The position numbers were made by a program, and so were the translations under genes. Under the pieces are notes generated by a model. It saw only the letters and a program-made list of their open reading frames with translations. It ran no database searches and was not told the origin of the DNA. Source: Fictibacillus solisalsi (GTDB lineage: Bacteria > Bacillota > Bacilli > Bacillales > Fictibacillaceae). Taken from it: a stretch of DNA of 64,000 bases. The stretch lies in the NCBI RefSeq assembly GCF_900103485.1, contig NZ_FNHW01000001.1, positions 1-64,000 on the forward strand, given 5' to 3'. The number at the start of each line of letters is the position of its first letter. Positions within the stretch are counted from its first letter, which is position 1. This document shows, piece by piece, positions 1 through 64,000 of the stretch.

Positions 1-2112
1 AACGTTTCTTTTAATCAACATAAACAACAGTTAACACTATGTGCAGATTGCTATCATAAAATTACTCAATCTATGAATACAACAGGAGGTATGAACCCTA
101 TGAACCAATTTTCATCCTTCGATGATTTCTTTAAACAAATGATGAACAACGGCATGAACTCAGGTTTTTCCGGCCAGCAATCCCAGCAGTCCCAACAGCA
201 AGGTGGTGGCAGAGGCAGGGGCGGAGGTTTCCTTGACCAATTTGGCCGCAACATCAGCCAGGCTGCAAAAACCGGTCTCATCGACCCTGTGATCGGCCGT
301 GAGGAAGAAATAAACCGTGTGATTGAAATTTTGAACCGTAGAAACAAAAACAATCCGGTTCTTATAGGGGAACCTGGGGTTGGTAAAACAGCTATTGCTG
401 AAGGATTGGCATTGAAAATTGCCGAAGGTACAGTACCGTCCAAGCTTCTTTCCAAGGAAGTCTATTTGCTTGATGTAGCTTCTCTTGTAGCAGATACAGG
501 TATTCGCGGACAATTTGAAGAGAGAATGAAGCAGCTGATTGCTGAGCTTCAAAAGCGTAAAAATGTCATTTTGTTCATTGACGAGATTCATCAGATCGTC
601 GGTGCAGGATCAGCCGAGGGATCAATGGACGCCGGCAATATTTTAAAACCGGCACTTGCCCGAGGCGAACTTCAACTGGTGGGTGCAACGACACTGAAAG
701 AGTATCGCAAAATCGAAAAAGACGCGGCATTGGAGCGCCGTTTCCAACCGGTTATCGTTAACGAACCAACTCCTGAAAAGGCATTTGAAATTCTTAAGGG
801 TCTAGCTCCGAAATATGAGCAGTACCATGAAGTGACATTTTCAGAAGATGTTTTAAGAGCGTGTGTAGCCTTGTCTCACCGCTATATCCAGGACCGCTTC
901 CTTCCCGATAAAGCAATCGATCTTATGGACGAAGCCGGTTCCAAAATCAACTTGCTTCATTCAGGCAATGAAACCTCTTCCATTGAAGAGCGTTTAGAGG
1001 AAATTTCAAAAGAAAAAGAACAGGCAGCAATGAATGAAAACTATGAGCTTGCTGCAAAACTCCGCCAGGAAGAGCTTCAATTGCAGGCAAAATTGAACGA
1101 GAATGAAGGCAAAGAAAAAGCGGCCGTTACCCTTGAAGATATTCAATCCATCGTTGAGCAAAAAACCGGTATTCCGGTTAAAAAACTTCAGGAAGACGAA
1201 CAGGCAAAAATGAAGGACTTGGCGAAGAACCTTTCCCAAAAAGTCATCGGACAGCAAGAAGCGGTTGAAAAAGTGTCCAAAGCCATCCGCAGAAGCCGTG
1301 CCGGTCTGAAAGCGAAGAACCGTCCAATCGGATCCTTCCTGTTTGTCGGTCCGACAGGGGTAGGTAAAACCGAGTTGACCAAGTCACTCGCAGAAGAATT
1401 ATTTGGTGATAAGGAAGCCATGATCCGTCTTGACATGAGTGAATACATGGAGAAACATGCCGTATCCAAGCTTATCGGCTCACCTCCTGGATATGTCGGT
1501 CATGATGAAGCCGGACAATTGACTGAAATGGTTCGCCGCAAGCCGTACAGCATTATTTTGTTGGATGAAATTGAAAAAGCGCATCCCGATGTACAGCACA
1601 TGTTCCTGCAAATCCTTGAGGATGGCCGCTTAACTGACAGCCAGGGCCGTACCGTATCCTTTAAAGATACAGTTATCATCATGACAAGCAATGCCGGCAG
1701 TGGTGTAAAGCAAACCAAAAAATTAGGATTTACCAACGAAGTCGCGGAAGTACAAAAAGAAACCAATATTCTTGATGCCATTGGTTCCTACTTCAAACCA
1801 GAATTTCTGAACCGTTTTGACAGCATTGTACAGTTCCAATCTCTAAAAGAAGGTGACCTTGTACAAATTGTTGACCTGATGCTTTCCGAACTGAAAGAGA
1901 ACCTGGTGGAACAGGGAATCACAATCAATTTTACGGATGAAGCGAAGAAGAAAATAGCTGAATTGGGCTACCACCCAGCATTCGGTGCACGTCCGTTGCG
2001 CAGAGTGATTCAGGAAAAAGTAGAAGATGCCGTAGCAGATGTTTTACTGGATCAGGAAGAAAACAAAGCGTTAAAAGTAGATGTTCGTGAAAATGAATTA
2101 GTCGTAGAATAA
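1..2112 (+). CDS. clpE: ATP-dependent Clp protease ATP-binding subunit ClpE (5' end outside window)
   Basis: ClpE is an AAA+ unfoldase that feeds damaged proteins to ClpP during heat and other stress. The frame is open to base 1 and encodes a CxxC pair just inside the window (LCADCYHK, about bases 37-60), which matches the second half of the N-terminal zinc finger typical of ClpE. The gene therefore starts upstream, and the ATG at 73 is internal. After a Gln/Gly-rich linker come a first AAA domain with Walker A GEPGVGKT (about 367), a UVR-like helix (about 980-1100), and a second AAA domain with GPTGVGKT (about 1350) and a C-terminal D2-small domain. The UVR segment plus zinc finger separates ClpE from ClpC and ClpB. 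CtsR operators would lie upstream and cannot be seen. Confidence 0.93.
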
Positions 2113-2116
2113 AAAA

Positions 2117-2147
2117 AGAGCCATGCGTGCTGACGCATGGCTTTTTT
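2117..2147 (+). terminator. Rho-independent terminator of clpE
   Basis: A 9-bp perfect stem (GCCATGCGT/ACGCATGGC) is followed by six T residues directly after the clpE stop codon. Confidence 0.9.
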
Positions 2148-2167
2148 GTATAATTATGTGGGCAGAC

Positions 2168-2251
2168 TTAATCGTTGTCCTTGGAGCGAATAATGGTCAG
2201 CACTAGCATGGAAAAACCAATCATCAACGACATTGCTTCGAATACTGTCAT
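2168..2251 (-). CDS. Putative holin-like toxin (Hol-Tox type, 27 aa)
   Basis: This 27-residue peptide begins MTVFEAMSLMIGF and has one hydrophobic helix (about residues 8-20) followed by a charged tail (RSKDND). The MTVxEAxSLMI start is the hallmark of the small putative holin-like toxins of Bacillales, single-span membrane peptides usually paired with an antisense RNA. A strong Shine-Dalgarno (GGGGGAGGG) sits about 6 bases before the ATG. The gene is convergent with clpE and lies just beyond the clpE terminator. No protein antitoxin is adjacent; an antisense RNA could be encoded on the opposite strand, but no promoter for it was identified with confidence. Toxicity is inferred from the family only. 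Confidence 0.6.
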   Translation of the reverse strand: MTVFEAMSLMIGFSMLVLTIIRSKDND

Positions 2252-2560
2252 ACCATTCCCTCCCCCTAATTGTTGGGCTAGAACGTTTTATTCGAATGAG
2301 CCGCAGTCCCTGTCTTATGTATTCCTATTTTATCCCGATTGCCAATATATAACAAGAATCGTTATAACTATTTCAAAACATTCCCAATAGTTCAATGGTA
2401 CTAATTTACCAACCGAAAAGTCAGTAAATTCAGACAAATTAAAGATTTGATATGGATTCGGGACCTTTTTACCACTACCGATTTATGGGGATCTTGCTGC
2501 CATACAGCTGGCAGGAATTCTGAATGGCCATTTGTTACAATAGAGCGGGGAGGAATCCAA
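2252..2560. other. Intergenic stretch without a recognised gene
   Basis: About 310 AT-rich bases separate the toxin peptide from the next gene. No reading frame with a credible ribosome binding site was found apart from the signal for the gene at 2561. A TACAAT that could be a -10 box lies near 2535, but no good -35 partner is present. Confidence 0.5.
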
Positions 2561-2827
2561 ATGCTTAAATATAAGCTGAACGTACTGGATGTTTTTGAGG
2601 TGAAAGAGCATTATATTGAAGGAACAAAGGAAGTACACATTGACACAGTGATTCTGAATCCGGATGGAAGCGAGTTTTACCGGGGAATCACAGCGGTTAG
2701 GTTTAACACGCATGGTATTTACCCGCAATTGGACACCTTAAAAGGAATTTTTGACGATAAAAACAGCTTTATGGATTTTGTCAGTTATTTGCGCCGCTAT
2801 ATTAAACAACAGGTGCGGTATTTGTAG
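2561..2827 (+). CDS. Conserved small protein of unknown function (88 aa)
   Basis: The frame is open further upstream, but the ATG at 2561 has a GGGGAGG ribosome binding site at the right distance, while upstream starts have none. The product (MLKYKLNVLDVFEVKEHY...) is a soluble alpha/beta protein rich in charged residues, with no signal peptide or membrane segment. I do not recognise the family. It stops 14 bases before the gamma-glutamylcyclotransferase-like gene, so the two are probably cotranscribed. Confidence 0.6.
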   Translation: MLKYKLNVLDVFEVKEHYIEGTKEVHIDTVILNPDGSEFYRGITAVRFNTHGIYPQLDTLKGIFDDKNSFMDFVSYLRRYIKQQVRYL

Positions 2828-2841
2828 GAAGGAGTAACAGC

Positions 2842-3462
2842 ATGAATTATGTATGGTATGCAAGTTATGGGTCAAACATGAATAAAGACAGGTTTTCCTG
2901 TTACATAGAAGGAAGACAGGCAGAAGGAAGCTCCGAACCGGAAAGAGGATGCAGGAACTGCAATCCTCCACTGGAAGATCGACCGGTTGAAATTGAATAT
3001 CCGCTTTATTTTTCAAAGCAGGAAAGCAAATGGGGAGCAGGAGGAGTGGCTTTTATCGGCCATCAGCCCGCTGCTTCATCTAAAACCATCGGCCGCATGT
3101 ACTTAATCACAGAGGAGCAGTTTATGGATGTTGCTTCACAGGAGAACGGCATTGACGGGCTTGAGTTTGATTTTGAAAAGATTAAAGAAGCCCGTTTTCT
3201 TCCTTTGACAGAGGGATGGTATGGCACCATTGTTTATCTAGGAGATTGTGATGGCTATCCTATTTTCTCTTTTACCTCCAATCGTGATATGGGGGAGGAA
3301 GAATATGTGGCTCCAGCTTCTGGGTATCTTCGTACCATTGCCAAAGGATTGAAGGCATTGGGAATGACGGATGAAGGAATTTTGGATTATCTGGGGGAGA
3401 AAAACGGCCTTAAGAGCGCAAAAACGAGAGAGCAGATCAAGATAGATTCTGGACTAGCGTAA
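2842..3462 (+). CDS. Gamma-glutamylcyclotransferase / AIG2-like protein
   Basis: The N-terminus carries the YGSNM motif (about residues 9-13) that starts the GGCT/AIG2 fold, in which it binds the gamma-glutamyl moiety. Family members cleave gamma-glutamyl-amines or amino acids to release 5-oxoproline, though many bacterial relatives have unknown substrates, and some of this length (206 aa) are mislabelled histone deacetylase in databases. A ribosome binding site (GGAAGGAGT) precedes the ATG. It follows the small gene at 2561 by 14 bases and is followed by a terminator about 120 bases later. Substrate cannot be inferred. Confidence 0.75.
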   Translation: MNYVWYASYGSNMNKDRFSCYIEGRQAEGSSEPERGCRNCNPPLEDRPVEIEYPLYFSKQESKWGAGGVAFIGHQPAASSKTIGRMYLITEEQFMDVASQENGIDGLEFDFEKIKEARFLPLTEGWYGTIVYLGDCDGYPIFSFTSNRDMGEEEYVAPASGYLRTIAKGLKALGMTDEGILDYLGEKNGLKSAKTREQIKIDSGLA

Positions 3463-3582
3463 AGGTCTTAGTTATATTGGTCTGATATTGAATGTTAACG
3501 GTAAAATAGGCACCAAGACGCAAGTCTCTAGATGCTTACACAATGGTGGAAAAGGTGAGATAATGTAATCCCCTATACATAT

Positions 3583-3616
3583 GAGATGCCTTGACCAGGG
3601 CATCTCTATTTTTTTT
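3583..3616 (+). terminator. Rho-independent terminator
   Basis: An 8-bp stem (GAGATGCC/GGCATCTC) is followed by a long T run. It ends the 2561-3462 transcription unit, about 120 bases after the stop. Confidence 0.8.
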
Positions 3617-3623
3617 GCAAACA

Positions 3624-3656
3624 CCAAAAAGCACTGTCCAGGACAAGGACAGTGCT
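3624..3656 (-). terminator. Rho-independent terminator of the SGNH hydrolase gene
   Basis: A 9-bp stem (GCACTGTCC/GGACAGTGC) begins at the stop codon of the minus-strand gene and is followed, on that strand, by a T run. Confidence 0.8.
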
Positions 3657-4483
3657 TATTTCTGCTGATAAGGTGCTTCCAAGGTTTTAATCATTTGTTT
3701 AGCAATCATTTCATGGCCTTTATCATTGGGATGAATGGCATCGTAAATCCATTCTTTTCTGTTTTCAGGTTTCAGTACCTCACTGCTCGGGATGACAATC
3801 GATGGTTTATTGTTGGCAGTGGTTTCGTAGGCGATCAGATTCCAGTCATTCAATAACTTTTTCGTGGCAGGAAAAAAAGTCTCCTCTGAGTCTACCGCGT
3901 TGTACAATTCGTTGTATACAAGGATGGCGTCAGGATTTTCTTTTCGGATGATGGAAAAGATCTTTACCAGATTATCCTTATAGGATGATTTAACATTGGC
4001 GTAATCCTGCAGTGCTTTAACCGGCCCTTCCTGTAATGCGAGTTTAACGAGATCATTGCCCCCAATATTGATCGTAATCAAATCTGCCGAATGAATCCGC
4101 TCCTTCATATCAGGGGTGGATAAAATTCTGAGCAGGTCGCCGCTTGTTGCCCCGGATATGCCCTGGTTATCCAGAATCGCTTTCTTTCCTGTAAGCGAGG
4201 ATAACTCATCATTGGCTATTTTGATAAACCCACCTTCAGTCGATCCCCGTCCCTGAATGACTGAATCTCCCAGGGCAAGATGATGAATGGCCTTCCCGGG
4301 AAGGTTTCTTAAGTGGCCGATATAGGAAACATTATGGGATTCAGGCTTATCGGCTGAGTCCTGTATAGCGGCATTTTGCGCTTTCAAACGGTCAATTTTA
4401 AATTGAGGATAATAATACCATCCCCCGACAGAGACAATTATCAAACCTAAAAGGATGAGCGCCAGCCATAGCCATTTCTTCAT
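3656..4483 (-). CDS. Membrane-anchored SGNH/GDSL-family hydrolase
   Basis: The 275-residue product starts with a signal anchor (about residues 4-24) followed by an extracytoplasmic SGNH hydrolase domain. The blocks are visible: GDSV with nucleophile Ser74 in an altered GDSL motif, the oxyanion Asn in GGND (141-144), and the catalytic Asp248/His251 in DAIHPN. Such enzymes are esterases or lipases with varied substrates, including acylated cell-wall polymers and lysophospholipids. The gene is monocistronic and divergent from the acylase gene at 4640. The substrate is not deducible. Confidence 0.85.
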   Translation of the reverse strand: MKKWLWLALILLGLIIVSVGGWYYYPQFKIDRLKAQNAAIQDSADKPESHNVSYIGHLRNLPGKAIHHLALGDSVIQGRGSTEGGFIKIANDELSSLTGKKAILDNQGISGATSGDLLRILSTPDMKERIHSADLITINIGGNDLVKLALQEGPVKALQDYANVKSSYKDNLVKIFSIIRKENPDAILVYNELYNAVDSEETFFPATKKLLNDWNLIAYETTANNKPSIVIPSSEVLKPENRKEWIYDAIHPNDKGHEMIAKQMIKTLEAPYQQK

Positions 4484-4639
4484 ATGCTGCCCCCTTTCAA
4501 GGTCCCCATTTTAAACCATTTCTCCCTCTCCTATCAATATATTAGCATGAAAGAAACATATGAGAGCGATATATGACTGGAAATTTAAGGAGAAGGAAAA
4601 CAGCCAGACCATACAGAATGGATTAAAAAAGGGGGAGTG

Positions 4640-7042
4640 ATGGTGGAAACTGCCGTTCAAATTGAAAAACAGCGTCCTAAAAGGAGCCGCTGGAAGAAAA
4701 CAGCCATGATCATGATAACAGGGGTTCTCATAATCCTTGTGATTTCAGGGACAGCCGCTTATTGGCTCATGAGAAAAAGTCTCCCGGTGACCACCGGGAC
4801 AGAAACGATTTCTTCACTAACTTCTCCAGTGAACGCCTACAGAGATAAAAATGGTGTACCGCATATTGTAGCCAAAAATCTGAAGGACTTGTATATGGCG
4901 CAAGGCTATGTAACGGCTCAGGAACGGATGTTTCAAATGGACTTAAGCAGACGACAGGCCTCAGGGCAATTAAGTGAGGTGATTGGTGAAAAGACAGTGG
5001 AGAAAGACCGTTTTTTTAGAACGATGGGTTTGCGCAGGGCAGCAGAGGCCTCCTTCGAGGTATATTCTCCGGAGGCCAAAAAAGTATTGCAATGGTATGC
5101 GGACGGTGTGAATGCCTATTTGAAGGAAGCAAAAAAGAAAAAGGCACTGCCGATCGAATTTACGCTTGTGGGCTATGAGCCGAAGAAATGGACACCGGTC
5201 GATTCGCTGACCATTGGAAAATACATGGCTTTTGATCTTGGGGGGCATTGGGAAGGGCAGGCCTTCCGACAATATCTGATTCAGCACTTTCCAAAAGAAA
5301 AGGCATTGGATCTTTTCCCGTCTTATCCGGAAAACGGAGCGGAAATCATTGGTAAGGCTATGGAAACAAAAATAGACATCAAGACCCGCCTTGCGAGCGC
5401 GGTCGTACCAAACGAGTATAATGGTTCTAATAACTGGGTTGTAGCCGGGAAGAAAACAAAATCGGGCAAGCCCTATTTGGCTGATGACCCGCATCTTGGT
5501 CTCGCCACACCCTCCATCTGGTTTGAAACACAGTTGAAGGCACCAGGTATGAATGTAAGTGGGGTGGTATTTGCCGGCGTACCCGGGATTATCGTCGGTC
5601 ATAACACCAAGGTGGCCTGGGGAGTGACGAATGTAAGCCCTGATGTGCAGGATTTATATATTGAAAAAAGAAATCCCATAAACCCTGAAGAATTTCTTTA
5701 TGAAGGAAAATGGGAAAAAGCGAAGATTATTGAGGAAAATATAAAAGTAAAGGACCACAAAACCATTCCCTACAAGGTAACGGTTACCCGGCATGGTCCG
5801 ATCATGTCGGAATTTGCTCTCGATAAAAAGGAAGATACCGTCTTATCCCTGAAGTGGACGGCGCTTGAACCCTCCACTGAGCTTCAGGCCGTACTGATGT
5901 TTAATAAAGCGGAGAACTGGAACCAGTTTAAGAAAGCGCTTACGTACTTTCATACCCCTGCCCAGAATTTTGTCTTTGCTTCCCAGGATGGTACGATTGC
6001 TTACCGCGCCAACGGACTAATTCCCATTCGCGGTGAAAAATACGCTTCAGTACCGGTGCCCGGTTGGGATAAGAAATATGAGTGGAAAGGCTACATTCCA
6101 TGGGGAAAGCTGCCAACGGTTGTTAATCCGAAGGAAGGTTTCATTGCCACCGCGAACAATAAAGTTATCGGGGAGAATTACCATTACCATATTACAGATT
6201 CATGGGCACAGCCCTACCGGGAACAGAGGATTAAGGATGTGCTTTCTTCAAAGGAAAAGCTGTCAGTGAAAGACATGAAAATGCTCCAATTTGACAGGAA
6301 AAACCTGCAGGCAGAAGAAATGCTTCCTATTCTTCTGCCGCTGATTGAAAGGGATAAGCTGGATCCAAACGAGAAGAAAGCACTGCAGATTTTGAAGGAC
6401 TGGAATCATAAGGATGATAAAGAACGTGCTGCACCTTTACTGTTTAATTTATGGATGCAGGAATTCAGCAACGTGCTGTTTGAAAAAAAGATTGATCAAA
6501 AGATGATGAATCTTTTTGATGGAAAAGCTCAAGTGGTGGATGAACTTATTCGTCGTGCGACTAAAGGACAGGAAGGACCCTGGGTGAAGGAAGCTGGCGG
6601 ATTGCAAGCTGTCTCCAACCGGTCATTTTCACGAACGGTAAAGGAAGTAGAAAACATACAGGGTGAGGACACGGAGAAGTGGAATTGGGGAGCTTATCAT
6701 ACCCTTCCTTTTGATCATCCACTCGCAGCGATTAAACCGCTTAATCTGCTGTTTAATCCGAAAGAGACGGAGATGGGCGGCAGCCGGGTGACGGTCGGAG
6801 CGGCAGGCTGGGACCCTGCGACAGGAAAAGTAAATCACGGAGCCGCCTGGCGGACGGTCGTCGATCTCTCGGACCTGTCCAAATCCTATAATGTCGTCGG
6901 TCCAGGGCAATCCGGACATGTGCTGAGCAAGTGGTACGACAACCAGATCAAGGATTGGACGACGGGAAACTATCATGTAACCAATACAAAGGAAGCTTCC
7001 TTTAAAAGCGAAGAAAAACTTGTTCTTACCCCGGATCAATAA
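4640..7042 (+). CDS. Penicillin acylase family (Ntn-hydrolase) protein, membrane anchored
   Basis: About 800 residues with an N-terminal transmembrane anchor (residues 21-45), then the two regions of a penicillin-acylase-type Ntn hydrolase. The region before the cleavage site includes NAYRDKNGVPHI. The putative autoproteolysis and nucleophile site is the Ser of YNGSNNW, at residue 263 counted from this ATG; that Ser would become the N-terminus of the beta chain. Relatives hydrolyse beta-lactams, N-acyl-homoserine lactones or other acyl amides, and the substrate here is unknown. Start choice is uncertain: GGGGGAG (4631-4637) lies only 2 bases from the ATG at 4640, and a GTG at 4643 is better spaced. 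The gene is monocistronic and ends in a strong terminator. Confidence 0.88.
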   Translation: MVETAVQIEKQRPKRSRWKKTAMIMITGVLIILVISGTAAYWLMRKSLPVTTGTETISSLTSPVNAYRDKNGVPHIVAKNLKDLYMAQGYVTAQERMFQMDLSRRQASGQLSEVIGEKTVEKDRFFRTMGLRRAAEASFEVYSPEAKKVLQWYADGVNAYLKEAKKKKALPIEFTLVGYEPKKWTPVDSLTIGKYMAFDLGGHWEGQAFRQYLIQHFPKEKALDLFPSYPENGAEIIGKAMETKIDIKTRLASAVVPNEYNGSNNWVVAGKKTKSGKPYLADDPHLGLATPSIWFETQLKAPGMNVSGVVFAGVPGIIVGHNTKVAWGVTNVSPDVQDLYIEKRNPINPEEFLYEGKWEKAKIIEENIKVKDHKTIPYKVTVTRHGPIMSEFALDKKEDTVLSLKWTALEPSTELQAVLMFNKAENWNQFKKALTYFHTPAQNFVFASQDGTIAYRANGLIPIRGEKYASVPVPGWDKKYEWKGYIPWGKLPTVVNPKEGFIATANNKVIGENYHYHITDSWAQPYREQRIKDVLSSKEKLSVKDMKMLQFDRKNLQAEEMLPILLPLIERDKLDPNEKKALQILKDWNHKDDKERAAPLLFNLWMQEFSNVLFEKKIDQKMMNLFDGKAQVVDELIRRATKGQEGPWVKEAGGLQAVSNRSFSRTVKEVENIQGEDTEKWNWGAYHTLPFDHPLAAIKPLNLLFNPKETEMGGSRVTVGAAGWDPATGKVNHGAAWRTVVDLSDLSKSYNVVGPGQSGHVLSKWYDNQIKDWTTGNYHVTNTKEASFKSEEKLVLTPDQ

Positions 7043-7080
7043 AACAACCCCCCGGCTCTTTTGAGCAGGGGGGTTGTTTT
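7043..7080. terminator. Bidirectional rho-independent terminator
   Basis: A GC-rich stem (AACAACCCCCC/GGGGGGTTGTT) has A residues on one side and T residues on the other. It serves the acylase gene and the convergent DUF1206 gene, whose stop codon overlaps it. Confidence 0.9.
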
Positions 7081-7933
7081 AAGGGTCGAGCCTTCTGAAG
7101 CGTGCTTCAAAGAGCAAATAAACGCCGTAGGCTACGAGACCGAGAGCTACTATGGTCAGGAGAACCTGCCCATAGGGCTGTTTAACAAGCTCCGCAAGTG
7201 CTCCGTCCAGTCCCTTCGTCTCATCAGGGTCAGCCTGGACGGCTGAACGGATGAGAAAGATGCCCATAATGGCAAAAACCACACCATGTGCACTAATGCC
7301 GAACTTGCCGATATATCGTGCGGTCCTCCATTCCTTTTGATTCATTTCTTCACGCTTTAGCACGTTTAGATATTTTTCTTTATAGGCTTTATAAAAGTTA
7401 AATAAACCCACACCAATAATGATGGCGCCAAGAAGACCGATAATAAACTGGCCAAAAGGCTGTGCAAGGACTTTAGCTGAAAGTGTCTGATATTTCTCAC
7501 TTGATGAACCTGAACTCGCTCTGAATATGATCTTGACAGCACTAACACAAAGGCCAATATAGATGCCTGCAACTATAAGATAGCTGATCCGGGCTATCCA
7601 GCCCTTTGCGTCCTTGCCTTTATGCTCGGGATCAAAGATTGCCATAATGATTTGCCACAGCGCATAGCCGGCGAGTCCGATAGCAAGCACCGCGAGGATC
7701 ACTGAACCGAACGGCTGCTTGGCGACGGTGTAAAGAGCTCCGGAAGAAGTAGTCAATTTGCCGCTTAAACCAAACGCAGTCATGACGGCGAGTACTCCGA
7801 TGAGAATATAAACTGCACCTTTCGACAGGTGGCCAAACCGGGCCATGCGAACGATCCATGGCTCGGCTTCTTCTTTGTATTCTTCTGCTTTTCTTTCAGC
7901 GTGTTCTTTGTGCTGTGACAAATCTTTATCCAT
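7079..7933 (-). CDS. DUF1206 domain-containing integral membrane protein
   Basis: The 284-residue protein has a charged cytosolic N-terminus (residues 1-25) and about six transmembrane helices arranged as three similar pairs. Each pair begins with a short motif of the type RFGHLSKGAVYILIG or KFGISAHGVVFAIMG, which is the triplicated DUF1206 repeat. The function of the family is unknown. A ribosome binding site (AAAGGGGAA) precedes the ATG. It is monocistronic and convergent with the acylase gene. Paired Arg-Gly-His repeats suggest a structural rather than enzymatic role, but that is only inference. Confidence 0.82.
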   Translation of the reverse strand: MDKDLSQHKEHAERKAEEYKEEAEPWIVRMARFGHLSKGAVYILIGVLAVMTAFGLSGKLTTSSGALYTVAKQPFGSVILAVLAIGLAGYALWQIIMAIFDPEHKGKDAKGWIARISYLIVAGIYIGLCVSAVKIIFRASSGSSSEKYQTLSAKVLAQPFGQFIIGLLGAIIIGVGLFNFYKAYKEKYLNVLKREEMNQKEWRTARYIGKFGISAHGVVFAIMGIFLIRSAVQADPDETKGLDGALAELVKQPYGQVLLTIVALGLVAYGVYLLFEARFRRLDP

Positions 7934-8009
7934 AGGGGTTCCCCTTTCAAAGGTTCTATGTACCTAGTACCCATTTTCACCAATTCATCAAACTAACAGA
8001 CAGCTGTCC

Positions 8010-8039
8010 ACACCCATATTCCATTATTTGCATACCCTA
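8010..8039 (+). promoter_or_regulatory. Sigma-K/E-like promoter of the coat-like gene
   Basis: ACACC is followed after 16 bases by CATACCCTA. This fits the mother-cell sigma-K pattern (AC around -35; CATANNNTA at -10), and the -10 also resembles sigma-E. The same arrangement precedes the minus-strand gene ending at 31294. Confidence 0.45.
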
Positions 8040-8083
8040 TGAAGAAAACCTTATGTAATTTGAACAAAAAGGGAGGGGTATCC

Positions 8084-8491
8084 ATGAAAGAACATTATTA
8101 TGGCTTATGCTGTCAATATATGGGGCAGGATGTTGAAATTTTAACCCAAGATGGCGGCCGCTACGTAGGAACCATCCAAAATGTTGACGCGGAAAATGTT
8201 TATTTGCTTCCCCATCAGGATGATGGTACGGGAAGGTTTTTTCCCTTATTGGGTGCAGGGCTGATCGGTCTTGGACTCGGTACTATTGCGGGCTTTGCAC
8301 TCGCTCCGCGTCCACCAGTTGCCTTTGGCTACGGTTATGGTTACGGAGGGGTGGCCCCGTTCCCAGGCGCTTATGGAGGCGTGCCGGGAGGATTTGGCGG
8401 TTTCCCTGGTGGGTATGGCGGCTTCCCTGGTGGGTATGGCGGCTTCCCTGGTGGGTATGGCGGCTTTCCCGGCGGCTTTGGAGGCTTCTAA
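8084..8491 (+). CDS. Gly/Tyr/Phe-rich spore-coat-like protein with Sm-like N-terminus
   Basis: The ATG at 8084 has an ideal ribosome binding site (GGGAGGGG); an upstream in-frame start at 8039 lies on the predicted -10 element and lacks one. Residues 1-45 (HYYGLCCQYMGQDVEILTQD...) resemble a small Sm-like beta barrel. A hydrophobic Gly-rich stretch follows, then a C-terminal tail of PGGYGGF repeats. The protein has a paralogue at 49533-49865 that shares the xYxxLCxQYMGQ N-terminus but lacks the repeats. A sigma-K-like promoter and the composition suggest a spore coat or crust role, which is inference. Length is 135 aa. Confidence 0.7.
   Translation: MKEHYYGLCCQYMGQDVEILTQDGGRYVGTIQNVDAENVYLLPHQDDGTGRFFPLLGAGLIGLGLGTIAGFALAPRPPVAFGYGYGYGGVAPFPGAYGGVPGGFGGFPGGYGGFPGGYGGFPGGYGGFPGGFGGF
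8405..8467 (+). repeat. Three tandem 21-bp repeats coding PGGYGGF
   Basis: Three consecutive 21-base units, the first two identical and the third differing by one base, lie in frame inside the coat-like gene. Near-identity at the DNA level points to recent slippage, so copy number may vary between strains. Confidence 0.85.
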
Positions 8492-8501
8492 ATGCACATA
8501 T

Positions 8502-8539
8502 GAAAAACTCATCGACCATGGCGATGGGTTTTCTTTTTT
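8502..8539 (+). terminator. Rho-independent terminator of the coat-like gene
   Basis: The stem GAAAAACTCATCG/CGATGGGTTTTC, with one G-T pair, is followed by a T run. Confidence 0.8.
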
Positions 8540-8575
8540 CCCGGGAAGAATAAAATTTCTGCATGTCGTACAGAC

Positions 8576-8604
8576 TTGACATTATGGCGGAAAAACTGTA
8601 CTAT
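8576..8604 (+). promoter_or_regulatory. Sigma-A promoter of glyS
   Basis: A perfect -35 TTGACA, a 17-base spacer and a -10 TACTAT place the start of transcription near 8611, just upstream of the T-box leader. Confidence 0.85.
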
Positions 8605-8610
8605 TTTTTC

Positions 8611-8838
8611 CATAATCGAAGATCATAACGCAATGACAGACCAATAGTATCTGAGCCTCTTTAGATGAAGCGAACCGGGGATGGTGAAAGCCCGGGTGAA
8701 TGTTCAGAGAAACGGAAGTCTCGAGCCATTAATTGACCAAAGCGGATGCAATAGTAATTGCATCAATTAGGGTGGAACCGCGTGAGTACAGCTCTCGTCC
8801 CTGGACAAACAGAATTTGTCTATGGATGAGAGCTTTTT
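8611..8838 (+). promoter_or_regulatory. T-box leader of glyS (glycine tRNA-sensing riboswitch)
   Basis: The leader contains the conserved T-box sequence AGGGTGGAACCGCG at 8769-8782, the distal stem I segment CCGGGGATGGTGAAAGCCCGG, and a terminator made of AGCTCTCGTCC and GGATGAGAGCT followed by T residues (8790-8838). Uncharged tRNA-Gly pairing to the T-box would favour the antiterminator and allow glyS transcription. A GGA in AAACGGAAGTC could be the glycine specifier codon; that assignment is inferred by position only. Confidence 0.92.
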
Positions 8839-8904
8839 GGTTTTTAAAAAGCTTTGGGAGCTTTTGGTTTTCAAAAAGCAAATGCGAGTAAAGGAGAGAA
8901 TGAC

Positions 8905-10287
8905 ATGAGTGTGACAATGGAGCAAGTCGTCAACATGGCGAAACAGCGCGGATTTATTTTTCCGGGATCTGAAATCTACGGAGGACTTTCAAATACTTGG
9001 GACTACGGCCCGCTCGGTGTGGAGCTGAAAAACAATGTGAAAAAAGCCTGGTGGAAAAAGTTTGTTCAGGAATCCCCATACAATGTTGGGATCGACGCTG
9101 CGATCCTGATGAACCCGCAAACATGGGTGGCTTCAGGACACATTGGAAACTTCAATGATCCAATGATTGACTGCAAACAGTGTAAAGCACGCCACCGTGC
9201 GGACAAGCTGATTGAAGATGCGCTTTCCGAAAAAGGCATTGAAAAGATTGTGGATGGATTGTCATTTGACGAAATGGAAAAATTGATTGCAGAGCATAAT
9301 ATTGCCTGTCCTGAATGCGGAGCACATGATTTTACTTCCATCCGCCAGTTTAACCTGATGTTCAAAACATTTCAGGGGGTAACAGAGTCCAGTACGAACG
9401 AAATCTATCTTCGCCCTGAAACAGCGCAGGGAATCTTTGTAAACTTTAAAAACGTTCAGCGTACGATGAGAAAAAAGCTGCCGTTCGGTATTGCACAGGT
9501 CGGCAAAAGCTTCAGAAACGAAATCACGCCGGGTAATTTTACATTCCGTACGCGGGAATTTGAACAGATGGAACTTGAATTCTTCTGTAAACCTGGCGAG
9601 GAATTAAAATGGTTCGATTTCTGGAAACAATACGCCCACGATTTCCTGTTGAATCTTGGCATGAAGCAGCATAAGCTTCGCCTTCGTGATCATGAATCCG
9701 AAGAACTTTCTCACTACAGCAACGCCACGACTGATTTTGAATACCAGTTCCCGTTTGGATGGGGCGAGCTGTGGGGAATTGCTTCCCGCACCGACTTTGA
9801 CTTGAAGCGGCACAGCGAGCATTCCGGAGAAGATTTTAATTATATTGATCAGGAAACGAATGACCGCTATATTCCGTATTGCATCGAACCATCACTTGGA
9901 GCAGATCGTGTTACACTTGCCTTCTTGATTGATGCCTATGAAGAGGAAGAGCTGGAAGGCGGAGACACACGAAATGTGCTTCATCTGCACCCTGCCCTTG
10001 CGCCGTTTAAAGCAGCGGTGCTTCCACTTTCCAAAAAGTTATCTGAGGAAGCGCGAGAAGTGTTCGCAGGTCTTGCCAGGGACTTTATGGTGGACTATGA
10101 CGAAACCGGATCAATCGGAAAACGATACCGCAGACAGGATGAAATCGGAACGCCTTTCTGTATCACGTATGATTTTGATTCCAAGGAAGACCAGCAAGTA
10201 ACAGTCCGTGACCGGGATACAATGGAACAGGTGCGTATGCAGGTATCTGAATTGCGTGCGTTCCTCGAGGAAAAAATCAGCTTCTAA
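8905..10287 (+). CDS. glyS: Glycyl-tRNA synthetase (single-chain, alpha2 type)
   Basis: This 460-residue class II aminoacyl-tRNA synthetase charges tRNA-Gly. The N-terminus has the typical [13 protein letters not shown] and [19 protein letters not shown] motif. Class II motif 2 lies around [20 protein letters not shown], motif 3 around [10 protein letters not shown], and the C-terminal anticodon-binding domain begins near [13 protein letters not shown]. The ATG at 8905 has an AAAGGAGAG site 6-8 bases upstream, whereas an upstream in-frame ATG at 8854 has none. The T-box leader supplies glycine-responsive control. The single-chain form differs from the glyQ/glyS alpha2beta2 enzyme of B. subtilis. 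Confidence 0.96.
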
Positions 10288-10291
10288 TCAC

Positions 10292-10319
10292 TTTACATTT
10301 TTTCCGCTCGTGGTAAGAT
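10292..10319 (+). promoter_or_regulatory. Sigma-A promoter of the tenI-thiOSGF operon
   Basis: TTTACA and TAAGAT are separated by 16 bases and lie immediately upstream of the TPP aptamer. Confidence 0.6.
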
Positions 10320-10340
10320 GAAAATAACTTCATATTTTAG

Positions 10341-10515
10341 CAACACTGGGGGAGCCTTCTGGGCTGAGACTGAATGTACTATTCTAAACCCTTTGAACCT
10401 GATCTGGATGATGCCAGCGTAGGGAAGTGACACTGCACAGCTTTGACAGCTGCTGCAGCTGATTTTAAAAAACGTGAATCAGCCACTCTTTCTGCGCAAA
10501 GAGTGGCTTTTTTGT
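10341..10515 (+). promoter_or_regulatory. TPP riboswitch 1 with terminator
   Basis: The THI-box aptamer is plain: CTGGGGGAGCC and GGGCTGAGAC, then the conserved ACCTGATCTGGATGATGCCA and GCGTAGGGAAG. It is followed by a strong terminator hairpin (GCCACTCTTT/AAAGAGTGGC plus T run, 10482-10515). Thiamine pyrophosphate should cause premature termination upstream of tenI. Confidence 0.96.
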
Positions 10516-10534
10516 ATGGAAATGAGGATTGGAA

Positions 10535-11167
10535 ATGGACCAAATGGAGTTCCATGTCATCACGGATGGCAAACAGAGTGAAGATCGCTGTCTTTCAGTG
10601 GCATCCATTCTCTCCCCCCACGTGACAGCTATACATATCAGAGAAAACAGCCGTGGTGCAGGCGACATTTACAGATTGTCCGAAAAGCTGAAGCAATGTG
10701 GGGTACAAAGAGAAGCCATTTATATGAATGACCGTGTGGATGTTGCGGCAGCTGCAGGACTCGGTGGCATTCATTTAAAGGAAAGCAGTCTTGCACCAGA
10801 TGTGGTCAGGCATCATTTTCCCTCTTTTAGAATTGGGCGGTCAGTCCATTCAAGGGAAGGGGCCATCCAGGCGGAAAAGAAGGGGGCGGATTATCTTTTC
10901 TTTGGTCATGTTTTTTCGACCGAAAGCAAAAAGGAAAAAGAGCCAAGGGGACTTGCTCAATTGCGTGAAGTGGCCGAAGCGGTCAGCATTCCGGTTCTAG
11001 CCATAGGAGGTATTTCCCCAGAGAGAGTTGGCGCCATTCTCAGTGCAGGAGCATCTGGCATCGCTGTCATGTCAGGAATCTGGAAGGCAGATGACCCTGT
11101 TTCAATAGCTAAACAGTATAAAGCAGCTTTAATGAAAGGGAGTGATCAGGATGCGCAAACATTATGA
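10535..11167 (+). CDS. tenI: Thiazole tautomerase TenI
   Basis: TenI aromatises the thiazole tautomer made by ThiG, completing the thiazole phosphate carboxylate. The sequence follows B. subtilis TenI rather than ThiE, with FIHIRE-like IHIREN, IGRSVHS (phosphate loop), FGHVF containing the TenI histidine, and IPVLAIGGI. The ATG at 10535 has GAGG 7 bases upstream; a TTG six bases earlier is possible. The end overlaps thiO. ThiE proper, which couples thiazole and pyrimidine, must be encoded elsewhere. The gene is the first of the TPP-controlled tenI-thiO-thiS-thiG-thiF operon. Confidence 0.88.
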   Translation: MDQMEFHVITDGKQSEDRCLSVASILSPHVTAIHIRENSRGAGDIYRLSEKLKQCGVQREAIYMNDRVDVAAAAGLGGIHLKESSLAPDVVRHHFPSFRIGRSVHSREGAIQAEKKGADYLFFGHVFSTESKKEKEPRGLAQLREVAEAVSIPVLAIGGISPERVGAILSAGASGIAVMSGIWKADDPVSIAKQYKAALMKGSDQDAQTL

Positions 11168-12281
11168 TGTCATCATCGTCGGCGGAGGGGTCATTGGCAG
11201 TTCAATCGCTTACTTTCTTCGCCGTCACACCCCTTACACCGTCCTTGTATTGGAACGAAACAAAATTGGAAGTGAAGCCTCTTCAGCGGCGGCCGGCATG
11301 CTCGGAGCCCAGGCAGAGATTCATGAAGCAGGCCCATTCTATGAGATGGCCAGACAGAGCAGGCAGCTTTTTTCAGGACTGGGTCAAGAACTGAAGGAAA
11401 TCAGCGGTGTAGACATGGAATGGGTGGATAAGGGATTGCTTAAAACAGCCAAAGACGGCTGTGAGGCAGAAAGGCTTAAGGATTTGGCTGCCTTTCACAG
11501 GGCGAATGGCGAGCCTGCCGAGTGGATGGACGCGGAGGAACTGCGGGAAAAGGAACCAAATGCATCCACAGAGCTGGCGGGAGCGCTGTTTTTGCCGAAG
11601 GACGGCCAGGTGAATGCTCCCAAGCTAACGCAGGCTTATGCCCAGGCGGCCGTAAAGCTGGGTGCCGATTTTATGGAGTATACAGAGGCTGCAAACTTCG
11701 AATTCGCCCAGATGGGAACAGGGGTGCAAACCAGCGCAGGGACGTTTTATGGGGAAAAACTAGTGCTGGCTTCAGGCGTATGGACAGGGAGACTTGCTGC
11801 CCAGACAGGGCTTCATATGCCGGTCTTCCCCGTAAAAGGAGAATGTCTGTCGTTGAATTTTATGGAGCCTGTGATTACCTCAAGCATCATTTCAGAAGAC
11901 TGCTACCTAGTGCCGAAACAAGGAGGCAGACTGGTGATCGGTGCAACGATGCGTTCCGGAACCTATGACCGGAAAGTAACCGCTGAAGCTGTCGGGCAAT
12001 TGCTTGAAGGTGCCATAAGGGTGGTTCCAGGCATCCGGGATGGAGAATGGGAGAAGGCGTGGAGCGGCTTCCGTCCGCAGACACCGGACGGCCTGCCGTA
12101 TATGGGGAAACATCCCCGCCATCCCAACATTTACTTTGCGGCCGGACATTTCAGAAACGGAATACTTCTAAGCCCGATTACCGGCCAATGGATGACCGAG
12201 CTGATTTGCGGAAGGAAAGAGGAGCAAAGTCTGGTTGAGTTTGCGCCCGACCGGTTTGTACTTGAACAAATGAAAGGATGA
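11151..12281 (+). CDS. thiO: Glycine oxidase ThiO
   Basis: ThiO is an FAD flavoenzyme that oxidises glycine to the iminoacetate used by ThiG. The N-terminus shows the dinucleotide-binding motif VIIVGGGVIGSSIAYFL, and the C-terminus has the DAAO-family stretch WEKAWSGFRPQTPDGLPYMG and AAGHFRNGILLSP. The ATG at 11151 has an AAAGGGAG site 8 bases upstream, and its first bases overlap the end of tenI. The product has 376 residues, matching the family. It is translated as part of the thiazole operon. Confidence 0.95.
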   Translation: MRKHYDVIIVGGGVIGSSIAYFLRRHTPYTVLVLERNKIGSEASSAAAGMLGAQAEIHEAGPFYEMARQSRQLFSGLGQELKEISGVDMEWVDKGLLKTAKDGCEAERLKDLAAFHRANGEPAEWMDAEELREKEPNASTELAGALFLPKDGQVNAPKLTQAYAQAAVKLGADFMEYTEAANFEFAQMGTGVQTSAGTFYGEKLVLASGVWTGRLAAQTGLHMPVFPVKGECLSLNFMEPVITSSIISEDCYLVPKQGGRLVIGATMRSGTYDRKVTAEAVGQLLEGAIRVVPGIRDGEWEKAWSGFRPQTPDGLPYMGKHPRHPNIYFAAGHFRNGILLSPITGQWMTELICGRKEEQSLVEFAPDRFVLEQMKG

Positions 12282-12287
12282 GGGGAC

Positions 12288-12488
12288 ATGAAGCTGATCG
12301 TAAACGGAAACACAATGGAAATCGCCCGGGTTCAGACAGTCGAAGATTTGATCAAAGAGTTAAAGCTGGCTGGCAAGGGAGCGATTGTTGAGCTAAATGA
12401 AGAAATCTTAAACAAAAGCCAGCATGCTGAAACGGTATTGGCCAACGGAGATAAGGTAGAGATTGTCCATTTTGTAGGAGGAGGATGA
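12288..12488 (+). CDS. thiS: Sulfur carrier protein ThiS
   Basis: This 66-residue ubiquitin-fold protein ends in Gly-Gly, within [10 protein letters not shown]. ThiF adenylates that C-terminus, which then carries the sulfur donated to ThiG as a thiocarboxylate. The start has a GAGGGG site. It sits 6 bases after thiO, and its end overlaps the thiG ribosome binding site, which couples translation of the carrier and the synthase. Confidence 0.95.
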
Positions 12489-12493
12489 GCATT

Positions 12494-13258
12494 ATGCTTA
12501 AAATTGGAAACCATGAATTTTCTTCACGTCTTCTTTTGGGAACAGGGAAATTCCCGGATTTTGATGTTCAAAAAGAAGCGGTTAATGTATCGGGCACAGA
12601 GATTCTGACATTTGCAGTCAGGAGAATGAATATTTTTGACCCGGATCAGCCGAACTTTTTGGAAAAGCTGGATGCGTCGAAATATACCCTGCTTCCCAAT
12701 ACGGCGGGTGCCAAAACCGCCGAAGAAGCGGTCAGGATTGCAAAGCTGGCAAAAGCATCAGGTTTATGTGATATGATTAAGGTGGAAGTTATAGGAGACT
12801 TTAAGACCCTTTTGCCTGATCCGGTAGAAACGCTGAGAGCGTCGGAGATCTTGTTGAACGAAGGATTTACGGTTCTGCCTTATGCTTCTGATGATGTACT
12901 TCTTGCAAAGAAATTAGAGGAACTTGGCGTGCATGCCATCATGCCCGGAGCTTCACCAATCGGTTCGGGCCTTGGAATCATCAACCCCTTAAATATCAGC
13001 CTGATTGTCGAGCAGGCAACCATCCCGGTTATTGTTGATGCTGGAATCGGATCCCCTGCGGATGCCGCTTTGGCGATGGAGCTCGGAGCGGATGGTGTTT
13101 TGCTGAACACAGCCGTCTCGGGCGCTGAGAATCCTGTGAAAATGGCAAAAGCGATGAAGCTTGCGATTGAAGCGGGCAGGCTTGGTTATGAAGCGGGACG
13201 AATTCCAAAGAAACGGTATGCCACGGCAAGCAGCCCGCTGGAGGGAATGAGTGTTTAA
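12494..13258 (+). CDS. thiG: Thiazole synthase ThiG
   Basis: ThiG condenses deoxyxylulose phosphate, ThiS thiocarboxylate and dehydroglycine to form the thiazole ring. It is a TIM barrel of 254 residues. Lys96 in MIKVEVIGD fits the Schiff-base lysine at the position known from B. subtilis, supporting the start at 12494, which lies 9 bases after GGAGGAGG; the ATG at 12485 would touch that site. [24 protein letters not shown] is the phosphate-binding end of the barrel. The stop overlaps thiF (TAATG). Confidence 0.95.
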
Positions 13259-14280
13259 TGAACGATCGCTACTCCAGGCAGATCTTATTTGATCCGATCG
13301 GAGAAGAGGGCCAGGAGCTCCTGGCAAATAAGCATGTGCTGATCATTGGTGCTGGGGCACTGGGAACGGGAAATGCTGAAGTTCTTGCCCGTGCGGGCGT
13401 TGGTAAAATTACTATCGTCGACCGGGATTATGTGGAGTGGAGCAACCTGCAGCGGCAGCAGCTGTTCAGCGAAGAAGATGCAAAATACAGGATGCCTAAA
13501 GCAGTGGCGGCAAGAGAGCGGCTGGAACAGCTCAACTCTGATATCCAGGTTGAAGGGCTTGTCATGGATGCAGGTGCCGAGGAGCTGAGAGAGCTGACAG
13601 AATATGTCCATCTCATCATTGATGCCACGGATAATTTTGATACAAGGCTTTTGATTAATGATATTTCTCAGGAAACCAAGATTCCATGGATCTATGGTGC
13701 CTGTGTAGGAAGCTATGGCCTTAGCTACACAATTTTACCTGAGGAGACTCCTTGTCTGAGCTGTTTGCTGGAAAAGGTGCCGATGGGTGGAGCGACTTGT
13801 GATACAGCAGGCATCATAGCACCTGCAGTACAGATGGTTGTAGCCCATCAGACAGCGGAAGCGTTGAAGCTGTTAACCGAAAACAAGAAAGCACTCCGGA
13901 ACAAACTGGTATCCTTTGACCTTTGGAACAATCATTACATGGCGATGGATGTCAGGAAGCTTAAGAAACAGGATTGTCCTTCCTGCGGAAATCATCCAGT
14001 GTATCCTTATTTGAATCCTGAAAATCAGACAAAAACCGCAGTGCTCTGTGGAAGAGATACCGTGCAAATCCGTCCCTCTGAACATGGGGAACGGGATCTG
14101 GAGGAGCTTTCCGGGGTGCTGGCACGATTGGGAGGCAGGATTGAAGAGAATCCTTATTTGCTCTCCTATCGGGCGGATGAACAGCACCGGCTTGTTTTCT
14201 TCAAGGACGGACGAGTTTTAATCCATGGCACGAAAGATATAACTGCAGCTAAAAATCTGTACTATAGTTTGATAGGATAA
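13258..14280 (+). CDS. thiF: ThiF/MoeB-family adenylyltransferase
   Basis: ThiF activates the ThiS C-terminus by adenylation. The E1-like domain has the nucleotide motif VLIIGAGALGTGNAEVLARAGVG, the Arg-rich NLQRQQLF segment, and paired zinc-binding CxxC motifs (CLSCLL and CPSCG). At 340 residues it is longer than the E1 core: about 90 C-terminal residues follow the second CxxC, as in MoeB/ThiF proteins with an extra domain. It shares the TAATG junction with thiG and closes the thiazole operon. There is no terminator before the next riboswitch. Confidence 0.92.
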   Translation: MNDRYSRQILFDPIGEEGQELLANKHVLIIGAGALGTGNAEVLARAGVGKITIVDRDYVEWSNLQRQQLFSEEDAKYRMPKAVAARERLEQLNSDIQVEGLVMDAGAEELRELTEYVHLIIDATDNFDTRLLINDISQETKIPWIYGACVGSYGLSYTILPEETPCLSCLLEKVPMGGATCDTAGIIAPAVQMVVAHQTAEALKLLTENKKALRNKLVSFDLWNNHYMAMDVRKLKKQDCPSCGNHPVYPYLNPENQTKTAVLCGRDTVQIRPSEHGERDLEELSGVLARLGGRIEENPYLLSYRADEQHRLVFFKDGRVLIHGTKDITAAKNLYYSLIG

Positions 14281-14292
14281 TTGAATAGCACT

Positions 14293-14452
14293 CTGCTAGG
14301 GGAGCCGTAAACGGCTGAGACTGAACACTTTGTTCTACACCCTTGGAACCTGATCTGGATGATGCCAGCGTAGGGAAGCAGGCTTGCGAAACGGTTTAAG
14401 ACGAATCGATCATACAGCCGCCTTCCTTTTCTGGGAAAGGCGGTTTTTTTTG
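14293..14452 (+). promoter_or_regulatory. TPP riboswitch 2 with terminator
   Basis: A second THI-box aptamer (CTAGGGGAGCC, GGCTGAGACTG, ACCTGATCTGGATGATGCCA, GCGTAGGGAAG) is followed by a hairpin (CCGCCTT/AAGGCGG) and a run of eight T residues. It controls the ylmB-tenA-thiZXY salvage operon. The conserved core is the same as in the first switch, while the P3 and linker regions differ. Confidence 0.95.
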
Positions 14453-14479
14453 TGTGTAAAAAGCTTTGTTGTTTCTAAA

Positions 14480-14670
14480 AGCAGTTGCTTTCCGTTCCAG
14501 GGTGCTCGCTTTCCGAGGGCAGGCGCTGAGCCCTGCGGCCTATGCGCCACATTGGTCTCACCTGTCACGCATTTCCTGCAGGACAAGGAACGCTTCGGCA
14601 GCAATACATCGCACAAAAATGTGGTGTTGATTTTCGAGGATCTTGCATCTTGCACTTCAATCAACCGTTC
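14480..14670. repeat. Degenerate Bacillaceae intergenic repeat element
   Basis: The segment has the layout of a widespread Bacillaceae intergenic element: TTTCCGTTCCAGGGTGCTCG, then CTTTCCGAGGGCAGGCG, GAGCCC, GGTCTCACCTGTC, CCTGCAGGA, and a final CTTCAATCAACCG. The two ends are partly complementary around a GC-rich middle. It has no coding content and separates riboswitch 2 from ylmB. Boundaries are approximate, and family assignment rests on recall of the sequence pattern. Confidence 0.55.
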
Positions 14671-14744
14671 AATGACGGATTATGCAAGCACGTTTTAAAG
14701 CAACTCTTTGAAAAGAAATTTGGAATAGATAAAGGAGGGTGAGT

Positions 14745-16034
14745 ATGAGCAGTATTCAGGAGAGAATTAATAGATTGGCAGATGAAAGAAAAGAGGATTT
14801 GATGGAGATTCTTCGGTCGCTTGTGGCCTTTCGGACAGAAAGCCCGCCGGCCAGAAATACCGGGGAAGCCCAAGACTATATCAAACATCTCCTTCGGGAC
14901 CTGGGGTTTGAGACAGAGGAGTGGGAGTTGTTTCCCGGTGACACGATTGTGGCTGGAACCAAAACCGGGAGAAAAAGTGAACAGTATCAAAGTCTTATCC
15001 TTAATGGGCATATCGACGTGGTAGCGGCAGGAGATGAAGCTGAATGGGAGCATCCGCCGTTTGACTTAAGGAAAGACGGAGATTTTTTGTATGGAAGAGG
15101 CACAGCCGATATGAAAGGAGGAATGGCCTCCTCTCTTTTTGCGCTGCAGCTGATACGGGAATTAGGCGTCGAATTGAAGGGCGATTTATATTTTCAATCC
15201 GTAACGGGAGAAGAAGCGGGTGAGGCTGGAACAAAATCGTGCGTCGATCGCGGCATGCATGCTGATTTTGCCATAGTTGCGGATACCTCCGATCTTGCAA
15301 TCCATGGGCAGGGCGGTGTGATTACAGGCTGGATCACAATAAAAAGCAAAATCACTCATCATGATGGTCTCCGTTCGCGAATGATTCATGCCGGCGGAGG
15401 CATTGTTGGTGCAAGTGCCATTGAAAAGATGATGAAAGTCATACAGGGGCTGCAGGAACTTGAACGGCACTGGGCCGTAACCAAAGTCTATCCCGGGTTT
15501 CCGCCGGGCAGCACAACGATCAATCCTTCGGTTATTGAGGGCGGAAGAAATGCAGCTTATATTGCGGATGAGTGCAGACTTTGGATTACCGTCCATTTTT
15601 ATCCGAATGAGACCTATCAAGAGGTCGCAGAGGAAATTCAGCAGCATGTGCTTGCTGTTGCCCAAGGAGATCCATGGCTGAAACACAATCCTCCTTTGTT
15701 TGAGTGGGGCGGAAAATCGATGATTGAAGACAGGGGAGAGATTTTTCCTGCTATTGATACGGATGAAAACCATCAGGGGCTCGTCATGCTAAATAATCAG
15801 CATCACCAGGTGTCCAAGCAGGAGGCTGTCGTCTCCATGTCACCCACAGTGACAGACGCCGGATGGCTGGGACAGGCGGGGATACCCACAGTTATCTACG
15901 GACCCGGAAAACTGGAAGAGGCCCATTCGCTAAATGAAAGGGTGGAACTTGGTCAGTTGATTGATCATGCCAAGGTTCTCGCCGGGTTTATTGAAAAATG
16001 GTGCAATACAGAAAGGAGCAGTACAAATGACTAA
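14745..16034 (+). CDS. ylmB: Formylaminopyrimidine deformylase (M20 family, YlmB-like)
   Basis: The 429-residue protein is an M20 metallo-hydrolase: ILNGHIDVVAAG and GRGTADMKGGMA supply zinc ligands and GEEAG the general base. In Bacillus halodurans YlmB removes the formyl group from N-formyl-4-amino-5-aminomethyl-2-methylpyrimidine, a thiamine breakdown product. Its position next to tenA and thiZXY behind a TPP riboswitch makes this the likely role, rather than acetylornithine deacetylase or dipeptidase. The ATG at 14745 follows AAAGGAGGG by about 5 bases. The last 8 bases overlap tenA. Confidence 0.88.
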   Translation: MSSIQERINRLADERKEDLMEILRSLVAFRTESPPARNTGEAQDYIKHLLRDLGFETEEWELFPGDTIVAGTKTGRKSEQYQSLILNGHIDVVAAGDEAEWEHPPFDLRKDGDFLYGRGTADMKGGMASSLFALQLIRELGVELKGDLYFQSVTGEEAGEAGTKSCVDRGMHADFAIVADTSDLAIHGQGGVITGWITIKSKITHHDGLRSRMIHAGGGIVGASAIEKMMKVIQGLQELERHWAVTKVYPGFPPGSTTINPSVIEGGRNAAYIADECRLWITVHFYPNETYQEVAEEIQQHVLAVAQGDPWLKHNPPLFEWGGKSMIEDRGEIFPAIDTDENHQGLVMLNNQHHQVSKQEAVVSMSPTVTDAGWLGQAGIPTVIYGPGKLEEAHSLNERVELGQLIDHAKVLAGFIEKWCNTERSSTND

Positions 16035-16713
16035 GATCAGTCAGGACCGCTTTACCCGCCAGATCCATAACCGGGTATTGCCGGTGTGGGAGCATATCCA
16101 CCACCATCCGTTTGTTCTGGGAATTAAGGACGGCTCCCTGCCGATGGAGCGCTTTATGTATTACATGAAACAGGATTACGTATTTCTGAAGGATTACGCC
16201 AAGCTGTTTGCACTTGGCGCGGTAAAAGCAGAGGATACAGAAACGATAAAATGGTTCTCCAGCCTTCTGCATGAAACACTGCACACAGAGATGGATCTTC
16301 ACCGGAGTTATTGCAAAGAAATCGGCATAGGTGAGGAGGAACTGGAGGCCGAAAGGGCGACGCCTATTAATCTCGCGTATACAAGGTATATGCTGACAGC
16401 GTCCCAGCAGGGCAGCCTGGCGGAACTGATTTCTTGCCTTTTGCCATGCATGTGGAGCTATCACGAGATCGGAACCATGCTGAAGAGGGAAGTGGAGAAC
16501 CTGTCCGTCCATCCTTATGGCCCTTGGATTGAAATGTACGCCTCTGAAGAATTCGGCAGTCTTTCACAATGGCTGAAGGATAAGCTTGATGAATTGGCGG
16601 AGGAAAAAACCACTCGGGAGTTAGAGGGTTTGCAAAACCATTTTCTGACCACGTCACGATTTGAGTTCATGTTTTGGGACATGGTCTACTACGGGCACGA
16701 ATGGCCTGTATAG
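16027..16713 (+). CDS. tenA: Aminopyrimidine aminohydrolase / thiaminase II TenA
   Basis: TenA hydrolyses aminopyrimidine to hydroxymethylpyrimidine (HMP), using the product of YlmB. The 228-residue all-helical protein has the family YMKQDYVFLKDYAKLFALG motif, and Cys141 in LLPCMWSY fits the catalytic cysteine of the TenA_C group. A GAAAGGAGC site precedes the ATG, which overlaps the end of ylmB. Placement between the deformylase and the transporter genes fits the salvage route formyl-aminopyrimidine, aminopyrimidine, HMP. Confidence 0.95.
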   Translation: MTKISQDRFTRQIHNRVLPVWEHIHHHPFVLGIKDGSLPMERFMYYMKQDYVFLKDYAKLFALGAVKAEDTETIKWFSSLLHETLHTEMDLHRSYCKEIGIGEEELEAERATPINLAYTRYMLTASQQGSLAELISCLLPCMWSYHEIGTMLKREVENLSVHPYGPWIEMYASEEFGSLSQWLKDKLDELAEEKTTRELEGLQNHFLTTSRFEFMFWDMVYYGHEWPV

Positions 16714-16737
16714 TCCTGCGAAAAGGAGAGCGGATGA

Positions 16738-17487
16738 ATGGCATTCATGATGAATAATGTTTCTTACAGCATTAGACAAGGCGGGCAGTACATGCCCATC
16801 TTAAAGAACATAAATCTCTCAGCTGCAGCAGGTGAATTTGTCTCCATTATTGGCAAAAGCGGTACAGGAAAAAGTACACTGCTTAAACTCGCGTGCGGTC
16901 TTGAGAAGCCGGATGAAGGGGAAATCACGATTCAAAATGAGCCGTCTGTCCCGGGTGCAGCAGGCTATATGCCTCAAAAGGACCTTCTCCTTCCCTGGCG
17001 TACGGTCATGGATAACCTGCTTCTGTCACCGGAGGTCCAAAAGAAGAAAAAAGAAAAGAGAAAAGAGGCGGAAGCTCTCCTGGAACGGGTGGGACTGTCG
17101 GCATATGAGAAAGCCTATCCTCATGAGCTATCCGGCGGAATGCGTCAGCGAATCGCTTTTTTGCGCACACTGCTGACGGGTAAAGAAGTGCTTTTTCTGG
17201 ACGAACCATTTGGCGCTCTTGATGCGATGACCAAAAAAGATATGCATCAATGGATGGCCGCGCTTTGGAGGGAGCTGGACAAAACCATCGTCCTGGTCAC
17301 ACATGATCTCCACGAATCGGTTTTTTTAAGCGACAGGATTATTGTACTGCACCCATCTGGTGAGACGGAAGAAATAACGGTTCCGCTCCCAAGACCAAGA
17401 GAGACATTTTTGACCCCTGAAATAACGGAGCTGATTAACACATTGGAGAGCAGTATTAGACATGAATCGTATCAAAGCATTTCTTAA
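16738..17487 (+). CDS. thiZ: Thiamine-precursor ABC transporter ATPase ThiZ
   Basis: This 249-residue ABC ATPase has Walker A GKSGTGKST, Q-loop in MPQKDLLLPW, signature LSGGMRQRIA, Walker B LFLDEPFGALD and the switch His in VTHDLHES. It resembles the nitrate/sulfonate/taurine group, as do other pyrimidine-precursor importers. AAAAGGAGAG precedes the ATG. The permease gene begins 26 bases before its end. It should energise import of formylaminopyrimidine through ThiX. Confidence 0.9.
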   Translation: MAFMMNNVSYSIRQGGQYMPILKNINLSAAAGEFVSIIGKSGTGKSTLLKLACGLEKPDEGEITIQNEPSVPGAAGYMPQKDLLLPWRTVMDNLLLSPEVQKKKKEKRKEAEALLERVGLSAYEKAYPHELSGGMRQRIAFLRTLLTGKEVLFLDEPFGALDAMTKKDMHQWMAALWRELDKTIVLVTHDLHESVFLSDRIIVLHPSGETEEITVPLPRPRETFLTPEITELINTLESSIRHESYQSIS

Positions 17488-18262
17488 GGATTATTATTTA
17501 TTTTTAATGGCAGCCATCCTCCTGCTTGGTGCTTGGGAATGGCTTGTGGATTCCGGCAGGCTGCCGTCTTTTATTCTGCCGTCACCGTATGGCATCCTGT
17601 TGTCTCTTTTTGAGAATAAGGACATATTGCTTTTGCATACATGGGCGACGTTTAAGGAAACGGTCCTTGGCTTTGTTATAGCGGCAGTGGCGGGTGTTTC
17701 GCTTGCGGTTGCCATGTTTTTTTTCAAATCGGTACAACGAACGGTTTATCCCGCGGTATTGATCTCCCAGACCATACCGATCATTGCGCTGTCACCAATT
17801 TTTGTGCTTTGGTTTGGCTACAGCATTTGGAGCAAAGTGGCGGTTACCGTTCTGATCGCATTCTTCCCCATTGTGGTGAGCACATATGACGGCCTGAACC
17901 ACCATGACCGGGATTATGTAGATCTTTTGCGGTCCATGGGAGCACGGAGATGGCACATCTTTAAAAAAGTGCAGCTGCCCATGTCACTTCCCTCATTCTT
18001 TTCAGGCATCAAACTTGCTGCGGTATTTTCGGTCGTCGGTGCAACAATCGGTGAATGGCTTGGGGCAAGCGAAGGACTCGGCTACTATTCCAGACGAATG
18101 TCCGGCAGTCTGAACGCGGAAGGTGTCTTTTCCGCCATCTTCCTTTTGTCACTGCTTGGCATGTGTTTCTTTGGGGCAGCAGCGCTTGCGGAAAAACGAA
18201 TGTTCAGTTGGAAAGAAATCAGAAAGGATGTACAACATGAAAAGATGGATAAAACACAGTAA
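17462..18262 (+). CDS. thiX: Thiamine-precursor ABC transporter permease ThiX
   Basis: This 266-residue inner-membrane protein has about six helices and the EAA-type cytoplasmic loop (DLLRSMGARRWHIFKKVQLPMSLPSFFSGIK) that docks on the ATPase. It belongs to the SsuC/TauC-type BPD permeases. It overlaps thiZ by 26 bases and thiY by 26 bases, so translation of the three transporter genes is likely coupled. Confidence 0.9.
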   Translation: MNRIKAFLKDYYLFLMAAILLLGAWEWLVDSGRLPSFILPSPYGILLSLFENKDILLLHTWATFKETVLGFVIAAVAGVSLAVAMFFFKSVQRTVYPAVLISQTIPIIALSPIFVLWFGYSIWSKVAVTVLIAFFPIVVSTYDGLNHHDRDYVDLLRSMGARRWHIFKKVQLPMSLPSFFSGIKLAAVFSVVGATIGEWLGASEGLGYYSRRMSGSLNAEGVFSAIFLLSLLGMCFFGAAALAEKRMFSWKEIRKDVQHEKMDKTQ

Positions 18263-19247
18263 ATGGCTGCTTGCGGGGTGTCTGCTTCTCGCACTTGGCG
18301 CATGTTCCTCTTCCCCTTCAGAAGGAGGGAAAGGGAAAGACGGATTGAAAAAAGTGAGTCTGATGCTCGACTGGTACCCGAACGCGGTGCATGCCGGAAT
18401 TTATGATGCGATCGAAAAGGGGTATTTTAAAAAGGAAGGCATTGAGGTGGATGTAAAAATGCCGGCTGAAACCAATGACCCGTTAAAGCTGGTGGCAGCC
18501 GGGCGTACGGACCTTGCATTGACCTACCAGCCGCAGGTTGTGCTTTCACGTGCGGAAAACATACCAGTGGTCTCACTTGGCGCGATGGTGAGGCATCCGC
18601 TGAATCATCTGATGGTTTCAGACAAAAGCAGCATTCACACACCTAAAGATCTTGAAGGGAAGAATGTAGGCTATCCGTCCATTCCGATTAATGAAGCCAT
18701 TGTTAAAACGATGGTAAAGCATGACGGGGGAAACCCGGATAACGTAAAAATGACGGATATCGGATGGGATATCATTCCCGCGATGGCTTCCAAAAAAGTT
18801 GATGGCATCTCCGGAGGATACATCAACCATGAACAAATTTTGCTGGAAAAAGAGGGGCACCCTGTTCGGTCGATCGATCCAGTGAAATACGGTGTACCTG
18901 ATTATTATGAACTGGTACTTGTTTCGAGTGAAGATGGACTGAAGAAAAACAGGAAGCTTTACCAAAAATTTTGGCGAGCTCTGTCCAAAGGGCAAGAGGA
19001 TGTGCAGGAGCATCCGGAGAAAGCGTTGAATATTTTATTTCAGCATGAAAACAAAGAGTTTCCGCTCGATCAAAAGGTAGAAAAGAAAAGCCTTCAAATT
19101 CTTCTGCCTTTGATGGACAGTGGCAGCAAAGCATTTGGGTATCAGGATCAAAAGTCGTGGAATAAGGTTTCGGACTGGCTGTATGATACAGATATGATTA
19201 AAAAGAAAATAGATACCCAAAAAGCCTACATTAATCTGGAAAAATAA
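18237..19247 (+). CDS. thiY: Formylaminopyrimidine-binding lipoprotein ThiY
   Basis: The mature domain is an NMT1/THI5-like solute-binding protein (VSLMLDWYPNAVHAGIYDAIEKGYF), the fold used to bind pyrimidine precursors of thiamine. The N-terminus is a lipoprotein signal with the likely lipidated Cys23 (ALGAC); Cys15 gives a weaker alternative. The ATG at 18237 has GAAAGGATG upstream and overlaps thiX. Length is 336 aa. It closes the salvage operon; a weak hairpin follows near 19250, but no clear terminator. Confidence 0.92.
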   Translation: MKRWIKHSKWLLAGCLLLALGACSSSPSEGGKGKDGLKKVSLMLDWYPNAVHAGIYDAIEKGYFKKEGIEVDVKMPAETNDPLKLVAAGRTDLALTYQPQVVLSRAENIPVVSLGAMVRHPLNHLMVSDKSSIHTPKDLEGKNVGYPSIPINEAIVKTMVKHDGGNPDNVKMTDIGWDIIPAMASKKVDGISGGYINHEQILLEKEGHPVRSIDPVKYGVPDYYELVLVSSEDGLKKNRKLYQKFWRALSKGQEDVQEHPEKALNILFQHENKEFPLDQKVEKKSLQILLPLMDSGSKAFGYQDQKSWNKVSDWLYDTDMIKKKIDTQKAYINLEK

Positions 19248-19304
19248 CAGAGTAGACTCTGCCTTGTTTGGTTATGTTAAGTACCATGCAAGGAGGTGTC
19301 CGAT

Positions 19305-19445
19305 ATGGCCAAAAATGAAAAAATCCGCAAGCAAAACGCGGAGCAGCGAAAAGGAAAGGCGGATATTCCAAAGGGAACGTTTGCAGATCCAATCGCCAAC
19401 CAGGGTGATATCGCCGAGATTAAGAACAATAAGGATAATCAATAA
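19305..19445 (+). CDS. Small hydrophilic protein of unknown function (46 aa)
   Basis: A strong ribosome binding site (AAGGAGGTG) lies 8 bases before the ATG. The peptide is highly charged, beginning MAKNEKIRKQNAEQRKGKAD and ending with acidic and Asn-rich residues, with no membrane segment. It ends just before a terminator, consistent with a real monocistronic gene. I do not recognise the family; a spore-associated small protein is conceivable from composition alone. Confidence 0.6.
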   Translation: MAKNEKIRKQNAEQRKGKADIPKGTFADPIANQGDIAEIKNNKDNQ

Positions 19446-19448
19446 TGA

Positions 19449-19483
19449 AGAAACACGCCCTGTTCTCAGGAGCGTGTTTTTTT
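19449..19483 (+). terminator. Rho-independent terminator
   Basis: The stem AAACACGC/GCGTGTTT is followed by T residues after the 46-aa gene. Confidence 0.82.
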
Positions 19484-19526
19484 GGGCTTTGGTGTATGCT
19501 AGAAAGCAGAGCAAGGAGGTGCAGGA

Positions 19527-19991
19527 ATGCTGATATGGGAGCAGAGCGGGCTGGAGAAAGTGATGGATGAACTGGAGATTATGAACTCCAATCCGTTCTA
19601 TAATGAGCTGTTTTACGGAAAAGGCAAAGTGGAGCCTAAAGATATTTTGGAGGAACTTCAAGATATAAAGCCACCCAGGTTTCGTTATGTAGTTAAAGAA
19701 AACGGCAAAAATGCAGCCATTGTTGAATACCTTTTAAATAACCCGAAGGATGGCAAGCCCTGGATCGGTTTCCTGATGGTTGCAAAAGGCTATCAGAAAC
19801 AAGGGATAGCAAGAAAGGTGTATACGGCATGCGAGCAAGAGCTCAGAAAGATGAAACTTGCCGCATTACGGCTCGGAATCTTAAACGGCAATTCTCCCGC
19901 ATTCAGCTTTTGGAGCAGAATGGGTTTCAGTGAAATCAATATCAAAGAAAGCCAGGGAAGAAAGATACATATTTTCGAAAAACAACTTTAG
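19527..19991 (+). CDS. GNAT-family N-acetyltransferase
   Basis: This 154-residue protein has the acetyl-CoA-binding motif A, visible as VAKGYQKQGIARKVY, and the motif B region LGILNGNSPAFSFWSRMGF with the usual kink before the last strand. The substrate is unknown. A GCAAGGAGGTG site precedes the ATG. The gene stands alone between terminators and the Crh-like gene. Confidence 0.82.
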   Translation: MLIWEQSGLEKVMDELEIMNSNPFYNELFYGKGKVEPKDILEELQDIKPPRFRYVVKENGKNAAIVEYLLNNPKDGKPWIGFLMVAKGYQKQGIARKVYTACEQELRKMKLAALRLGILNGNSPAFSFWSRMGFSEINIKESQGRKIHIFEKQL

Positions 19992-20150
19992 CTTCTGATG
20001 CTCCTCCTTTTCTCCTAAACTGCAGATTACCCACATATTGATGGTCAGGCGTGCATATCTTCATTGGTGTGCAAAAAAGTTAAACTGCCTTAATATGTGC
20101 TTAATCATTGCAGGTTAAAATGGCAGGGAAAAGGAATAGGAGTGGAAGGT

Positions 20151-20402
20151 ATGAAGACATACTGCTTTTTGCAGGAAAAAATGAATTCCAGGACAATATC
20201 GAAGCTTGTTCACAAAGCGAACGAATTTGAAGAGTGTCAAATCTATTTTGAATTTGATAACTGCCAGATGAATGCCAAAAGCATGCTCAGCATGAGTAAA
20301 CTTTCAGGTATGGCGGGTTTGTGCTGTATAACGGCGCAAGGCCAGGATCAGCAGGATTCCCTAGAAGGAATACGGCAGATTTGTGCGGGGAAATTAGTGT
20401 AG
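20151..20402 (+). CDS. HPr/Crh-like protein lacking the phosphorylatable histidine
   Basis: The 83-residue product aligns with HPr and Crh over its length: the helix after KMNSRTISKLV, the MNAKSMLSMSKL segment (compare VNAKSIMG in Crh), and ITAQGQDQQDSLEGI (compare LIAQGEDEQEAL). The residue equal to His15 of HPr is Asn12, so PTS phosphotransfer is not expected. Ser44 occupies the place of the HPr-kinase target Ser46. This is the same combination as in Crh, a CcpA co-regulator, but overall identity looks low. An AGGAGTGGAAGG region precedes the ATG. Confidence 0.65.
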   Translation: MKTYCFLQEKMNSRTISKLVHKANEFEECQIYFEFDNCQMNAKSMLSMSKLSGMAGLCCITAQGQDQQDSLEGIRQICAGKLV

Positions 20403-20497
20403 CCTTATGTACCTGAAAGTTCCTGGAACAGTGGATTTTACTACCCGGCTTCTGTAAACTGGTGGTAACTCAATTTCGCTCGACAGGAGGATTTGTT

Positions 20498-20686
20498 ATG
20501 AAAAATGTAATTCCTGGTGTCCTTTTAATGGCTTTGGCTATCACATTTACAGATTTTGCTTTTCATATCGCTGCGAGTGAAAGTTTCAGCGGAACGGTCA
20601 TCACCAAATCATTTATCAGGGCTCTGGTGCCTTCAATGCTGATCATGTTTTATCTTGAACGGAAAAATAGGTCCAGGAGCGGTTGA
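20498..20686 (+). CDS. Small membrane protein of unknown function (62 aa)
   Basis: The ATG at 20498 has an excellent ACAGGAGGA site; an upstream in-frame start at 20462 does not. The peptide has two hydrophobic segments (about residues 5-22 and 34-53) and a basic C-terminus (ERKNRSRSG). Family not recognised. The promoter of the SAM-controlled hom operon overlaps its last codon. Confidence 0.5.
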   Translation: MKNVIPGVLLMALAITFTDFAFHIAASESFSGTVITKSFIRALVPSMLIMFYLERKNRSRSG

Positions 20687-20711
20687 CGCTCTTCTTCCTC
20701 CATGATAAAGT
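20683..20711 (+). promoter_or_regulatory. Sigma-A promoter of the hom leader
   Basis: TTGACG and TAAAGT are separated by 17 bases, about 20 bases upstream of the first SAM aptamer. Confidence 0.6.
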
Positions 20712-20729
20712 AAGACTAATTTAAAAAAG

Positions 20730-20883
20730 CTTATCCAGAGTGGTGGAGGGAAAGGCCCGATGAAACCCGGCAACCTTCAGGCAGATTGTCTGAAAAGGTG
20801 CCAAGTCCTTCAAAGGTAAAACTTTGAGAGATAAGAGATGAAACCGGAATGTAACTCTCTTATCATTGATAGGGGAGTTTTTT
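20730..20883 (+). promoter_or_regulatory. SAM-I riboswitch (tandem copy 1) upstream of hom
   Basis: The S-box signature is clear: CTTATCCAGAG, GGTGGAGGGAAAGGCCCGAT, GAAACCCGGCAACC and AGAGATAAG closing P1. A terminator follows (AACTCTCTTATC/GATAGGGGAGTT plus T run, 20852-20883). S-adenosylmethionine binding should terminate transcription here. Confidence 0.95.
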
Positions 20884-20933
20884 AGTACTAATAAAGTCAT
20901 TTGCTACATAACATGTTTCAATCTCATATGTAC

Positions 20934-21079
20934 TCTTATCCAGAGCGGCGGAGGGAAAGGCCCGATGAAGCCCGGCAACCTTCAGGCAGTTTGTCTGAAA
21001 AGGTGCTACTACCTGCAGGAGAAATCCTGGATGATAAGAGGAGGCCGGGCGCCCTCTTCTTAGGAAGGGGGCTTTTTTC
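20934..21079 (+). promoter_or_regulatory. SAM-I riboswitch (tandem copy 2) upstream of hom
   Basis: A second complete S-box, nearly identical to copy 1 through the central region, ends in its own terminator (GCCCTCTTC/GAAGGGGGC plus T run). It lies about 50 bases after the first terminator and about 60 bases before the hom start, so the two switches act in series. Confidence 0.95.
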
Positions 21080-21137
21080 ATTTCGGAGCTATTCTCGAGT
21101 GGTAAGCCGATCCAATCAAACAAAGGGAGAGATATCA

Positions 21138-22373
21138 TTGAGTGAAATTAAAATTGCATTGCTGGGACTGGGAACTGTGGGAACCGGAGTATATTCCTCA
21201 CTGCTAAAAAGAAAACCTGAGATTGAACAGTTACTGGGAAAAAGGATCCGTCTGTCAGGAATATTGATCAAAAATCCGGCAAAACCAAGGTCCGATTTTC
21301 AAAAAGCGCCATTATACTCCGAGTTTGAAAAAATTCTGGGTAAAGAAGCGCCGAATGTGGTCATTGAAGCCATCGGAGGAATTGAACCGGCACGAACGTA
21401 TATTACCCGGTCACTCGAAGCAGGGTGCCATGTAATTTCAGCAAACAAAGACTTGATTGCCCGTCATGGGGAAGAGCTTATACGCCTTGCGAAAGAAAAA
21501 GGGGTACGCTTTGTTTATGAAGCAAGTGTAGGCGGCGGCATTCCAGTGTTAAGGACACTGAGAGAGCTATTGCGAATAAATAAAGTACAGCATGTGGAGG
21601 GAATATTGAATGGAACGTCCAATTTTATACTCTCGCACATGAGAACGACAGGATGCACGTTTCCTGAAGCTCTGGAGCTCGCCCAGCAAAAGGGGTATGC
21701 AGAACCTGACCCGACGAATGATATTGAAGGGCTGGATGCTTTTTATAAAGCCATGGTGCTGAGCAAATGGATTTATGGTGTACAGCCGTTATGGGAGGAA
21801 GCTGAGGTAAAGGGGATTGGAAATGTGCGTCTTGAGGAAATACAGCTTGCGGAACAGCTTGGACTTCGCCTGAAACATTTGGTGCTCCTGGATGACAGTC
21901 TTGAGCTTAAGGTGAAACCGGTGTTGGTAGACAGTGAACACCCGCTTTATGGAGTGGAAGGAGTAGACAATGCCGTCCGCATTCAGACGGATCTTCTAGG
22001 CTGTTTAACCTTACAGGGACCCGGTGCGGGGGCTGAAGCAACAGCAAGTGCCATCGTCGAAGATTTTTTATCCCTGTATGAGACGGGCAGTGTTTATCAG
22101 GATAAACCGGCAGTCTCGGAAGTGGTTCAAAGAAAACAGGCCAAAGAGGGAACGACCTATCTTCTGATTGGTGAAAAAGAGCACATTTCGGGAGAAACGA
22201 TTTCTGTCCTTCAACTTCAGGGAGCAGTACTCGATACGGTTTCCCTGCCGGATGCCTCCGTCATTGCGCTCCTTTATGCTGGAGACTTGCCTGTAAGCCC
22301 TTTGCCGTTCACGAGCATTTATCCTGTGAGGCTTTCGTCTGCAAGCGAGGCTGCCGAGGAAGTTCTATTATAA
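21138..22373 (+). CDS. hom: Homoserine dehydrogenase
   Basis: The enzyme reduces aspartate semialdehyde to homoserine, the branch point to methionine and threonine. The N-terminus has the NAD(P) motif IALLGLGTVGTGVY, and the catalytic domain has YEASVGGGIPVLRTLRELL, ILNGTSNFIL and DPTNDIEGLDAFYK. It ends in a C-terminal region of about 75 residues in ACT position. The start is a TTG at 21138 with an AAGGGAGA site 8 bases upstream; the open frame runs back through the second riboswitch, which is not coding. Control by tandem SAM switches points to a methionine-dedicated isozyme. Length is 411 aa. Confidence 0.95.
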   Translation: MSEIKIALLGLGTVGTGVYSSLLKRKPEIEQLLGKRIRLSGILIKNPAKPRSDFQKAPLYSEFEKILGKEAPNVVIEAIGGIEPARTYITRSLEAGCHVISANKDLIARHGEELIRLAKEKGVRFVYEASVGGGIPVLRTLRELLRINKVQHVEGILNGTSNFILSHMRTTGCTFPEALELAQQKGYAEPDPTNDIEGLDAFYKAMVLSKWIYGVQPLWEEAEVKGIGNVRLEEIQLAEQLGLRLKHLVLLDDSLELKVKPVLVDSEHPLYGVEGVDNAVRIQTDLLGCLTLQGPGAGAEATASAIVEDFLSLYETGSVYQDKPAVSEVVQRKQAKEGTTYLLIGEKEHISGETISVLQLQGAVLDTVSLPDASVIALLYAGDLPVSPLPFTSIYPVRLSSASEAAEEVLL

Positions 22374-22375
22374 AC

Positions 22376-22412
22376 AAAAAGGTCCAGGCGGACAACCGCC
22401 TGGATCTTTTTG
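22376..22412. terminator. Bidirectional terminator between hom and the YjcZ-like gene
   Basis: A stem pairing GGTCCAGGCGG with CCGCCTGGATC is flanked by A and T runs on the two sides, so it can serve both convergent genes. Confidence 0.88.
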
Positions 22413-22427
22413 TTGCTGCATGAACGA

Positions 22428-22670
22428 TTAGCAGCTGCTGCTGCTTTCGCATCCGCCGTGGCCGTGACCGGACCAGCATGCACAGCCGATGATGATCAAG
22501 AGGATGAACAATACGATGATAATCGCAAATCCTCTTCCACCGCCATAGCCGTAACCATAACCTCCGTAACCGCCGCATCCGCCGGAATAACCATACCCAT
22601 AAGAAGCCGTTGACACAGGTACGTTTAACGGAGCGTTCAATGGTGCATTAATCGGTGTGTTTGCATACAT
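22428..22670 (-). CDS. YjcZ-family sporulation-associated small membrane protein
   Basis: The 80-residue protein has an N-terminal Asn/Pro region, a Gly-Tyr-rich middle (SYGYGYSGG...) and a single hydrophobic helix [19 protein letters not shown] near the C-terminus, followed by a Cys/Ser/His tail. The GYGG plus [15 protein letters not shown] layout is that of the YjcZ/YczM-type sporulation proteins of Bacillus. A strong AAAGGAGG site precedes the ATG, and a sigma-K-like promoter lies upstream. The Cys- and His-rich tail is unusual. Confidence 0.75.
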
Positions 22671-22712
22671 TTAAAATTCCTCCTTTAATATCCAATTCCA
22701 ACATTCTCGATA

Positions 22713-22740
22713 CAGTATATGTAGGAGGCTTCACTCGGTC
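22713..22740 (-). promoter_or_regulatory. Sigma-K/E-like promoter of the YjcZ-like gene
   Basis: On the minus strand GACC is followed after 15 bases by CATATACTG, one base away from CATANNNTA. This is a moderate match to the mother-cell sporulation pattern. Confidence 0.35.
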
Positions 22741-22782
22741 TGGACGTTTGCCTTGTTGGCAAGCCTAATTACCGATCAATGG

Positions 22783-22817
22783 AAAACGCACGCTTTAGGA
22801 GAGACCATAAGCGTGCG
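22783..22817 (-). terminator. Rho-independent terminator of the glutathione peroxidase gene
   Basis: The stem CGCACGCTT/AAGCGTGCG is followed on the minus strand by T residues. Confidence 0.8.
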
Positions 22818-22823
22818 TGCTGA

Positions 22824-23306
22824 TTACTGTGCGAGCAGTGCTTCTATATCTTTTTTCATATCCTTCGGTGATGTTTGAGGAGAATAGCGGGATACGACTG
22901 CTCCTTGTTTGTTCACCAGGAATTTGGTGAAGTTCCATTTGATTGCCTTGGATCCTAAAATCCCAGGTGCTTCATTGGTTAAGTAGGTAAAGAGAGGGTG
23001 GACATGATCGCCTTTTACATCCACCTTGGCAAACATCGGGAAGGCTACTCCGTAATTCAGCTGGCAAAATTCCTGGATTTCCTCCTCATTTCCAGGTTCC
23101 TGGCCGGCAAACTGGTTGCATGGGAACCCCAGTATCTCAACACCCTGATCTTTGAATTCATCATAAAGCGCCTGAAGTTCCTTATATTGCGGAGTAAATC
23201 CGCACTTACTGGCGGTATTGACAATAACCAATACCTTACCTTCATACTCCTGAAGTGATTTTTCTTCACCCATGATTGTCTTGGCCTGATATTCGTAAAC
23301 TGACAT
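22824..23306 (-). CDS. bsaA: Glutathione peroxidase family protein (cysteine type)
   Basis: This 160-residue thiol peroxidase reduces hydroperoxides, in bacilli probably with thioredoxin as donor. Family blocks are present: VNTASKCGFT with peroxidatic Cys35, LGFPCNQFAGQEPG, and WNFTKFLVNKQG. Cys replaces the selenocysteine of animal enzymes. An upstream in-frame ATG at 23339 exists, but the ATG at 23306 has the GGGAGG site and gives the usual family length. The gene is monocistronic. Confidence 0.92.
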   Translation of the reverse strand: MSVYEYQAKTIMGEEKSLQEYEGKVLVIVNTASKCGFTPQYKELQALYDEFKDQGVEILGFPCNQFAGQEPGNEEEIQEFCQLNYGVAFPMFAKVDVKGDHVHPLFTYLTNEAPGILGSKAIKWNFTKFLVNKQGAVVSRYSPQTSPKDMKKDIEALLAQ

Positions 23307-23547
23307 AGCATCCTCCCATGTGTACGGATTAACATTCATAGTAATAGTGTAGTGATTTTATTGCTGAAAAGAAAATAAAACGCTTTCCTTTTCAGGGACT
23401 ATTAGCATGGGTCCAGGGACGCTATTAGTTACATGGAATCATTTTATGGTCAACAAACAATAAAAGACAAAATATTCACTCAATTCATCTTATACTGTAA
23501 CTAACTTACATATTTTGCATAACAGTCGATTATTGGAGGCGATCTAA

Positions 23548-25938
23548 TTGAAAAGTCGAAAGACAAAGAAAAAGCTCATGGCCGTGTCGATGGCTGCTGC
23601 CATTTTTCTGCCTTTGCCGCTAGATTCCGGCCATGCGGCCAGCCCTTCCGCAACGGCAAAGAATGAAGCCATGCTCGTGAAAATCCATCTGAAGAACCGT
23701 GCAGACCTGGACAAACTACTAAGCTATGGGATCGATCTTACGGAAAATCTTGACCAGCATGCTGGCCAGGGAATGGAAGCTGATGCTATTCTGACCAAAG
23801 AAGAGATGGAAATTTTGCAATTAAGAGGGTACAAGACGGATGTCATTTCCACCCAGCATGAAATTGAAACCTTGAGGCAGGAGCGCCAATTTACGGTACA
23901 GCAGGAAAAAGACCTGGCAGCAGCCAAGGACAAGGTTACCATTTTACGAGCCAACTATTTTACAAGCCAGGGCGGCAAATTCCTGTATGTTGAGGCGAAG
24001 TCGGATGCAGGCGCTCTCAACTCAACCGTACTCACTGCAACATGGGACAATGGAAAAAATACAGCACCTGGATCAGGTGGAACAGCAGCCCTTGAACGAA
24101 ATGAGGACGCGGATGTCTATATGTATCATTCGATGCTGCTGCCAGTGGACACCCGTCCTTCAACCGTTAACATTACGAGCAGTCTTGGCGGCACCATGGA
24201 AGCAAAAGTGACTGACTGGATCGGTGGCAAAAAACCAACTCCAGGTAAACATTATGTATCGGATTTTACAGACCATTATATGACCCCAACCGAGCTCGAT
24301 CAGCGGATTACCAAGCTGGCAAAGCATTTTTCCAGTATTGCGGAAATTGTAGAGCTGCCATATGAGACCAATGGTTATCGCCGAAAGGCACAGACGATGA
24401 TTGGAGAACAGGCAAATCCAGCTTCGGCTGTTGTTCTTACCTCGAAAAAATGGGGCCATGAAGGTGGAAACAGCATCACCCTTCAGGCCGTAAAACAGGA
24501 GGGCACCAATCTTCCGCTTACCATTGATACAAAGGAAAACACCATTGTTGTGAAGCTGGCGACTGATGCCTCCGGACAAAGTTCGAGTAAAGCAAAAGAC
24601 GTCATCCAAAAAATTAATGCAGAGTCAGGAAATCTGGTTACCGCCACCTCTTTTAGAGGCAACAGCGGGGAAGGATATGTTACACCAACGGAAAAACTGA
24701 AGCTCACGGATGGCTTAAAAGCGCCGGAGTCGATTTCGCGCGAACCGCATACAATGAAAGCGATTCGAATCGGAAAACATCGGGATGGCTCGAAAGCAGG
24801 AGTTCTCCTTTATTCGCAGGAACACGCCCGTGAGTGGGTGACACCGCTCGTATCCGTGGAAACGGCAGAGCGATTGCTCAGAAACTACAGTACAGACAAA
24901 GCGACGCGCAAGCTTGTGAATAACCTTGATATTTTTATCGTTCCTTCTGTCAACCCGGATGGAGCCACCTATTCTTTTTATGATTATAACTGGCAAAGAA
25001 AGAACATGACCAATCATTGCGGTCCCGAGAAATCGGATCCGGCTCTCCGCAATACATGGGGTGTCGACCTGAACCGCAATCACGGAACCGGTTCGGTGTA
25101 TGATGGGTATCTGGGCTCTTCCACGGATTGTCAAAGTTCGGTTTATGGAGGTCCTGCCGAACTGTCAGAACCCGAAGCCAAAAACTTGATCTGGCTGGCC
25201 GATGAAAATCCGAATGTAAAGTTTGCTATGAATGTCCACAGCTACGGCGGCTATTTCATGTGGCCTCCGGGAGCATACAAAGCACTTGGAAGGGAAACAT
25301 TGCCGCGTCCGACTGCCGGACAGGAAGCCTTTTTCTGGAGTGCGTCGGAGCGAATTCTGCAGCAAATTAAAGAGTACCGCGGAACAACCATTCTGCCAGG
25401 ACGCACGGGGCCTGTACCGGATGTGCTGTATTCCGCAGCCGGAAACTCGGCAGATGCCTTGTGGTATAACTATGGCATTTATGCATGGGATTTTGAGGTG
25501 GGGGCCGATTTATGGAACGCCCGGGAGAACAAATGGGAGCCGGTTGGATTTCAGCCGCCTTTTGAGGAAGGACATGAAGAGGCCATGGAATTTTCCAACG
25601 GCCTGATCGGAATGATGGATGTTGCCTACGATTACGAGCATGACAAGAAAGCGCCAACTTCCACGCTCCACGTGAAGCGCAGTATGGATAATGCAACGCT
25701 TGAATTTTCGACATCTGAACCTGCAACGATTTACTATACAACCAATAACAAGCGGCCCACTTTTTCATCCAAGAAAATAAAAATCAGCGGTATTCGTGAA
25801 GGAGCGGAAAAACCGGTTCTTGAGCAAACTGCTACGGTCAAATGGTTTGCCATAGATGCGAGCGGCAATATCGAAAATCACTATAAACCCGAGGGAAAAA
25901 AAGATAACTACCGCTCCCAAACCGTGAAAGTCAAATAG
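23548..25938 (+). CDS. Secreted M14 zinc carboxypeptidase with inserted domain
   Basis: The 796-residue protein has a signal peptide cleaved near AxA at about residue 31, a pro- or accessory region (about 35-235), and an M14 catalytic domain. Zinc ligands are His426 and Glu429 (HARE) and His564 (NVHSYGG); the general base is Glu650 (WDFEVGADL). Between the first strands of the domain, residues about 288-402 form an insertion of the WGHEGGNSITLQAV...VVKLATDASG type, resembling a module seen in phage tail proteins. A C-terminal beta domain (about 685-790; STSEPATIYYTTN) resembles the chitobiase C-terminal fold. The start is TTG with TTGGAGGC upstream. Confidence 0.9.
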   Translation: MKSRKTKKKLMAVSMAAAIFLPLPLDSGHAASPSATAKNEAMLVKIHLKNRADLDKLLSYGIDLTENLDQHAGQGMEADAILTKEEMEILQLRGYKTDVISTQHEIETLRQERQFTVQQEKDLAAAKDKVTILRANYFTSQGGKFLYVEAKSDAGALNSTVLTATWDNGKNTAPGSGGTAALERNEDADVYMYHSMLLPVDTRPSTVNITSSLGGTMEAKVTDWIGGKKPTPGKHYVSDFTDHYMTPTELDQRITKLAKHFSSIAEIVELPYETNGYRRKAQTMIGEQANPASAVVLTSKKWGHEGGNSITLQAVKQEGTNLPLTIDTKENTIVVKLATDASGQSSSKAKDVIQKINAESGNLVTATSFRGNSGEGYVTPTEKLKLTDGLKAPESISREPHTMKAIRIGKHRDGSKAGVLLYSQEHAREWVTPLVSVETAERLLRNYSTDKATRKLVNNLDIFIVPSVNPDGATYSFYDYNWQRKNMTNHCGPEKSDPALRNTWGVDLNRNHGTGSVYDGYLGSSTDCQSSVYGGPAELSEPEAKNLIWLADENPNVKFAMNVHSYGGYFMWPPGAYKALGRETLPRPTAGQEAFFWSASERILQQIKEYRGTTILPGRTGPVPDVLYSAAGNSADALWYNYGIYAWDFEVGADLWNARENKWEPVGFQPPFEEGHEEAMEFSNGLIGMMDVAYDYEHDKKAPTSTLHVKRSMDNATLEFSTSEPATIYYTTNNKRPTFSSKKIKISGIREGAEKPVLEQTATVKWFAIDASGNIENHYKPEGKKDNYRSQTVKVK

Positions 25939-25944
25939 CAAGGG

Positions 25945-25981
25945 AAAAGGCAGTAGCACGATAAGTGCACTGCCTTTTTTA
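25945..25981. terminator. Bidirectional terminator
   Basis: The stem AAAGGCAGT/ACTGCCTTT, with an internal GCAC/GTGC extension and A and T runs, serves the peptidase gene and the convergent MFS gene. Confidence 0.85.
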
Positions 25982-27148
25982 ACCTGCTTCTGAAAAACGT
26001 TCAGCCCGTGCCCGATAGAACTGGTAAAGCACAAGGGCAATGATTGATAACACGATACCTGAAATATAAGGCAGCCCTGCAGCTTTGGCAAACAGCCAGC
26101 CCCCAAGAGGGGGACCGATAATCCGACCGAGTGAATCGAAGGAAGACAGCAGGCCGGTAACACTGCCATGACCCGAGGAGGAGGTTTTTGTCAGAAGGGC
26201 GGACACACTTGGACGAATGACGCCATTTCCAATTCCGAAAATGGACAGGAAGATAGCAGCCGTCGTGAAGTTATGGACAAGAAGAATCAAGCCAAATCCG
26301 ACTGCGGAGAGAACAATTCCCCCCTGAATGACCTTTCCTTCTCCATACTTTTTCGTTAAACGGCCGACAAGTCCCCCTTGCACAAGAGCACCTGCAAACC
26401 CCATGATCATGAAGATGTATCCAAGGTGATTCGTATCAAGTCCCGCTTTTTTTGCGGCAAAATAAGCAAAGGTAGCTTCGAGTCCTGATAAAGAAAGTGA
26501 AATAAACAGCTGCAGAACGAAAAGGATTGAAACCGCACCCTTGAACGCTTCCCACCTGGATGCGCTTTTTCCATTTCCGGTCGTTCTCATGTCTTTTGGC
26601 AGTGATTCCTTTAATACAAAAAGAACCAGAAAGAACGTAATGAGCGAAGACGCTCCGGCAAGATAAAAGGGAGTGTTCAGACTGGACTCGGAAAAAATAC
26701 CGCCAATAGCCGGTCCAAAAATGAACCCAAGGCCAACGGCAGCTCCGACAATGCCCATGCCTTTCCCCCGGTTTTCAGGGGTTGTAATATCCGCCACGTA
26801 GGCCATCGTTGTCGGCATATTTGCAGAAGACAGCAGTCCCCCGGCAATGCGGGCCGCAAACAGCATCCAAAGCTGGCTGGAAACAGCCATTAAAAAGAAA
26901 GAAAGAGCCAGCCCGGCGATCCCGATCAGCATAACCGGCTTTCGTCCAATCCGGTCAGAAATCCGGCCCCAAACCGGGGCGAAAAGCAGCTGCATCAAAG
27001 AATATACAGCCATCAGAAAGCCGAGCTGTGCAGGACTTGCGCCGACCTTTTCCGCAAAAAAAGGAAGGACAGGAATAATGATTCCGAATCCAACCATTAC
27101 TAAAAACATCACTAAAAATAAGATTGGCAACGCTTTTTTATTTTCCAA
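25979..27148 (-). CDS. MFS multidrug/efflux-type transporter
   Basis: The 389-residue protein has about 12 membrane helices and the MFS motif A between helices 2 and 3, GRISDRIGRKPVM. The antiporter motif C of drug/proton antiporters is visible as GAAVGLGFIFGPAIGG. It therefore fits the DHA1 family (Bmr/TetA-like). The start is a TTG at 27148 with GGGGGGATT 9 bases upstream. Substrate is unknown. It shares direction with the EamA gene, with about 100 bases between, so a common transcript is possible. Confidence 0.88.
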   Translation of the reverse strand: MENKKALPILFLVMFLVMVGFGIIIPVLPFFAEKVGASPAQLGFLMAVYSLMQLLFAPVWGRISDRIGRKPVMLIGIAGLALSFFLMAVSSQLWMLFAARIAGGLLSSANMPTTMAYVADITTPENRGKGMGIVGAAVGLGFIFGPAIGGIFSESSLNTPFYLAGASSLITFFLVLFVLKESLPKDMRTTGNGKSASRWEAFKGAVSILFVLQLFISLSLSGLEATFAYFAAKKAGLDTNHLGYIFMIMGFAGALVQGGLVGRLTKKYGEGKVIQGGIVLSAVGFGLILLVHNFTTAAIFLSIFGIGNGVIRPSVSALLTKTSSSGHGSVTGLLSSFDSLGRIIGPPLGGWLFAKAAGLPYISGIVLSIIALVLYQFYRARAERFSEAG

Positions 27149-27246
27149 TCTCAGAATCCCCCCTGATGAGATCGTTCATCTTTTTCTCTGTTCTTTTATT
27201 AACTCTATTAACGTACCTCTTTTGTTTCTTTTAATCAACTAACAGC

Positions 27247-28161
27247 CTATACATTTTGAGGAACGGAAGCTTCTTTTATGTGATCGGGAACCCTGCTTGT
27301 TTTTAAGAAAATGTACAAGCCGGTGCAAACCAGAAAACCGCCGGCTCCCTGAAAGAGGGAGATACTTTCATTCAGCATGAAATAAGCCAGGATGCTTGCG
27401 CCCACCGGTTCGCCAAGGATATTGACGGAGATGGTGGTTGCACTTACATAATTCATCAGCCAGTTGAACAGCACATGCCCGAATACAGTAGGGATAATGG
27501 CCAACAAAAAGAAGATGAGCCAGTCGTGGCCTCCATATCCAGTCATGGGAATGCCGGCAGCCCCATTATACATCGCAAACACAAGGACAGCTGAAATAAA
27601 CACGACAAGGCTGTAGAAAAAAGAAGGGATATGACGCAATAAGTGCTGTCCGATAAGCATATGTACAGCTACGGCAAGCGTGCCGAATAGGGAAAGTAAA
27701 TCCCCCAGCAAGTTTTCAGCAGAAATTCCGATATCCCCCCATCCGATAAGAGCGGCACCGCAAATTGCAACCGCCATTCCCATAAGAGAGGCAGAGGATG
27801 TTCGTTCTTTAAACAAGAAAAAAGCTCCGATTAAAACAAACACCGGCTGCAATGCCAGAATAATGGTAGAACTTGCCACCGTAGTCAGCTTGAGTGAGCC
27901 CATCCATAAAAGGAAATGAAGGGCAAGAAAAGTTCCGGATAAAAAAAGAAGCAGCCACTGTTTGGGTTGAATCAGTTTAGCTTTCTTCCATTGATTTTTT
28001 GTAAATGGAAGCATGAAAAGAATCGTAAACAGCAGACGGTACATGCCCTGAACAGAAACAGGAGCATCAGAGAGTTTCACAAAAATAGAAGAAAACGATA
28101 CGGCAACAATGCCGACAATCAGCGGAATAAAAACCGGAATGGGACATTTTGTTTTTTCCAT
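27247..28161 (-). CDS. EamA/DMT-family transporter
   Basis: This protein of about 304 residues has ten transmembrane helices in two EamA repeats (first about 10-140, second about 155-285), the drug/metabolite transporter layout. Members export amino acids or metabolites. The ATG at 28161 follows GGAGG by 5 bases; an ATG 15 bases upstream would swallow that site. Its terminator is not obvious, so read-through into the MFS gene is possible. Confidence 0.85.
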   Translation of the reverse strand: MEKTKCPIPVFIPLIVGIVAVSFSSIFVKLSDAPVSVQGMYRLLFTILFMLPFTKNQWKKAKLIQPKQWLLLFLSGTFLALHFLLWMGSLKLTTVASSTIILALQPVFVLIGAFFLFKERTSSASLMGMAVAICGAALIGWGDIGISAENLLGDLLSLFGTLAVAVHMLIGQHLLRHIPSFFYSLVVFISAVLVFAMYNGAAGIPMTGYGGHDWLIFFLLAIIPTVFGHVLFNWLMNYVSATTISVNILGEPVGASILAYFMLNESISLFQGAGGFLVCTGLYIFLKTSRVPDHIKEASVPQNV

Positions 28162-28261
28162 GGAGGCCTCCAGCATATACTCGATTTATCTATAAGAAGT
28201 ATACAAGATTTCTGACAAAAAGCACCAAGATTCTGAAAAGATATTGCATCCATTCCAAATA

Positions 28262-28291
28262 AAAGCCAGTTCCAAATATGGAACCGGGCTT
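28262..28291 (-). terminator. Rho-independent terminator retained after a pseudogene
   Basis: On the minus strand AGCCCGGTTCCA pairs with TGGAACTGGCT, followed by T residues. It lies about 25 bases beyond the TspO-like remnant. Confidence 0.75.
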
Positions 28292-28314
28292 CTGGCGTTT
28301 ACAGGAGCTATTTA

Positions 28315-28548
28315 TTATGTGCGTTGTTTACAGGAAAAGTTTCCGCTGAAAAGGCGGCAAAGCGCATGAATGGCAAGTACGCCTGCCACCATCAGGGCAG
28401 AAAGCCGTCGTACAGAGAACATTGTACTGATCCGTGAACTGGTCTGTCGTTTTTCCATTCAGGGAAGAGCATTGGCCAGGTAATTAACAGCGAGAACGAG
28501 AGCCAGTCCTGAAGCATTGGAAAATGAGCGTATCAAATCTGATTTCAT
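28315..28548 (-). pseudogene. Remnant of a TspO/MBR-type tryptophan-rich membrane protein
   Basis: An intact ribosome binding site (AAAGGAG) and ATG lead into MKSDLIRSF...NYLANALP, which stops after 29 codons. The next frame continues directly with LNGKTTDQFTDQYNVL. NYLANALPLNGKTT matches the N-terminus of TspO/MBR-family proteins. A further frame change follows, and the rest of the roughly 160-250-residue protein, including its tryptophan-rich helices, is missing. The retained ribosome binding site and terminator suggest recent decay. Confidence 0.55.
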
Positions 28549-28693
28549 AGTATAGTCTCCTTTCAGCTGTCAGTCATGTCTTAGCAGTACCCTTTGCAAA
28601 AAGGTTCAAGCGGGTTCAAGGAATAAAGCATCCGAAAGAGAATTATGTACTTCAAGCATGACATAAAAAGGAAAAGCCAGGAGGTAAAAATTG

Positions 28694-29428
28694 ATGAGAA
28701 AACTCGCAAATGGTGCAGCCATGCTTGATGTGAATGTGAACGGAATGCTGATTCATCCGGTCCTTGTCTGGGACGAGAAATCTGCCGTTTTGATCGACAC
28801 AGGTGTGCCAGGCCAGCTGCAAAACCTTCGGAAAGAAATGGAGACGGCTGGTGTTCCCTTCCAAAATCTTACGCATGTTATTCTAACGCATCAGGACATT
28901 GACCATATCGGCAGCCTGCCAGAACTGCAGGATGCCCTTGGAGAATCTCTTACTGTATATGCACATGAAAACGACCGGCCGTTTATTGAAGGTGATAAGC
29001 CTTTAATAAAAACCGACCGCAGCCGGCTCACTGATGCAGAATTTGAGGCTCTTCCCGAGATGGCCAAAGCATTCTATGAAACACCGGCACCGGCTTCCAA
29101 GGTGCATATTCCGTTAAAAGGCGGAGAGGAACTTGAATTGGCAGGCGGCATATCTGTTATTTTAACCCCGGGGCATACACCTGGCCATATCGGCCTCTAC
29201 CTGAGAAAAAGTAACGTGTTGGTTGCTGGAGATTCAATGTACAGCATTAATGGTGTCTTGTACGGACCCCACAAGGAAACGGCGCTGGATTTGGAAGAGG
29301 CCGAGAAATCCATCCAGCACTATGCCATTTATCATGTAGAACAGATTGTTTGTTATCATGGGGGGCTCTGCAGCGAAAACGCTGGGGAACAGCTGCAAAA
29401 ATTGATCCATCAAACCTCTCAAGCATAA
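28694..29428 (+). CDS. MBL-fold metallo-hydrolase
   Basis: This 244-residue metallo-beta-lactamase fold protein has the metal-binding motif THQDIDHIG (residues 65-72), in which Asp68 takes the place of the second His of HxHxDH. That variant is common in the YflN-like subgroup. Other ligands are in PGHTPGHIGLY and VAGDSMYS, with a late His in VCYHGG. AGGAGG lies 9 bases before the ATG. The substrate is unknown; relatives include lactonases and glyoxalase II. The gene is monocistronic. Confidence 0.88.
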   Translation: MRKLANGAAMLDVNVNGMLIHPVLVWDEKSAVLIDTGVPGQLQNLRKEMETAGVPFQNLTHVILTHQDIDHIGSLPELQDALGESLTVYAHENDRPFIEGDKPLIKTDRSRLTDAEFEALPEMAKAFYETPAPASKVHIPLKGGEELELAGGISVILTPGHTPGHIGLYLRKSNVLVAGDSMYSINGVLYGPHKETALDLEEAEKSIQHYAIYHVEQIVCYHGGLCSENAGEQLQKLIHQTSQA

Positions 29429-29468
29429 AAAAAGCAGTCCATGGCTATGGCCCTGGACTGCTTTTTTT
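29426..29468. terminator. Bidirectional terminator
   Basis: The stem AAAGCAGTCCA/TGGACTGCTTT has A and T runs on either side and lies between the convergent MBL and FG-GAP-like genes. Confidence 0.88.
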
Positions 29469-30258
29469 AGTTCGCTTTGTGGACACTGCTGCTGACAAGT
29501 TCCCAGCGCATAAATTTATATTTCCAGATCGAGTCGGCAAAGGCTACAGAATCGCCATTGGCAATTCCAGATATGCGCTGGACGCCCCGCAGTTCAAACA
29601 CACCGTCTCCGTTCACATCCAAAGGGGTCAGCATGCTGAATTTATTTGCAGAGATTTTGATGGGTTTAATGAGTGTCCCGTTTTTATACACCTCGGATGT
29701 TTCATATTTTTGTTTTCGTTCAGCCAGGTTGATGGATGTAATTTTACCGGTGTTTTTAACCAGAATTGTGGCGTGATAACCGTCCGTAAATCGTCCGCTG
29801 ATCCCGAGAGAAGAAGGAACCGGGATTTCAACAACATGGTTGTTCTTTGATGAAACCAAATGGAAAACAGAGGTGCCGCCCCGTCCTCCGGTTTCCGCTG
29901 AAATATAGGTTTCCGGAATACGGTCGCCATTAAAATCAAAGAATTGAATGTTTGGGTGATATCCACCATCATTTAAATTCAACGTGGTAAAACGGCGGGT
30001 AGCCCCGTCCTGAAAAATCAGGAAAAGATTTTCCGAATATATATTTTCCTGCTTTTCCTTCTCACCCATTAATGTGACAATATCGGGCCGTTTGTCTCCC
30101 GTTACATCCATTTTCCGCTGATCGATCACGAAAATGGATGAACCACTTTTGCTATCAATGTTTTCTGTCTGTGGGTCGAGCGGGGTGGCATGTATGGGTG
30201 AACCAGCAGTAATCAGCAGGATGAGGAAAAGAAGCAGATTAAAAAAGATAGACTTCAC
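29467..30258 (-). CDS. Exported FG-GAP/VCBS-repeat-like protein
   Basis: The 263-residue product begins with a signal peptide (residues 1-24, ending AxA-like IHATP). The mature part contains calcium-loop-like motifs DVTGDKRPDIV, DFNGDRIPETY and DVNGDGVFEL spaced as in FG-GAP/VCBS beta-propeller repeats. Such proteins are usually cell-surface or secreted binding proteins. The upstream region has an AAGGAGG site. The gene is monocistronic and its ligand is unknown. Confidence 0.75.
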   Translation of the reverse strand: MKSIFFNLLLFLILLITAGSPIHATPLDPQTENIDSKSGSSIFVIDQRKMDVTGDKRPDIVTLMGEKEKQENIYSENLFLIFQDGATRRFTTLNLNDGGYHPNIQFFDFNGDRIPETYISAETGGRGGTSVFHLVSSKNNHVVEIPVPSSLGISGRFTDGYHATILVKNTGKITSINLAERKQKYETSEVYKNGTLIKPIKISANKFSMLTPLDVNGDGVFELRGVQRISGIANGDSVAFADSIWKYKFMRWELVSSSVHKAN

Positions 30259-30413
30259 GTGTGTTGCCTCCTTTTTGCCTTCTTGGCTTTAATATGCGGA
30301 AAACATTGGCATATCATACCGGGATATGTTGTTTAATGTAAAAAAAATGAAATGATCTTTTACGGATTAACCGAAGATTAATCTGGGTATAGAAGCGTAA
30401 GGAGGTAATAACA

Positions 30414-30686
30414 ATGAAACAAACAGCCAGTATGAAACCATGGATTCTAGTTGGGCTGAGCACCTCTGCAGCAGCGGTTTGGTTATCATCCAAGCCGAAC
30501 AGAATACGCACGAAATTAGCATTCAATACCATCAAAAGAAAAATAAGGCCTGACTATTCTTGTAAAACAAAAGTGTTGCCCATTGATAAAGGCGGCCAGC
30601 CGGATCCCAGTGACTATGAAGATTCAAAAATGGTTTCCGAAGGTTCTGCCTACGGAGTCCAATATTTTAATGAAAAAAAGCAGTGA
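30414..30686 (+). CDS. Small conserved protein with N-terminal membrane segment
   Basis: The 90-residue protein follows an AAGGAGGTAA site. It has a single hydrophobic segment (about residues 9-24) and a soluble basic then acidic tail containing DSKMVSEGSAYGVQYFNEK. The tail looks like a conserved motif of a small Bacillus family (possibly YbyB-like), but I cannot assign a function. It is probably monocistronic. Confidence 0.6.
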   Translation: MKQTASMKPWILVGLSTSAAAVWLSSKPNRIRTKLAFNTIKRKIRPDYSCKTKVLPIDKGGQPDPSDYEDSKMVSEGSAYGVQYFNEKKQ

Positions 30687-30737
30687 AATAGTACAAAACC
30701 ATTACGTTTTATTACAGCATCATGACATCAGCTAAGT

Positions 30738-30788
30738 TCACCTCATCCGTATGTTATATTATGTTGAAATAACATACGGATGAGGTGA
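30738..30788 (+). promoter_or_regulatory. Perfect 20-bp inverted repeat enclosing a ribosome binding site
   Basis: Arms at 30738-30757 and 30769-30788 are exact reverse complements (20/20) with an 11-base loop. The 3' arm contains the Shine-Dalgarno GAGGTGA of the gene starting at 30794. In RNA this would form a long stable hairpin hiding the ribosome binding site. There is no T run after it, so it is not a simple terminator. In DNA it could also be an operator. Confidence 0.85.
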
Positions 30789-30793
30789 TTTAC

Positions 30794-31174
30794 ATGAAAA
30801 CAAAAATTTTCATCTTAACCGCAATCCTTTTGTTTGTCACTTGTACGGCGTATGCAGCCGAATCCATCAGCTTGAAATCATCGGGCGGAGATAAAACATC
30901 ATCTTCTGCGACATTTGATGGTTCCTATGCTACCATTTCTATTAAAAAGACTTCAGGCAGCGGAAAAATCAAGCTGGAGCTTTGGAAAAAGCACTTATTC
31001 TTTAGGAATGAAAAAGTTGGACAGACGGCTTGGGTAAGCAGTAAAGGAGTAGGCTACCAAAAGGTTTTTAATCTTGAAGATTCCGGTAATTACTATCTTA
31101 AAGTAGTAGATTCTGGAAAAGCAGGCGGCAATGGAATTGCTGTCAATTATAAAGCCACCTCATTTTTGCAATGA
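30794..31174 (+). CDS. Small secreted protein of unknown function (126 aa)
   Basis: The N-terminus is a classic signal peptide (MKTKIFILTAILLFVTC...AYAAE, cleavage near residue 22). The mature part of about 105 residues is rich in Ser, Lys and Gly with alternating beta-type hydrophobics (SATFDGSYATISIKKTSGSGKIKLELW). No family is recognised. The ATG at 30794 follows GAGGTGA, which is buried in the inverted repeat at 30738-30788, so translation may be switched. A strong terminator follows. Confidence 0.7.
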   Translation: MKTKIFILTAILLFVTCTAYAAESISLKSSGGDKTSSSATFDGSYATISIKKTSGSGKIKLELWKKHLFFRNEKVGQTAWVSSKGVGYQKVFNLEDSGNYYLKVVDSGKAGGNGIAVNYKATSFLQ

Positions 31175-31183
31175 GATACTTAG

Positions 31184-31225
31184 AAAAACGGAAGCGAAGG
31201 TCTCCAGACCTTCGCTTCCGTTTTT
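31184..31225. terminator. Bidirectional terminator
   Basis: A near-perfect 20-bp stem (AAAAACGGAAGCGAAGGTCT and its complement) ends in T residues in both directions. It serves the secreted protein gene and the convergent coat-like gene. Confidence 0.9.
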
Positions 31226-31293
31226 CAGTTGCATACAAGAAATCCGAAAAAGTGACAAAAGAAAGAGAATACATCTCTGTATTCTCCAGTCCG

Positions 31294-31662
31294 TCATCTT
31301 TCTCCCGGGTAAAATTTTTCACCCAGTTCCCAGGATTCTACAAGCTTGTAGGCTGTTTGCTGCGGATAGCCCATCCCGTACAAATAAGCCATGGCGGCTG
31401 TCTCCCGCAAAGCATGTTCATAGGAGGTTTTTGGCGCCTCGGCCAAGCCCCGCTGAACAAACCATTCGACCGACGTCATGGTAGATAATTTTAAGGGATT
31501 GTTGTATGGTGTGTAGTAACTTCCTCCCGGCATCCCCGGGTATCCTGCACCGGCGCCAGGCGCAGCCCCTGGCATACCACCAGGGATGGCGCCAGGCATT
31601 CCTCCAGTCGCTGCGGGAAAGGGCATGGGACCGGGGTAAGGTGGATATGGATATGGCATCAC
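31294..31662 (-). CDS. Pro/Gly-rich spore-coat-like protein
   Basis: The N-terminal half is a low-complexity Pro/Gly/Met/Tyr stretch (MPYPYPPYPGPMPFP..., then repeated GGMPGA units). The C-terminal half, from about TMTSVEWFVQRGLAEAP, is helical and ordered. GAGGTG lies 8 bases before a GTG at 31662 and 11 before an ATG at 31659. A longer frame to 31695 would begin almost at the transcription start predicted from the sigma-K-like promoter, so it is unlikely. A role in the spore coat is suggested by composition and promoter but not proven. Confidence 0.65.
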   Translation of the reverse strand: MMPYPYPPYPGPMPFPAATGGMPGAIPGGMPGAAPGAGAGYPGMPGGSYYTPYNNPLKLSTMTSVEWFVQRGLAEAPKTSYEHALRETAAMAYLYGMGYPQQTAYKLVESWELGEKFYPGER

Positions 31663-31702
31663 GTTCGGTTCACCTCTTCTGTAAATGGCCTTCATGACAT
31701 TG

Positions 31703-31731
31703 TAGTGTATGCCAACGCCTACTAAACGGTG
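31703..31731 (-). promoter_or_regulatory. Sigma-K/E-like promoter of the coat-like gene
   Basis: On the minus strand CACC is followed after 16 bases by CATACACTA. This matches CATANNNTA (sigma-K) and CATACANT (sigma-E) fully. Spacing and sequence resemble the element at 8010-8039. Confidence 0.5.
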
Positions 31732-31850
31732 CGGGTCGGATGTTTATCAACAGAAACCCATTGAATGATGCTGGATATTTAACCTAATGTAAATTTTAAG
31801 TATAATGGAATGGGTACAATAATTTGAGCATAAAGGCAGGGGAAAGCTGA

Positions 31851-32396
31851 ATGAAAATTTTAGTTATGAACGGCAGCCCGACAGCAGAATCAAGAACAAG
31901 AGGAATCGCTGAATATGCAGCAAACGTTTTGCAGGAAAAAGGGGTGGAAGTGACGTTTTTCGACGCTGGCAAGGATCGTCTTCCATTGTATACAGGCGAT
32001 ACAGCGGAACAGGAAAACGAAGCGGTGCAGAAGTTGATCCAGGCAGCAGATGAAGCACAGGGCTTCTTCATTTGTACACCGGAATACCACAACGGCATGA
32101 GCGGGGCGCTAAAGAATGCGCTTGACTTCCTCACAGGCAATCAATTTAAAAACAAACCGGTGGTGATTACTGCGGCTGCCGGTGGAGGAAAAGGCGGAAT
32201 CAACGCACTGAATAACTTGCGCACAGTAATGAGAGGACTCTACTCATTGGTGATCGCTGATCAGTTTGTGGCAGATCCTATTCATTTTAATGACGAACGC
32301 GAGCTTACAGAAGAACTCGCCACGCTTCGTGTGAATTCGCTAATCGATCAATTGGTGGATCTGACAAAATTGGTATCATCCCATGCTAAAAACTAA
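31851..32396 (+). CDS. NADPH-dependent FMN reductase / azoreductase-type flavodoxin-fold protein
   Basis: The 181-residue protein starts MKILVMNGSPTAESRTRGIAEY, the FMN phosphate-binding loop of the NADPH-dependent FMN reductase family, and has the flavin-contact TPEYHNGMSGALKNALDFLT. Homologues such as B. subtilis YhdA reduce quinones and azo dyes with NADPH. A GGGGAAAGC site precedes the ATG. It is monocistronic, with a terminator directly after the stop. Confidence 0.88.
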   Translation: MKILVMNGSPTAESRTRGIAEYAANVLQEKGVEVTFFDAGKDRLPLYTGDTAEQENEAVQKLIQAADEAQGFFICTPEYHNGMSGALKNALDFLTGNQFKNKPVVITAAAGGGKGGINALNNLRTVMRGLYSLVIADQFVADPIHFNDERELTEELATLRVNSLIDQLVDLTKLVSSHAKN

Positions 32397-32402
32397 AAAA
32401 CA

Positions 32403-32441
32403 AAAAAAGAGGCAGCTTCCCTATGGAACTGCCTCTTTTTT
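32403..32441. terminator. Rho-independent terminator
   Basis: The stem AGAGGCAG/CTGCCTCT is flanked by A and T runs, downstream of the flavodoxin-fold gene and beside a convergent small gene. Confidence 0.85.
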
Positions 32442-32447
32442 CTATGA

Positions 32448-32537
32448 TTATTTAAACCAGCTTGAAAGCTCAAAGTACCAGATGACGCCGAGAAAAAGGA
32501 ATCCAAGCGACAAAACAATGTATTTGACGTATTTCAC
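32448..32537 (-). CDS. Small single-span membrane peptide (29 aa)
   Basis: A GTG start at 32537 has TAGGAG 7 bases upstream. The peptide is KYVKYIVLSLGFLFLGVIWY then FELSSWFK after the initiator: a basic N-terminus, one hydrophobic helix and an aromatic C-terminus. The frame is open further upstream, but no other start has a binding site. It shares a terminator region with the convergent reductase gene. Function unknown. Confidence 0.5.
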   Translation of the reverse strand: MKYVKYIVLSLGFLFLGVIWYFELSSWFK

Positions 32538-32734
32538 AAAGATTCTCCTATCTTTTTTATCAGTATGGCCCAAAAAACCAGAGAATAAAAAAGAGTTGGC
32601 AGGGAACTTTGTATAGTTTTGTAAGTTTATCACTTCTTTTGTTGAATCCCTTCTCAAATGCTTGGTTTTTATAGATAATATCTCTGTGTATCGAATAATG
32701 ATGTTGGAATTGATAGAAAAGGAGAGCATTGTGA

Positions 32735-32902
32735 GTGAGTACTACAGAATATCGCTTAAAAGGACTGTTGGAATCAATTGGAGCAAAGAAGGAAGAACTG
32801 ATCAGGCTGGCTTTTCTCAGAGGGTTTACGAATCATGAGACGGTTCAATGCAGCCAGGAGTTGGATGGCCTGTTGAACGAATATCAAAGAAATTGCTGTT
32901 AA
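32735..32902 (+). CDS. Spo0E-family aspartyl-phosphate phosphatase
   Basis: The 55-residue product forms a helical hairpin with the Spo0E signature SQELD at residues 40-44, preceded by KKEELIRLAFLRGFTNHETV. Spo0E-type proteins dephosphorylate Spo0A-P or related response regulators and delay sporulation. The start is a GTG at 32735, directly after an in-frame TGA, with GGAG 10 bases upstream. Its stop codon overlaps the stop of the convergent minus-strand gene. The exact regulator targeted is unknown. Confidence 0.8.
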   Translation: MSTTEYRLKGLLESIGAKKEELIRLAFLRGFTNHETVQCSQELDGLLNEYQRNCC

Positions 32903-33087
32903 GACAGACTGACAAGCTTCTGGGTTAAAAGATCAACCCGTGTCAGGATAGCCCGTTTGATTAGGACCGGGTGATCGTTCCTGAATTCGCTGAGCAGTCC
33001 CCTGATTTCGGTGACCAGGTCCATCTCGCTTTCAAGAAAAGCAACCGGGTTTACTTGCCTGGGGAAGTTAATGACATTATTTTTCAT
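32899..33087 (-). CDS. Small protein of unknown function (62 aa)
   Basis: The ATG at 33087 has a strong GGAGGTG site. The product (MKNNVINFPRQVNPVAFLES...) is amphipathic and predicted largely helical, with a hydrophilic N-terminus. It ends in an overlap with the Spo0E-like gene: both stops share TTAA at 32899-32902. I do not recognise the family. Helical content and neighbourhood might suggest a small regulator, but that is speculation. Confidence 0.55.
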   Translation of the reverse strand: MKNNVINFPRQVNPVAFLESEMDLVTEIRGLLSEFRNDHPVLIKRAILTRVDLLTQKLVSLS

Positions 33088-33289
33088 CAAAACACCTCCG
33101 CGTAACATACTTCTATTTGCATATATACATTCCATAAAAAAAGCAACATCCCTGCATGAAATTGTAAATGTTTTGAAAAACGTAATTCCAGATTCCATCA
33201 GTAGCAGCCGGTTTGGCCATAACTTATGGTTTTTTGCATTTTTGTAAAAAGGTTTCCTGACAAGTGTAGCTGTTTTATTTTGACCAGTA

Positions 33290-33694
33290 TGAAAGCAAGT
33301 CTATCAACCGGTGAAATCCGCCCTGAGCCAAGGATACAAGAGCACAGCGGTCTACGGTAATGAAGGAGGCGCAGGGCGGGCGATCAAAGATTCGGGCATT
33401 CCGAGGGAAGAGCTGTTTAATACGACGAAGGTGAATGCGACCAAGGTTATGAAACGACAATTGCCGCATTTGAGGAATTATTGAAAGACGCTTCGCAGAA
33501 AACCATGGTGGGTGTGGCACAGGTTATTCTTCGGTATTCTTCGGAGGGATCTTCAAAACAGGGGTGGTTAACACCGTATCCAGGAAAATTCCGAGTTTTT
33601 TGGTTTTGAACTCAAACAGGAAGAACTAGACAACATCAATGTGTGGAATGAAGACCGCCGAATCGGTTCAGACCCTGACAATAATGATTTTTAA
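33290..33694 (+). pseudogene. Aldo/keto reductase pseudogene
   Basis: Pieces of an aldo/keto reductase are recognisable in shifting frames. First comes VKSALSQGYKSTAVYGNE...GRAIKDSGIPREELFNTTKV, then GYETTIAAFEELLKDA, then GVAQVILRY, then FGFELKQEELDNINVW...GSDPDNNDF to a stop. The central barrel, including the IHWP segment and roughly 110-130 residues, is missing. At least two frameshifts are present. No start or ribosome binding site was found. Two other family members lie at 42955 and 63216. Confidence 0.85.
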
Positions 33695-33706
33695 AGAAAT
33701 GGATAG

Positions 33707-33743
33707 TAAAGAGCCGCCGGTAAGGACACCGGCCGGCTCTTTG
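33707..33743. terminator. Rho-independent terminator
   Basis: The stem AGAGCCGCCGGT/ACCGGCCGGCTCT, slightly imperfect, lies just beyond the pepD stop and after the pseudogene. T residues flank it on both strands. Confidence 0.75.
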
Positions 33744-33752
33744 CTATGTTGA

Positions 33753-35222
33753 TCAATTGTAATAAGCGTTCATTTCTTTGAGTGCAGAAAGAAGATATTC
33801 CCAAGTTCGGATAGTTGAAGGAATGCTCAGATGCTCTTCTGGTGTATGAACATCAAACATATCGGGGCCCAGGGAAATAGCGTCAATATGCGGCAGTTTT
33901 TCGGCAAAGATTCCGCATTCCAGCCCGGCGTGGATTGCCACAATTTCTGGGCGTTTTCCGTAACGGGCTTGATACACTTCTTCAAAAAGCTTCTGAATCT
34001 TTGAATCCTTGCGATACGGCCATTCGGGATAATCCGCCTGAGTCGTGAAAGTGGAACCTGTCACCTGGGCTATGACCTCATTTTGCTTCAGGATCTGCTC
34101 TTTTAAGCTTTTTACTGAGCTTCGGATTTCACTCACAAATGTGATGGTTGATGCAGTGCTTGAAACCACACCCAGATTGGTGGAGCTTTCGGTAAGTCCT
34201 GCAATTTCCTGGCTCATGGATTGTACCCCGTTTGGAATCAGCATGAGCGAATGGATGACAGATCGGGTGGTTTCATCGGAGTAAACCCTTTCCGGCAGGT
34301 GGTCAACTTTCTCTGCTGTTACGCTGATTTTGGGATCGGATGTTCTTAGTTCTTTTTTGAAAGTTTCCTCCCAGGCGGCTGCCACCTCCGGGAGGCGGGA
34401 GGCATGTGCTTCCGGCACATGAATAACAGCCTCTGCTTCACGAGGAATCGCATTTGATTTTAATCCGCCGGAAATGGAAGACAAGTGGAAATTGAATTCT
34501 TCAGATAAACCTTTCAAAAACCGTCCGAGAAGTTTATTGGCATTTCCCCTGCCTTTTTGTATAGACATGCCGGAATGGCCGCCAAAAAGACCGCCGATCT
34601 GAACCTGGAAAACGCTCGTTTGCTCGTGTGGAGAATCCCACTGAATGGGCAAACCTTGAGCAGCGGTGATGCCGCCTGCGCTGCTGACCAGAAGCTTGCC
34701 CTCTTCTTCAGAATCCAGGTTAATGAAGATCTCTCCGGAAAAATGCTCAGGGTTTACCTCCAGAGCTCCCTTCATTGTTGTCTCTTCTTCCGTCGTAATA
34801 ACCACTTCGAGAGCGGGGTGGGGAATATCACTGGCATCTAGGAGTGCGAGCGCATAGGCAACAGCGATGCCGTTGTCCGCTCCAAGAGTAGTGCCACTCG
34901 CGTAAAGCATGTCCCCTTTGATCTGCAATTTAAGCGGTTCTGTATCAAAGTTATGGAGGGTTCCTTTATTTTTTTCACAGACCATATCCATATGGCCTTG
35001 AATAATAATAGCCGGAACATGCCCGTATCCTTCCGTTGCTTCTTTTTTTATGATAATGTTGAGGGCTTTATCCTGAATCACGGGAAGATTCCGGCTCTGC
35101 GCAAAACGAAGCAAATAGTCACTGACTCCTTTTTCATTGCCGGAGCCCCGGGGCATGGAAGAAAGTTCTGCGAAATAATGAAATACAGGGTGTTTTTTTA
35201 ATTCTGCCAATGTCATGTCCAT
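33753..35222 (-). CDS. pepD: Aminoacyl-histidine dipeptidase PepD (beta-Ala-His dipeptidase)
   Basis: This 489-residue M20C peptidase hydrolyses Xaa-His dipeptides. Motifs seen: IQGHMDMVCEK (zinc ligand His plus Asp), ASGTTLGADNGIAVAYAL, TTEEETTMKGA (catalytic Glu), FINLDSEEEG, the GLFGGHSGM lid segment, and AIHAGLECG with a final His in DVHTPEEHLSI. The length matches the family. The ATG at 35222 has AAAGGAT 8 bases upstream. The gene is monocistronic. Confidence 0.94.
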   Translation of the reverse strand: MDMTLAELKKHPVFHYFAELSSMPRGSGNEKGVSDYLLRFAQSRNLPVIQDKALNIIIKKEATEGYGHVPAIIIQGHMDMVCEKNKGTLHNFDTEPLKLQIKGDMLYASGTTLGADNGIAVAYALALLDASDIPHPALEVVITTEEETTMKGALEVNPEHFSGEIFINLDSEEEGKLLVSSAGGITAAQGLPIQWDSPHEQTSVFQVQIGGLFGGHSGMSIQKGRGNANKLLGRFLKGLSEEFNFHLSSISGGLKSNAIPREAEAVIHVPEAHASRLPEVAAAWEETFKKELRTSDPKISVTAEKVDHLPERVYSDETTRSVIHSLMLIPNGVQSMSQEIAGLTESSTNLGVVSSTASTITFVSEIRSSVKSLKEQILKQNEVIAQVTGSTFTTQADYPEWPYRKDSKIQKLFEEVYQARYGKRPEIVAIHAGLECGIFAEKLPHIDAISLGPDMFDVHTPEEHLSIPSTIRTWEYLLSALKEMNAYYN

Positions 35223-35329
35223 TCATTTCATCCTTTGTCCTGATTTTTCTGTAATCACATATGTCTAGAGTAGAGAAAGCTGCCGAAATAATCAATGGCA
35301 CAGCACATTAACAAATGAATCTTAGTTGC

Positions 35330-35358
35330 TTGACTCTATTCATTTCCTCTTGTAGAAT
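35330..35358 (+). promoter_or_regulatory. Sigma-A promoter of tRNA-Arg
   Basis: TTGACT, a 17-base spacer and TAGAAT lie about 50 bases upstream of the tRNA. Confidence 0.75.
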
Positions 35359-35409
35359 TATCAGGTAAAGAAGATTGCGAGTGCGCAGGTACACCAAGAA
35401 CAGCATACT

Positions 35410-35485
35410 GGCTCCGTAGCTCAGTGGATAGAGCGTCGGTTTCCTAAACCGTGCGTCGCAGGTTCGATTCCTGCCGGGGCCGCCA
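35410..35485 (+). tRNA. tRNA-Arg (anticodon CCT)
   Basis: A full cloverleaf can be drawn: acceptor GGCTCCG/CGGGGCC, D-arm GCTC/GAGC, anticodon loop TTCCTAA with anticodon CCT, T-arm GCAGG/CCTGC with TTCGATT, discriminator G and encoded CCA. The first anticodon-stem pair is T-T. It reads AGG codons and stands alone, ahead of ctaB. Confidence 0.97.
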
Positions 35486-35578
35486 CTAGATAAAAATATA
35501 ACTGGCAGCGCGGTGCTGTCTTTTTTTATGCTTTTACCGGCATAATTTGAACGTTTTCTGAACACTGTAAGAACTTAA

Positions 35579-35594
35579 TGTGACATTTATCACA
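35579..35594 (+). promoter_or_regulatory. Fnr/Crp-type palindrome in the ctaB promoter region
   Basis: TGTGACATTTATCACA is a perfect TGTGA-N6-TCACA palindrome, the binding pattern of Fnr in Bacillus. A TAAAAT -10 element follows at about 35613. The palindrome centre lies about 38-40 bases upstream of the inferred transcription start, partly covering the -35 region. Confidence 0.5.
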
Positions 35595-35658
35595 AACATG
35601 TATTAGTTCTGTTAAAATAGAGTCATACTAATGATAGATATGAAAAGATGGTGATCTT

Positions 35659-36558
35659 ATGGGTGAAAATGCTGCTCCAAGCATTTTTAAAGACTATATA
35701 CAAATTACAAAGCCTGGTATTATCACTTCAAACTTATTGGGAACCATAGCCGGCTTTTGTATCGGAGCGAGAAATTTGTCTTCTAGCCTCAGTTTATGGG
35801 AGTTGTTCTTTTGGACAGTTCTCGGGACCGTTTTTGTTATCGGATCGTCCGCCATTGTTAACAATGTTTACGATGCGGATATCGATAAGCACATGGAACG
35901 GACAAAAAACCGCCCGATTACCAATGGAAGAATTCCAAAGCGGAATGCGATTTTACTTTCCATTGTAATGATTGTGATCGGTGAATTAATTCTTGGCCTG
36001 ATGGTGAATCCAATAGCTGCACTGATTGGTTTTATAGGATTTGTGTTTTACGGTTTTGTATATACCATGTCCAAGCGGGTAACAGTTGTGAACACGGAAA
36101 TTGGCTGTATTTCAGGCGCCACTCCTCCCATTATTGGCTATACGGCTGTAACCGGAGAATTTGATTTGATTGCATTGCTTCTGTTTGTTTTCATGTTTGC
36201 ATGGCAGCCACCTCATTTCTTTGCTCTGGCGATGAAGCGTGCGGAAGAGTATAAGAGTGTCAATGTGCCCATGCTGCCAAACAAGGTAGGCTTTAAGCAA
36301 ACAAAGGTTCATATTTTAATCTATACCGTCTTTGCCGTTGCAGCTTCGTTGCTTCTGTATTTCTTTAATGTTCTGGGCATCTGGTATTTGATAGTGGCAG
36401 GTATTCTGGGAGCAGTCTTCCTGTTCCGTGCCATTCAATCCTTTAAATTTAAAGAAAAGGAAAGCGAACTGGTCTGGTCCGGGAAAATGTTCAAGTTTTC
36501 CATTATGTATTTGACGTTAATGTTTGTGACCATGATGTTTGCTCCACTTTTCGGATAA
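35659..36558 (+). CDS. ctaB: Heme O synthase (protoheme IX farnesyltransferase) CtaB
   Basis: CtaB transfers a farnesyl group to heme B to make heme O, the precursor of heme A for terminal oxidases. The 299-residue UbiA-type membrane protein has about eight helices. The first prenyl-diphosphate-binding motif is NNVYDADIDKHMERTKNRP and the second family block is YTMSKRVTVVNTEIGCISGATPP. The ribosome binding site (AGATGGTG) is modest. No ctaA or ctaCDEF genes are next to it in the window, unlike B. subtilis. A Fnr-type palindrome precedes it. Confidence 0.95.
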   Translation: MGENAAPSIFKDYIQITKPGIITSNLLGTIAGFCIGARNLSSSLSLWELFFWTVLGTVFVIGSSAIVNNVYDADIDKHMERTKNRPITNGRIPKRNAILLSIVMIVIGELILGLMVNPIAALIGFIGFVFYGFVYTMSKRVTVVNTEIGCISGATPPIIGYTAVTGEFDLIALLLFVFMFAWQPPHFFALAMKRAEEYKSVNVPMLPNKVGFKQTKVHILIYTVFAVAASLLLYFFNVLGIWYLIVAGILGAVFLFRAIQSFKFKEKESELVWSGKMFKFSIMYLTLMFVTMMFAPLFG

Positions 36559-36576
36559 TGTAACCAAATAAAGAAG

Positions 36577-36617
36577 GAAACCCCTGTTTCGGCAAAAACA
36601 CCGAGCAGGGGTTTTTT
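36577..36617 (+). terminator. Rho-independent terminator of ctaB
   Basis: The stem AACCCCTG/CAGGGGTT is followed by a T run. Confidence 0.85.
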
Positions 36618-36740
36618 GTGTTTTAAAGTACAGTAAACTGATTCTGCTTAGTCGCTAAATTGTAAACTTTATGGCGTTTAAGGGTATGATAAAAAAGGTA
36701 TTTAACATGTAATTGAGGCATGATCAGGAGGTGCAAATGC

Positions 36741-37940
36741 ATGCAGAAAAGTAAACCTATCATCGTTCCGCGTTACACCTTTTCAGAAATTTACGGGCCT
36801 GATCTGATTTTTAATCCCAGGCCATCGTTTGCCCATAATAAATGGATCCCGGATTGTCCGGTCAAGCTGGATTTGTTAACCGGAAGCCAGTTTGCTGTAA
36901 TGGGAGATATGCCGGTCATTTGCAGCCGGTCCGTAACAACCAGGCAGGCGACTGATTTATATGAAAGGGCCGGACTTCAGCTTCGGTTTCCCATGCATTA
37001 TTACTCCACTGAAGAAGATTACCGCAACTTGTTCAAAAGGCTAGAAAACGAACGGAAACAGATGGTGGTACAGCACATTCATCCGGAGGAAGAAATGTCA
37101 GCTGTAAACTACTGGATTGATCCGAAGCTGGTTCAGTTTTTGAACAATAAAGCAAATCTTGAAGAGCTGGTGCCAGAAGGGCATGCTCCAAAGCGGGTGA
37201 GCACCACTGCAGCAAAGCTTCATGAACATCTCGAAGCTTTTCCGTTTCCATGTGTTGTTAAAGCAGCGACCAATGAAGCCAATGCGGCAGGCTTTGATGT
37301 ATTTATCTGCAGAACTGATGAAGATATCCAAAAGGCCGAGAAGTTTTTTGAAACCTGTGAAGGCATCGTAATCGAAGAGTTTTTGGAGATTGAACACAAT
37401 TATTGCGTTCAGTTTGCCTGTACATTTGATGAGAAACTGATTTATCTTGGCAGTACCGTTCAAAATATCGATGATAACGCAAAATATAAAGGAAACTGGG
37501 TGGACGAAGATTCGGAACCCGATAGTGAAGTCATAAAAGTCGGCAGGCGAATTATGGAAGAGGGCTGTAAAAGAGGCTACAGGGGAATTGCCGGTTTTGA
37601 TATTGCTGTTACGCCGGATGGCAGAAAGATTGCATTTGATTTAAATTACAGGGTCAATGGTTCCACGGCGGCCCTGCTTTTGAAGGACAGCATCACGGAG
37701 CAGCTTGGGAAAAAGGTTGTCAAATATGTCTCCTGGAAATCAGCAGGCGGAATTGAACCGTTATATGACACGGTAAAACAAGCGGTTGAAGACGGATATT
37801 TTGTACCGCTTTCCATTTATAACGGAAGCGAAAGTCCCTATGAGGATGCGGATACACTGATTCAGGGACTGGTCCTTGGGGACAGCAGGTACGAGGCTGA
37901 TCAAAAAGAACATATTTTTCAACGGGCTGGTCTTTCCTGA
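36741..37940 (+). CDS. ATP-grasp domain enzyme of unknown substrate
   Basis: The 399-residue protein has an N-terminal pre-ATP-grasp region and an ATP-grasp fold. FPCVVKAATNEANAAGFDV is the phosphate/ATP-binding lysine segment, GIVIEEFLEI the adenine hinge, and GFDIAVTPDGRKIAFDLNYRVNGST the metal-binding Asp/Asn block. Such enzymes ligate a carboxylate to an amine or thiol, or make acyl phosphates. The ATG at 36741 has CAGGAGGTG 8 bases upstream; a start 21 bases earlier lacks one. The gene is monocistronic, so no pathway clue is available. Confidence 0.8.
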   Translation: MQKSKPIIVPRYTFSEIYGPDLIFNPRPSFAHNKWIPDCPVKLDLLTGSQFAVMGDMPVICSRSVTTRQATDLYERAGLQLRFPMHYYSTEEDYRNLFKRLENERKQMVVQHIHPEEEMSAVNYWIDPKLVQFLNNKANLEELVPEGHAPKRVSTTAAKLHEHLEAFPFPCVVKAATNEANAAGFDVFICRTDEDIQKAEKFFETCEGIVIEEFLEIEHNYCVQFACTFDEKLIYLGSTVQNIDDNAKYKGNWVDEDSEPDSEVIKVGRRIMEEGCKRGYRGIAGFDIAVTPDGRKIAFDLNYRVNGSTAALLLKDSITEQLGKKVVKYVSWKSAGGIEPLYDTVKQAVEDGYFVPLSIYNGSESPYEDADTLIQGLVLGDSRYEADQKEHIFQRAGLS

Positions 37941-37948
37941 ACCCGTAA

Positions 37949-37977
37949 CAAAAAAACTCCGGTAAGGAGTTTTTTTG
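37949..37977 (+). terminator. Rho-independent terminator
   Basis: The short stem AAAAACTCC/GGAGTTTTT is followed by T residues after the ATP-grasp gene. Confidence 0.8.
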
Positions 37978-37982
37978 TGATT

Positions 37983-38007
37983 GTTTAGTGAAGTGGGGTT
38001 AGGGTAA
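37983..38007 (+). promoter_or_regulatory. Sigma-B promoter
   Basis: GTTTAG and GGGTAA are separated by 13 bases. This is a good match to the general-stress sigma-B consensus (GTTTAA-N12-15-GGGTAT), about 40 bases upstream of the YflT-like stress gene. Confidence 0.7.
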
Positions 38008-38047
38008 TTACTAGTAAGAGAGCTATACGGATAAAGGAGGATAAGCA

Positions 38048-38491
38048 ATGAGTAAAATGGTAATCGGGGTATATGATTCAGAAAGCGAAGCGATTGAACG
38101 CATTCAAGCATTGGTTGACCAGGGATACAATGCCAAAGACATATCCATCCTGGCTAAAGATGATGGAAAAATGGACCGGGTGGCTGACAAGACCAATGTT
38201 TCAGAAGAACATTTGGATGAAGATGTTAACGAAGCAGCCTATGGTACGATTGCCGGGTTTCTTTCGGGTATTGGCGGAGCCATTGCTGTTCCGGGTCTTG
38301 GCGTTCCAGGTATTGGGCCGCTCCTCGCAGCCGGGCCGTTTGCTTCCATGTTTTCGGAGGATTCAGAGGAAGACTTGAAAGAGCTCTTAATGTCCCTTGA
38401 TTTGTCAGAACGAACGGCGGAACGCTATGTTCAGAAGGTTGAGCAGGGAAGTGTGATGGTTTTTCTGGAAAAGGATGCCGTAAAGCTTTAG
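38048..38491 (+). CDS. General stress protein 17M-like (YflT family)
   Basis: The 147-residue protein begins MSKMVIGVYDSESEAIERIQAL, typical of the YflT/GSP17M domain. A central Gly/Ala/Pro-rich hydrophobic segment (GTIAGFLSGIGGAIAVPGLG) and an acidic C-terminal half follow. Members are sigma-B-dependent stress proteins of unknown biochemical role. AAAGGAGG precedes the ATG, and a sigma-B promoter lies upstream. The link to sigma-B is reinforced by the YtvA photoreceptor gene at 50289 in the same window. Confidence 0.88.
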   Translation: MSKMVIGVYDSESEAIERIQALVDQGYNAKDISILAKDDGKMDRVADKTNVSEEHLDEDVNEAAYGTIAGFLSGIGGAIAVPGLGVPGIGPLLAAGPFASMFSEDSEEDLKELLMSLDLSERTAERYVQKVEQGSVMVFLEKDAVKL

Positions 38492-38541
38492 GATAGGGGA
38501 ATACATACTATCAATTCCAAGCGGATAGCTCGGAAAAACAT

Positions 38542-38570
38542 TTGACAAATAGAAATCCCTGGTATATGAT
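38542..38570 (+). promoter_or_regulatory. Sigma-A promoter of the metNPQ leader
   Basis: A perfect TTGACA, 17 bases and TATGAT lie about 30 bases upstream of the first SAM aptamer. Confidence 0.88.
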
Positions 38571-38599
38571 AGAGCACATCAAGTAAATATGACGTATTT

Positions 38600-38776
38600 C
38601 TTATCCAGAGAGGTGGAGGGACATGGCCCTTTGAAACCTCGGCAGCGGGTTTTTCATTTTTTGAAAAAACACTGTGCCAATTCCACCAGGTTCACTAAAG
38701 AACCTGGAAGATAAGAAGAGCAAATTCTCTATTATGGAATTAACATTCTCTTCTTGTCTTGGAAGAGAATTTTTTA
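38600..38776 (+). promoter_or_regulatory. SAM-I riboswitch (tandem copy 1) upstream of metNPQ
   Basis: The S-box core is CTTATCCAGAGAGGTGGAGGG, GGCCCTTTGAAACCTCGGCA, a long P3 hairpin, TGTGCCAATTCC and AAGATAAG. The terminator is ATTCTCTTC/GGAAGAGAAT with a T run (38744-38776). Confidence 0.95.
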
Positions 38777-38799
38777 TTGCAAAAAAACTGAATGGTTTT

Positions 38800-38968
38800 C
38801 TTATCCAGAGAGGTGGAGGGACTGGCCCTTTGAAGCCTCGGCAGCGGGTTTCCGGTAAACGGAAATACTGTGCCAATTCCGGCAAGCAGTGAGCTTGGGA
38901 GATAAGAAGAGAAGCTTTAATCATTATTAACAGGCCTCTTCTTGTGTTCACAAGAAGGGGTTTTTTTA
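38800..38968 (+). promoter_or_regulatory. SAM-I riboswitch (tandem copy 2) upstream of metNPQ
   Basis: A second full S-box starts 24 bases after the first terminator. It differs from copy 1 mainly in the P3 hairpin (CCGGTAAACGG) and ends in its own terminator (CCTCTTCTTGTG/CACAAGAAGGGG with T run). metN begins 30 bases later. Confidence 0.95.
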
Positions 38969-38997
38969 TTGGAGCAGTTTGAAGGGGGAACACACGA

Positions 38998-40029
38998 TTG
39001 ATTCGATTTGAGGAAGTTACCAAGATTTATGAGAGTGGCAAAAACCAGGTCAAAGCACTCAACAATGTGAGCTTTGAAATAAATAAAGGAGAGATTTATG
39101 GAGTAGTTGGATACAGCGGTGCAGGGAAAAGCTCGCTGCTGCGGTGTGTCAATCTGCTTGAGAAGCCTACCTCCGGAAGGGTGCTGGTGGACGGAGAGAA
39201 CATGGCTGACCTTTCACCGAAGGAGCTCAGGAAAAAACGGAAAAACATCGGCATGATTTTTCAGCATTTCAATCTGCTGAATGCGAAAACCGTGTTTGAT
39301 AACATAGCAACGCCTCTTTATCTCCAGGGAGAAAAAAAGACTGTCATTAAAGAAAAAGTAAATAGTCTGCTTGAATTTGTCGGGCTTTCCGAACATGGAC
39401 ATAAATACCCTGATCAACTGTCAGGCGGTCAAAAGCAGCGGGTGGGCATTGCACGCGCGCTGTCCACGGACCCGGAGATTCTGCTGTGTGATGAGGCCAC
39501 CTCGGCACTTGATCCGCAGACCACTTCAAGCATCCTGGAGCTATTAAAAAAAATCAATAAGGAATATGACATTACTATTCTGATCATCACCCATGAAATG
39601 AATGTGATCCGTGAGATTTGCAGCTCGGTCGCGGTGATGGAGAAAGGTAAAGTGATCGAGAAGGGCAGTGTTTTTGAAGTCTTTTCCCGGCCGAAAACAG
39701 AAACCGCCCGCCGATTTGTGAGCTCCGTCCTTCAGGATGAACTCCCTGATTCGCTGAAAACCATCCTGAGGAACCAGGATAAAAATCATCAGGTGTTCCG
39801 GATTGTTTTTACAGGAGCTTCTACAGGACAGCCGCTTTTATCTCAAATTTCGAAAAAATTTGATGTCGATGTCAGCGTGCTGTACGGGCATGTTACCGAA
39901 CTGCAGGATGTTCCATTTGGAAATCTCGTGGTTCAGTTGATTGGGGACGAACAGGAAATCCGCAGGGCCGTCTTTTTTGCAGGACAGGTCGATGTGGAAG
40001 TAAGGGAGGTTATAGAACATGCCAGTTGA
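38998..40029 (+). CDS. metN: Methionine ABC transporter ATPase MetN
   Basis: The 343-residue ABC ATPase has Walker A GYSGAGKSS, Q-loop MIFQHFNLL, signature [10 protein letters not shown], Walker B LLCDEATSALD and a C-terminal regulatory NIL domain (about residues 265-340) that binds methionine in the MetN family. It powers methionine import. The start is a TTG at 38998 with AAGGGGGAA 9 bases upstream. It overlaps metP by 11 bases. SAM riboswitch control fits the assignment. Confidence 0.96.
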   Translation: MIRFEEVTKIYESGKNQVKALNNVSFEINKGEIYGVVGYSGAGKSSLLRCVNLLEKPTSGRVLVDGENMADLSPKELRKKRKNIGMIFQHFNLLNAKTVFDNIATPLYLQGEKKTVIKEKVNSLLEFVGLSEHGHKYPDQLSGGQKQRVGIARALSTDPEILLCDEATSALDPQTTSSILELLKKINKEYDITILIITHEMNVIREICSSVAVMEKGKVIEKGSVFEVFSRPKTETARRFVSSVLQDELPDSLKTILRNQDKNHQVFRIVFTGASTGQPLLSQISKKFDVDVSVLYGHVTELQDVPFGNLVVQLIGDEQEIRRAVFFAGQVDVEVREVIEHAS

Positions 40030-40681
40030 TTGGAGTACATTCTGGGTCGACATCCTGGATGCGACGGGTGATACATTGATCATGGTCGGTGTTTCGTTAT
40101 TGGCATCGGCAGTGATCGGCATCCTGCTTGGTATCATTCTAGTTGTAACTAGAAAAGGCCACATTCTTGAAAATCTGCCTTTATTTAATGTGCTGAATGC
40201 CATTGTGAACGTTCTCCGTTCCATACCGTTTATCATTCTCATGGTAGCCATCATTCCGTTTACACGTTTAGTCGTAGGAACATCCATCGGGACAGCGGCT
40301 GCGATCGTTCCGTTGATTGTATACGCAGGACCTTACATCGCCCGGCTGGTAGAAAACAGCTTGCTGGAAATCGACCCGGGGATCGTGGAGGCTGCGGAAG
40401 CCATGGGTGCAACGCCTTGGCAAACCATTTTCCGCATCCTGCTCCCGGAAGCCTTCAGTTCATTGATCCTGTCATTGACCACGGCGACCATCGGTTTGGT
40501 AGGTGCTTCTGCAATGGCCGGTGCAGTTGGAGGCGGTGGCCTTGGTGATTTGGCTATTGCTTACGGGTACCAGCGGTTTGATACGGACGTCATGATTGTG
40601 ACGGTGGTACTGCTCATTATCCTGGTGCAAGGGTTACAAAGTTCAGGAAACGTGATTTCAAGAAAATTAAGAAGAAGATAG
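40019..40681 (+). CDS. metP: Methionine ABC transporter permease MetP
   Basis: This 220-residue membrane protein has five helices and the permease coupling loop (EAAEAMGATPWQTIFRILLPEA). It is the MetI/MetP-type partner of MetN. GGAGG precedes the ATG, which lies inside the last codons of metN, so translation is coupled. Confidence 0.95.
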   Translation: MPVDWSTFWVDILDATGDTLIMVGVSLLASAVIGILLGIILVVTRKGHILENLPLFNVLNAIVNVLRSIPFIILMVAIIPFTRLVVGTSIGTAAAIVPLIVYAGPYIARLVENSLLEIDPGIVEAAEAMGATPWQTIFRILLPEAFSSLILSLTTATIGLVGASAMAGAVGGGGLGDLAIAYGYQRFDTDVMIVTVVLLIILVQGLQSSGNVISRKLRRR

Positions 40682-40708
40682 CAACAACAGAAAAGGGAGA
40701 GATACATC

Positions 40709-41539
40709 ATGAAAAAATATCCACTTATCATTTTAGTCATCGGGGTGCTGCTGTCAGCTTTTTTAAGCGGATGCAGCGGCGGAAGCAAAGAGGGGCAGGA
40801 AAAAGTAAAAATGGGCATCAGCGGATCGGACAGTGATGTCTGGAAATACATTGCCGAAAAGGCTAAAAAAGAAGGAATCGATCTCGAAATTGTAGAGTTT
40901 TCCGATTATGTTCGTCCCAACCAGGCACTGGCGGACGGAGATATTGACGCAAACTCGTTCCAGACCATTTCTTACTTCAATTCCTTTAAAAGGGAACATA
41001 AATTGGATTTAGCACCGATTGCCACAACCGTGATCGCTCCGATGGGCGTTTACTCAGAAAAATACAAAGACATCAAGGATATTCCTGATGGTGCAACCAT
41101 TGCCCTCCCGAATGAGGCGACAAATATGGGCCGCGGACTTCTCTTGCTGCAAAGCGCAGGTCTCATCAAGCTGGAAAAGAATTTTGACGGCAACGGAGAT
41201 TTGAAAAAAGTTGTCGAGAACAAGAAGCATTTAAAGCTTAAGCCTGTGGTTGCCGGACAAACACCGCGCGTGCTTCCGGATGTCGCAGCTTCCATCATCA
41301 ATAATGGGGTCGCAGTGGATGCAGGAATGAATCCAAAGAAGGATGCGATTTATCTGGAAAGCAAAACCGCCAAGCCGTACATTAATATTATTGCAGTACG
41401 AACAGAAGATAAGAATAATAAGACCTTAAAGAAAATCGCGAAGATTTATCAATCCAAGGATACTGCCAAGAAAATTAATGAAATCTATAAGGGCGCAACC
41501 ATCCCAACGTTCGTCCCATTAAGTGAAATAGGAGAATAA
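40709..41539 (+). CDS. metQ: Methionine-binding lipoprotein MetQ
   Basis: The 276-residue lipoprotein has a signal with lipobox LSGC (Cys22) and the NlpA/MetQ fold, with VKMGISGSDSDVWKYIAEKAKKEG, NQALADGDIDANSFQTISYF and the ligand-site region ATIALPNEATNMGRGLLLLQ. It captures methionine outside the membrane for MetNP. AAAGGGAGAG precedes the ATG. It lies 27 bases after metP. Confidence 0.95.
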   Translation: MKKYPLIILVIGVLLSAFLSGCSGGSKEGQEKVKMGISGSDSDVWKYIAEKAKKEGIDLEIVEFSDYVRPNQALADGDIDANSFQTISYFNSFKREHKLDLAPIATTVIAPMGVYSEKYKDIKDIPDGATIALPNEATNMGRGLLLLQSAGLIKLEKNFDGNGDLKKVVENKKHLKLKPVVAGQTPRVLPDVAASIINNGVAVDAGMNPKKDAIYLESKTAKPYINIIAVRTEDKNNKTLKKIAKIYQSKDTAKKINEIYKGATIPTFVPLSEIGE

Positions 41540-41563
41540 AAGAGAGAGAAAGGATCTGAGAAA

Positions 41564-42784
41564 ATGACTGTCATCAGCCGTACTGTAGAGGAAATTCAAG
41601 AGCTTATCACTGTGAATGTAGAGGAGAATGCAGCAACATACATTGCGACCTCGCATGAAATCCATGAAAATCCGGAAATCGGAAATGAGGAAATTTTAGC
41701 ATCCAGGCTTCTGACCTCATTGCTCGAACGAGAGGGATTCAAGGTAGAACGTGGTGTAGCTGGCCATGAAACATCGTTTGTTGCCAGCAAGAAATCCGCA
41801 CTGGACGGCCCAACGATCGCGTTTCTGGCCGAATACGATGCGCTGCCGGGGCTTGGGCATGCCTGCGGCCATAACATCATTGGAACCTCAAGTGCGGCTG
41901 CGGCGATTGCTCTTGGATCCGTAATTCATGAAATTGGCGGTGAAGTCAAAGTGTTTGGTACACCGGCTGAAGAAGGCGGGGAAAACGGAAGTGCAAAAGG
42001 CAGTTTTGTAAAACACGGAATGCTTGAAGGCATAGATGCAGCCCTGATGTTTCACCCGGGTAATGCCAACCGTATCACGGGAACATCCCTGGCGGTTGAT
42101 CCTCTCGATTTTGAGTATATCGGTAAACCTGCCCATGCGGCAGCCGCACCGGAAAAAGGCATCAACGCTCTTGACGCCGTCATTCAACTGTTTGTCGGCA
42201 TCAACGCCCTCAGGCAGCATGTACCGGATGATGTGAAAATTCACGGGATTATCACTCATGGCGGAGATGCGCCGAACATCGTTCCGGAATACGCAAAAGC
42301 GCGTTTTTACATTCGCGCCGCTACACGCGCCAAACTGGATGAGGTGACGAAAAAGGTAAAAGGGATTGCAGAAGGCGCTGCCCTTGCAACAGGTGCAACG
42401 TTAAATGTGATCGCCTTTCAAAATCAGGTAGATAATCTTTTACTGAACCGATCCTTTGATAAAGTTTTTCAAGAACAGCTCGAAAGCCTTGGTGCTGAAG
42501 TAGACAGTTCACATCGGAGCGGTCTGGGATCCACTGATGCCGGTAATATCAGTCAAGTGGTTCCAACCATTCACCCTTATCTGCAGATTGGACCAGAAAG
42601 CCTGGTTGGACATACCGATGAGTTTCGCGAGGCAGCCATTTCACCGGCAGGAGACCATGCACTCATTCTCGGGGCCAAGGCACTGGCATTAACCGCATTG
42701 AAACTTCTGACAGATGAAGAAGTGCTCTCCGGAATCAAGCAGGAATTTAAAGGAAACAAAGCGAAGGAGCTTGCTTCGGTTTAA
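41564..42784 (+). CDS. M20 family amidohydrolase, probably an N-acyl amino acid deacylase
   Basis: The 406-residue protein has M20D motifs: LAEYDALPGLGHACGHN (metal ligands Asp and His), FGTPAEEGGENGSAKG (catalytic Glu pair) and HAAAAPEKGINALDA (dimerisation-lid His). Relatives cleave N-acyl or N-carbamoyl amino acids and aminobenzoyl-glutamate. It starts 24 bases after metQ with an AAAGGATC site and precedes the operon terminator. Shared control by SAM switches suggests release of methionine or another sulfur amino acid from an acylated form taken up by MetNPQ. That substrate is inference. Confidence 0.85.
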   Translation: MTVISRTVEEIQELITVNVEENAATYIATSHEIHENPEIGNEEILASRLLTSLLEREGFKVERGVAGHETSFVASKKSALDGPTIAFLAEYDALPGLGHACGHNIIGTSSAAAAIALGSVIHEIGGEVKVFGTPAEEGGENGSAKGSFVKHGMLEGIDAALMFHPGNANRITGTSLAVDPLDFEYIGKPAHAAAAPEKGINALDAVIQLFVGINALRQHVPDDVKIHGIITHGGDAPNIVPEYAKARFYIRAATRAKLDEVTKKVKGIAEGAALATGATLNVIAFQNQVDNLLLNRSFDKVFQEQLESLGAEVDSSHRSGLGSTDAGNISQVVPTIHPYLQIGPESLVGHTDEFREAAISPAGDHALILGAKALALTALKLLTDEEVLSGIKQEFKGNKAKELASV

Positions 42785-42877
42785 GGTCTGTTTTTTTGGG
42801 ATGATTGGATCACTTGAACCGAATTCTAAAATGATTATGAAGTAAACCTATTTCATTACTCTGACGTCTCCGAAGCG

Positions 42878-42910
42878 GAAAAACCTCTCAAAGAACGGGA
42901 GGTTTTTCTT
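42878..42910 (+). terminator. Rho-independent terminator of the metNPQ operon
   Basis: The stem AAAACCTC/GAGGTTTT with a T run lies about 95 bases after the M20 gene. Confidence 0.8.
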
Positions 42911-42954
42911 TTTAACACGCAGAGTGGTACGATAATCTCAAGGAGGCGTTACAT

Positions 42955-43779
42955 ATGATAAAAAGCATTTCAGATACAGCGGTACTGCATAACGGTGTTC
43001 GGATGCCGTGGCTGGGGCTCGGCGTCTATAAAGCGGAGGATGGCCAGGAGGTCATTAACGCTATTCAATATGCACTTGAAGCAGGCTACAGAAGCATTGA
43101 CACAGCTTCGTTTTACAAAAATGAAGAAGGTGTGGGAAAGGCGCTAAAGCAGTCTGATGTTTCAAGGGAAAATCTTTTTATTACTACGAAAGTATGGAAT
43201 ACGGAACAGGGATACGAAACCACATTGCAGTCGTTTGAAGAAAGCAGAAAGAAGCTCGGCCTCGATTATGTGGATCTGTTTTTGATCCATTGGCCCATTT
43301 CCGGCAAGTATAAAGACACTTGGCGAGCATTGGAACATCTCTATAAAGAGGGAAGGGTAAAGGCCATCGGAGTTTGCAATTTTGAAATCCACCATCTGGA
43401 GGACCTGCTCGCTGACTGCGAAATTGTACCAATGGTCAATCAGGTGGAGTTTCATCCCCGCCTGACCCAAAAGGAATTGCTGTCCTATTGCAAGGACAAA
43501 AATATTCAGCTTGAAGCATGGCGGCCCTTGTTAAAGGGAGAAATCTTCGATGAGCCTGCTTTAGTGGAACTGGCAAAAAAATATGAAAAGACGGTGGCAC
43601 AGGTTATTCTCCGCTGGGATCTTCAAAATGGTGTCATCACGATACCAAAGTCTGTGAATAAGGAAAGAATCTATCAAAACAGCGATATCTTTGACTTTGA
43701 ATTAAGCAGGGAAGACATGGAACAGATCGACGCATTAAATACGAATCATCGAAACGGACCCGATCCGAACGACTTTTAA
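42955..43779 (+). CDS. Aldo/keto reductase
   Basis: This 274-residue NADPH-dependent carbonyl reductase of the AKR5-like group has its catalytic tetrad in place: Asp49 and Tyr54 ([10 protein letters not shown]), Lys79 (ITTKVW) and His112 (LIHWP). [13 protein letters not shown] is the cofactor phosphate-binding region. CAAGGAGGCG precedes the ATG. Substrate unknown; relatives reduce methylglyoxal and other aldehydes. It is the intact copy among three related loci in this window (pseudogene at 33290, variant at 63216). Confidence 0.93.
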
Positions 43780-43803
43780 AAGCAAAAGCAGTAAGATTGT
43801 CAC

Positions 43804-43842
43804 AAAGGGCCTTCTGTTATAGAACAGAGGGCCTATTTTTTA
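43804..43842 (+). terminator. Rho-independent terminator of the aldo/keto reductase gene
   Basis: The stem AGGGCCTTCTGTT/AACAGAGGGCCT, with one mismatch region, is followed by T residues. Confidence 0.8.
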
Positions 43843-43860
43843 TTTTGTTATAAAAAACTG

Positions 43861-43890
43861 TTGCACATCTTTGTTAATGTGTTATATATT
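43861..43890 (+). promoter_or_regulatory. Possible sigma-A promoter of the small zinc-binding gene
   Basis: TTGCAC and TATATT are separated by 18 bases about 60 bases upstream of the gene. The region also holds TGTTATAAAA and TTTTATAACA as widely spaced inverted copies, which could be an operator. Confidence 0.4.
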
Positions 43891-43948
43891 ATTTTACAAG
43901 ATAATAAACTGTTTTATAACAGAATAAAAACGAAGAGGAGGAAGTTAA

Positions 43949-44098
43949 ATGGATTGTAAAGGATGCCAAGGACATGGTGAGGAAATTTGCATGGAATGCA
44001 ATGGTTCAGGTAAGCACAGAAACGGGAATTGCCCGGATTGCCAGGGTGACGGATGCGTATGCTGCAAACGGTGCAACGGAAACGGAATCATTGATTAA
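43949..44098 (+). CDS. Small Cys-rich protein resembling the DnaJ zinc-finger repeats (49 aa)
   Basis: A strong GAGGAGGAAG site precedes the ATG. The peptide has several CxxC and CxGxG-type units (CKGCQGHG, CMECNGSG, CPDCQGDG, CKRCNGNG), the same arrangement as the CxxCxGxG repeats of DnaJ, enough for two zinc sites. There is no J domain and no room for other domains. It is followed by aceA about 60 bases later and could share its transcript. Its function, perhaps zinc or partner binding, is unknown. Confidence 0.7.
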   Translation: MDCKGCQGHGEEICMECNGSGKHRNGNCPDCQGDGCVCCKRCNGNGIID

Positions 44099-44155
44099 AG
44101 AGCCAATTGAACGTTTGTGAGGTACATGATTGCCACATTAACTAAGGAGTGAAAA

Positions 44156-45442
44156 ATGATGAATCCAAAAGAAACGGCTGAACAAATCAAGGAGAGCTGG
44201 AACGACAAGCGATGGGAAGGGATAGAAAGAACGTATACTGCAGAAGAGGTTGTCAGATTAAGAGGTTCGGTTCAAATTGAGCATACTCTTGCAAAAAGAG
44301 GGGCTGCGCGGCTATGGAAATCACTGCAGGGAGAGAGCTATGTTCATGCGCTGGGAGCTTTGACAGGGAACCAGGCCGTTCAGCAAGTAAAGGCAGGACT
44401 GAAAGCGATCTACTTAAGCGGCTGGCAGGTAGCGGCAGATGCCAACCTTTCTGGCCACATGTACCCGGATCAAAGCCTGTATCCGGCAAACAGTGTGCCT
44501 AATGTGGTGAAAAGGATTAATCAGGCCTTGCAGCGGGCCGACCAAATTGAGTTCTCCGAAGGAAAAACAGACACCGACTGGTTTGTACCTATTGTTGCAG
44601 ATGCAGAAGCCGGATTTGGCGGTGCGCTTAACGTTTTTGAAATGATGAAGGCGATGATTGAGGCAGGAGCTTCCGGCGTGCATTTTGAAGATCAACTGTC
44701 CTCGGAGAAAAAATGCGGCCACCTTGGAGGAAAGGTGCTGCTGCCAACACAGCAGGCCGTGCGCCATCTGATTTCTGCAAGACTTGCCGCTGACGTGATG
44801 GGGGTGGATACGATCCTCATCGCACGGACAGATGCCAATGCAGCTAACCTGATTACAAGTGATGTTGATCCGTATGACCACCCGTTTTTAACGGGTGACC
44901 GTACAGCGGAAGGATTTTACAGAACAAGTGCTGGAATTGATCAAGCCATTGCCAGAGGACTTGCCTATGCTCCATACGCAGACCTCATCTGGTGTGAGAC
45001 ATCAGAGCCCAACCTTGAAGAGGCACAGAAGTTTGCAGATGCGATTCATGAACGTTTTCCTGGTAAAATGCTCGCGTACAACTGTTCACCTTCCTTTAAC
45101 TGGAGAAAGAAGCTGGATGATGAAACAATTGCGACTTTCCAGCAGCAGATTGCAGCCATGGGCTACAAGTTCCAGTTTGTTACACTGGCAGGCTTTCATG
45201 CCCTTAACCATGGCATGTTCGAACTGGCCAAGGAATATAAAACAAGGGGAATGGCCGCCTACTCTGAATTGCAGCAAAAAGAGTTTGCCAGTGAAAAGGA
45301 AGGCTATACGGCTACCCGCCATCAACGAGAAGTGGGTACGGGCTACTTTGATGAAGTGGCTCAGGCAATTTCAGGGGGCTTTTCATCTACAACAGCATTA
45401 AAAGGATCAACTGAAGAAGAACAATTCACAATGATCAATTGA
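44156..45442 (+). CDS. aceA: Isocitrate lyase
   Basis: Isocitrate lyase splits isocitrate to glyoxylate and succinate, the first step of the glyoxylate shunt for growth on acetate or fatty acids. The active-site signature KKCGHLGGK contains catalytic Cys187. Other blocks are [34 protein letters not shown] and YNCSPSFNW. The 428-residue length fits the short bacterial type. AAGGAGTG precedes the ATG. No malate synthase gene is adjacent, although the two are often linked in other bacilli. Confidence 0.97.
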
Positions 45443-45449
45443 ACAATAA

Positions 45450-45488
45450 AAGAAGCCTGCTTTCTCTTAAAAAGAGAGCAGGCTTTTT
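45450..45488 (+). terminator. Rho-independent terminator of aceA
   Basis: The stem GCCTGCTTTCTCTT/AAGAGAGCAGGC is followed by T residues. Confidence 0.88.
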
Positions 45489-45613
45489 GTTTTGCGAAGT
45501 CTACTTTGATCAAAGGATTGTTTGATATTTCCATTTTTGTATGAGAGAATATAAGGCGTATTTTGCCAATATACTAGAATGGTAACTTTTGCCGTACATA
45601 AGGGGGTTATTTT

Positions 45614-46498
45614 TTGTCGCTGAATTTGAAGAATGTAAACAAATCATTTGGAAAAACCCATGCGGTTTCCGATTTTACAGTGAATCTGCCCAAGGGGCAG
45701 GTGCTGGGACTGCTTGGCCGGAATGGAGCAGGGAAGACAACCACAATTAAAATGATATTGGGTCTTCTTGTACCGGACACCGGTGAAATTTTTTGGGAGG
45801 GGGCTCCCTTGGACAGAGAAAAGATTTCGATCGGATATTTGCCAGAGGAAAGGGGTTTGTACCAAAAAAGCAAGGTATCCGACCAGCTTCGGTATTTTGC
45901 AGAGCTGGAAGGAATGGACAGGCAGAAAGCTAATCAGGCAATTGATTACTGGCTGGAAAAATTAGAAATCCCGGAGCATAAAGAAAAAAAGGCCTCTGAC
46001 TTATCAAAAGGCAATCAGCAGAAAATCCAGCTGATCGCCACCCTCATTCATGACCCGGAACTGCTCATACTTGATGAGCCTTTCAGCGGCCTGGATCCTG
46101 TAAATGCCAATATGCTGGCGTCCATTATCGAGGAACAGGTTAAAATGAAAAAAACAGTTATCCTATCCTCTCACCGCATGGAGCAGATTGAAACATTTTG
46201 TGAAAAGGTTTGTCTGATGAAGGACGGTAAGACGGTGATCGAAGGCAATCTTAGTGAAATTAAGCAGGATTATGGCTATCGAAATCTCACTCTTCATAAT
46301 GATGGAGAGCTTGAAAACAAGCTCCAGGAGTGGAATATGATATTCGAGAAATCACTCAATGAGGTAAAGCTTAAAGTGAGGGATGAGTCGGAAGCATTTG
46401 AGTTGTTTGGCCGGCTCCACTCGGCAAATATCCCGATTCGTTATTTTAAAATGCTTGAGCCCACATTGAACGAAATCTTCCTGGAGAAGGTGAAGTAA
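45614..46498 (+). CDS. ABC transporter ATPase (NatA/YhaQ-like)
   Basis: The 294-residue ATPase has Walker A GRNGAGKTT, Q-loop area LPEERGLYQKSKV, signature LSKGNQQKIQ and Walker B LLILDEPFSGLDP, with a DUF4162-type C-terminal extension. This is the layout of exporters such as Na+ extrusion NatA and YhaQ. The start is TTG at 45614 behind AAGGGGG. The permease gene follows after 1 base, so the pair forms an export system. Confidence 0.9.
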   Translation: MSLNLKNVNKSFGKTHAVSDFTVNLPKGQVLGLLGRNGAGKTTTIKMILGLLVPDTGEIFWEGAPLDREKISIGYLPEERGLYQKSKVSDQLRYFAELEGMDRQKANQAIDYWLEKLEIPEHKEKKASDLSKGNQQKIQLIATLIHDPELLILDEPFSGLDPVNANMLASIIEEQVKMKKTVILSSHRMEQIETFCEKVCLMKDGKTVIEGNLSEIKQDYGYRNLTLHNDGELENKLQEWNMIFEKSLNEVKLKVRDESEAFELFGRLHSANIPIRYFKMLEPTLNEIFLEKVK

Positions 46499-46499
46499 G

Positions 46500-47720
46500 A
46501 TGAAAAAGTTTGCGGCTATTTATAAATTCCATTTAAAAGAAAACTTAAAATCAAAAGCATTTAAAATCTCGACGACCATCATTTTTGTCGCCATATTGGC
46601 ATTCTTTGCCTACTCCAACTGGGCAAATCAGAATGACAGCGGCAATAAAGATACCATTGCCATGATCAACAAGACGGAAAGCAACATAAACGTTAACGCC
46701 CTGAACAAAAACTTGGATGAAACAAAGCTGGAATCAGCACAAAAGGATGAGGAAGAGAAGTTTCGGAAAAAGGTGGAAAAAGGCGACCTGGATGGACTGT
46801 TGCTTGTCCGTGAGGAAAAAGGGATTCCGGCCCTGACGTATATTTATAAAAACTTCCCAAACAATGAAGCGGTACCCGTGGTTTCACAAGCACTGCAGCA
46901 ATCGTATATCGCTGACACGATTACGAAAAATAAAATCAATCCGAAAACCGCCACATCTCTCCTTTCAACCGTGCAGGTGAAGGAAGAGGTTCTAAAGGAT
47001 ACCAGTAATACGTTTGGAATCGTTTATGTGTTTGTTTTCTTTATGTATCTGTTTATTATTGCGTTCGGACAAATGATTGCCACCGCGGTTGCTGCTGAAA
47101 AATCCTCACGGGTTATGGAAATCATGATTCCGAAAGTGAAGCCCATTTTGATGATGTATGCAAAAATAGCGGCCATTTTAACAGGAGCTATCGTACAGAT
47201 CATAATTATCGCAGCAGCCGGTATGATTGCCTATGTGATCGGCTGGCTCGACACCGGCGAGCTATCCATTTTTGGAGCGGGAATCGACCTGTCCAATCTG
47301 ACCCCTGGCGTCATTGCAGCGTTTATTACCTACTTTATATTGGGCTACCTTCTATATTCAATGATGTATGCCGCTGTCGGTTCCATGGTCAGTCGCACAG
47401 AGGACCTGGGTTCCTCCCAGTTTCCGATCATCATGCTGATAATGGGAGCGTTTTTCATAGGGATGCGGTCGCTGTTCGATCCTTCGACAACGCTCGTTGT
47501 GGTCAGCTCATATATTCCCTTTTTCTCACCGATTGTTACATTTTCAAGAATTGTAGCAGGTGAGGCAGGAACGCTTGAAGTGATTATCACCATTGCCATC
47601 CTGCTGATCTCCTTGTTGTTCATCAACCGGCTGGCAGGAAGGATTTATGTGCATGGGGTCATGCATTACGGCGGAAAGGTAAAATTCAAAGACATGATTC
47701 AACTTGCAAAAGGCAAGTGA
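46500..47720 (+). CDS. ABC-2 type exporter permease (NatB/YhaP-like)
   Basis: The 406-residue protein has one N-terminal helix (about 20-40), a large extracytoplasmic domain (about 45-175) and a block of six helices (about 180-395), with the ABC-2 motif VAAEKSSRVMEIMI. It is the membrane partner of the ATPase at 45614. Homologues in Bacillus are linked to Na+ export or to production/resistance functions. The substrate is not evident. Confidence 0.88.
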   Translation: MKKFAAIYKFHLKENLKSKAFKISTTIIFVAILAFFAYSNWANQNDSGNKDTIAMINKTESNINVNALNKNLDETKLESAQKDEEEKFRKKVEKGDLDGLLLVREEKGIPALTYIYKNFPNNEAVPVVSQALQQSYIADTITKNKINPKTATSLLSTVQVKEEVLKDTSNTFGIVYVFVFFMYLFIIAFGQMIATAVAAEKSSRVMEIMIPKVKPILMMYAKIAAILTGAIVQIIIIAAAGMIAYVIGWLDTGELSIFGAGIDLSNLTPGVIAAFITYFILGYLLYSMMYAAVGSMVSRTEDLGSSQFPIIMLIMGAFFIGMRSLFDPSTTLVVVSSYIPFFSPIVTFSRIVAGEAGTLEVIITIAILLISLLFINRLAGRIYVHGVMHYGGKVKFKDMIQLAKGK

Positions 47721-47723
47721 AAA

Positions 47724-47761
47724 GGAAAGCCCGCAGCATGGTCTGCAGGCTTTCTCTTTTT
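47724..47761 (+). terminator. Rho-independent terminator of the ABC exporter operon
   Basis: The stem GAAAGCCCGCAG/CTGCAGGCTTTC, with a small bulge, is followed by T residues. Confidence 0.85.
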
Positions 47762-47857
47762 ATCTATTAAAAGTTACTATTCATTCTTTTTAAAGGAACG
47801 TATGGGAGGCGATCAGGAAGAATGGTAAACTGATAGAAGAATAGAGGAGGCGTTATC

Positions 47858-48094
47858 ATGCTCATACAATGGAAAAAAGAACATAAAGATCAGGCGATCC
47901 GGGATATTCAGCAGTTTTTCTATGACGAAAGAGGAGAAGAAATCGGAGAGATCGCGGCAGAAAATGTTTTGGATTTCTTTGCCTCACAATTGGGACAGCA
48001 CTTTTATAATCAGGGAATCAAAGATTCATTGAATGTGGTTAGAGACCGGCTTGGGGCAGTGGAAGATGATTTGTATGCTCTTGAACGGAAATGA
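47858..48094 (+). CDS. DUF2164 family protein
   Basis: The 78-residue all-helical protein begins MLIQWKKEHKDQAIRDIQQFFYDERGEEIGEIAAENVLDFF, which is typical of DUF2164. Function unknown. AGGAGGCG precedes the ATG, and a terminator follows immediately. The gene is monocistronic. Confidence 0.85.
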   Translation: MLIQWKKEHKDQAIRDIQQFFYDERGEEIGEIAAENVLDFFASQLGQHFYNQGIKDSLNVVRDRLGAVEDDLYALERK

Positions 48095-48097
48095 GTA

Positions 48098-48131
48098 AAA
48101 GCAGCAAGGTTGTCGGCCCTGCTGCTTTTTT
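48098..48131. terminator. Terminator between convergent genes
   Basis: The stem AAAAGCAGCA/TGCTGCTTTT with T run follows the DUF2164 gene and touches the stop of the minus-strand gene. Confidence 0.8.
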
Positions 48132-48585
48132 AATTGCTCAGCCTCACAACGGCACGAAGACGGAAGCTGCCGCTCATCTGGATTCTCTGTGCTTGCTCAG
48201 TGGATGCGTATAAGGTGTAAAAAGCCAATTCAACATTATCGCTCAGGGTTTCAGAGCCTGTAAGTGCCGTTGTCGCTTGCATCTGAAGATCCTGGGTGCT
48301 ATCCTCTGTCTCTGTCACAAGGAGGTCAGGATTTCGCCTTACCGTGAGCTTTATTGTTGCAGGTTCACAGGGAAAGCCCGCTGTCCATCCGGCCGATGCT
48401 TCGATTTCTACCTTGTCTCCTTTGGACAACTGTGTAAAATGCACTGACAGGAGGGGAATTTCTTGATTAGGCGGAAGATAATCACTTGGACTGTTCAAGT
48501 CGGCTTCTTTGATGATAGCCAGTTTTTTCTGAAACGTGCTGTATCGTTTTACATCCGTGGACCTGTTTCCAAATTTAAATTTCAT
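48130..48585 (-). CDS. Protein of unknown function (151 aa), possibly sporulation-related
   Basis: The soluble protein (MKFKFGNRSTDVKRYSTFQKK...) is rich in Thr, Ser and acidic residues and probably all-beta in its second half. There is no signal peptide. GAGGAAC precedes the ATG. On the minus strand, CATAAACTA (48611-48619) just upstream fits a sigma-K-type -10, but the -35 is poor. The family is not recognised; a surface or coat role is only a guess. Confidence 0.55.
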   Translation of the reverse strand: MKFKFGNRSTDVKRYSTFQKKLAIIKEADLNSPSDYLPPNQEIPLLSVHFTQLSKGDKVEIEASAGWTAGFPCEPATIKLTVRRNPDLLVTETEDSTQDLQMQATTALTGSETLSDNVELAFYTLYASTEQAQRIQMSGSFRLRAVVRLSN

Positions 48586-48738
48586 GCTTGTTCCTCATTC
48601 TGCTTTTTGCTAGTTTATGTGATTCAAAGGACAAGGGATTGGACCTGCGGCCATATGAGATGGTTGCCTTATGTTTACCATTTGGGAAACTAAGGAATAA
48701 ATACGGGTGCAGATGAAATTAATAAGGAGTGAAATGAA

Positions 48739-49398
48739 ATGCCATCCAAAAAGATACTGTTTGTTGTAACCAGTCATGGTACCATTGGAGATCACAAAAC
48801 GGGTTTGTGGCTTGAAGAGTTTGCCGTTCCATACAATGAATTTAAAAAACAGGGCTATGAGATCAAAGTGGCAAGCATTGCCGGGGGCGCTGTTCCACTG
48901 GATCCGAACAGTCTCGAAGGGGATACAGGAGAATTTGATGAAGCAAAAGCCCTTTTGAAAGATACCCCTCCATTAACGAGAGATGATGCCCATGGATTCG
49001 ATGCGATCTTTCTGCCGGGAGGACATGGGACCGTGTTTGATTTTCCGAACAGCCACGATCTGCAGGTCGTTGTTTGTCAGTTTGCAGAAGATGACAAGGT
49101 AATTGGTTCTGTATGTCACGGTCCTTCCGGACTGGTCATGGCTGCCTGTGAAAACGGAGCCCCAATTGTAAAAGGGAAAAAGGTTTCGGCTTTCACCGAT
49201 TCGGAAGAAGCAGAAATGAATCTTACCGAAGAGGTGCCTTTTCTTTTGGAAACGAGATTGCGCGAACTGGGAGCAGAATTTGTAAAAGGTGATAACTGGG
49301 CTGATTTTGCTGTTGCTGACGGAAAACTCGTTACCGGTCAGAATCCTCAGTCAAGCTTAAGCGTAGCAAAGAAGGTTATTGAAGTTCTTGAAGCATAA
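48739..49398 (+). CDS. DJ-1/PfpI family protein (Hsp31-like glyoxalase/chaperone)
   Basis: This 219-residue class I glutamine-amidotransferase-like protein has the nucleophile elbow IGSVCHGPSG with the reactive Cys and following His, and an Asp/Glu-rich N-terminus. PGGHGTVFDFP is the matching oxyanion loop. The length and GHGTVFDFPN segment fit the Hsp31/YhbO-type subgroup that removes methylglyoxal or repairs glycated proteins. AAGGAGTG precedes the ATG. Function within the family is not certain. Confidence 0.88.
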   Translation: MPSKKILFVVTSHGTIGDHKTGLWLEEFAVPYNEFKKQGYEIKVASIAGGAVPLDPNSLEGDTGEFDEAKALLKDTPPLTRDDAHGFDAIFLPGGHGTVFDFPNSHDLQVVVCQFAEDDKVIGSVCHGPSGLVMAACENGAPIVKGKKVSAFTDSEEAEMNLTEEVPFLLETRLRELGAEFVKGDNWADFAVADGKLVTGQNPQSSLSVAKKVIEVLEA

Positions 49399-49532
49399 CA
49401 ATTCTTACTGAAAAAGCGGTCAGAAACCAGCGCGCTGGAGCCTGGCAGCTTTTTTTTGCAAAGATGGGTGGATAAGCGGTGCAATCCTGGAGAAGCCGAA
49501 TAAGATGGTATGTACAAAGGAGGAGATAGAAC

Positions 49533-49865
49533 ATGAATCTGGACAAAGACCTAAAGCCAACAATGAATGTTGTTCCTCCCGCTGTTCTCCAAAATGCGGG
49601 CTCCCACCAACCTTATCACTATTTGCTATTATGCAGGCAATATATGGGACAGTACAGTGAATTGGAAATGATGGATGGAGAGGTCTATTCTGGACTGTTA
49701 AGTTCCTATGATAGTGAAAATCTTTATATGGCTATACCCTTGAACGGGAAAGAGGCGGAAGCAAGCCGTGTCGTGTTCCCTTTTTTTGCAGGAGAACTGC
49801 ATCCGGGAGTTGGACTTTTTGGCTTTCCTTTCCATGGCATACGCCGTTTTCGGCCGTATGCCTGA
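49533..49865 (+). CDS. Paralogue of the Sm-like coat-associated protein (110 aa)
   Basis: Residues about 26-70 (QPYHYLLLCRQYMGQYSELEMMDGEVYSGLLSSYDSENLYM) align with the N-terminal domain of the Gly-rich protein at 8084: same xYxxLCxQYMGQ start, same Dx(G)GxxYxGxxxxxDxENxY ending. An N-terminal Asn/Pro-rich extension precedes it. The C-terminus is hydrophobic and Gly/Phe-rich but has no repeats. AAAGGAGGAG precedes the ATG. It probably shares the coat or surface role suggested for its paralogue. Confidence 0.65.
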   Translation: MNLDKDLKPTMNVVPPAVLQNAGSHQPYHYLLLCRQYMGQYSELEMMDGEVYSGLLSSYDSENLYMAIPLNGKEAEASRVVFPFFAGELHPGVGLFGFPFHGIRRFRPYA

Positions 49866-49877
49866 AGGCCTTTTGGT

Positions 49878-50096
49878 TCAGATGGGCAGGATTAAATAAA
49901 ATAAAGGCCGATTATCAGCATGTTCATAACCTGATAATCGGCCTTTGTGCTTGTTTTGCATCTTCTTTTGTAGTTTGGTTTTTGTTTTTCTGGTCCGCAA
50001 ATCGGCAAGGGCATAAATTCCCCTTTTATCCGAAGGGTTTCTTTTCCCCTCCCTGATCAACCGGTCTCTGTGTTTCCTTGCGTTGCTCTTACTCAT
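49878..50096 (-). CDS. Small basic conserved Bacillus protein (frame runs through its terminator)
   Basis: The 72-residue frame starts MSKSNARKHRDRLIREGKRN, a very basic peptide typical of a small conserved Bacillus family. GGAGGGATG precedes the ATG. The last 24 codons (from about KGRLSGYEHADNRPLF) are encoded by the terminator hairpin at 49900-49947 and by sequence beyond it, so the original stop was probably lost. The function of the family is unknown. Confidence 0.65.
   Translation of the reverse strand: MSKSNARKHRDRLIREGKRNPSDKRGIYALADLRTRKTKTKLQKKMQNKHKGRLSGYEHADNRPLFYLILPI
49900..49947. terminator. Terminator hairpin with perfect 15-bp stem
   Basis: AAGGCCGATTATCAG (49904-49918) pairs perfectly with CTGATAATCGGCCTT (49931-49945), with a T-rich tract on the minus strand. 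It lies inside the 3' end of the minus-strand reading frame 49878-50096. Confidence 0.85.
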
Positions 50097-50288
50097 GGTT
50101 CATCCCTCCTATTTATAGTATACAGGTGATCACTCGATTTGAAAGGGCAACCTTTCGTCATTTTCCGGGAAATAAATAGCGGATTCTTGAGCAAATTGGA
50201 GATAAGGGGGGAAGTTAGGAAACAAGGAAGAATAATGATATAATGACCCTAAATTAGTAGAACGGTGTATCAGAAGGGAGAGGATGTT

Positions 50289-51074
50289 GTGAAACAGAAC
50301 CTGAATCTTTTTAAGGAAAGAGTGTCATTGCTTGAGCAAGCCCTTGATTTTACTAGAGTGGGTATTACCATTACCGACCCATCGCTCCCCGACAATCCGA
50401 TTATTTATGTTAATAAAGGATTCCTGTCCATGGCTGGCTATGAATATGAAGAAGTGATCGGGAAAAATTGCCGCTTTCTTCAGGGGGAAGATACGGGTGG
50501 AAATTCTGTCAGGGAAATAAAAGAGGCTTTGCTGGAGAAGAGAAAAATTTCCACTAAACTGAGAAACTACCGAAAAGACGGCACGCCGTTTTGGAACGAG
50601 TTAACGATCGATCCCTTTTATCTGGAGGAGGAGGGAAAGTACTATTTCATTGGCATCCAAAATGACATCACTAAACAGGAAGAGTATCAGGAGAAGCTGG
50701 AAATAACATTGAATGAAATTGACCGTTTGTCCACACCTCTTGTTCCTGTTACAGATAATACGCTGGTTCTTCCATTGATCGGAAATCTATCCCGTGAACG
50801 GTTTGAAAAAATCACCGAAACGGTTGTTTCTGATACAAATGTCAGACACGCTACATATTTAATACTGGATCTTTCTGGGTTAGGCATGTTTGATGATCAC
50901 ACTTCATCCCTGATTTTTCAACTGCATCATCTTCTTAAATTGCTTGGCACGGACCTCGTGCTGACAGGGATTTCTGCCCGGCTTGCCATGAAAGCAGGCG
51001 TCAGCCATGAATTGTATCCCTTGAAAACCTATTTGTCGGTTCAAGAAGCCATCAACGAGTTGAGCAAAATATAA
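50289..51074 (+). CDS. ytvA: Blue-light photoreceptor YtvA (LOV-STAS)
   Basis: YtvA senses blue light through an FMN-binding LOV domain and activates the sigma-B stress response through the stressosome. The LOV domain (residues about 15-125) has the photoadduct Cys61 in GKNCRFLQG, then NELTIDPF and IGIQNDITKQ. A linker helix and a STAS domain (about 145-255) follow, with the LPLIGNLSRERF motif. The start is GTG at 50289 with AAGGGAGAGG upstream; an in-frame ATG at 50265 lies before that site and lacks one. The gene is monocistronic. Confidence 0.95.
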   Translation: MKQNLNLFKERVSLLEQALDFTRVGITITDPSLPDNPIIYVNKGFLSMAGYEYEEVIGKNCRFLQGEDTGGNSVREIKEALLEKRKISTKLRNYRKDGTPFWNELTIDPFYLEEEGKYYFIGIQNDITKQEEYQEKLEITLNEIDRLSTPLVPVTDNTLVLPLIGNLSRERFEKITETVVSDTNVRHATYLILDLSGLGMFDDHTSSLIFQLHHLLKLLGTDLVLTGISARLAMKAGVSHELYPLKTYLSVQEAINELSKI

Positions 51075-51113
51075 AAAAACAGAGTGCCGGCATCTGGGCG
51101 CTCTGTTTTTATT
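51075..51113. terminator. Terminator shared by ytvA and the convergent gene
   Basis: The stem AAAACAGAGTGCC/GGCGCTCTGTTTT with T runs lies directly after the ytvA stop and overlaps the last codons of the minus-strand gene. Confidence 0.85.
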
Positions 51114-51690
51114 TTATATACATCATACGGGAGGCAAGATTCATGCCTTTGGGATACTTGAAGCCAACGATCATCCATAAACCGAAGAAAACGAAGCAGA
51201 AAAAAACGAATACAACGAGGGAAATATCCCGTAAAAAATGGTTTTGAGGCTTTTTAAATTTATATTCAATATGCCAATTTCCATCTCCCAGATTAAGAGT
51301 GTTATCGACTTTTCCTTTTGCTTTTGAAAATACATAGACGGGAACAGCGGTGCTTTTATTTCCTTTGACTGGTTTTTGCGAAAAAACAGCCAAATACTCC
51401 AGCCCTTCGATCTTTGAGGCAATGGACGAAATTTGTTCTTTGGCGGGTGAAGATAATATCTTTGAATCCTGCTGATCCAGTATTTTAAAGATTTCATTGG
51501 GGTTATGAGAAAAAAGAGTGGTGCGCTTATAGTCCTGCCATATAAAAATGGCAAACACCAAAAAACTTACACTCATAAACAGCAAGGTGAACCGGAGAAG
51601 CAAGCGGGTTGAACCTGGGGTTCCCCGTTTTTTTCGTTTCTTCTTTTTATACTCAGAAAGAAGGATAACTTTCGGATGATTCTCCATCAT
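51109..51690 (-). CDS. Two-span membrane protein of unknown function
   Basis: The 193-residue protein has a basic cytosolic N-terminus (KKKKRKKRGTPG), a first helix (about residues 30-50), an extracytoplasmic domain of about 105 residues and a second helix (about 155-176). No catalytic motif is seen and the family is not recognised. A GGGGG region precedes the ATG pair. Its end overlaps the ytvA terminator. Sensor-like or assembly roles are possible, but nothing in the sequence decides. Confidence 0.6.
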   Translation of the reverse strand: MMENHPKVILLSEYKKKKRKKRGTPGSTRLLLRFTLLFMSVSFLVFAIFIWQDYKRTTLFSHNPNEIFKILDQQDSKILSSPAKEQISSIASKIEGLEYLAVFSQKPVKGNKSTAVPVYVFSKAKGKVDNTLNLGDGNWHIEYKFKKPQNHFLRDISLVVFVFFCFVFFGLWMIVGFKYPKGMNLASRMMYIK

Positions 51691-51962
51691 TTCTCACAAA
51701 CCCCCTTTAAATAAATTGAATAATCATATATTCTACAAAATTTCGAATAATCCTACGATTACTTGAATGGTTATTAGGGTAAATATCTCATGGGACTATC
51801 GTTTGGCATCTGGGTATTCATGTGCTTTTTGGAAATCGGGCACGAATATATACCCATGATAGTACAATCTCTCTAGTACTTTTGTGGCTAGTATTTAGAG
51901 ATTCAACTACGTTACCATTGAATTAGTCAGAACTATCAAACACTACAAAAGGAGGAAAAGCA

Positions 51963-52748
51963 GTGAAAAAGTTCTATTTGCCAATGTTGTTAATTGCTGC
52001 AATGATTTTGTCGATTGCCGGCTGCGGGTCCTCGACATCCAAAACGGCGAGCGGAGATGAGGTGGAACTGAAAGAAGATGGCGTTTTTTCCTTTGTCGTA
52101 TCAGGCGAATTTTATCCGTTCAGCTATTCGGATAAGAATGGTAAGCTTGATGGATTTGATGTTGCAGTTGGAAAGGCTCTTGCAAAGGAAATGGGATTGA
52201 AGGCAAAAGTGGACAAGCAGAAATTCCATGGAATTGTTACGGCGGTAAAGACCAACCGGTTTGATGCAGCTGTTGCCAGCCATACCATTACTCCTGAACG
52301 AAAGAAAGCGGTAAATTTCAGTACACCATATTATTATTCCGGACCGGTTTTGTTTGTTCAAAAGGGCAGTGGCATTAAGAGTGCAAAGGACCTTAAAGGC
52401 AAAAATATTGCTGTGGCAAAAGGCTCTACATACGAAAGTGAAGCACAGAAATACTCCAAAGACATATCAGTATACGATAGTGATGTAACCGCATTGCGTG
52501 CCTTAAGCGAAAAGAAACATGATGGTGTTATTACGGATTCCATTACCGGCAAACAGGCCATCGCAAAAGGGTTTAAAGTAGAAGAAGCAGAAACACTGGG
52601 TACAAGTGAACAGGCAATTGCAGTTTCAAAGAAAGACAAGCAGCTGTTAAAAGCGATCAATAAGGCATTGGAGCAATTAAGGAAAGACGGCACATTGAAG
52701 GAAATAAGCGAAAAGTACTTGAAAACCGATATTACAAAAAAACCATAA
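51963..52748 (+). CDS. Polar amino-acid ABC transporter substrate-binding lipoprotein
   Basis: The 261-residue family 3 binding protein has a lipobox SIAGC (Cys21) and motifs VSGEFYPFSYSDKNGKLDGFDV and RFDAAVASHTITPERKKAVNFSTPYY. It resembles cystine/polar amino-acid binding proteins (TcyA/TcyJ/YckB type). AAAGGAGG precedes the ATG. A terminator-like hairpin separates it from the permease gene, a common way to keep binding protein in excess. The ligand cannot be read from the sequence. Confidence 0.88.
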   Translation: MKKFYLPMLLIAAMILSIAGCGSSTSKTASGDEVELKEDGVFSFVVSGEFYPFSYSDKNGKLDGFDVAVGKALAKEMGLKAKVDKQKFHGIVTAVKTNRFDAAVASHTITPERKKAVNFSTPYYYSGPVLFVQKGSGIKSAKDLKGKNIAVAKGSTYESEAQKYSKDISVYDSDVTALRALSEKKHDGVITDSITGKQAIAKGFKVEEAETLGTSEQAIAVSKKDKQLLKAINKALEQLRKDGTLKEISEKYLKTDITKKP

Positions 52749-52757
52749 AAATCAATG

Positions 52758-52790
52758 AAGAATGTGTGTTCCAATGCACATTCTTTTCTT
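52758..52790 (+). terminator. Intra-operon terminator/attenuator hairpin
   Basis: The stem AGAATGTG/CACATTCT with TTTTCTTT lies between the binding-protein and permease genes. Confidence 0.7.
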
Positions 52791-52810
52791 TACAAAGGAG
52801 ATGAACCAAG

Positions 52811-53464
52811 ATTACGCATTTTTTTGAAACTTTTATTGACAGCTATCCGCTCTTCATGAAGGGATTGCTGCTTACCTTACAAATTACTGTGGTTTCTGTT
52901 TTAATTGGTACGGTAGTCGGATTGCTGTTTGCCTTTTTTAAGCTGTCAAACAGCAAAATTCTTAATTGGATTGCCAACGTGTACATAGCCATTATCAGAG
53001 GTACGCCATTGATCGTGCAGATTTTCTTCTTTTATTTTGGACTGGCGGAACTCGGCATTTCTTCATACTGGTGTGCAACGCTTGGTTTGGCGCTGCATAA
53101 CAGTGCCTACATTGCGGAGATTTTCAGGGGCTCCATCCAGTCTATTAATAAAGGGCAACTCGAAGCAGGCCGTTCACTTGGGATGAGCACTGCACTTGCT
53201 ATGAGGCGAATTGTGCTTCCTCAGGCATTTCGGCGCGCGTTGCCTCCGCTTGGCAACCAGTTTATCATCGGACTGAAGGACTCATCATTGGCCGCTTTTA
53301 TTTCGTCTTCAGAATTATTTAATGTGGCCACCACCCAGGGGTCAAGAACGTTTGAAGAAATGACGTATCTTTTAATCGTTGCGATTTACTATCTGGTACT
53401 GGTATTGTTGTTCACCCTTTTGGTTAACAAACTGGAAAGGAAAATTGCCGGAGGAGACGAGTAG
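52811..53464 (+). CDS. Polar amino-acid ABC transporter permease (apparent ATT start)
   Basis: The protein (about 217 aa) is a HisM/TcyB-type permease with about five helices and the coupling motif EAGRSLGMSTALAMRRIVLPQA. Family proteins begin about 15 residues before LFMKGLLLTLQ. The only in-frame candidate there is an ATT at 52811, 10 bases after AAAGGAG; an in-frame TGA at 52802 blocks anything further upstream. An ATG at 52856 lacks a binding site and would remove the N-terminus. A normal ATG changed to ATT is the simplest view. Confidence 0.85.
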   Translation: MTHFFETFIDSYPLFMKGLLLTLQITVVSVLIGTVVGLLFAFFKLSNSKILNWIANVYIAIIRGTPLIVQIFFFYFGLAELGISSYWCATLGLALHNSAYIAEIFRGSIQSINKGQLEAGRSLGMSTALAMRRIVLPQAFRRALPPLGNQFIIGLKDSSLAAFISSSELFNVATTQGSRTFEEMTYLLIVAIYYLVLVLLFTLLVNKLERKIAGGDE

Positions 53465-53476
53465 GGGGGAAAAGGT

Positions 53477-54217
53477 GTGGAACAGAGAAAAGTAATGATA
53501 AATGTCAACAACTTGAATAAGTCGTTTGGTGAACTTCACGTTTTGAAGGATGTGAATCTTGAAGTTCATGAGCAGGATGTTGTGGTTTTGATTGGTGCCA
53601 GTGGTTCAGGCAAAAGTACATTGCTCCGCTGTTTAAACTATTTGGAGTACAAAGAGAGCGGCACCATAACCATTGATGGAAAAGTTATTGAACCGGATCA
53701 AACTGATTTGAACAAAGTACGTCAGGAAGTGGGAATGGTTTTTCAGCATTTTAATCTTTTCCCTCATAAGACGGTATTGGAAAATGTGATTGAAGCTCCG
53801 GTAATGGTTAAAAAAATTCCAAAAGAAGAGGCAATAGAGGAAGGCAGAGCGCTTTTGAAAAAAGTGGGGTTGGCTGACAAGGAACATGTCTACCCATCCA
53901 AGCTTTCGGGAGGTCAGAAACAAAGGGTGGCAATTGCAAGATCTCTGGCGATGAAGCCAAAAATCATGTTGTTTGATGAGCCGACTTCCGCCCTCGATCC
54001 CGAATTGGTTGGAGAAGTGCTGTCGACGATGAAGGATCTGGCGAGGGAAGGAATGACCATGCTCGTCGTTACACACGAAATGGGCTTTGCACGAGAAGCA
54101 GCCGATACTGTGGTGTATATGCATGACGGCAAAATTGTGGAAAAGGGTACACCGAGCGATATTTTTTCCCAGCCAAAGCATCAGCGCACAAAAGATTTTC
54201 TTGGAACCATCCTGTAA
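53477..54217 (+). CDS. Polar amino-acid ABC transporter ATPase
   Basis: This 246-residue GlnQ-type ATPase has Walker [11 protein letters not shown]-loop [12 protein letters not shown], signature [10 protein letters not shown], Walker [16 protein letters not shown] and switch VVTHEMGFA. It starts at a GTG with GGGGAAAAGG upstream, 12 bases after the permease. It completes the three-gene importer. Confidence 0.94.
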
Positions 54218-54228
54218 ATAAAAAATAA

Positions 54229-54265
54229 GAAGGCCAGGCCCTCAAAGAAAAGGCCTGGCTTTTTA
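54229..54265. terminator. Bidirectional terminator
   Basis: The stem AGGCCAGGCC/GGCCTGGCT with T run ends the importer operon and overlaps the stop of the DUF3817 gene. Confidence 0.85.
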
Positions 54266-54550
54266 TGCTTGTTTTTTCAAATACGAGTCAAAAACGAAGG
54301 GACCAAAGGGAAGGACTGAAGCGACAAGAGCTCCCACGACGAGAGGGAATGACCAACGGTTTTTAAAGGTGGCATAAGCCAGTGCAATCAGATAAAGAAC
54401 AAAAAACAGCCCATGCAGAGAACCAGCAATGGTAACAGCCAACGGAAGATCGGCAAAGTATTTGAGCGGCATGGCAATGGCAAGCAAAACAAGAAAGGAG
54501 ATGCCTTCCAGTGTTCCAATGAGAATAAAACGTTTGAGGGATGGATTCAT
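54263..54550 (-). CDS. DUF3817 domain membrane protein
   Basis: The 95-residue protein has three membrane helices and the DUF3817 features RFILIGTLEGISFLVLLAIAMPLKY and AGSLHGLFFVLYLIA. Function unknown. ACAGGAGG precedes the ATG. The gene is monocistronic. Confidence 0.85.
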   Translation of the reverse strand: MNPSLKRFILIGTLEGISFLVLLAIAMPLKYFADLPLAVTIAGSLHGLFFVLYLIALAYATFKNRWSFPLVVGALVASVLPFGPFVFDSYLKKQA

Positions 54551-54653
54551 ACCCGATAACCTCCTGTATCTTATGTCCCTATTAATTTACCATAACGACA
54601 GAGAATATTGAGCAGGAAACCACAGAGAGATGTGAATCCTTTTTGTCTATTTT

Positions 54654-55070
54654 TTATTCCAGATACTCCGCTTCCAAATCTTTGTTTAGGTAGCGCCCCA
54701 TAGCTGTTATTGCCTTTTTCAGTCCAGCCTTTTCATAAAAGGGCTGGTTTCCCGATGTGGAGATCAGATGCACACAGGAAATGTCCTGTAGCTGATAAAG
54801 AAGATCTTCAACAACAAGCTTCCCAACTCCCTTTCTTTGAAATTGCGGGTGTATAATCACGTCATAAATGGCTGCATTGAAGACACCATCAGATAGTGCT
54901 CTCCCAATGCCTGCAAGCTGGTTATCAGCATAAGCAACAGTAACATGGCTGCTGTTGCTGTATATAGTTTGCAAATCTATAAGGGTATGCCGGGTCCAGC
55001 CTACAGCGTGGTAGATGGACAATACCTCATTCCAATCGAGGCCCGTAATGGTTCTATCAATCTTGTACAT
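54654..55070 (-). CDS. GNAT-family N-acetyltransferase
   Basis: This 138-residue protein has motif A IHPQFQRKGVGKLVVEDLL (acetyl-CoA pyrophosphate loop) and the motif B end TSGNQPFYEKAGLKKA. The N-terminal WNEVLSIYHAVGWTRH is common in small Bacillus GNATs. GGGGAGGTAA precedes the ATG. Substrate unknown. Confidence 0.85.
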   Translation of the reverse strand: MYKIDRTITGLDWNEVLSIYHAVGWTRHTLIDLQTIYSNSSHVTVAYADNQLAGIGRALSDGVFNAAIYDVIIHPQFQRKGVGKLVVEDLLYQLQDISCVHLISTSGNQPFYEKAGLKKAITAMGRYLNKDLEAEYLE

Positions 55071-55133
55071 TTTACCTCCCCCTGCTCTATATCATTTTTT
55101 TAATTTTACCTTTCGTACGCTGTTAATGACAGG

Positions 55134-55170
55134 GAAAAAAGCAGCCTGGATAACGTTCTCCAGACTGCTT
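55134..55170 (-). terminator. Rho-independent terminator of the DUF6230/DUF6114 operon
   Basis: On the minus strand AGCAGTCTGGA pairs with TCCAGGCTGCT and is followed by TTTTTT, just past the last gene of the operon. Confidence 0.82.
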
Positions 55171-55176
55171 CTATTA

Positions 55177-56385
55177 TCAAAAGGTACCGTCCAGCGGTTT
55201 TAAAAGATCAGGCAAAAGTTTGAGAGAAGAGTGATTCTCCATTTCTTTCTCCATCTTTTTTAACAGATCACGATCGGCAAGCTGATCTTTGTCCAGGGAA
55301 GATAAGTGAAGGTTCTTTAATAGCTGATCCTGTAAAAGCATTAGCTGTGTGGTTGCAGACTCATTATTCGGACAGAGGCCAGTGAGTGGGTTCTTTTCTT
55401 TTTGGGCCTCATCGATGAGGTTAAGTCCAAGCTTTTTTGGTACAGATCCATTTAGTTTCCCTGCCTCCTTGCAAAGCTGCAGTTTCGTTTGTTGTATCTT
55501 CTCCTTGAGTTTTTCCGGCTCGTTTTTGGCTGTTCCCTTTGTTTTATCAATGGCTTTTGGCACTTTCGCAATTTCCTTTTTTACTGGATGGGTTACATGC
55601 TCCAATGGTTTTTTTACGTGTTTTACAATATGTTCAGCATCAGGCTTTTCTTGCTTTTCATCAAGTTTTCCCTTCTTTTTGCCCGGTTTTTTTATAGAGT
55701 CCTTTGACGGTTTGGGAACTGCTTTTTTTGCTTCATCCAAAGGTGAAACAGGCTTTTCAGGAGAGTTTTCTTTGTTCTCTTTTTGGTTTTCACATGTCAG
55801 CGGCAAATGGCCATTCATGAGCTTGTCAACTGCTGCCCTTGCTTCCAACAAGGGCAGCGAGGCAAGATCCTGAAGCACTTTGGGAGCCTCTGGCCGCTGT
55901 TGTCCATGATTGCCTTTTACCGTGGAAAGCCTCAGTCTGTCCAATTCTCCCTTTGAGGCTTCCATTTTGTGTACAAGCATGGTTACCTTTTTAAGCCCAG
56001 GGTCGGGGATTGGTTTTCCCGCTGTCAGGCATGCTCCTTTTAGTGAAAATGCCGAAGCATCTGCGGTCAGATTTGTCATATGAACAGGTCCTTGTGCCTG
56101 CATAATCACAGTGACCGGCCCTTCTTCAGTCGAAAGTACCTTTGTAAGCTTCATCCCATAAAGTGTGGCATTACGGTATTGAAAGCGGATCATGGGCTTT
56201 GATTTTGCTGATGATGTTTCCCCCATGACTACTTGTGGGAGCATGATTCCGCCCTCGACCCGGTCTGCACTGACCACAAACCCTTCTTCATATTGTCCGC
56301 TTGCTGCCGCCTGTGCCTGATTTGGAACATGGAGCAAGGCCATCACAAGCAAACAGGCCAAGACTTTTATTGCCCGCATCCTCAT
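55177..56385 (-). CDS. Secreted protein with DUF6230-like N-terminal domain and Lys/Pro-rich C-terminal half
   Basis: The 402-residue protein has a signal peptide (cleavage near QAQAAA, residue 27). Residues about 30-140 (GFVVSADRVEGG...MGETSS...ATLYGMKLTKVL...GPVHMTNLTADASAFSLKG) align by eye with the DUF6230 protein encoded two genes upstream. The second half is Lys/Pro/Glu-rich and probably extended, with Cys residues in LTCENQ, LQLCKE and GLCPNN that could form disulfides. The ATG overlaps the DUF6114 stop (ATGA), so translation is coupled. No enzyme motif is seen; a wall or surface protein is likely. Confidence 0.7.
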   Translation of the reverse strand: MRMRAIKVLACLLVMALLHVPNQAQAAASGQYEEGFVVSADRVEGGIMLPQVVMGETSSAKSKPMIRFQYRNATLYGMKLTKVLSTEEGPVTVIMQAQGPVHMTNLTADASAFSLKGACLTAGKPIPDPGLKKVTMLVHKMEASKGELDRLRLSTVKGNHGQQRPEAPKVLQDLASLPLLEARAAVDKLMNGHLPLTCENQKENKENSPEKPVSPLDEAKKAVPKPSKDSIKKPGKKKGKLDEKQEKPDAEHIVKHVKKPLEHVTHPVKKEIAKVPKAIDKTKGTAKNEPEKLKEKIQQTKLQLCKEAGKLNGSVPKKLGLNLIDEAQKEKNPLTGLCPNNESATTQLMLLQDQLLKNLHLSSLDKDQLADRDLLKKMEKEMENHSSLKLLPDLLKPLDGTF

Positions 56386-56786
56386 TTCGCTTCTACCAGT
56401 TCAGGAGACTCATAGCCGGTATAGGCAACATTTTGATCATCATTCTTCTGATGGGGGGCAGGAGGGTTCCATGCAATCATCAGGGATCCCCCAGTAATGC
56501 CAAGTAATGTTCCGATGAGAAACCCACCCAGAGCTCCGATCACGGACAATATGGATAAAAAAATCGTTATAATGCCGAGCACTTTGGAGAATTGAGGGAA
56601 AGACATAGCTATAGCACCAAGCAAAAGAATCATGCCGCCAAAGAAAATGCCAATTACAGAGACAGTACCTGGGAGAAAAGCTTTCACGATAAGATTCAAG
56701 GGCACCCACAGGGTCAATGCCCCTGATATCAAGGTCAGCAGTGACCCGGTAAAGGGGCGTTCATATTTCCATTGTCTAACGGACAT
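56382..56786 (-). CDS. DUF6114 domain integral membrane protein
   Basis: The 134-residue protein has four membrane helices and a short polar tail (NPPAPHQKNDDQNVA). The layout (W-x-x-x-RPFTGSLLTLISGALTL, later GGFLIGTLLGITGGSLMIAWNP) fits DUF6114, a family mainly known from actinobacteria, where it neighbours DUF6230. Function unknown. It follows the DUF6230 gene by 18 bases and overlaps the downstream gene. Confidence 0.75.
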   Translation of the reverse strand: MSVRQWKYERPFTGSLLTLISGALTLWVPLNLIVKAFLPGTVSVIGIFFGGMILLLGAIAMSFPQFSKVLGIITIFLSILSVIGALGGFLIGTLLGITGGSLMIAWNPPAPHQKNDDQNVAYTGYESPELVEAK

Positions 56787-56804
56787 CTTTATTCCTCCTT
56801 GTCG

Positions 56805-57401
56805 TTAATTGGCTGGTTTGTTGATGCGTTCCACCGTAACTTTCATTCCATTCATCACAATCTTCTCTTGGAAAAGGTAATGCGTTTTAATTTTTGCATG
56901 ATTTAGTTCAATAGTTGAAGACATTTGCTGAAACTGTTTCTGCCAGTCACTGCTCTGTTTTTCTTTCAATGCAAGGTTGCTGAACTTGGCATCTGCATTG
57001 ATCACAGATGCGTCCTGCTGCAGACCGGAGATATGAACCGGTTTACTGGCGGCAATTTTAACACGGATCCATTTGTCACCGCTAATATTGAAATCTTTAT
57101 ACAGCTGCAGATGATCAATGGTTAAATCCTTAATCAGGTTGGTGCCCTGAGGAGCCGATTTCTCCTTGCTGGATTCACCCATTTTCGGGTAGAAGGTATA
57201 GCCGTTTCCTTCCAGGTGATCAAACTCAACATAGAAATTGCCCACTCCTGCCATAGGGATGGCGTAAGCAGTTCCGGATATTCCCATAAAGCTCAGCAGT
57301 GCAGCCAGTACCACCATGCCTGATGCAAAAGCTTTCCAAAACACTTTTTTGTTCATGTTTCCTTTGTTGATGGTTGTTTTCAATTCGATCGTTTTACCCA
57401 T
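56805..57401 (-). CDS. DUF6230 family secreted/surface protein
   Basis: The 198-residue protein has a signal or anchor segment (about residues 24-47, ending in TAYA). The beta-rich mature domain has FYVEFDHLEGNGYTFYPKMG, LTIDHLQLYKDF and PVHISGLQQDASVINADAKFSNLALKE. This fits DUF6230. AAGGGTGGGA precedes the ATG. It is first in a three-gene operon that is divergent from a GAF-LuxR gene. No enzymatic residues are evident; a structural or adhesive surface role is inferred. Confidence 0.75.
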   Translation of the reverse strand: MGKTIELKTTINKGNMNKKVFWKAFASGMVVLAALLSFMGISGTAYAIPMAGVGNFYVEFDHLEGNGYTFYPKMGESSKEKSAPQGTNLIKDLTIDHLQLYKDFNISGDKWIRVKIAASKPVHISGLQQDASVINADAKFSNLALKEKQSSDWQKQFQQMSSTIELNHAKIKTHYLFQEKIVMNGMKVTVERINKPAN

Positions 57402-57427
57402 CAGTATCCCACCCTTTTTTAAAATGT

Positions 57428-57441
57428 TGAAAGCGCTTTAA
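57428..57441. promoter_or_regulatory. Possible CcpA (cre) site
   Basis: TGAAAGCGCTTTAA fits the cre consensus TGWAANCGNTNWCA with one mismatch and contains the palindrome AAAGCGCTTT. It lies 27 bases upstream of the DUF6230 start, where a bound repressor would block the operon. Confidence 0.45.
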
Positions 57442-57504
57442 TAATGTAACTGTACGGTTTGGTTAGTATGTTGACAATTCCGATAAGTATCGTAATTAAG
57501 ATGA

Positions 57505-57528
57505 TTACCCCGACATTTGTCGGGGTAA
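57505..57528. promoter_or_regulatory. Perfect palindrome between divergent operons
   Basis: TTACCCCGACA, TT, TGTCGGGGTAA: two perfect 11-base arms with a 2-base centre, in the 5' leader of the LuxR-type gene. TTGACA with TAATTA (16-base spacer, 57471-57498) lies just upstream as a possible promoter for that gene. The palindrome suits a dimeric regulator binding site. Confidence 0.65.
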
Positions 57529-57599
57529 ATGGGCGGATATTGTAAAAAGATTTCGAAAACTATAAAGTGAATGTAAGCAGTGGGGAGGAGGGGCATGAG

Positions 57600-59096
57600 A
57601 TGGACGAGCTTTTTTTAAATGGCATGGCATTATTGGCGAAGTATGGCGGAGACATATTAAATAACTGGAAAACGATAAAAACTGAGCTATCCTCTTTGCA
57701 TGAACAGGACCTCATTACGGAATTTGACGGAATGATGACTTACTCCTTTGAAGAATTGCTGAAAAAGAACGATTGTCAGCATATCAATCAGCTCATACTT
57801 GCCATGATTTCACAATGGAGAGATCATTATTCCATGGATGTTGACTACAGCCAGGTTATTTTTTTGCTGTCAGCCATTGAAAATATGATTCACCACATTC
57901 TTGAACAGGAAGAAAATCCAAGGATTATCGATCATCAGTCCATTCAGTATATTTTCAACAAGCTTTTAGACCACGTCCTGATTCCTTTAACATCGGAAAC
58001 GAGCGGGCGCCAGTGGCTGGATACGATGATTACCTCTAACATTATCCCGCTTTATTGGGCTGCGCTGCTGCGAATAGAGGATGTCGAGTATAAAGTAATC
58101 GATCTGAAAAGCGTGGATACCGGCCAGGACAGTCAATCGCTCATAGAAATCTGTAAAACGATGTCCGCTCCCACCTCCGAACAGCTGTCCCTTGCTTTGT
58201 GCCGCCTGATGAATCCTGGTACCCAACAGCCGATAGTCATACCTGTTTCCTTTTCTAAAGAAACCTTGCTGCTTTGTGTAAAATCAACCGAAGCGGGAAG
58301 CATTTCTTCCCAGCGTATTGAATTGATTTCGAACATGTACAAAAAGCAGCTCAAGATGAATACACTTGAAAGTGAAAATGAATGGAAGGATGCAGCGCTT
58401 TTATATACACTCCGATTGCTTATGGCACAAACATGTACCGAAACGCTTAAAACGGTTACGGATGGATTTGTGGATTATTTAAAATTTGAAAGAAGTGCCC
58501 TCTTTCTTTACTCCCCGCGGGTGGAGCGGGTTGTATTTGCGGCTCACCGCAACCTGGGTTATAATCTTCAGGATATCCAAGTTAATTTTACTGAGGTTGC
58601 TTTTTTAAAGAATCATTTGCAGAAAATTCTTCAATCCAAGCCCATTTATCTTGAGGATGCTTCCAAGCAGATCCCTAAAGAGCTGACAGACCAATTCAAG
58701 GTGGCATCACTCATTGCCGTTCCGGTGTTCACACCGCGAAAAGGACGTTTTCTCGGTCTCGTATTGCTTGATTGTAATGGAGCACAGTTTGAGGAACCGA
58801 CACCAAACGAGCAGGCCATGCTTATGAAATTCGGTCAGTATGCTGGAGAGGCTCTTTATAAGCAATGGAGAACGGTTATTCAGCTGCTTGACATGGATTC
58901 ACCAATCTTGACACCAAGAGAAAAAGAGGTACTGAAGCTGATGGCACAGGGGGAAACCATCCAGCGGGCCGCTTCACTTCTTCATTTAAGCCATTACACC
59001 GTAAGGGATTACGTAGCCGGTATCATAAAAAAATTAAAAGTGAAGAATCGGACGGAGGCTGTTGTGAAAGCCATTCGGATGAATTTTATTGAATAA
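57600..59096 (+). CDS. GAF-domain LuxR-family transcriptional regulator
   Basis: The 498-residue protein has a helical N-terminal half (about 1-260) without a recognised family, a GAF-like domain (about 285-420; FERSALFLYSPRVERVVFAAH and LIAVPVFTPRKGRFLGLVLLD) and a C-terminal LuxR helix-turn-helix (about 435-495; LTPREKEVLKLMAQGETIQRAA, HLSHYTVRDYVAGIIKKL). There is no receiver domain. The ATG at 57600 follows GGGGAGGAGGGG; an in-frame start 33 bases earlier lies before that site. It is divergent from the DUF6230/DUF6114 operon, its most likely target. Confidence 0.82.
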   Translation: MDELFLNGMALLAKYGGDILNNWKTIKTELSSLHEQDLITEFDGMMTYSFEELLKKNDCQHINQLILAMISQWRDHYSMDVDYSQVIFLLSAIENMIHHILEQEENPRIIDHQSIQYIFNKLLDHVLIPLTSETSGRQWLDTMITSNIIPLYWAALLRIEDVEYKVIDLKSVDTGQDSQSLIEICKTMSAPTSEQLSLALCRLMNPGTQQPIVIPVSFSKETLLLCVKSTEAGSISSQRIELISNMYKKQLKMNTLESENEWKDAALLYTLRLLMAQTCTETLKTVTDGFVDYLKFERSALFLYSPRVERVVFAAHRNLGYNLQDIQVNFTEVAFLKNHLQKILQSKPIYLEDASKQIPKELTDQFKVASLIAVPVFTPRKGRFLGLVLLDCNGAQFEEPTPNEQAMLMKFGQYAGEALYKQWRTVIQLLDMDSPILTPREKEVLKLMAQGETIQRAASLLHLSHYTVRDYVAGIIKKLKVKNRTEAVVKAIRMNFIE

Positions 59097-59147
59097 AAAA
59101 GGCCAGAGGCTGCTGATGAGCAATCATCAACGGACTCTGGTCTTATT
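59095..59147 (-). terminator. Rho-independent terminator of topB
   Basis: On the minus strand GACCAGAG pairs with CTCTGGCC, with an inner TGATGA/TCATCA stem, followed by TTTTTT. It also lies directly after the LuxR gene. Confidence 0.7.
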
Positions 59148-59155
59148 AATTGGGT

Positions 59156-61252
59156 TTAATCTTTTTTCTCGAGGGCCGCTTTCAGTGCATCGGCCAGGCT
59201 GTTGCCCATTGGGGCTTCTTCTTTTTTCTTGTATTTATTCATCAGCTGGCGTTCCTCACGTTTGGATACGGTCTTTTTGCGGTCCTCTCCTTTTTCAACC
59301 ACGTTACATGGCCGGCATTGGAAATAGATCCCGGCTTTGCCGTTGTGGATCTCCATTTTTTTATGGCATTGCGGACAGCGGCGGTTGGACAGCTTGGGAT
59401 CCTTTCGCTTTCTGTAGCCGCATTCTCTGCTTGAGCATACGAGCATTTTTCCGTCGCGCCCTTTGACTTCCTTCATGAATTCTCCGCACTCCGGGCACTT
59501 CGAACCGGTCAGGTTATGCGCTTTATAGGTTTGTTCACTGCCTTTGATTTCCTTGACGAGCTGCTTGGTCTGCGTTCTGATATTCTCGAGGAAATCTTTT
59601 GGATTGCCTTTGCCCCGAGCGATATCCTCCAGTTGTTTTTCCCATTTTGCCGTTAATTCCGGCGACTTCAGCTCACTGTTGACCAGATCAATCAGCTGTT
59701 TTCCCTTTGGTGTAGGGTGGAGACGGTTATTCTGGCGGTCAATGGTTTCGGTGCTGAGGAGACGCTCTATAATATCGGCGCGGGTTGCCGGTGTCCCGAG
59801 TCCGAATTTTTCCATGCGCGCAAGCAAATCAGCTTCATTGAAGCGGGCAGGCGGCTCGGTGAGTTTTTTTTGCATCCGTGACTCTGTTACACTGAACTCC
59901 TGTCCGGATTTCAGATTTCCAAGCGGTTTGCCTTGGGAATCTTCCTCGTCCTTACCGGTGATTTTTTTGAACCCTGCGTCAACAACCTTTGTTTCTCTGG
60001 CCGAAAAGGTTTCGCCTTTTACATCAATGACCGCATGAATGGTTTCGGTCTGGTACGGTTCGTAAAATAATGCGAGAAACCGGCGGACAATGATGTCATA
60101 CAGCTTCCTTTCATCGGCTGACAGATCACCCAGGTGCGGAGGTTCATCTGTTGGGATGATCGCATGGTGATCGGACACTTTATCGTTATTAAAGACTTTT
60201 TTGACAAGTACCGTTCCTTTATTTTTCAGGGCAGGCTGAACTTCGTCACGATACGCAAAAGAGAGGGCCTTCAGCCTGTCATTCATCGTACTTTTCATAT
60301 CCACAGTCAAATATTTGGAATCTGTACGCGGGTAGGTAACAAGCTTATACCGTTCATACAGATTTTGCAGGACACTGGAGGTTTTCTTGGCAGAGAACCC
60401 GAAGCGCCGGTTGGCATCACGCTGCAGTTCCGTTAAATCATACGGCAGGGGCTGCTGTTCTGATTTTGATTTCGTATTCAGGGAAATAACTTGCCCTTTT
60501 TCGTTTTTTACAAGCTCCACTACATTTTCCGCTTTAGAACGAGTAAAAATCCGGCGTTCGCCATTCTTCTCCCACATCGCCTCAAGAGGGCCGATTTTGG
60601 CATCAATCGTAAAATATTCTTTTGGCACAAACGCTTTGATGTCTGCTTCGCGTTCCAGGATCATGGAAAGAGCAGGTGTCTGAACACGGCCAGCGGAGAG
60701 CTGTTCATTATATTTCGTAGTTAAAGCCCGTGTGACATTCAAACCAATCAGCCAGTCCGCTTCGGAACGGCATACGGCGGATTGATAAAGAAAATCATAT
60801 TGCTTGGCAGGCTTCAGGTTTTTGAAACCATCCTTGATGGCCCGGTCGGTCTGTGAAGAAATCCAGAGCCGTTTAACGGGTTTTTTCCAGCGAAGCTTTT
60901 CAAGAATCCAGCGTGCAACCAGCTCTCCTTCACGGCCGGCATCTGTTGCAATAATAAATTCACCCACGTCTTTTCTGCGGGCGAGCTGTTCAATCCCCTT
61001 ATATTGGTGGCTTACTTGACGAATCAGTTTTAATCCCATTTCTTTTGGAATGATGGGCAGGTCTTCCATCCTCCAGGTTTTATATTCTTTGTTATAATCC
61101 TCGGGCATTTTTAGCTCTACGAGGTGGCCGAGTGCCCAAGTTACAATGTATTTCGGTCCTTCTATATAGTGTTTTGATTGCTTACTGCACCCAAGCACAC
61201 GGGCCAGGTCTCTGGCAACACTCGGTTTTTCAGCAAGTACAATGGATTTCAT
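59156..61252 (-). CDS. topB: DNA topoisomerase III
   Basis: This type IA topoisomerase relaxes and decatenates DNA. The N-terminus is the Toprim domain (MKSIVLAEKPSVARDLARVLG, with ATDAGREGELVARWIL). The nucleophile is probably Tyr307 in VTYPRTDSKYL. The C-terminus has two zinc-finger-like CxxC units (CPECGEF and CPQCHKK with partners), then a basic tail. The 698-residue frame begins at ATG 61252 with GGGAG upstream; the frame is open further upstream but not coding-like. The gene is monocistronic. Confidence 0.95.
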   Translation of the reverse strand: MKSIVLAEKPSVARDLARVLGCSKQSKHYIEGPKYIVTWALGHLVELKMPEDYNKEYKTWRMEDLPIIPKEMGLKLIRQVSHQYKGIEQLARRKDVGEFIIATDAGREGELVARWILEKLRWKKPVKRLWISSQTDRAIKDGFKNLKPAKQYDFLYQSAVCRSEADWLIGLNVTRALTTKYNEQLSAGRVQTPALSMILEREADIKAFVPKEYFTIDAKIGPLEAMWEKNGERRIFTRSKAENVVELVKNEKGQVISLNTKSKSEQQPLPYDLTELQRDANRRFGFSAKKTSSVLQNLYERYKLVTYPRTDSKYLTVDMKSTMNDRLKALSFAYRDEVQPALKNKGTVLVKKVFNNDKVSDHHAIIPTDEPPHLGDLSADERKLYDIIVRRFLALFYEPYQTETIHAVIDVKGETFSARETKVVDAGFKKITGKDEEDSQGKPLGNLKSGQEFSVTESRMQKKLTEPPARFNEADLLARMEKFGLGTPATRADIIERLLSTETIDRQNNRLHPTPKGKQLIDLVNSELKSPELTAKWEKQLEDIARGKGNPKDFLENIRTQTKQLVKEIKGSEQTYKAHNLTGSKCPECGEFMKEVKGRDGKMLVCSSRECGYRKRKDPKLSNRRCPQCHKKMEIHNGKAGIYFQCRPCNVVEKGEDRKKTVSKREERQLMNKYKKKEEAPMGNSLADALKAALEKKD

Positions 61253-61365
61253 AAAATGAATAAGCTCCCTTCTACAACAGCAGTTTCCTAAACTGCATCC
61301 CATACCAGTATAGCCGATTGAAGGCTTCTTCGAAAATGATATGAAAAAACACACTGAATAAAGGT

Positions 61366-61391
61366 TAAAAAGATGGAATGATTTCCGATAA
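61366..61391 (+). promoter_or_regulatory. Sigma-D-like promoter of the chemoreceptor gene
   Basis: TAAA is followed after 14 bases by TCCGATAA, which matches 6 of 8 bases of the motility sigma-D -10 (GCCGATAT). It lies about 45 bases upstream of the start codon. Confidence 0.45.
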
Positions 61392-61436
61392 AAAAGATGG
61401 TTAACGTAAAAGTAAAAAAATGTAGAGGTGCAGCGA

Positions 61437-63113
61437 ATGAAAATCAGAAGCAAATTATTCATTTTATTGGGAACCGCTGTAGTTGCTTTGATGGTTGCCG
61501 GCAGTTATGCGTTTTATTCCATTTATGATCAGACGCAGCTAAGCCAGGAATTGGCCAGAAAGCAAGACGTGCAGACAGAGTTTAAGGAGCTTCAATATTA
61601 TCTGGCAGGGTATTCGAATGATGAACGGGCATACCTTCTTACCGGCAGGAAGGAATTTAAAACCGAATTGGCAGATAAAAAGCGCAGGATACAAGAGCTA
61701 GAGAAAAAACTTTTTCCTTTGCTTGATGCAAAAACAAAAAAGACTGCTGAGAGAGGACTGACCGGGTATTTTAATTCCAGCACTCGTGCGGTTCAAGCTT
61801 ATGATGGCGGTGGGAAAGAACTGGCCATGACGGTTCACTTTGGGGATGAAAGCTCAATACGAAAAGATGTACTGAATCCTGTTATAGAGAAAATGGTGCA
61901 AACGCTTCATAAAGATATTGAAATTCAGAAGCAGAAAAATAAAACAAATATGACCATTCAGATGGTTGTTTTTGCGGTTGTCTTGCTTCTTTTAATCGTG
62001 GGTGGTTTGGTTTTTGGCAGCTTTATTGTTGCTTCCATCGTTCGTCCGATTGGAGTGCTTCACCAAAATATGAAGGAGATCGCTGAGGGGAAAGGTGACT
62101 TAACTAAATCCGTAAAGCTTGGCAGAAAGGATGAATTGGGTCAGCTGTCCGACACCTTTGATCAATTTACCGCCAGCCTGAGGACCATGATCATGCAGAT
62201 TTCAGAAACCACTTCTGAAGTGGCAGCTTCCTCACAACAGCTGACAGCAAGTGCTGAACAAAATAGCCATGCCGCAAGCCAAGTTACGTTAAGTATTCAG
62301 CAAATTGCATCGAATACCGAGGTACAAACAGAAAAATCAACTGAGACTTCCCAAATGATGGAACAGACGGTAAGCCAGCTTGAGGTTATTTCTGAAAATG
62401 CCATCCTGGCACGTGACCTGACATCAGCAGCTTCAGAACAGGCTGATGAGGGGCAGGTGCATGTTAATCGGACACATGATCAGATGAAAGACATCGTCGA
62501 CTCGGTCGATACGGCCCAACAAGGCATTGAAGAACTTAATGCGCAATCCGAATCCATTGGAGAAATTGTAACCATCATTACCGAGATTGCCAATCAGACA
62601 AATTTGCTGGCGCTTAACGCTTCCATTGAAGCCGCCCGTGCCGGCGAAAGCGGAAAAGGCTTTGCTGTGGTGGCATCCGAAGTACGAAAACTTGCCGAGC
62701 AGTCGGGGAAATCTGCTCAGTCGATCAGTGACCTTGTTAAAAAGATTCAGGAGGGGACCCATAACTCCAGTGAATCCGTAAAAATGGTAAGAAACAATGT
62801 TTTTGCCGGTCTCACAGTAGTCAAGGAAACCGAAAAGCAATTCCAGAATATCCAGAGCTCAACAAAAGAAGTGAATCAGCAAATTATGGGAATAACTGGA
62901 TCGATTGCTCAGCTTGCCAAAGGTTCAGAACGCCTTTCGTCTTCATCAGAAATTATTGCAGCAGGCGCAAGAGAGTCGTCCGGCAGTGTTCAAAGCATTG
63001 CCGCCGCCACAGAAGAACAACTGGCATCCATGGAAGAAATTGCAGCATCTGCTCATTCGCTCTCCTTTATGGCCGAAGAACTGCAAAAGATGATATCAAA
63101 ATTCAAAATCTAG
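61437..63113 (+). CDS. Methyl-accepting chemotaxis protein
   Basis: The 558-residue chemoreceptor has a first helix (about residues 8-30), an extracytoplasmic helical-bundle sensor domain (about 32-175), a second helix (about 180-205), a HAMP domain (about 205-260) and the cytoplasmic signalling domain with the conserved hairpin tip [29 protein letters not shown]. The sensor domain is helical (HBM/CHASE3-like) with no recognisable ligand motif. AGAGGTG precedes the ATG. A sigma-D-like promoter fits a motility gene. Confidence 0.93.
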
Positions 63114-63114
63114 C

Positions 63115-63152
63115 AAAAAAAGGAGACTGTTTTTACGGTCTTCTTTTTTAGA
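63115..63152 (+). terminator. Rho-independent terminator of the chemoreceptor gene
   Basis: The stem AAGGAGAC/GTCTTCTT, with G-T pairs, is followed by a T run. Confidence 0.7.
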
Positions 63153-63215
63153 TAGATATGAAAAAATGCTTAACCGCATAGAATGTAAAAAGTATGAAGG
63201 ATTAGGGGGACTTAA

Positions 63216-64000
63216 ATGATGATGGGTCTGGAGGAAGGAACGGTGTTGTCAAATGGAGTTCATATCCCTTGGATCGGATTGGATTCCTGCAGTATAAATA
63301 ACCCTGAAACAGTAGAAAGAGGAGTGCTGGCTGCGATTGAAGCAGGATACCGTGCCATTGACACCGCCGCATCCTACCAAAATGAACAAGAAATTGGAAA
63401 CGCTTTATCCTCATCCGGCATTGATAGGAAGCGCCTTTTTATTACCGCAAAGTTAAACAGTATTTCTCATGGGTATAATAACACCCTTTCCGCTTTTAAT
63501 GAGAGCAGAAAGAAACTTGGAGTCGATTATATTGATCTTTACATGATTCAATGGCCGGTAAGGGGAGAGCTTGAGGAAACATGGAGGGCGCTTGAAATTT
63601 TGTATAATCGGGGTGAAGTGAGAGCTCTCGGTGTTTGTAACTTTGAAGAAAATGATCTGAAACTGATCATGAGGCACAGCCAGATAAAGCCGCACGTTAA
63701 CCAAATTGAGTATCATCCGCTAAAGTCTCAAAAACACCTGATCCATTTCTGTAAGCAGAACCAGATTCAAGTTCAGGCAAGAAACCCGTATGCAAGGGGG
63801 GAGCTTTTCCAGCAAAAAGTGCTGTTGGACATTGCTGAAAAGCATGAAAAAACACCGGCTCAGATTGCCATGAAATGGGCTCTGCAGAATGGTACTCCTG
63901 TTGTTCCTGCATTCTCGTCCATTAACGAAATCCAGGAAAATATTGAAATGGCGTCTTATACTCTTCCAATTGAGGATATGGTTACTCTGCATTTTTTGAA
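63216..64000 (+). CDS. Aldo/keto reductase variant lacking the catalytic His (3' end outside window)
   Basis: The frame runs to the window end with about 261 codons visible. The product aligns residue-for-residue with the reductase at 42955: Asp49, Tyr54 and Lys79 are kept (IDTAASYQNE, ITAKL), but the active-site His112 of LIHWP is Gln (MIQWP). The cofactor-loop motif IPKSVNKE is replaced by VPAFSSINE, losing the Lys that normally contacts NADPH phosphate. Three ATGs in a row start the gene after AGGGGGA. Activity may be lost or altered. Confidence 0.85.
   Translation, partial: MMMGLEEGTVLSNGVHIPWIGLDSCSINNPETVERGVLAAIEAGYRAIDTAASYQNEQEIGNALSSSGIDRKRLFITAKLNSISHGYNNTLSAFNESRKKLGVDYIDLYMIQWPVRGELEETWRALEILYNRGEVRALGVCNFEENDLKLIMRHSQIKPHVNQIEYHPLKSQKHLIHFCKQNQIQVQARNPYARGELFQQKVLLDIAEKHEKTPAQIAMKWALQNGTPVVPAFSSINEIQENIEMASYTLPIEDMVTLHFL

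Follow-up and report, generated by a model that had tools for sequence, protein, structure and literature searches.

What could a bacterium do with an operon that encodes two secreted proteins and a membrane protein, built around the orphan families DUF6230 and DUF6114 and facing a divergent LuxR-type regulator? Here we analyse such a locus in Fictibacillus solisalsi, within a stretch of 64,000 nucleotides (assembly GCF_900103485.1, contig NZ_FNHW01000001.1, positions 1-64,000, forward strand) that we call the window. The host of the module is a soil bacterium. With somewhat more conviction than doubt, we read the locus as a regulated cell-surface module for long-chain hydrocarbons or similar lipids, such as alkanes. 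Bacterial alkane uptake is called unclear in a 2013 review (PMC3664771). The module consists of four genes, an operator and a predicted promoter, is tractable to deletion and binding work, and would make Gram-positive oil uptake testable; both orphan families would gain a testable function, and the orphan alkane-induced proteins P16 and P21 of Geobacillus would gain a candidate regulator and partners.

The operon and its products

The initial annotation had described an operon for a DUF6230 secreted protein (A), a DUF6114 membrane protein (B) and a second secreted protein (C), with a LuxR-type gene (R) lying divergent, and both Pfam and the gene positions bear this out (Table 1). A-B-C form an operon divergent from R, and the B and C reading frames share 4 nt (56382-56385). 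No alkane genes lie beside the locus.

Table 1. Genes, predicted control sites and parts of protein C at the locus
Feature	Position	Strand	Basis or detail
R: GAF-LuxR regulator	57567..59096	+	GAF E 4.8e-7, GerE E 2e-14
A: DUF6230 secreted protein	56805..57401	-	PF19741 E 5.3e-9
B: DUF6114 membrane protein, several hydrophobic segments	56382..56786	-	PF19609 E 1.6e-25; hydropathy
C: secreted, DUF6230-like N-domain	55177..56385	-	hhalign, A family vs C family
Predicted operator 1	57505..57528		palindrome TTACCCCGACA-TT-TGTCGGGGTAA; 11-nt arms fully complementary, core 57510-57523
Predicted operator 2 core	57480..57493		11/12 positions matched, 30 bp from operator 1
Predicted A-B-C promoter	57449..57477	-	-35 TTGTCA, 17 nt, -10 TACAGT
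cre-like box	57427..57442	-	ATTAAAGCGCTTTCAA, 13/14 positions
C, signal peptide			
C, DUF6230-like domain	residues ~33-198		
C, low-complexity linker	residues ~200-298		
C, small helical Cys-containing end	residues ~300-402		

Both family assignments stand above the curated cut-offs, with A scoring 36.9 bits against PF19741 (cut-off 27.5) and B 90.3 bits against PF19609 (cut-off 27.9), and DUF6230 is matched at E<=0.01 in all 32 of the aligned A homologues. The signal peptide of A probably ends between GTAYA and IPMAGVG, where A lines up with the mature N-terminus that was sequenced for Geobacillus P16. In two relatives the A proteins end in LPDTA and a hydrophobic segment, which we take to be a generic sortase-type surface anchor. 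A profile of A found 0 matches among solved structures.

The likeness of the N-terminal domain of C to DUF6230, first seen by eye, was confirmed by phmmer among the A and C homologues in both directions (a C protein found from A at E 4.4e-6, an A protein from C at E 3.7e-10) and by hhalign, which aligned the profiles of the two families over 127 columns (probability 98.5, E 1.5e-15), so that the profile check proposed for the two secreted proteins found similarity between them. Pfam recognises DUF6230 at E<=0.01 in 5 of the 25 C homologues, with a best E-value of 3.8e-6, while the window's C matches no Pfam family at E<=1 and is thus below the DUF6230 cut-off; judged from these comparisons, the domain is a true but distant DUF6230 relative outside Pfam membership. 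The tail that had been described as Lys/Pro-rich with Cys residues is so in composition (21% K, 8% P), the Cys residues of C being at 119/198 and 305/338. An AF2 model of C has block means of 60-86 over residues 31-200 and of 25-36 over the linker; it gave no Foldseek match to known structures at E<=0.001, and VIA-align barely covered the DUF6230-like domain.

An apolipoprotein-like homology of C was considered and rejected. The C profile matched apolipoprotein E among solved structures at E 0.0063 and weaker, with 54 matches at E<=1 that were mostly to helical proteins, and Pfam scans of the 25 homologues gave apolipophorin-III in 5, apolipoprotein in 3 and phasin in 2; we read these matches as the low-complexity linker. 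An 11-residue periodicity is strong in C of four loci (L044, L068, L070 and L073; z 7.9-14.6 from 300 shuffles) and weak in the window (2.6), and the linker is perhaps amphipathic.

Regulator, operator and promoter

In Pfam, R carries a GAF domain at residues 292-430 and a GerE domain at 447-502, and its true start is probably the ATG at 57600, after GGGAGGAGG. A receiver domain is absent from its Pfam matches at E<=1, and NCBIfam response-regulator matches span only the HTH end, in agreement with the earlier description of a divergent LuxR-type regulator without receiver. The only match of R in its own genome at E<=1e-10 is R itself.

The predicted -35 starts 2 nt past operator 2, and because the paired operator sits just upstream of it, R is probably an activator. 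The same operator-to-promoter spacing is the best geometry in 21 of 34 loci, and the window stretch shows no enrichment of promoter-like sites in general (8 vs 7.1 expected). Operators with a score of at least 11 occur at 27 of 41 module loci vs 2 of 322 control upstreams, the consensus having been built from the same loci on which the operator was then counted. The cre-like boxes, scored against the cre consensus, were found at 17 of the 41 loci vs 9 of the 322 controls, and the box in the window suggests catabolite repression of A-B-C.

Operator and regulator also meet elsewhere. Three module-negative genomes with R have a strong operator within 0.9 kb of it, and one genome (G054) has the operator with R undetectable. 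Exact operators lie between R2loxI and ADH in one locus (L130) and before SCP2-R2loxI in another (L129); of nine stretches inspected around R or R2lox genes, three (L125, L126, L133) have 11/12 sites inside coding genes alone, and three (L128, L131, L132) have no operator sites. In the four inspected genomes in which R stands apart from A-B-C, it lies beside R2loxI/ADH/ALDH or acyl-CoA ligase/acyl-CoA dehydrogenase genes.

A wider Fictibacillus regulon was rejected as chance. The exact core occurs in 2 places of the 4.8 Mb genome vs 7 for a control pattern, the second lying just upstream of a phosphotransferase-like gene, and with one mismatch 71 sites stand vs 163. Three operator places in this genome were opened, two of them single sites inside coding genes and the third a pair before a methyltransferase-like gene, which we hold back from the rejection; no second convincing operator was found in the genome.

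Distribution and the alkane-induced proteins of Geobacillus

We surveyed 348 sampled genomes from 126 genera of the host's order. DUF6114 is present in 39 genomes and 20 genera, and the DUF6230-DUF6114 pair, which the initial annotation had considered notable in this genome as a mainly actinobacterial combination, is therefore no rarity in the order. Co-occurrence, the check suggested at that time, is conserved: 38 of the 39 genomes have DUF6230, and 37 have R vs 3 of the 309 others. One genome (G001) with a weak DUF6114 match (E 8.6e-4, below the cut-off) and no module around it (L081) was excluded from the counts. The N-domain of R is co-distributed with the module. Since no neighbour family besides A/C, B and R recurs in more than four genus groups, we leave the window's flanking genes out of the module. 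In tblastn searches of plasmids, neither B (E<=0.01) nor the A protein of L058 (E<=0.1) found a match, and two A proteins had no relative in viral contigs. We found no published account of the complete module, operator and co-distribution in the library searched.

The nearest characterised proteins are P16 and P21 of Geobacillus thermoleovorans B23, which are secreted, found in the membrane fraction, N-terminally processed and alkane-inducible, the more so by longer chains; neither palmitic acid nor any triacylglycerol tried induced them (Kato 2009, PMC2676291). Compared with the DUF6230 protein encoded in L077/L078, the printed P21 peptides match at 16/17, 16/16, 18-19/19 and 18/19 positions, and the P16 N-terminus matches the L062 protein at 14 of 15 called residues; the N-terminus of the window's A shares 9 of 15 called residues with P16 and 7 of 17 with P21. 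The proteins of L062, L077 and L078 align with A in one DUF6230 alignment, by which A is homologous to P16 and P21. All belong to DUF6230, are secreted, measure about 200 aa and have, after processing, an N-terminus of the form xPxxGVGxF, and in the matching loci a DUF6114 gene follows the DUF6230 gene, as in the window. The arrangements differ in that C comes after A-B in the window, whereas three P16-type Geobacillus loci (L055, L062, L080) have no C after them, and in that the B of the P21-type loci L076-L078 is longer, DUF6114 forming its end (as called for L076 and L078), and their R is convergent.

In G. kaustophilus, the P21 orthologue GK2770 forms one cluster with GK2771, an R2loxI for which alkane oxidation was reported in 2024, GK3040 being a further counterpart in the P16/P21 comparison (PMC10867098). 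R2loxI likewise adjoins the P21-type gene in L077 and L078, and all 13 R2loxI-type genomes, from 8 of 8 genera, are module-positive (12/12 and 7/7 without the query's own genome). The type is absent from 26 of the 39 module-positive genomes and characterises the P21-type genomes rather than the family at large. The Fictibacillus genome has no R2lox match at E<=1e-40 and only broad P450 and FMN-monooxygenase families, which also match in controls such as B. subtilis. No P16/P21 gene was found in G. thermodenitrificans (Kato 2009, PMC2676291), a species in which strain NG80-2 uses LadA to oxidise long alkanes; the use of alkanes therefore does not depend on the module in all bacteria. Neither paper on P16/P21 and their counterparts mentions LuxR, and their available text says nothing of C or an operator.

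What the module may do

In the mechanism that we infer, R would bind the two operators upstream of the -35 as a GAF-LuxR activator and would switch A-B-C on in the presence of a hydrophobic substrate or of a signal to which such a substrate gives rise, while CcpA probably keeps the operon repressed as long as good carbon sources are available. Once exported, A and C would bind the hydrophobic molecule on the outer side of the membrane through their beta-rich DUF6230 domains, with C reaching outward on its flexible linker; B would tether the assembly to the membrane, and there the molecule would enter the bilayer for oxidation. The activity of such a system is probably uptake; disruption of the P16/P21 genes was attempted without success (Kato 2009, PMC2676291). 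The regulated cell-surface assembly first suggested is supported by the signal peptides of A and C, the membrane protein B, and the conservation of R and the operator alongside. Its function, then described as unknown, is narrowed by P16/P21 and R2loxI to the handling of long-chain hydrocarbons or lipids, with the Fictibacillus substrate a conjecture. A stronger form is conceivable and is offered tentatively: A-B-C would be a dedicated hydrocarbon-acquisition machine of Gram-positives, a DUF6230 pair delivering external long-chain alkanes or lipids to a DUF6114 membrane port, with the two-site operator of the GAF-LuxR regulator also controlling R2loxI-type oxidation in several genera.

The same proteins could instead protect the envelope, A and C forming a coat or reinforcement that helps the surface withstand hydrocarbon or lipid stress, with R sensing membrane perturbation. 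Kato 2009 (PMC2676291) leaves room for uptake, tolerance or degradation as the role of P16/P21, the R2loxI type is missing from most module genomes, and in two R-bearing module-less genomes the operator stands before a 995-aa membrane protein (of ABC2-membrane type where tested, L137; alike by reading, L138). We nevertheless think protection unlikely, as R or its operator lies beside oxidation and acyl-CoA genes in several genera and cre-like control suggests a catabolic role. Quite improbable is a role of A, and C, as secreted lipid esterases that feed fatty acids to beta-oxidation: the GxSxG motif occurs in 0 of 45 A proteins and is absent from the window's C, and P16/P21 do not respond to the fatty acid and triacylglycerols mentioned above. 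Older labels of Streptomyces proteins as cholesterol esterases might point to such a role: SCO5420, which carries this label, does rise almost 37-fold on Tween, and the N-termini of P16/P21 were likened to a cholesterol esterase of Streptomyces lavendulae, but whole-length similarity was negligible (Kato 2009, PMC2676291). We give as little credence to the idea that the proteins build a generic surface or adhesive structure without any hydrophobic substrate, in which case the alkane link would be confined to the P21-type branch. The window locus without alkane genes nearby and the LPDTA ends of two A proteins fit it, but P16, closer than P21 to the window's A at the N-terminus, is also alkane-induced (Kato 2009, PMC2676291), and the R N-domain is common to the loci of both branches.

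For the hydrocarbon module that we favour, two known systems offer comparison. AlkS, the LuxR/MalT activator of the Pseudomonas putida alkane genes, resembles R in its LuxR-type HTH, in the link to alkane genes and in the global carbon control on top (PMC3664771). R differs in its GAF domain and its own N-domain, and it has no MalT-type ATPase part, Pfam at E<=1 showing GAF and HTH-type families alone; going by its domains, R is not filed as AlkS. AlkL and the lipocalin-like Blc (PMC3664771), likened to the module by description, are also envelope proteins tied to alkane use, although they are outer-membrane proteins of Gram-negatives with a postulated role in alkane uptake, whereas the module belongs to Gram-positive cells.

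Composition of the locus and relationship of its secreted proteins

Three genes, encoding a DUF6230 secreted protein (A), a DUF6114 membrane protein (B) and a second secreted protein (C), run together opposite to a regulator (R). Gene calls and Pfam searches confirm this layout, which the initial annotation had described, as well as its reading of R as a GAF protein with a LuxR-type HTH; profile searches of Pfam and NCBIfam found no receiver domain in R. Together, A-B-C and R make up a surface module that is conserved and regulated and that most likely serves the handling of long-chain hydrocarbons or lipids.

Features of the module in the window
Feature	Position	Direction	Remarks
A	57401-56805	leftward (-)	DUF6230 in Pfam
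B	56786-56382	leftward (-)	DUF6114 in Pfam
C	56385-55177	leftward (-)	no Pfam match
R	57567 (or ATG 57600) to 59096	rightward (+)	GAF and LuxR-type HTH, without receiver
Operator	57505-57528		24-bp palindrome with perfect arms, between R and A
cre-like box	57427-57442		13 of 14 consensus positions

The B and C genes overlap by 4 nt, and close relatives of B lie on five named contigs, four from Fictibacillus and one from Mesobacillus harenae. Profile searches assign A and B to their families and link C to DUF6230 via its homologues, the Pfam search of the window's own C having returned 0 families. The resemblance between A and the N-terminal domain of C, first seen by eye, is real: phmmer connects the two protein sets in both directions, a profile-profile alignment of 32 A with 25 C proteins spans 127 columns (probability 98.5, E 1.5e-15), and DUF6230 is matched at E<=0.01 by 32/32 A and 5/25 C proteins. 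The window's C has cysteine pairs at 119/198 and 305/338; the exact spacings, 79 and 33 residues, recur in 18 and 16 of 37 C proteins, respectively. In its AF2 model, residues 36-157 are beta-rich, 200-298 have very low confidence and the end is helical. Elsewhere in the window, 50265-51074 (+) encodes a protein with the look, by reading, of a LOV/PAS and STAS blue-light stress sensor, presumably resembling YtvA.

Distribution and gene order

DUF6114 occurs in 39/348 genomes drawn from the order (20/126 genera) and in 8/398 drawn from the phylum (4/267 genera), absences not being proof because in many genomes the first-look candidates were scored in part. Of these 348 order genomes, 38 carry DUF6230, every one DUF6114-positive, and phmmer detected the A proteins of the 39th (G269). 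With the pair so widespread in the order, the earlier framing of it as mainly actinobacterial, and hence notable here, is not supported.

We compared 42 loci, comprising the neighbourhoods of 34 of the 39 module-positive genomes (the window included, G045 contributing two), two from family searches and five named ones. A precedes B on the same strand in all 42, the family searches having supplied A or B where our crude gene caller missed it (L049, L073, L077), and C follows in 37. R lies upstream on the opposite strand in 29 loci (with called genes in between in L049, L051 and L064), is downstream and convergent in 3 and is absent from the fetched stretch in 10. A/C, B and R each turn up in at least 16 genus groups, and no other neighbour family appears in more than 4. 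Outside the order, A and B are side by side in 3 of 5 stretches opened (L122, L123, L124), and the other two are GC-rich stretches in which gene calling failed. Searched by its N-domain profile alone, with at most 6 first-look candidates scored per genome, R was found in 40/348 genomes: 37/39 module-positive ones and 3/309 others. The window's own genome has a single R, and in G022, of the same genus, neither module nor R was found.

Some loci vary. At L062:6680-7177 (-), in a P16-type locus that is Geobacillus-like, a gene of the Staygreen family (PF12638, E 4.9e-45) directly follows A-B in the place that C has elsewhere, and L055 and L080 have a gene there that is similar in size, the only property compared. 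At L061:6107-6889 and L064:6070-6870, A genes stand in tandem, and the leading member of each pair closes with LPDTA and a stretch of hydrophobic residues. This ending, seen in the A of two relatives, is that of a sortase-type anchor and fits a surface location.

Operator and promoter

A second, weaker operator copy lies 30 bp nearer A. Sites scoring at least 11/12 on the operator core stand upstream of the first A in 27/41 module loci (16/22 genus-level groups) versus 2/322 upstream regions of other genes, and sites of at least 10/12 in 34/41 versus 24/322, a count that is partly in-sample because the consensus came from the same loci. Module genes were scored over 300 nt and controls over 260 nt (the same 27 lie within 260 nt); L049, where A was not called, was omitted, and L080 supplied only 79 nt. 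Out of sample, all 3 genomes with R and without the module carry a site of 12, 12 or 11 of 12, about 290 (L137), 830 (L138) and 100 nt (L139) from R. In L137 and L138 the exact operator stands between R and the gene of a 995-aa membrane protein, of ABC2-membrane type where tested (L137), which by its position is a possible further target of R. Among module genomes without full-length R, the operator is missing in G019 and G335 and present in G054. The exact core occurs in the window's genome at this locus and one other place.

With offsets of 8-25 and spacers of 16-18 permitted, 21/34 loci (11 genus-level groups) had as their best -35/-10 pair one that starts exactly 2 nt past the operator core and has 17 nt between its boxes. 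An operator abutting the -35 is the arrangement expected for an activator touching that region. A cre-like box matching at least 13/14 consensus positions lies upstream in 17/41 module loci versus 9/322 controls.

Link to alkane metabolism and proposed role

The proteins are half known already. P16 and P21 of Geobacillus thermoleovorans are strongly raised when the cells are given alkanes, and the rise grows with chain length; both proteins were found in the insoluble membrane fraction, and their N-termini follow likely signal peptides. The same paper reports no induction by palmitic acid, tributyrin, trimyristin or alkanes in rich broth, no P16/P21 gene seen in G. thermodenitrificans, and gene disruption not achieved (Kato 2009, PMC2676291). 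By the peptides printed there, P21 corresponds to the DUF6230 protein found in L077/L078, and P16 to the one in L062. According to a later paper, the R2lox protein GK2771 oxidises alkanes, its cluster also holds GK2770, the orthologue of P21, GK3040 is the P16 orthologue, and public models of GK2770 and GK3040 contain a large beta-barrel (Nithimethachoke 2024, PMC10867098). The term 'LuxR' is absent from PMC2676291 and PMC10867098, and the literature searched yielded no printed report of the full module, regulator, operator or R2loxI co-distribution.

With the R2lox protein of L050 as query (E<=1e-40), 54 of the same 348 genomes gave matches. A gap in their best scores separates a first group of 13 genomes, at >=298 bits (R2loxI type, the reported alkane monooxygenase type), from a second of 41, at <=244 bits, a split drawn after viewing the list, with overlapping identities (51% and up versus 40-52%). 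R2loxI-type genomes are module-positive in 13/13 cases and 8/8 genera (hypergeometric 6e-14, 1e-7), or 12/12 and 7/7 (5e-13, 6e-7) without the query's own genome, the query coming from beside a module and phylogeny being considered at the genus count only; in the second group, 11/41 are module-positive.

Neighbours include R2lox, ADH and ALDH in L077, and R2lox, ADH, P450, ferredoxin and a pyridine-nucleotide reductase in L076. Four genomes with R apart from A-B-C were opened. R is beside an ABC1-type kinase, ALDH, ADH and R2loxI in L125 (Pfam-tested) and, by reading, the identical set in L126; beside acyl-CoA ligase, R2loxI, thiolase, enoyl-CoA hydratase and acyl-CoA dehydrogenase in L127; and beside acyl-CoA ligase and acyl-CoA dehydrogenase in L133, a stretch without R2loxI. 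In L130 an exact operator has R2loxI on one side and ADH on the other, and in L129 one stands immediately ahead of SCP2-R2loxI. In L127 an 11/12 site lies ahead of an SCP2 gene some 6 kb away from R2loxI; the 11/12 sites of L125, L126 and L133 are within coding genes, and a motif scan of the L128 stretch found none.

In the mechanism we propose, R would respond, by way of its GAF domain or N-domain, to a hydrophobic substrate or to a product of it, and would activate A-B-C from a two-site promoter. A and C, as a putative assembly, would catch the molecule outside the cell, and B would keep them at the membrane and let it enter the bilayer by a putative passage; oxidation would come next, by any monooxygenase present in the genome. 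The Fictibacillus locus has no alkane/R2lox-type catabolic neighbours among its gene calls and its genome no R2lox match at E<=1e-40, so alkanes, waxes and other long-chain lipids are all possible substrates there; the genome has P450 genes and one FMN-monooxygenase that passes the cut-off set for a broad family.

An ABC1-type atypical kinase gene (PF03109) recurs near P21-type or R2loxI loci (L076, L079, L123, L125). At L131:5468-7255 and L132:5812-7521, an R2lox gene of the second group has, divergent to it, a LuxR-type regulator that is shorter (about 230 aa), matches the R model and GerE and gives no GAF match at E<=1e-5; such regulators may therefore accompany R2lox genes more widely.
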